NCBI GenBank assembly: GCA_013695505.1 | Contig: JACDAH010000417.1 | Coordinates: 1-10,092 of the forward strand | DNA length: 10,092 nt | Source: Chloroflexota bacterium | GTDB lineage: Bacteria > Chloroflexota > Limnocylindria > Limnocylindrales > CSP1-4 | Direction: 5' to 3' | Part shown: positions 1-10,092 of the stretch, piece by piece | How the letters are laid out: each line of letters begins with the position of its first letter | Position numbering within the stretch: the first letter of the stretch is position 1 | The notes under the pieces: generated by a model | The model's database searches: none | What the model was told of the DNA's origin: nothing | Seen by the model: only the letters and a program-made list of their open reading frames with translations | Program-made: the position numbers and the translations under genes

Positions 1-2364
1 GCGCAGGACGCCGACCAGGCGCAGCGGCGCGCCGGTCGCCGTGGCGAGAGCCGCGCTCAACTCGAGGGCCGCCCAGTCATGCTCCGCGCCGCCGAACGGG
101 ACCACGATCGGCCGTGACGGCCCGAGCTCCGGCGTTGCGTTCTTGCCGCTGATGAGGACCGCGACATCGCACAAGATTCCTTCGAGCACTCCGCCGACGG
201 AGCCGCCCAGCGGCCCGTCGCCGAGGAGCGGACGTCGGCCGTCGAGTACCACGAGATCAATCTCCGTGACCCCGGCGAGACGGGCGAGATCGCGCGCCGG
301 CTGGACCGAGGTCAGCGCGGCGACATGGGCTGTGATGCGGCGCGACTCCAGGCCGATCCGGTGGACTTCCAGCTCGGCGGTCGCGCTCGCCAGCTGCCGG
401 TTCAGGGCGCCGACGCCCGATGTGATCGGTCCCGGATCGAGCAACCGGACGATGATGAGCTCGCGCGGCCGCTGCGTTCGCGAGAGCGGCTCGGCGATCA
501 GGATGAGCGCGTCGAGGTTCCGAGGATCCAGGGCCGTCACCAGGACTGCCCGGCGCGGTTCGCCGGCCCGGTCGGCGGCGGCGATCGCGTGGTCGGTCGA
601 AGCGCTGGCGACCCCGGCGATCTCGCGAAGCTCCTCCTCGGCCGTCACCGCCAGCCTCCGGTGCGGGTCCACCAGTCGCAGAAGGGGTCCAGTCATGAAC
701 GTGGTGACGAGGGCCATGATGACGAGCATCGTGAACAGCGCCGGCGTGATCACCGCGAGGCTGAGGCCCAGATTCAGCACGATCAGCTCGGTCAAACCGC
801 GTGTGTTCATCAGGACTCCGACGGCGGCGCTCTCGCGACCGGTCATGCCTGTCCAGCGGGCCGCCAAGCCGGCTGTGCCCAGCTTGGCGAGGATTGAGAT
901 CGCGGTGACCAAGATCGTGAGTGCGATGAGCTGCGGGTCGCGCAGAAGCCCGATATTGACCTTGAGGCCAGCCACGACGAAGAAAAGGGGAAGGAGGACG
1001 ATGACGATGAAGTCCTCCATCCGCTTGCGGACGTCGTCGGAAAGCTCCTCCCGGCGCGGCATCGCCAGCCCCATGACGAAGGCGCCAAATATCGGGGCGA
1101 CGCCGATCAGGCCCGTCGTCGCGGTCGCCAGCAGCACGCCAAGAAAGATGAACGCGATCCAGCCGATCGGTACGTGGCCTGCTTCGTCGTAGGCCACGGA
1201 AACACGGGCGAGCAGGCGCCGCGCCGCGATCGCCATGACGAGACAGAAGAGGACGGTCAGGCCGACCACCCGGAATAGGGCGAGCGTGGGGTCCTGCCCC
1301 GGACACTCGGCGCAAGCGGGATCGGGCCGGGTGACAGCCGCCACCGCTGTGGCGACGGCGAGCAGCGCCCAGGCCGTGACGTCGTCGACAGCGGCAGAGG
1401 CGAGGGCCAGGCCACCGACCGGGTTGGCCAGCATCCGTCGTTCGACCAAAATGCGGGCGAGCACCGGAAAGGCGGTGACCGACATCGATACCCCAATGAA
1501 CAGCGCGAAGGCAACAAACCCCACGTCATGGGGCGCAAGCAACGGATAGAGAAGCGTCGCCGTCAGGAACCCGAAGGCAAGCGGGATCGCGACGCTCGCG
1601 TTCGAGACGAACGCTGCTTGTTCGATTCGGCCGCGCAGTGCTCGGGGATCCAGCTCGAGGCCGACGAGGAACATGTAGAACGCCAAGCCGATGTTCGCAA
1701 CGGCCGCGATCAGCGGGATGACCTGGGCCGGGAAAATCCAGGTCTGGATTGGATGCGCGATCGCTCCGAAGAGCGTCGGACCCAACAGGACGCCGGCGAG
1801 AACCTCGCCCATCACCCGAGGCTGGCCGAGCCGCACGAGGAGCCAGCCGGCCACCCGGGCCGCCAGGATGACGACGGCGATGGCGAGGGCAAGGCGAGCA
1901 AAGAGCTCCTCCGCCGACAGCGCAACGGCTTCGCCCTTGGCCGGACCCTGGGCGGCGGCCAATTTGGCGCGAGCGCCCGTTTCCTCCACGACCAGGACTC
2001 GAGCATCGCCGTTGAAACGCGACATCGCGATCGGCCGGGTGGTCCCATCGAGGCATTGGCCCATCCCAGTGAGTCGGACCCCATCGAATCGCAGATCCAT
2101 CGACGGCCTGCCTTCGCCAGTCGCGGATCCAAGATGCACGAATGCGCCGGACTGGTCCAGGATGAACGCGCTCGAGGCCGAACCCAGGCAGGTGTCGGCG
2201 GCCTCGAGTTGGTACCGTCCGCCTATGGCGCTCGGCGCGGCGAGATTCCGGCCGACGGTGATGGCCAGCCCGATCCCGACGGTCGTGACGATCGCGAGCA
2301 CGGCGTAGCCGATGGCAACCCGGCGCCGCGGGCTGGCCTGGAGCCCGATCGAGGGCGTGACCAT
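1..2364 (-). CDS. CPA2-family cation/proton antiporter with tandem USP-like C-terminus (3' end outside window)
   Basis: Integral inner-membrane monovalent cation:H+ antiporter. The minus-strand frame is open from the ATG at 2364-2362 through position 1, giving 788 codons without a stop, so the 3' end is cut by the window edge. Residues 17-38 form a first membrane segment, followed by an exported segment (about 45-150) with cysteines at 59 and 104. The Na+/H+ exchanger domain spans about 155-565, with many hydrophobic helices, GEVLAGVLLGP (186-196), the paired acidic residues of VDDVTAW (D327, D328) typical of electrogenic CPA2 exchangers, and NTRGLTELIVLN (520-531). A soluble region follows: one USP-like domain at about 603-740, then a second beginning near 750 (PIVVPFGG) that is truncated here. 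No Shine-Dalgarno precedes the ATG, but TAGCAT ends 7 nt before it, fitting a leaderless transcript. It is divergent from the kinase gene at 2386. Family assignment is firm; the transported ion (Na+ or K+) cannot be read from sequence. Confidence 0.93.
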   Translation of the reverse strand, partial: MVTPSIGLQASPRRRVAIGYAVLAIVTTVGIGLAITVGRNLAAPSAIGGRYQLEAADTCLGSASSAFILDQSGAFVHLGSATGEGRPSMDLRFDGVRLTGMGQCLDGTTRPIAMSRFNGDARVLVVEETGARAKLAAAQGPAKGEAVALSAEELFARLALAIAVVILAARVAGWLLVRLGQPRVMGEVLAGVLLGPTLFGAIAHPIQTWIFPAQVIPLIAAVANIGLAFYMFLVGLELDPRALRGRIEQAAFVSNASVAIPLAFGFLTATLLYPLLAPHDVGFVAFALFIGVSMSVTAFPVLARILVERRMLANPVGGLALASAAVDDVTAWALLAVATAVAAVTRPDPACAECPGQDPTLALFRVVGLTVLFCLVMAIAARRLLARVSVAYDEAGHVPIGWIAFIFLGVLLATATTGLIGVAPIFGAFVMGLAMPRREELSDDVRKRMEDFIVIVLLPLFFVVAGLKVNIGLLRDPQLIALTILVTAISILAKLGTAGLAARWTGMTGRESAAVGVLMNTRGLTELIVLNLGLSLAVITPALFTMLVIMALVTTFMTGPLLRLVDPHRRLAVTAEEELREIAGVASASTDHAIAAADRAGEPRRAVLVTALDPRNLDALILIAEPLSRTQRPRELIIVRLLDPGPITSGVGALNRQLASATAELEVHRIGLESRRITAHVAALTSVQPARDLARLAGVTEIDLVVLDGRRPLLGDGPLGGSVGGVLEGILCDVAVLISGKNATPELGPSRPIVVPFGGAEHDWAALELSAALATATGAPLRLVGVLR

Positions 2365-2370
2365 GTCGCG

Positions 2371-2377
2371 GTATGCT
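2371..2377. promoter_or_regulatory. Overlapping divergent -10 boxes between antiporter and kinase genes
   Basis: The 21 bp between the two divergent start codons contain GGTATGCTACC, a near-palindrome. Read on the plus strand it gives TATGCT (2371-2376), ending 9 nt before the kinase ATG at 2386. Read on the minus strand it gives TAGCAT (2377-2372), ending 7 nt before the antiporter ATG at 2364. Both fit a TANNNT -10 element for nearly or fully leaderless transcripts, which agrees with the absence of a Shine-Dalgarno on either side. No convincing -35 hexamer is visible on either strand. Inferred from pattern and position only. Confidence 0.5.
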
Positions 2378-2385
2378 ACCAGCCG

Positions 2386-3229
2386 ATGACGGCGCCGAAT
2401 GGGTCGATTGACGAAGCCCAGCCGGGCGATCGGATCGGTGGCTATCGACTGCTCCACATGCTCGGCGAGGGAGGCAGCGGGACCGTCTTCCTCGCTGACC
2501 GGGAGGGCTCCGGGGCTGGCCAGGTGGCGATCAAGATCCTGCACCGAAGGGTCGCCCTCGATCCGACTCTTGCCCGACGCTTCGCGCACGAGGCCCGGGC
2601 CGCGGCAGCCCTTCGTCATCCCGGCCTGGTCCCCTGCTCGAGGCGGGCGAGATCGATGGCCGTCGCTTCCTCGTCAGCCGATACATGGCTGGTGGATCCA
2701 TGGCGGTTCGTCTTGTCCGGGACGGGGCCTATCCGATCGGCGATGGACTTCGGCTACTCCGGGAGCTCGCTGGCGGCCTCGATGCGCTGCACGCGGCCGG
2801 GATCGTCCACCGCGACATCAAACCCGCGAACATCATGCTGGAGGCGGACGGGACGGCCGCGCTCGGTGATCTTGGTCTGGCGCGCGGTCACCGCGACACG
2901 GTTCTGACTCGACCCGGTCAGGTCCTGGGTAGCATGGACTATCTCGCCCCGAGCTGATCCGGGGGCACCCCGCGACGACGGCAAGTGCTCTGTATGCGCT
3001 CGGTTGCGTCGCCTACGCTGCGTTCGTCGGATCGCCCCCCTTCGCCGGGCGAAGCGCCATTCGTACAGCATTCGCCCATCTCGAAGATTCGCCGCTCGCG
3101 CCCGTCCTGCAGCGGCCGGAAATCGGCATCACGCTCAGTGCGTCCATTCTGCAAGCCCTTGCGAAAGCCCCTGGAGATCGACCGACCAAAGCATCCGCCT
3201 ACGCCGCCTCCCTCGCGCTCGGCCCGTAA
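2386..3229 (+). pseudogene. Ser/Thr protein kinase (PknB-like catalytic domain), two frameshifts
   Basis: Eukaryotic-type Ser/Thr kinase that would phosphorylate proteins from ATP. From the ATG at 2386 the frame encodes the glycine loop GEGGSGTVFLA (28-37), VAIK with K50, and E69 of helix C, then breaks at 2631-2637. The next frame carries HRDIKPAN (142-149) and DLG (162-164) and breaks at about 2945-2953, inside the APE motif. The third frame carries YALGCVAY, PPF and KAPGDRP and stops at 3227-3229. Adding one base at each lesion restores exactly 281 residues; without that, the first frame stops at 2905-2907 after 173 residues. Both lesions lie on a CCCC run where CCCCC would restore sense (GLVPLLEAGE and LAPELIR). 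The normally conserved Asp of helix F is Ala (202), which argues for some real decay. There is no membrane segment, so a cytoplasmic, domain-only kinase. It is either a pseudogene or a pair of homopolymer sequencing errors. Confidence 0.85.
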
Positions 3230-3337
3230 CCTGTGCTGCGCGCCGCACCTTCGCTTCCTCCATCGCGAGGCAGCGATCGTCACACGTCGGGCTCCTTGAC
3301 GAGGGGAATAGCGTAGGCGGATCGCTACCCGGAGGCT

Positions 3338-4612
3338 GTGAACGGTGTCCGAATGGGGATGGCGCCCGTCGAATTCGTCGCGGCCGCGTGTCGGCCATGG
3401 AATCGTGCGTTCGAGGCCGGGCGGAAGGTGAGCGATCCGATAGATGTGGGCAGGCCGCCAGTTCTTCGTATCCGAGTGGTCGAGCCAGGTCGGGCTCCCC
3501 GCTCACTCTCGAGAAATGCGTTCCCGACCCTCATCGGGCGTGACAGAGGCTGTGAGGTCGTCCTGCAGGATCCGCTCGTCTCACGCCACCACGCACAGAT
3601 CGACCTCGAGGCCGACCGCGGAGTCGTCATCCGGGATCTGGGCTCGTCGAACGGGACGTATCTTGCCGAGCGGCGGATTGCCGGGACGGAGGCGCTTTCC
3701 CTTCCCGCTCGGATTCGACTGGGCCGGACGATCCTTACCTTGGAATTCGACACGCCCGCAACCATCGTGGCGCCGGTTCCGTTTCCTGCATCGGCCGCCC
3801 CGGTCGACGCCGCCGCCGCCCCCGAACCGGTCGCCGTCGAACCGGTCGCCGCGGCCGAACCTGTCGCCGTCGAACCGACGATCCCGGTCATGTCGTCGTC
3901 GCCGCCGGGCAGGTCCTCGGTAGCGGACCCGGTCCGTAACGCGCCCAAGCGCCTAAGCGCACCGACGCCTCCGCTCCCGTCGCCCGCTTCGGGGTCCGTC
4001 GCCCAGCGCCCTCCCGGCACGACCAGGTCGATCCCAGCCCGGCTCGCGGTCATCGTCCTGCTGGCTGTCGCCGGCGTGGCAGCCCTGATCGCCACCGGTC
4101 AGTTCGGCTCACGCGCTCTCCCCGTCAAGTCGACGCCTCCGTCGTCGTCGGTTGCCGGCGCTGCGTCGATCTCGGTTCCAACCAGTTCCGGCGTCGTGGT
4201 CGCCCAGCCGTCGGGGCCGCCAGGAAGCGCTCCACCGGCGACGCGGCTGAAGTTCGAGATCACGCTTGACGGCAACACGATCGCGACAGACACGACGACG
4301 ACACCGACAGCGTGCACGCGTGCGGCCGGCGCTCCTCAGTCACTCATCATTGAGTACTCGACCACGTTCGGGGACACGACGAAGTTCTCGATCACAGTCG
4401 ACGATACGAGCGCCTCATTGCCGCATCTCTCGAAGGCAGATATCACGGTCGAGTTTGCCTCGCTGAGCAAGACGCTGACGTTGAGTGCTGCCGATGTCAC
4501 GTCTGTTGCGGTCGACGACAACGGCGACAGCGCGACGGTCACCCTGACGTCCAGAAACGCCCGCGGCGACTCCCTGACCGGCACGATCACGTGCAACGTG
4601 ATCGGGCCCTGA
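3338..4612 (+). CDS. FHA-domain single-pass membrane protein with exported C-terminal domain
   Basis: Phosphothreonine-binding FHA protein anchored in the membrane, 424 aa from the GTG at 3338. The FHA domain occupies about 42-138 with hallmark residues IGRD (66-69), SRHHA (82-86) and LGSSNGTYL (101-109). A low-complexity Ala/Pro/Glu/Val linker follows (140-232, repeating EPVAVEP), then one transmembrane helix (about 235-252), a Ser/Pro-rich exported linker (258-302) and a beta-rich, Thr/Ser-rich domain (303-422) with cysteines at 326 and 419 that could form a disulphide. The outer domain is not recognised. It begins 108 bp after the kinase stop on the same strand, so the FHA domain may read phosphorylation by that kinase. 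The start is uncertain: GGAGG (3331-3335) sits only 2 nt before the GTG; ATG at 3353 and GTG at 3428 are alternatives that keep the whole FHA domain. Confidence 0.85.
   Translation: MNGVRMGMAPVEFVAAACRPWNRAFEAGRKVSDPIDVGRPPVLRIRVVEPGRAPRSLSRNAFPTLIGRDRGCEVVLQDPLVSRHHAQIDLEADRGVVIRDLGSSNGTYLAERRIAGTEALSLPARIRLGRTILTLEFDTPATIVAPVPFPASAAPVDAAAAPEPVAVEPVAAAEPVAVEPTIPVMSSSPPGRSSVADPVRNAPKRLSAPTPPLPSPASGSVAQRPPGTTRSIPARLAVIVLLAVAGVAALIATGQFGSRALPVKSTPPSSSVAGAASISVPTSSGVVVAQPSGPPGSAPPATRLKFEITLDGNTIATDTTTTPTACTRAAGAPQSLIIEYSTTFGDTTKFSITVDDTSASLPHLSKADITVEFASLSKTLTLSAADVTSVAVDDNGDSATVTLTSRNARGDSLTGTITCNVIGP
3815..3880 (+). repeat. Short imperfect tandem repeat in the FHA protein linker
   Basis: Units beginning GAACCGGTCGCC recur about every 15-18 bp, encoding repeated EPVAVEP/EPVAAAEP in the cytoplasmic linker between the FHA domain and the membrane helix. 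Copies differ at single bases (GAACCG, GAACCT). Such runs usually vary in length between strains and form flexible tethers. Confidence 0.6.
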
Positions 4613-4626
4613 CGGGCACTCGGCAC

Positions 4627-4648
4627 GGACGACAGAAACGGATCGTCC
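4627..4648 (+). terminator. Possible terminator hairpin after the FHA gene
   Basis: GGACGA (4627-4632) and TCGTCC (4643-4648) pair as a 6-bp stem with a 10-nt loop, starting 14 nt after the FHA stop codon. Only TT follows, so the U-tract is poor. Position favours a terminator or 3'-end stabiliser; the sequence alone is weak evidence. Confidence 0.35.
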
Positions 4649-4822
4649 TTCCGAGGCCTGCTCCAGCCCCGGCGCGCGCCGAGCAACGGAGCGCCAGCGC
4701 CTTGGACAGCCTGGCACGATCGCAACGCGCACGCTCACGACAAGACGCAACCGATCCCCACCGAACCGGCCCAACTCGTCGGATTGGTGACCCCATGCAA
4801 CGAAGTACCAGGACCTTCGGGC

Positions 4823-4828
4823 TATGCT
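4823..4828 (+). promoter_or_regulatory. Candidate -10 box for cpaF-ridA
   Basis: TATGCT is identical to the box ahead of the kinase gene at 2371. A transcript starting about 7 nt downstream would have a leader of about 97 nt before the ATG at 4932. No good -35 hexamer lies 16-18 bp upstream, so this is tentative. Confidence 0.3.
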
Positions 4829-4916
4829 CTCGAAAACGGTCGCGATCGACGGCTGCCGCCGACGGGGTCGCGAACGTCGAGATTTCTCGCACCTTCCGCG
4901 TTACAACCCACGCTTC

Positions 4917-4922
4917 GGGGAG
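4917..4922 (+). promoter_or_regulatory. Ribosome-binding site that decides the cpaF start
   Basis: GGGGAG lies 9 nt before the ATG at 4932. This supports that start over the upstream in-frame ATG at 4824. Confidence 0.6.
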
Positions 4923-4931
4923 ACCAGGCAC

Positions 4932-6881
4932 ATGTCGCTGATGCAACGGGTCGAACGAGCCCAGCAGCGATCGCAGGCGATCGCGGCTGCGGAGGCAGCG
5001 GCCGTCGAAGCTGCCGCCGCGGCCGCGAATGGCCCGGGCCCGGCGGAGGCGGCCGAACTGCCCAAGTCGTCGTCGGCCACCACGGGGATCCCGGTCATGG
5101 GCGGAGGGCCGGCGGCCGACGTGGCCCCGGCGGCGATGGTTCCGGTGATGGAGCCGCAGTCCGCCCCGCTCCTGCCCCGGACACCCGCCCGCGAGGCGAT
5201 GCTGCTCGACATCCGCCATCGACTGGTCGCGGAGGTGATCACGGCCTTCGACACCCTCCTCGACGCCGAGGCGACAGACGTCCGGGCCAAGGTCGAGGCG
5301 ATCGTCGACCGGACGATCGGCCAGAACGGTTACGCCGTGACCCGCGACGAGCGGACGCGCCTCGTCGACGAGCTGGCCGACGACGTCACCGGCTTCGGGC
5401 CGCTCGAGCCGCTTCTCAACGACGAGACGATCACCGAGGTCATGGTCAACGGCCCGAGCCACGTCTACATCGAGCGGGCCGGCAAGATCGAGCGCGTCAA
5501 CAGCGCGTTTTTGAACAACGAGCACGTGCTCCGGATCATCGACCGGATCATCACCCCGATGGGCCGCCGGATCGACGAGATGAGCCCGAGGGTGGACGCC
5601 CGGCTGCCGGACGGCTCGCGCGTCAACGCGATCGTCGAGCCCCTGTCGCTCGTCGGGCCCGTGATCACGGTCCGCAAGTTCTCGCAGACGCCGTACACGG
5701 TTGACGACCTCATCCGGTTCGGCACGGCGACCCCGGAGATGTTCGAGTTCCTGCGCGTCTGCATCGAGGCCCGCCTGAATCTCTTCGTGTCGGGCGGGAC
5801 GGGCTCGGGCAAGACCACGACCTTGAACGTGCTCTCGTCCTTCATCCCGAACGACGAGCGGATCGTCACGATCGAGGACGCCGCCGAGCTGCAGCTCCGC
5901 CAGGACCATGTGATCACCCTGGAATCGCGGCCACCCAACCTGGAGGGCGAAGGCGAGATCACGATCCGCCAGCTGCTCAAGAACGCGATGCACATGCGGC
6001 CCGATCGGATCATCGTCGGGGAGTGCCGCTCGGGCGAGGCGCTCGACATGCTCCAGGCGATGACGACCGGCCATGACGGCTCGCTGTCGACCGGCCACGC
6101 CAACACGCCCAAGGACATGTTGCGGCGGCTCGAGACGATGGTCCTGATGACCGGCTACCAGCTGCCGCTCCGGGCGATCCGCGAGCAGATGGCATCCGCG
6201 GTGGACCTGATCGTCCACACGTCGCGGCTCAAGGATGGCAGCCGCAGGATCGTCAACATCACCGAGGTCTATGGGATCGAGGACGACGAAATCCTGACCC
6301 AGGACATCTTCGCGTTCGAGCAGACCGGCGTCCGCGACGGCAAGATCGAGGGCATGCTCGCGCCGACCGGGGTCCGGCCGACGTTCATGGACCAGTTCCG
6401 CAAGGCCGGGATCACGCTCCCGCCGGGCGACTACGGGATCCCGGCCGAGGACAAGGCCAAGCCCACCCGGATCAGCTCGACGAAGGGCCGCTGGGGCGCC
6501 GGCGACTCGTCCGACGGCCCGGTCGCCCCGATCCTGCCGCTCGGCTACGGCAAGGCCGTCAAGGCCGGCGGGATGGTCTACATCTCGGCCATCGGCCCGG
6601 TCGATCCCGACAGCGGCCAGGTCGTTGGCAGCACCATCAAGGCCCAGGCGCGCCAGTGCCTCGCCAACCTGAAAGGCAAGCTCGAGAGCAGCGGGACCTC
6701 GATCGACAAGGTCGTCTGGGCCAACTGGTCGCTCCGCGACGCGACCGAGTTCGACCTCTTCAACGAGGAGTGGGTCAAGGTCTTCCCGGGCGACGGGCCC
6801 GTCGGTCAGTCGACGATGATGACGCCGCTCCAGCGACGGGCCGGCTTCCGGCTCTCGATCGGGGTCATCGCCGAGGCCTGA
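4932..6881 (+). CDS. cpaF: CpaF/TadA-type secretion ATPase fused to a C-terminal RidA (YjgF) domain
   Basis: Hexameric cytoplasmic ATPase of the type II/IV secretion superfamily, normally powering Flp/Tad pilus assembly. 649 aa. Residues 1-85 are Ala-rich and low-complexity. The N-terminal CpaF domain follows (LLDIRHRLV, GFGPLEPLLNDETITEVMVNG). The motor has Walker A GGTGSGKT (288-295), an acidic motif TIEDAAELQL, the Walker B/SGEAxD segment RIIVGECRSGEALDMLQAM and the His box GHANTP. A typical CpaF would end near GDYGIP (about 505). Here the frame continues through a linker into a RidA-like domain (about 513-649): GYGKAVKAGGMVYISAIGPV from 538, DPDSGQVVG, and the conserved end QSTMMTPLQRRAGFRLSIGVIAEA. 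The catalytic Arg of RidA deaminases is Gln626. No frameshift or internal ribosome-binding site is evident at the junction. Partners TadB, TadC, RcpA and prepilin are absent from the window, so function in a pilus is inferred from family. The ATPase call is firm; the role of the RidA domain is unknown. Confidence 0.95.
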   Translation: MSLMQRVERAQQRSQAIAAAEAAAVEAAAAAANGPGPAEAAELPKSSSATTGIPVMGGGPAADVAPAAMVPVMEPQSAPLLPRTPAREAMLLDIRHRLVAEVITAFDTLLDAEATDVRAKVEAIVDRTIGQNGYAVTRDERTRLVDELADDVTGFGPLEPLLNDETITEVMVNGPSHVYIERAGKIERVNSAFLNNEHVLRIIDRIITPMGRRIDEMSPRVDARLPDGSRVNAIVEPLSLVGPVITVRKFSQTPYTVDDLIRFGTATPEMFEFLRVCIEARLNLFVSGGTGSGKTTTLNVLSSFIPNDERIVTIEDAAELQLRQDHVITLESRPPNLEGEGEITIRQLLKNAMHMRPDRIIVGECRSGEALDMLQAMTTGHDGSLSTGHANTPKDMLRRLETMVLMTGYQLPLRAIREQMASAVDLIVHTSRLKDGSRRIVNITEVYGIEDDEILTQDIFAFEQTGVRDGKIEGMLAPTGVRPTFMDQFRKAGITLPPGDYGIPAEDKAKPTRISSTKGRWGAGDSSDGPVAPILPLGYGKAVKAGGMVYISAIGPVDPDSGQVVGSTIKAQARQCLANLKGKLESSGTSIDKVVWANWSLRDATEFDLFNEEWVKVFPGDGPVGQSTMMTPLQRRAGFRLSIGVIAEA

Positions 6882-6882
6882 C

Positions 6883-6905
6883 AGCGGCCGTCCGCGGAGG
6901 CCGCT
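6883..6905 (+). terminator. GC-rich hairpin directly after cpaF-ridA
   Basis: AGCGGCC (6883-6889) pairs with GGCCGCT (6899-6905), a 7-bp stem starting 2 nt after the stop codon; the loop contains the palindrome TCCGCGGA. No T-tract follows. A second hairpin, GCCCGA (6918-6923) with TCGGGC (6934-6939), sits just before the next gene's -10 box. Likely transcript-end or insulating structures. Confidence 0.4.
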
Positions 6906-6939
6906 CACCCATTCGATGCCCGAGCGGGCCGGTTCGGGC

Positions 6940-6945
6940 TAGTGT
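6940..6945 (+). promoter_or_regulatory. Candidate -10 box for the DUF45 gene
   Basis: TAGTGT ends 9 nt before the ATG at 6955. With no Shine-Dalgarno in GAGCCCGAC ahead of the ATG, a nearly leaderless transcript is likely. Confidence 0.45.
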
Positions 6946-6954
6946 GAGCCCGAC

Positions 6955-7731
6955 ATGCCGGTGCCCTACGTCCTGCGTCGCTCTGCCCGCTCCCGACGGC
7001 TCCGGATCACGATCGATCCGGAGCTGGGTCTGGTCGTCACGGTGCCGCTCGCCAAGCGGCGCGGCTGGGCCCATCCCGAGCGGATGATCGACGACTTCAT
7101 CGGCGAGCGCGAGCCATGGATCCGTCGCCACCTCGATCGACAGGCGCGTGAGCGGGCCGAGCTGCGGGCGCGCGGCGGGCTGAGCGATGGCGCCTCGATC
7201 CGCTACCTGGGCGAGTTCCACCGGCTACGGGTCGCGACGGCGACGAGTGGCCGGCGGTCGTCCGTCGCCCGCGTCGTGACCTTGGCCGGGCCGGAGCTCC
7301 ACCTCGGACTGCTCGCCCGCGACCTCGACCGGGCAGACCGCGTCCTCGAGGCCTGGTTCAGGGAACAGGCTCGCTTCGTGATCGAGGCCACGATCGCCGA
7401 TCATGCGTCGGGCCTTCGGGTCACGCCGACGGCCGTCGCCCTGCGTGACCCGCGGAGCCGCTGGGGGAGCGCGTTACGCCAGGGTCGCTTGATGTTCAGC
7501 TGGCGGCTCGTGCTCGCTCCGCCGGAGGCACTCGAGACCGTCGTGATCCATGAGCTGGCTCATCTCCGCGTGTTCGGCCACGGGCCGCGGTTCTGGGCGG
7601 TGGTCGCATCGCGCCGTCCCGACCACCTGACGTGGCGACGCTGGTTGCGCACTCACTCGCTCGAGCTCCACGGGGCGTTGGCAGGGGAATCGAGCGAGGA
7701 GCCGGCGACGGTCGAGTCGTCAGCCGGCTGA
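6955..7731 (+). CDS. YgjP/DUF45-family zinc metallopeptidase-like protein
   Basis: Putative metal-dependent hydrolase of the YgjP (DUF45, M48-like) family, 258 aa, cytoplasmic with no signal peptide. The N-terminus RRSARSRRLRITIDPELGLVVTVP is the usual opening beta segment. The family signature lies in the C-terminal half: RDPRSRWGSALRQGRLMFSWRLVLAPPE (164-191, the RSRWGS box), then HELAH (199-203) with a third ligand at H209 in FGHGPRFW, giving HExxH-x5-H with E200 as the likely catalytic residue. All key residues are present. The physiological substrate of this family is not well established. The C-terminal tail after about 240 is Glu/Ser-rich and unconserved. Its last 12 bp overlap the convergent kinase-like gene on the other strand. 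Confidence 0.92.
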   Translation: MPVPYVLRRSARSRRLRITIDPELGLVVTVPLAKRRGWAHPERMIDDFIGEREPWIRRHLDRQARERAELRARGGLSDGASIRYLGEFHRLRVATATSGRRSSVARVVTLAGPELHLGLLARDLDRADRVLEAWFREQARFVIEATIADHASGLRVTPTAVALRDPRSRWGSALRQGRLMFSWRLVLAPPEALETVVIHELAHLRVFGHGPRFWAVVASRRPDHLTWRRWLRTHSLELHGALAGESSEEPATVESSAG

Positions 7732-8247
7732 TCCGGGCTCGACGGCGGCGAGGATCAGACGCGCTGCTGCTCGCGGGTTCACGTTCTCGACGTCGATGAC
7801 CTGGTCGGCCACCGAGCGGTAGACCGGCTCGCGCTCGGTCGCCCGGGCCGTCAGCCACCCGAGATCGCGAGCATCTGCCCGCCGGCCGGCACCCGATCCG
7901 ATCCGGGACAGGAGCGTCCCGGGCCGGGCCCGGAGCCAGACGACGTGGCCGGCTCCGGCGAGTCGGCGTCGTTCCCGTGGCAGGTCGACCACGGCGCCCG
8001 CCACCGCGATGATCGGGGCTCCCGGCCGCTCGATGGCCGCTCGAAAGGCGGCCACCTCCGCGTCGTGAAGGGCGTTCTCGCCGTCCTCGGCATCGATCGC
8101 CGCCGGCTCGCGACCCGTCAGCTCGCGGACGAGAGCGTCGTTGTCGAGGAAGGGTCGTCCGGTCCGCTTCGCCAGCTCGCGCCCGACGCTCGACTTGCCG
8201 GCGCCCATCATTCCGACGAGCAGGATCCGCCGAGTGGCGTGGTTCAT
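7720..8247 (-). CDS. Shikimate-kinase-family P-loop kinase, diverged substrate site
   Basis: Small NMP-kinase-fold protein, 175 aa, resembling AroK/AroL, which phosphorylate shikimate in aromatic amino acid synthesis. Visible: Walker A GMMGAGKS (12-19), the DxD pair D35/D37 in FLDNDALV, and the C-terminal REPVYRSVAD (139-148) typical of shikimate kinases. However, the GGG shikimate-binding loop is replaced by AVAGA (81-85), the GE-x2-FR arginine region reads GENALHDAE, and the lid RPLL is replaced by RRADAR. It may therefore act on another small hydroxylated substrate or be a gluconate-kinase-like or regulatory relative; aroK should be sought elsewhere in the genome. It starts 37 bp downstream of tRNA-Ala on the same strand, with no clear Shine-Dalgarno, so read-through from the tRNA promoter is possible. 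It converges with the DUF45 gene with a 12-bp 3' overlap. Confidence 0.85.
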   Translation of the reverse strand: MNHATRRILLVGMMGAGKSSVGRELAKRTGRPFLDNDALVRELTGREPAAIDAEDGENALHDAEVAAFRAAIERPGAPIIAVAGAVVDLPRERRRLAGAGHVVWLRARPGTLLSRIGSGAGRRADARDLGWLTARATEREPVYRSVADQVIDVENVNPRAAARLILAAVEPGSAG

Positions 8248-8284
8248 CCGACCATGATGACGGCGGAGACGCCGCGAGGCGGGG

Positions 8285-8360
8285 TGGTGGAGATGAGGGG
8301 ACTCGAACCCCTGACCCCTGCGATGCGAACGCAGTGCTCTTCCAACTGAGCTACATCCCC
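8285..8360 (-). tRNA. tRNA-Ala (anticodon CGC)
   Basis: 76 nt including an encoded CCA (8287-8285). The acceptor stem GGGGATG pairs with CATCTCC, including the G3-U70 wobble that is the main alanine identity element. D arm TAGCTCAGTTGGAAGAGCA, anticodon stem CTGCG/CGCAG around loop TTCGCAT (anticodon CGC, reading GCG), and T arm GGGGTTCGAGTCCCC are all canonical. It is divergent from the DMT transporter and upstream of the shikimate-kinase-like gene. Confidence 0.97.
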
Positions 8361-8413
8361 ACGGTCGATCAGGCGGGCGCGACGAGGCGCGGCGGTCGCC
8401 CGAAGGGTTCCGG

Positions 8414-8422
8414 AGTGTAACA
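8414..8422 (-). promoter_or_regulatory. Extended -10 promoter for tRNA-Ala
   Basis: On the minus strand TGTTACACT contains TACACT preceded by a TGN extension. Initiation about 7 nt downstream would give a leader of about 47 nt before the mature tRNA 5' end at 8360. No strong -35 is seen, as expected for an extended -10 promoter. Confidence 0.45.
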
Positions 8423-8450
8423 CGGGCCCGCGCGGCATCCGGCCTGCCAG

Positions 8451-8456
8451 TACCCT
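8451..8456 (+). promoter_or_regulatory. Leaderless -10 box for the DMT transporter
   Basis: TACCCT ends 6 nt before the ATG at 8463, placing the expected start of transcription at the A of the ATG. No Shine-Dalgarno is present in GCGCCG ahead of it. This is the cleanest leaderless geometry in the window. Confidence 0.5.
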
Positions 8457-8462
8457 GCGCCG

Positions 8463-9353
8463 ATGCCGTTCGGACTGCTCGCCGGTCTCGGTGCGGCCCT
8501 CGCGTGGGGGACGATGGACATCGGCAGCGCCCTCGCGAGTCGCCGTCTGGGGAGCCTCGCCGTGACGGCCGGGGGCCAGGTGGTCAGCGCGATCCTGTTG
8601 GTGAGCCTGCTCCTCGCGACCGGTCAGGCATTCCCCACCGATTCCCGGGCGATCGTCGTGTCGGCGGTCGTCGGTGTGGTCGGCGCTGCCGCGTACCTCG
8701 CCTACTTCACGGGCCTCCGGATCGGTCCGATCTCGATCGTCAGCGGCATGGTTGCCGCATACGGCGGCGTGGTCGTCGTGATGGCGGTCGTCATTCGGGC
8801 CGAGAGCCTGACCGCGGTCCAGGTCGTCGGCGCGGTCGTCTCGACCTTCGGCGTCCTCCTGACCGCGGTCGCGTTCGAACAGGGCTGGCGACGGACCCAC
8901 TTTGCCGGGCCGGGGGTCGTGTTCGCCCTCGCCGCGCTCATCCTGTTCGCGCTGATGACGATCGGGCTGGCCGAGGCGATCGAGACATCCGCCTGGCTGC
9001 CCGTGATCGCGCTGTCACGGGCCGTGAACGCCGTCCTGACCGTGATCGTGGTCGCGGTGGCCATGCTCACCCGCCACCCGGCGTTCCGCGCGGTCCTCGT
9101 CGCGCCGCTGCCGGCGAGCCGCGGGGCCTGGGCGCTGATCGTGCTCGGCGGCATCCTCGATGCGGCCGGACTGATCTCCATCTCGATCGGGCTCGAGGGT
9201 TCGTCGACGTGGCTGGTCGGGCTCGCGTCGTCGTTCGGGCCAGCGGTCACGATCCTCGCCGCGGTCGCGTTCCTCGGCGAGCGCCTCCGACCGATTCAGT
9301 GGCTGGGCCTCGCGGGGATCGCAGCCGGCCTCGTGGCGATCGCCCTGCCGTAG
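8463..9353 (+). CDS. EamA/DMT-superfamily transporter
   Basis: Polytopic inner-membrane protein of 296 aa, the standard length for the 10-TM drug/metabolite transporter superfamily. It has the two-fold EamA architecture: the first half (about 1-138) opens with GLLAGLGAALAWGTMDIGSALASRR and includes AAYLAYFTGLRIGPISIVSGMVAAYG; the second half (about 150-296) ends with the characteristic SSFGPAVTILAAVAFLGERLRPIQWLGLAGIAAGLVAIALP. The GE in the last loop (LGER) and the paired small-residue helices are family hallmarks. It likely exports or imports a small metabolite, but the substrate cannot be told from sequence. It is monocistronic, divergent from tRNA-Ala, and followed by a palindrome right after its TAG stop. 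Confidence 0.92.
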   Translation: MPFGLLAGLGAALAWGTMDIGSALASRRLGSLAVTAGGQVVSAILLVSLLLATGQAFPTDSRAIVVSAVVGVVGAAAYLAYFTGLRIGPISIVSGMVAAYGGVVVVMAVVIRAESLTAVQVVGAVVSTFGVLLTAVAFEQGWRRTHFAGPGVVFALAALILFALMTIGLAEAIETSAWLPVIALSRAVNAVLTVIVVAVAMLTRHPAFRAVLVAPLPASRGAWALIVLGGILDAAGLISISIGLEGSSTWLVGLASSFGPAVTILAAVAFLGERLRPIQWLGLAGIAAGLVAIALP

Positions 9354-9369
9354 GCGCCGACGTCGGCGC
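9354..9369 (+). terminator. Perfect 16-bp palindrome after the transporter stop codon
   Basis: GCGCCGACGTCGGCGC begins at the first base after the TAG stop. As RNA it folds into a short GC-rich hairpin, but no T-tract follows, so termination is plausible rather than shown. It could also be a protein-binding site. Confidence 0.35.
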
Positions 9370-9372
9370 GCC

Positions 9373-9524
9373 ATTCACGCCCCGCGAGCACATCACGACA
9401 GTTTTGCGTGTTCGATGCGGCGCGAGTCCTGAATCCGACCTGATTTCGCATGTTCTGCTCGCAAGGCGAACAAACGATGCATCCGGACAGCCGAACTGAC
9501 TGGATGTGCTCGCCCGGCGTGAAT
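9373..9524. repeat. 152-bp element bounded by 22-bp inverted repeats (MITE-like candidate)
   Basis: The left arm (9373-9394, core GCGAGCACATC) and right arm (9503-9524, core GATGTGCTCGC) are inverted copies matching at 20 of 22 positions. The only differences are a CC on the left where the inverted right arm has GG. Further matches continue inward in the same register: CAGTT at 9399-9403 with AACTG at 9494-9498, and GATGC at 9414-9418 with GCATC at 9479-9483. The centre (about 9419-9478) is unpaired, less GC-rich, and has no convincing ORF. Symmetry of this length suggests a miniature inverted-repeat element or a long RNA hairpin. No clear target-site duplication is seen; CGTCGG occurs at 9361-9366 and 9525-9530, but only the right copy abuts the arm. 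Confidence 0.6.
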
Positions 9525-9700
9525 CGTCGGGCGGGGCCCCGCGACCCGTCGCGCGCTTCGATCGAAAACGCGGATGGGGTCGGCGGGGTGGCCTTGACGT
9601 CGGCCCGACGAGCGTAGGGGAGCGGCCGAGGCGAGGCTCGGGGTGGGGGTGACATCCGCTACGAGGCCCGGCCGCCAGCGCCGCGAGATGAGTCCAACCA
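9525..9700. other. Intergenic stretch upstream of the imuA-like promoter
   Basis: GC-rich DNA between the inverted-repeat element and the promoter at 9701. Overlapping open frames exist on the minus strand, but they are Arg/Pro-rich, lack ribosome-binding sites and resemble no family. I see no gene or clear structure. Confidence 0.5.
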
Positions 9701-9729
9701 TTGACCAACTAGAACAGATGTTCTAGTCT
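9701..9729 (+). promoter_or_regulatory. Sigma70-type promoter of the imuA-like gene
   Basis: TTGACC (9701-9706) and TAGTCT (9724-9729) are separated by exactly 17 bp. The predicted transcription start (about 9736) is only some 3 nt before the ATG at 9739. The SOS palindrome fills the spacer and touches the -10 box. This is the best-formed promoter in the window. Confidence 0.75.
9709..9726. promoter_or_regulatory. LexA (SOS) operator
   Basis: CTAGAACAGATGTTCTAG is a perfect palindrome with 7-bp arms and a 4-bp centre. It contains GAAC-N4-GTTC, the core of the Gram-positive-type LexA box. It lies between the -35 and -10 of the promoter, so bound LexA would block RNA polymerase until DNA damage. 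A RecA-like gene directly downstream supports the reading. Which LexA binding specificity this organism uses is not known from the window. Confidence 0.8.
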
Positions 9730-9738
9730 GACCGTCCG

Positions 9739-10092
9739 ATGGCCAGCCTCTCCCCGGACGTGTCGGCTGCTCTGGCGTCCCTCCAGACGCGATGGGGCGC
9801 GGCAGCTCCGCGAGTGGTCGGAGCGCTGGCCACGGCGCCGCTCCCGGCCGAGCCGCCCGACGACCCATCCGAGCTCGCTCCTTCTCCCGCGGGCGAGCCG
9901 CGAACTGGCGTCGAGCGGATCGTCCGGACCGGCTTTCCGGCGCTCGACGCGATCGTCGGGCCAGGCGGGCTCCCCCGCAGCGCGAGCGTAACGTTGAAAG
10001 GCGCCCCGAGCTCCGGCGCCACCACCCTCGCCCTGCGGCTCGTCGCCGAGGCCCAGGCCGACGGCGCGATCGTCGCCTGGCTCGATCTCGCC
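9739..10092 (+). CDS. imuA: RecA-like protein with defective Walker A, probable ImuA (5' part; gene continues past window)
   Basis: The first 118 codons run open to the window edge. After a variable, Pro/Ala-rich N-terminus (1-58), residues 62-118 align with the start of the RecA ATPase core: TGFPALDAIVGPGGLP corresponds to the RecA segment TGSLALDxALGxGGLP, and VTLKGAPSSGATTLALRLVAEAQ to the Walker A region GPESSGKTT. The Walker A lysine is Ala94 (GAPSSGATT, 88-96), so ATP hydrolysis is probably lost. SOS-controlled RecA paralogues of this type are usually ImuA, encoded ahead of imuB and dnaE2 and acting in mutagenic lesion bypass. The upstream LexA box supports this. Downstream genes are not visible, so another SOS RecA-like protein cannot be excluded. 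Transcription appears to start about 3 nt before the ATG, with no Shine-Dalgarno. Confidence 0.65.
   Translation, partial: MASLSPDVSAALASLQTRWGAAAPRVVGALATAPLPAEPPDDPSELAPSPAGEPRTGVERIVRTGFPALDAIVGPGGLPRSASVTLKGAPSSGATTLALRLVAEAQADGAIVAWLDLA

Follow-up and report, generated by a model that had tools for sequence, protein, structure and literature searches.

Within a 10,092-nucleotide stretch of Chloroflexota DNA (the window), one reading frame carries a CpaF-type secretion ATPase followed by a RidA/YjgF domain, which raises the questions of whether such a protein is real and of what a pilus motor would do with a domain from an enzyme family. The frame indeed runs on the forward strand from the ATG at 4932 to the TGA at 6879-6881 without an internal stop and encodes 649 aa, in which Pfam T2SSE matched residues 153-428 with 206.1 bits against a cut-off of 24.9 and Ribonuc_L-PSP matched 538-624 with 51.6 bits against 27.3, thus bearing out the original prediction of a CpaF-RidA/YjgF fusion in one uninterrupted frame. 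The frame is open further upstream, where the first ATG lies at 4824; the start at 4932 is backed by an MSLL/MSLM-type N-terminus in many relatives. The predicted linker is also present, although at about 36 residues (500-535) it is somewhat longer than the roughly 30 first given, and it is partly conserved (GIPPED, KGRW). As set out below, the fusion appears to be a spare motor or a regulator of the motor, ancient and modified, and not an enzyme. Its parts are as follows.

4932..6881, + strand: CpaF-Rid fusion gene, 649 aa plus stop (open frame; Pfam T2SSE and Ribonuc_L-PSP; 54 related loci in named genomes)
4932..4967, + strand: N-terminal motif MSLMQRVERAQQ, resembling MSLLKRIESARP of the same genomes' ordinary CpaF in a comparison of N-termini; predicted helix 3-32
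4968..5186, + strand: variable low-complexity N-terminal stretch, IDR-like (pLDDT below 50 at residues 34-80; variable against the related locus L053)
5187..5381, + strand: three-helix bundle region (helices 85-109, 114-132 and 138-153 in a low-confidence model)
5382..5681, + strand: motor NTD with Asp215 (platform contact, Loop 8), Arg224 and Arg230 (alignment and column counts)
5682..6428, + strand: ATPase domain, CAD (T2SSE match; 400.6 bits to CpaF of PDB 9e24)
5793..5816, + strand: Walker A GGTGSGKT, residues 288-295 (sequence)
5991..5993, + strand: codon CAC (His354), aligned with the Caulobacter CpaF trans arginine finger R347 (9e24 alignment; row counts)
6429..6536, + strand: linker with GIPxEDxAKP- and KGRW-type motifs (alignment of relatives)
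6537..6878, + strand: Rid-fold domain without the catalytic arginine
6717..6728, + strand: Trp596 and Trp599, fixed in fused Rid domains only (Trp in 51/51 fused, 0/11 free-standing)
6804..6806, + strand: codon GGT (Gly625), aligned with RidA Arg105 (Gly in 51/51 fused, Arg in 11/11 free-standing)
6834..6839, + strand: two-residue insertion (RR) of the fused Rid domain (filled in 51/51 fused)

The name of the three-helix bundle is taken from the CpaF architecture in PMC12019362, and the roles given to the Asp215, Arg224 and Arg230 places come from PMC11300603 and PMC12019362.

Reality, distribution and origin of the fusion

We compared the junction among the 54 related loci of named genomes, which are all labelled Chloroflexi, Chloroflexota, Limnocylindrales or, in one case, Anaerolinea sp. 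Of these, 50 showed CpaF sequence and the Rid domain joined in a single frame, and the other four are cut by contig ends, L100 and L102 beginning inside the Rid domain and L105 and L106 stopping in the linker. In addition, both Pfam domains were present in all 120 of the proteins among the matches listed (120 of 1678). The CpaF-Rid fusion is genuine and in frame. An assembly or prediction error that joined two genes only on paper, raised earlier in the form of separate genes with a lost stop or a frameshift at the junction, is virtually impossible, because the junction and its linker motifs are conserved and the frame changes that do exist, in two of the 50 loci (L071 and L091), sit inside the CpaF core; L087 is truncated upstream, and no such defect was seen at any junction.

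Across the class, the fusion was found in 53 of the 107 genomes of the window's Chloroflexota family and in none of the 70 others, where a fused genome is one with a Rid-tail match of at least 136 bits, counted by hand; several of these matches are cut by contig ends (down to 84 residues in G005), and a 50-residue Rid-tail piece in G104 was excluded. The full-length fusion was present in 17 of 61 relative genomes. In a sample of 400 genomes from the phylum, matches of the fused type (251-312 bits) were confined to the window's family, and six genomes of other families gave weaker matches (88-123 bits) in open frames of 128-254 aa, which are apparently free-standing Rids. The search patterns for related loci were derived from the fused clade itself and could thus have overlooked CpaF-Rid fusions that arose independently. 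Two fused copies occur in some genomes (G127 and G090; L078 with L082; L083 with L087).

In the tree of the motor core, all 46 fused rows formed one side of a long-stemmed branch with 100/100 support, apart from 22 unfused rows, and the branches were longer in the fused genes than in the tad CpaFs of the same family. The tree thus places the fused motors in one ancient clade, which also argues against an assembly slip. The fused domains likewise formed one group in the Rid tree (51 rows; support 100/99), a tree with an unsettled bootstrap and a long-branch warning, and seven free-standing Rids with PARQG or PSRQG sided with this group against four other Rids. The simplest reading of these relationships is that an old cpaF copy was joined once to a Rid-type domain. 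Loci L023-L038 were excluded from the trees and column counts, as the same contigs, judged by their identical lengths, are covered by the named loci from L053 on. The Rid columns exclude L102 and L103 (short) and L105 and L106 (cut before the domain), with L100 counted as fused, while the motor columns exclude nine loci in which the core is absent or too short and keep the divergent paralogs L112 and L122 separate from the 20 unfused motor rows.

The parent families, CpaF/TadA and Rid, are already known, and the fusion was not found described before: the open-licence papers covered here yielded no published description of it, in agreement with the earlier statement that no described role is known for it.

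The motor half and the Rid domain

We then assigned the motor residues through an alignment to PDB 9e24, in which the platform residues E331-G334 (PMC11300603) land on matching letters. Among solved structures, CpaF chains matched the protein at about 400 bits and the next distinct sequence (2oap, 'Type II secretion system protein') at 160.8 bits. The curated TadA model TIGR03819 (NCBIfam) gave 320.4 bits, below its cut-off of 373.15, on the fusion protein. The curated cut-offs for VirB11 and TrbB secretion ATPases were not reached (219.1 against 249.95 bits for VirB11, 202.5 against 304.55 for TrbB).

The fusion shares with CpaF/TadA (PDB 9e24, 8rkd and 8rjf) the N-terminal motif, the variable stretch, the three-helix bundle, the NTD and the ATPase domain, as well as Walker A and B, the Asp and His boxes and the platform-contact residues. 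Unlike them, it carries a C-terminal Rid domain, has His in place of R347, lies outside the tad operon and has a changed charge in the central loop. The three CpaF architecture classes of PMC12019362 differ at the N-terminus, and the main text of that paper has no match for RidA or a C-terminal extension. The CpaF-like N-terminal motif is present in many fused rows, and residues 1-85 of the window protein share 49% identity with L053 at a dN/dS of 0.30. For the CAD the same pair gave 0.13, a ratio that indicates purifying selection on this domain.

The motor had been described as complete, with Walker A at 288-295. GGTGSGKT was indeed found there, and the other catalytic residues checked were kept in all 46 fused rows, namely Walker A K294/T295, Walker B E364, E315, D316, H389, R224, R230 and R356, together with the Asp-box E319 and R366. 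The motor falls slightly short of completeness, however, since it lacks the trans arginine finger: the R347 equivalent, residue 354, is His in 46/46 fused rows, whereas it is Arg in 20/20 ordinary CpaFs and in 2/2 divergent paralogs. On this alignment, the ATPase site is intact at the checked residues except for the R to H change at the trans arginine finger. In Caulobacter CpaF, R347 serves as the arginine finger, reaching the gamma-phosphate of ATP from the adjacent subunit (PMC12019362, PMC11300603); it is described as conserved throughout the ATPases of type IV filaments, and changing its equivalent in PilT abolished twitching (PMC12019362). Seven of the 212 columns invariant in the unfused rows were changed in all 46 fused rows (106, 108, 354, 447, 451, 484 and 490), and residue 354 is the sole one of the seven with an identical new residue throughout. 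His354 and Gly625 occurred together in all 43 rows showing both domains.

The residues given a platform-contact role by mutants of Caulobacter CpaF (PMC11300603) were retained in the fused rows, with D215, E338 and G341 in 46/46 and G339 in 45/46. In the central loop, which meets the platform, position 340 is Lys or Arg in 20/20 unfused but in only 5/46 fused rows (Glu in 19, Leu in 7, Thr in 5, Gln in 4), and A342 is changed to Glu; this change of charge suggests that the partner may have changed. The full-length model of the fusion protein was poor (pLDDT 63, with parts of the ATPase core below 50) and was thus left out of the fold comparison.

We next considered whether the C-terminal domain could be an enzyme. 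Its Rid fold is predicted to be intact, and its Pfam match lies above the cut-off, as would be expected of a working imine or enamine deaminase tethered to the motor. However, the one arginine required for imine hydrolysis by Rid proteins (PMC4433059) is Gly in every fused row and Arg in every free-standing Rid, so that the Rid half, at the level of its residues, is not expected to hydrolyse imines; a tethered deaminase, with the activity that the original prediction names for free-standing RidA proteins, is thus highly improbable, mainly on account of this column. The Glu120 place points the same way, being Gly in 49/51 and Ser in 2/51 fused rows, but it is a weaker point because Ala stands there in 7/11 free-standing rows as well. 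TIGR00004 scored 51.4 bits on the fusion protein, below its cut-off of 106.25. The Rid part gave a dN/dS of 0.17 between the window and L053, a ratio indicating that the domain is under purifying selection; four other pairs ranged from 0.14 to 0.49, and a pair so close that it shows hardly any changes came to about 1.

Compared with RidA/YjgF/UK114 proteins, the fused Rid domain thus has Gly for the catalytic Arg, Gly or Ser at the Glu120 place, two fixed tryptophans, a two-residue insertion and an attached motor. The free-standing Rids have a gap at insertion column 635 in 11/11 rows and at column 636 in 10/11. The Rid4-Rid7 proteins resemble the fused domain, by residues alone, in having no catalytic arginine and in not being expected to hydrolyse imines (PMC4433059). 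Their arginine place is Trp or variable and their Glu is kept (PMC4433059), whereas the fusion has Gly at the former and Gly or Ser at the latter. The window's own genome also encodes an ordinary Rid domain with both Arg and Glu present (L120, contig C444), which forms the last part of a 497-aa open frame running in from the contig end.

Genomic setting and possible role

To place the fusion relative to the tad genes, we compared fused and unfused loci, with gene families named from representatives. The ordinary cpaF was accompanied by CpaB, CpaE and two T2SSF genes (TadB and TadC) in 11/11 unfused loci, whereas the CpaB, TadB and TadC clusters were found in 0/17 fused loci, and the single fused locus among these with a member of the CpaE-containing cluster has a response regulator there. 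Around all 55 fused loci, some of them on short contigs, there was no match to CpaB, TadB or TadC; tad-region proteins matched in two clusters only, a receiver-domain one and one other, and the three of these proteins that were examined proved to be a histidine kinase and two response regulators. A role as part of the tad operon is ruled out by these counts. The fusion gene is a paralog apart from the tad operon, in which the ordinary CpaF is kept. A histidine kinase and a response regulator (L053, 5242-7682) or a response regulator (L101, 7782-8552) lie near the fused gene in some relatives.

An unfused CpaF was present in 17/17 genomes with the full-length fusion and, by hand count among the matches listed in the class search, in at least 40 of the 53 fused genomes. 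In 11 fused genomes, T2SSF genes lay on the contig of the unfused CpaF in 11/11 and on that of the fused gene in 0/11, and in eight of the 11 the T2SSF genes number just two, both next to the ordinary CpaF. If the fusion drives a pilus, it therefore most likely uses the platform of the ordinary CpaF. Dependence on the tad locus was not borne out by co-occurrence, as T2SSF was found in 44/53 fused and 43/54 non-fused genomes of the family (Fisher p 0.80, a comparison that includes 20 genomes without a T2SSF match); nine fused genomes were without T2SSF where incompleteness alone predicts 8.9, so that co-occurrence neither supports nor excludes a Tad role.

Our leading reading, which we hold tentatively and at somewhat less than even confidence, is that the fusion is a second, slowed or regulatory Tad motor whose Rid domain would act as an assembly or sensing cap. 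An ancient cpaF copy would have moved away from the tad operon and gained a Rid-type domain by joining, after which both halves would have become fixed in altered form. The fused protein may still form or join CpaF-type hexamers and could work on the TadB/TadC platform, either as a motor of reduced speed or in a regulatory role, by weakening the ATP site of a neighbouring subunit. A ring made up entirely of fused subunits would be slow because it has no trans arginine finger, and a fused subunit mixed with ordinary CpaF would weaken the site of one neighbour. The Rid domain would then be a non-catalytic cap that sets timing, as a 3+3 trimer clasp (the Rid family is typically trimeric; PMC4433059), a ligand pocket or a docking face. 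The roles first suggested for the RidA module, namely to template assembly, to sense a metabolite or to recruit a partner, are all still candidates.

Extra motors of such a kind are known from PilU in type IVa pili, a precedent for the second-motor reading. PilU, a paralog of PilT, works together with it, the two apparently forming separate homohexamers (PMC6821130), and the fusion resembles it by analogy, as an extra paralogous motor that would work with the main motor and its platform. The corresponding arrangement was found in 11/11 fused genomes, where the fused paralog has no platform gene nearby and the genome has both a platform and a main motor. PilU differs in that no Rid domain is reported for it, and the term 'arginine finger' has no match in PMC13142100.

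A serious, if less probable, rival is that the ATPase has been taken over for another task, driving a non-Tad membrane or cytoplasmic partner that the Rid domain would bind. The fused gene stands apart from the tad genes with no widely conserved neighbour, the charge of its central loop has changed, and its branches are longer than those of tad CpaFs in the same family. Furthermore, only two of 34 high-quality genomes were without T2SSF at E values up to 1e-12, namely G076 and G079 (90 and 92% complete), and both carry the fusion; these two genomes, together with an unfused CpaF listed in only that portion of the fused genomes given above, are what make this rival serious. Yet D215, E338 and G341 are invariant in the fused rows, many of which also keep the CpaF-like N-terminal motif, and the number of fused genomes without T2SSF is the one that incompleteness alone predicts.

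A more specific form of the second Tad motor, which we consider rather unlikely as it stands, is a regulatory subunit that would mix into or stack on CpaF rings, withhold the trans arginine finger and be switched by the dead-enzyme Rid trimer. We know of no earlier 'clutch' of a Tad pilus, and this subunit, if real, would be the first. Less likely again is a metabolite- or redox-sensing valve, in which the Rid cleft, having lost its carboxylate-binding arginine and gained two tryptophans, would bind a new ligand and switch the ATPase. Trp596 and Trp599 and the two-residue insertion, fixed in all fused rows of a domain whose fold is predicted intact, are consistent with such a valve, but a contact with the motor would account for the changed residues equally well.

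For the preferred reading as a second Tad motor, the interest lies in how a single ATPase, CpaF, both extends and retracts Tad pili, the Tad system being described as relying on a single bifunctional ATPase for both movements (PMC12019362). In recent structures R347 stands out as the residue with which a subunit reads its neighbour's ATP (PMC12019362, PMC11300603), and a whole clade of extra motors with a natural R to H change at the finger offers a natural test of its job. The fusion is also a case of a metabolic-enzyme fold joined to a molecular motor, apparently as a non-catalytic part.

Finally, no widely conserved neighbour that would name a function was found within 6 kb of the fused genes, the largest frame family reaching 12/55 loci. 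In the window, an FHA-domain protein (PF00498) with a long Pro/Ala-rich stretch lies just upstream of the fusion (3338-4612, + strand) and is matched by none of the frames in the 54 other named loci. Further upstream, the frame at 2685-2957 (+ strand) encodes one half of a Ser/Thr protein kinase domain (PF00069, profile positions 80-166, 56.6 bits). Judged by eye, its N-lobe seems to lie in another frame, 1528-2907, for which Pfam gave no match, so that this kinase may be frameshifted or otherwise broken. Downstream, a YgjP-like metallopeptidase (6955-7731, + strand) begins 73 bases after the fusion, and in 8/55 loci, the window included, a relative follows the fused gene at a distance of 74 to 3215 bases.
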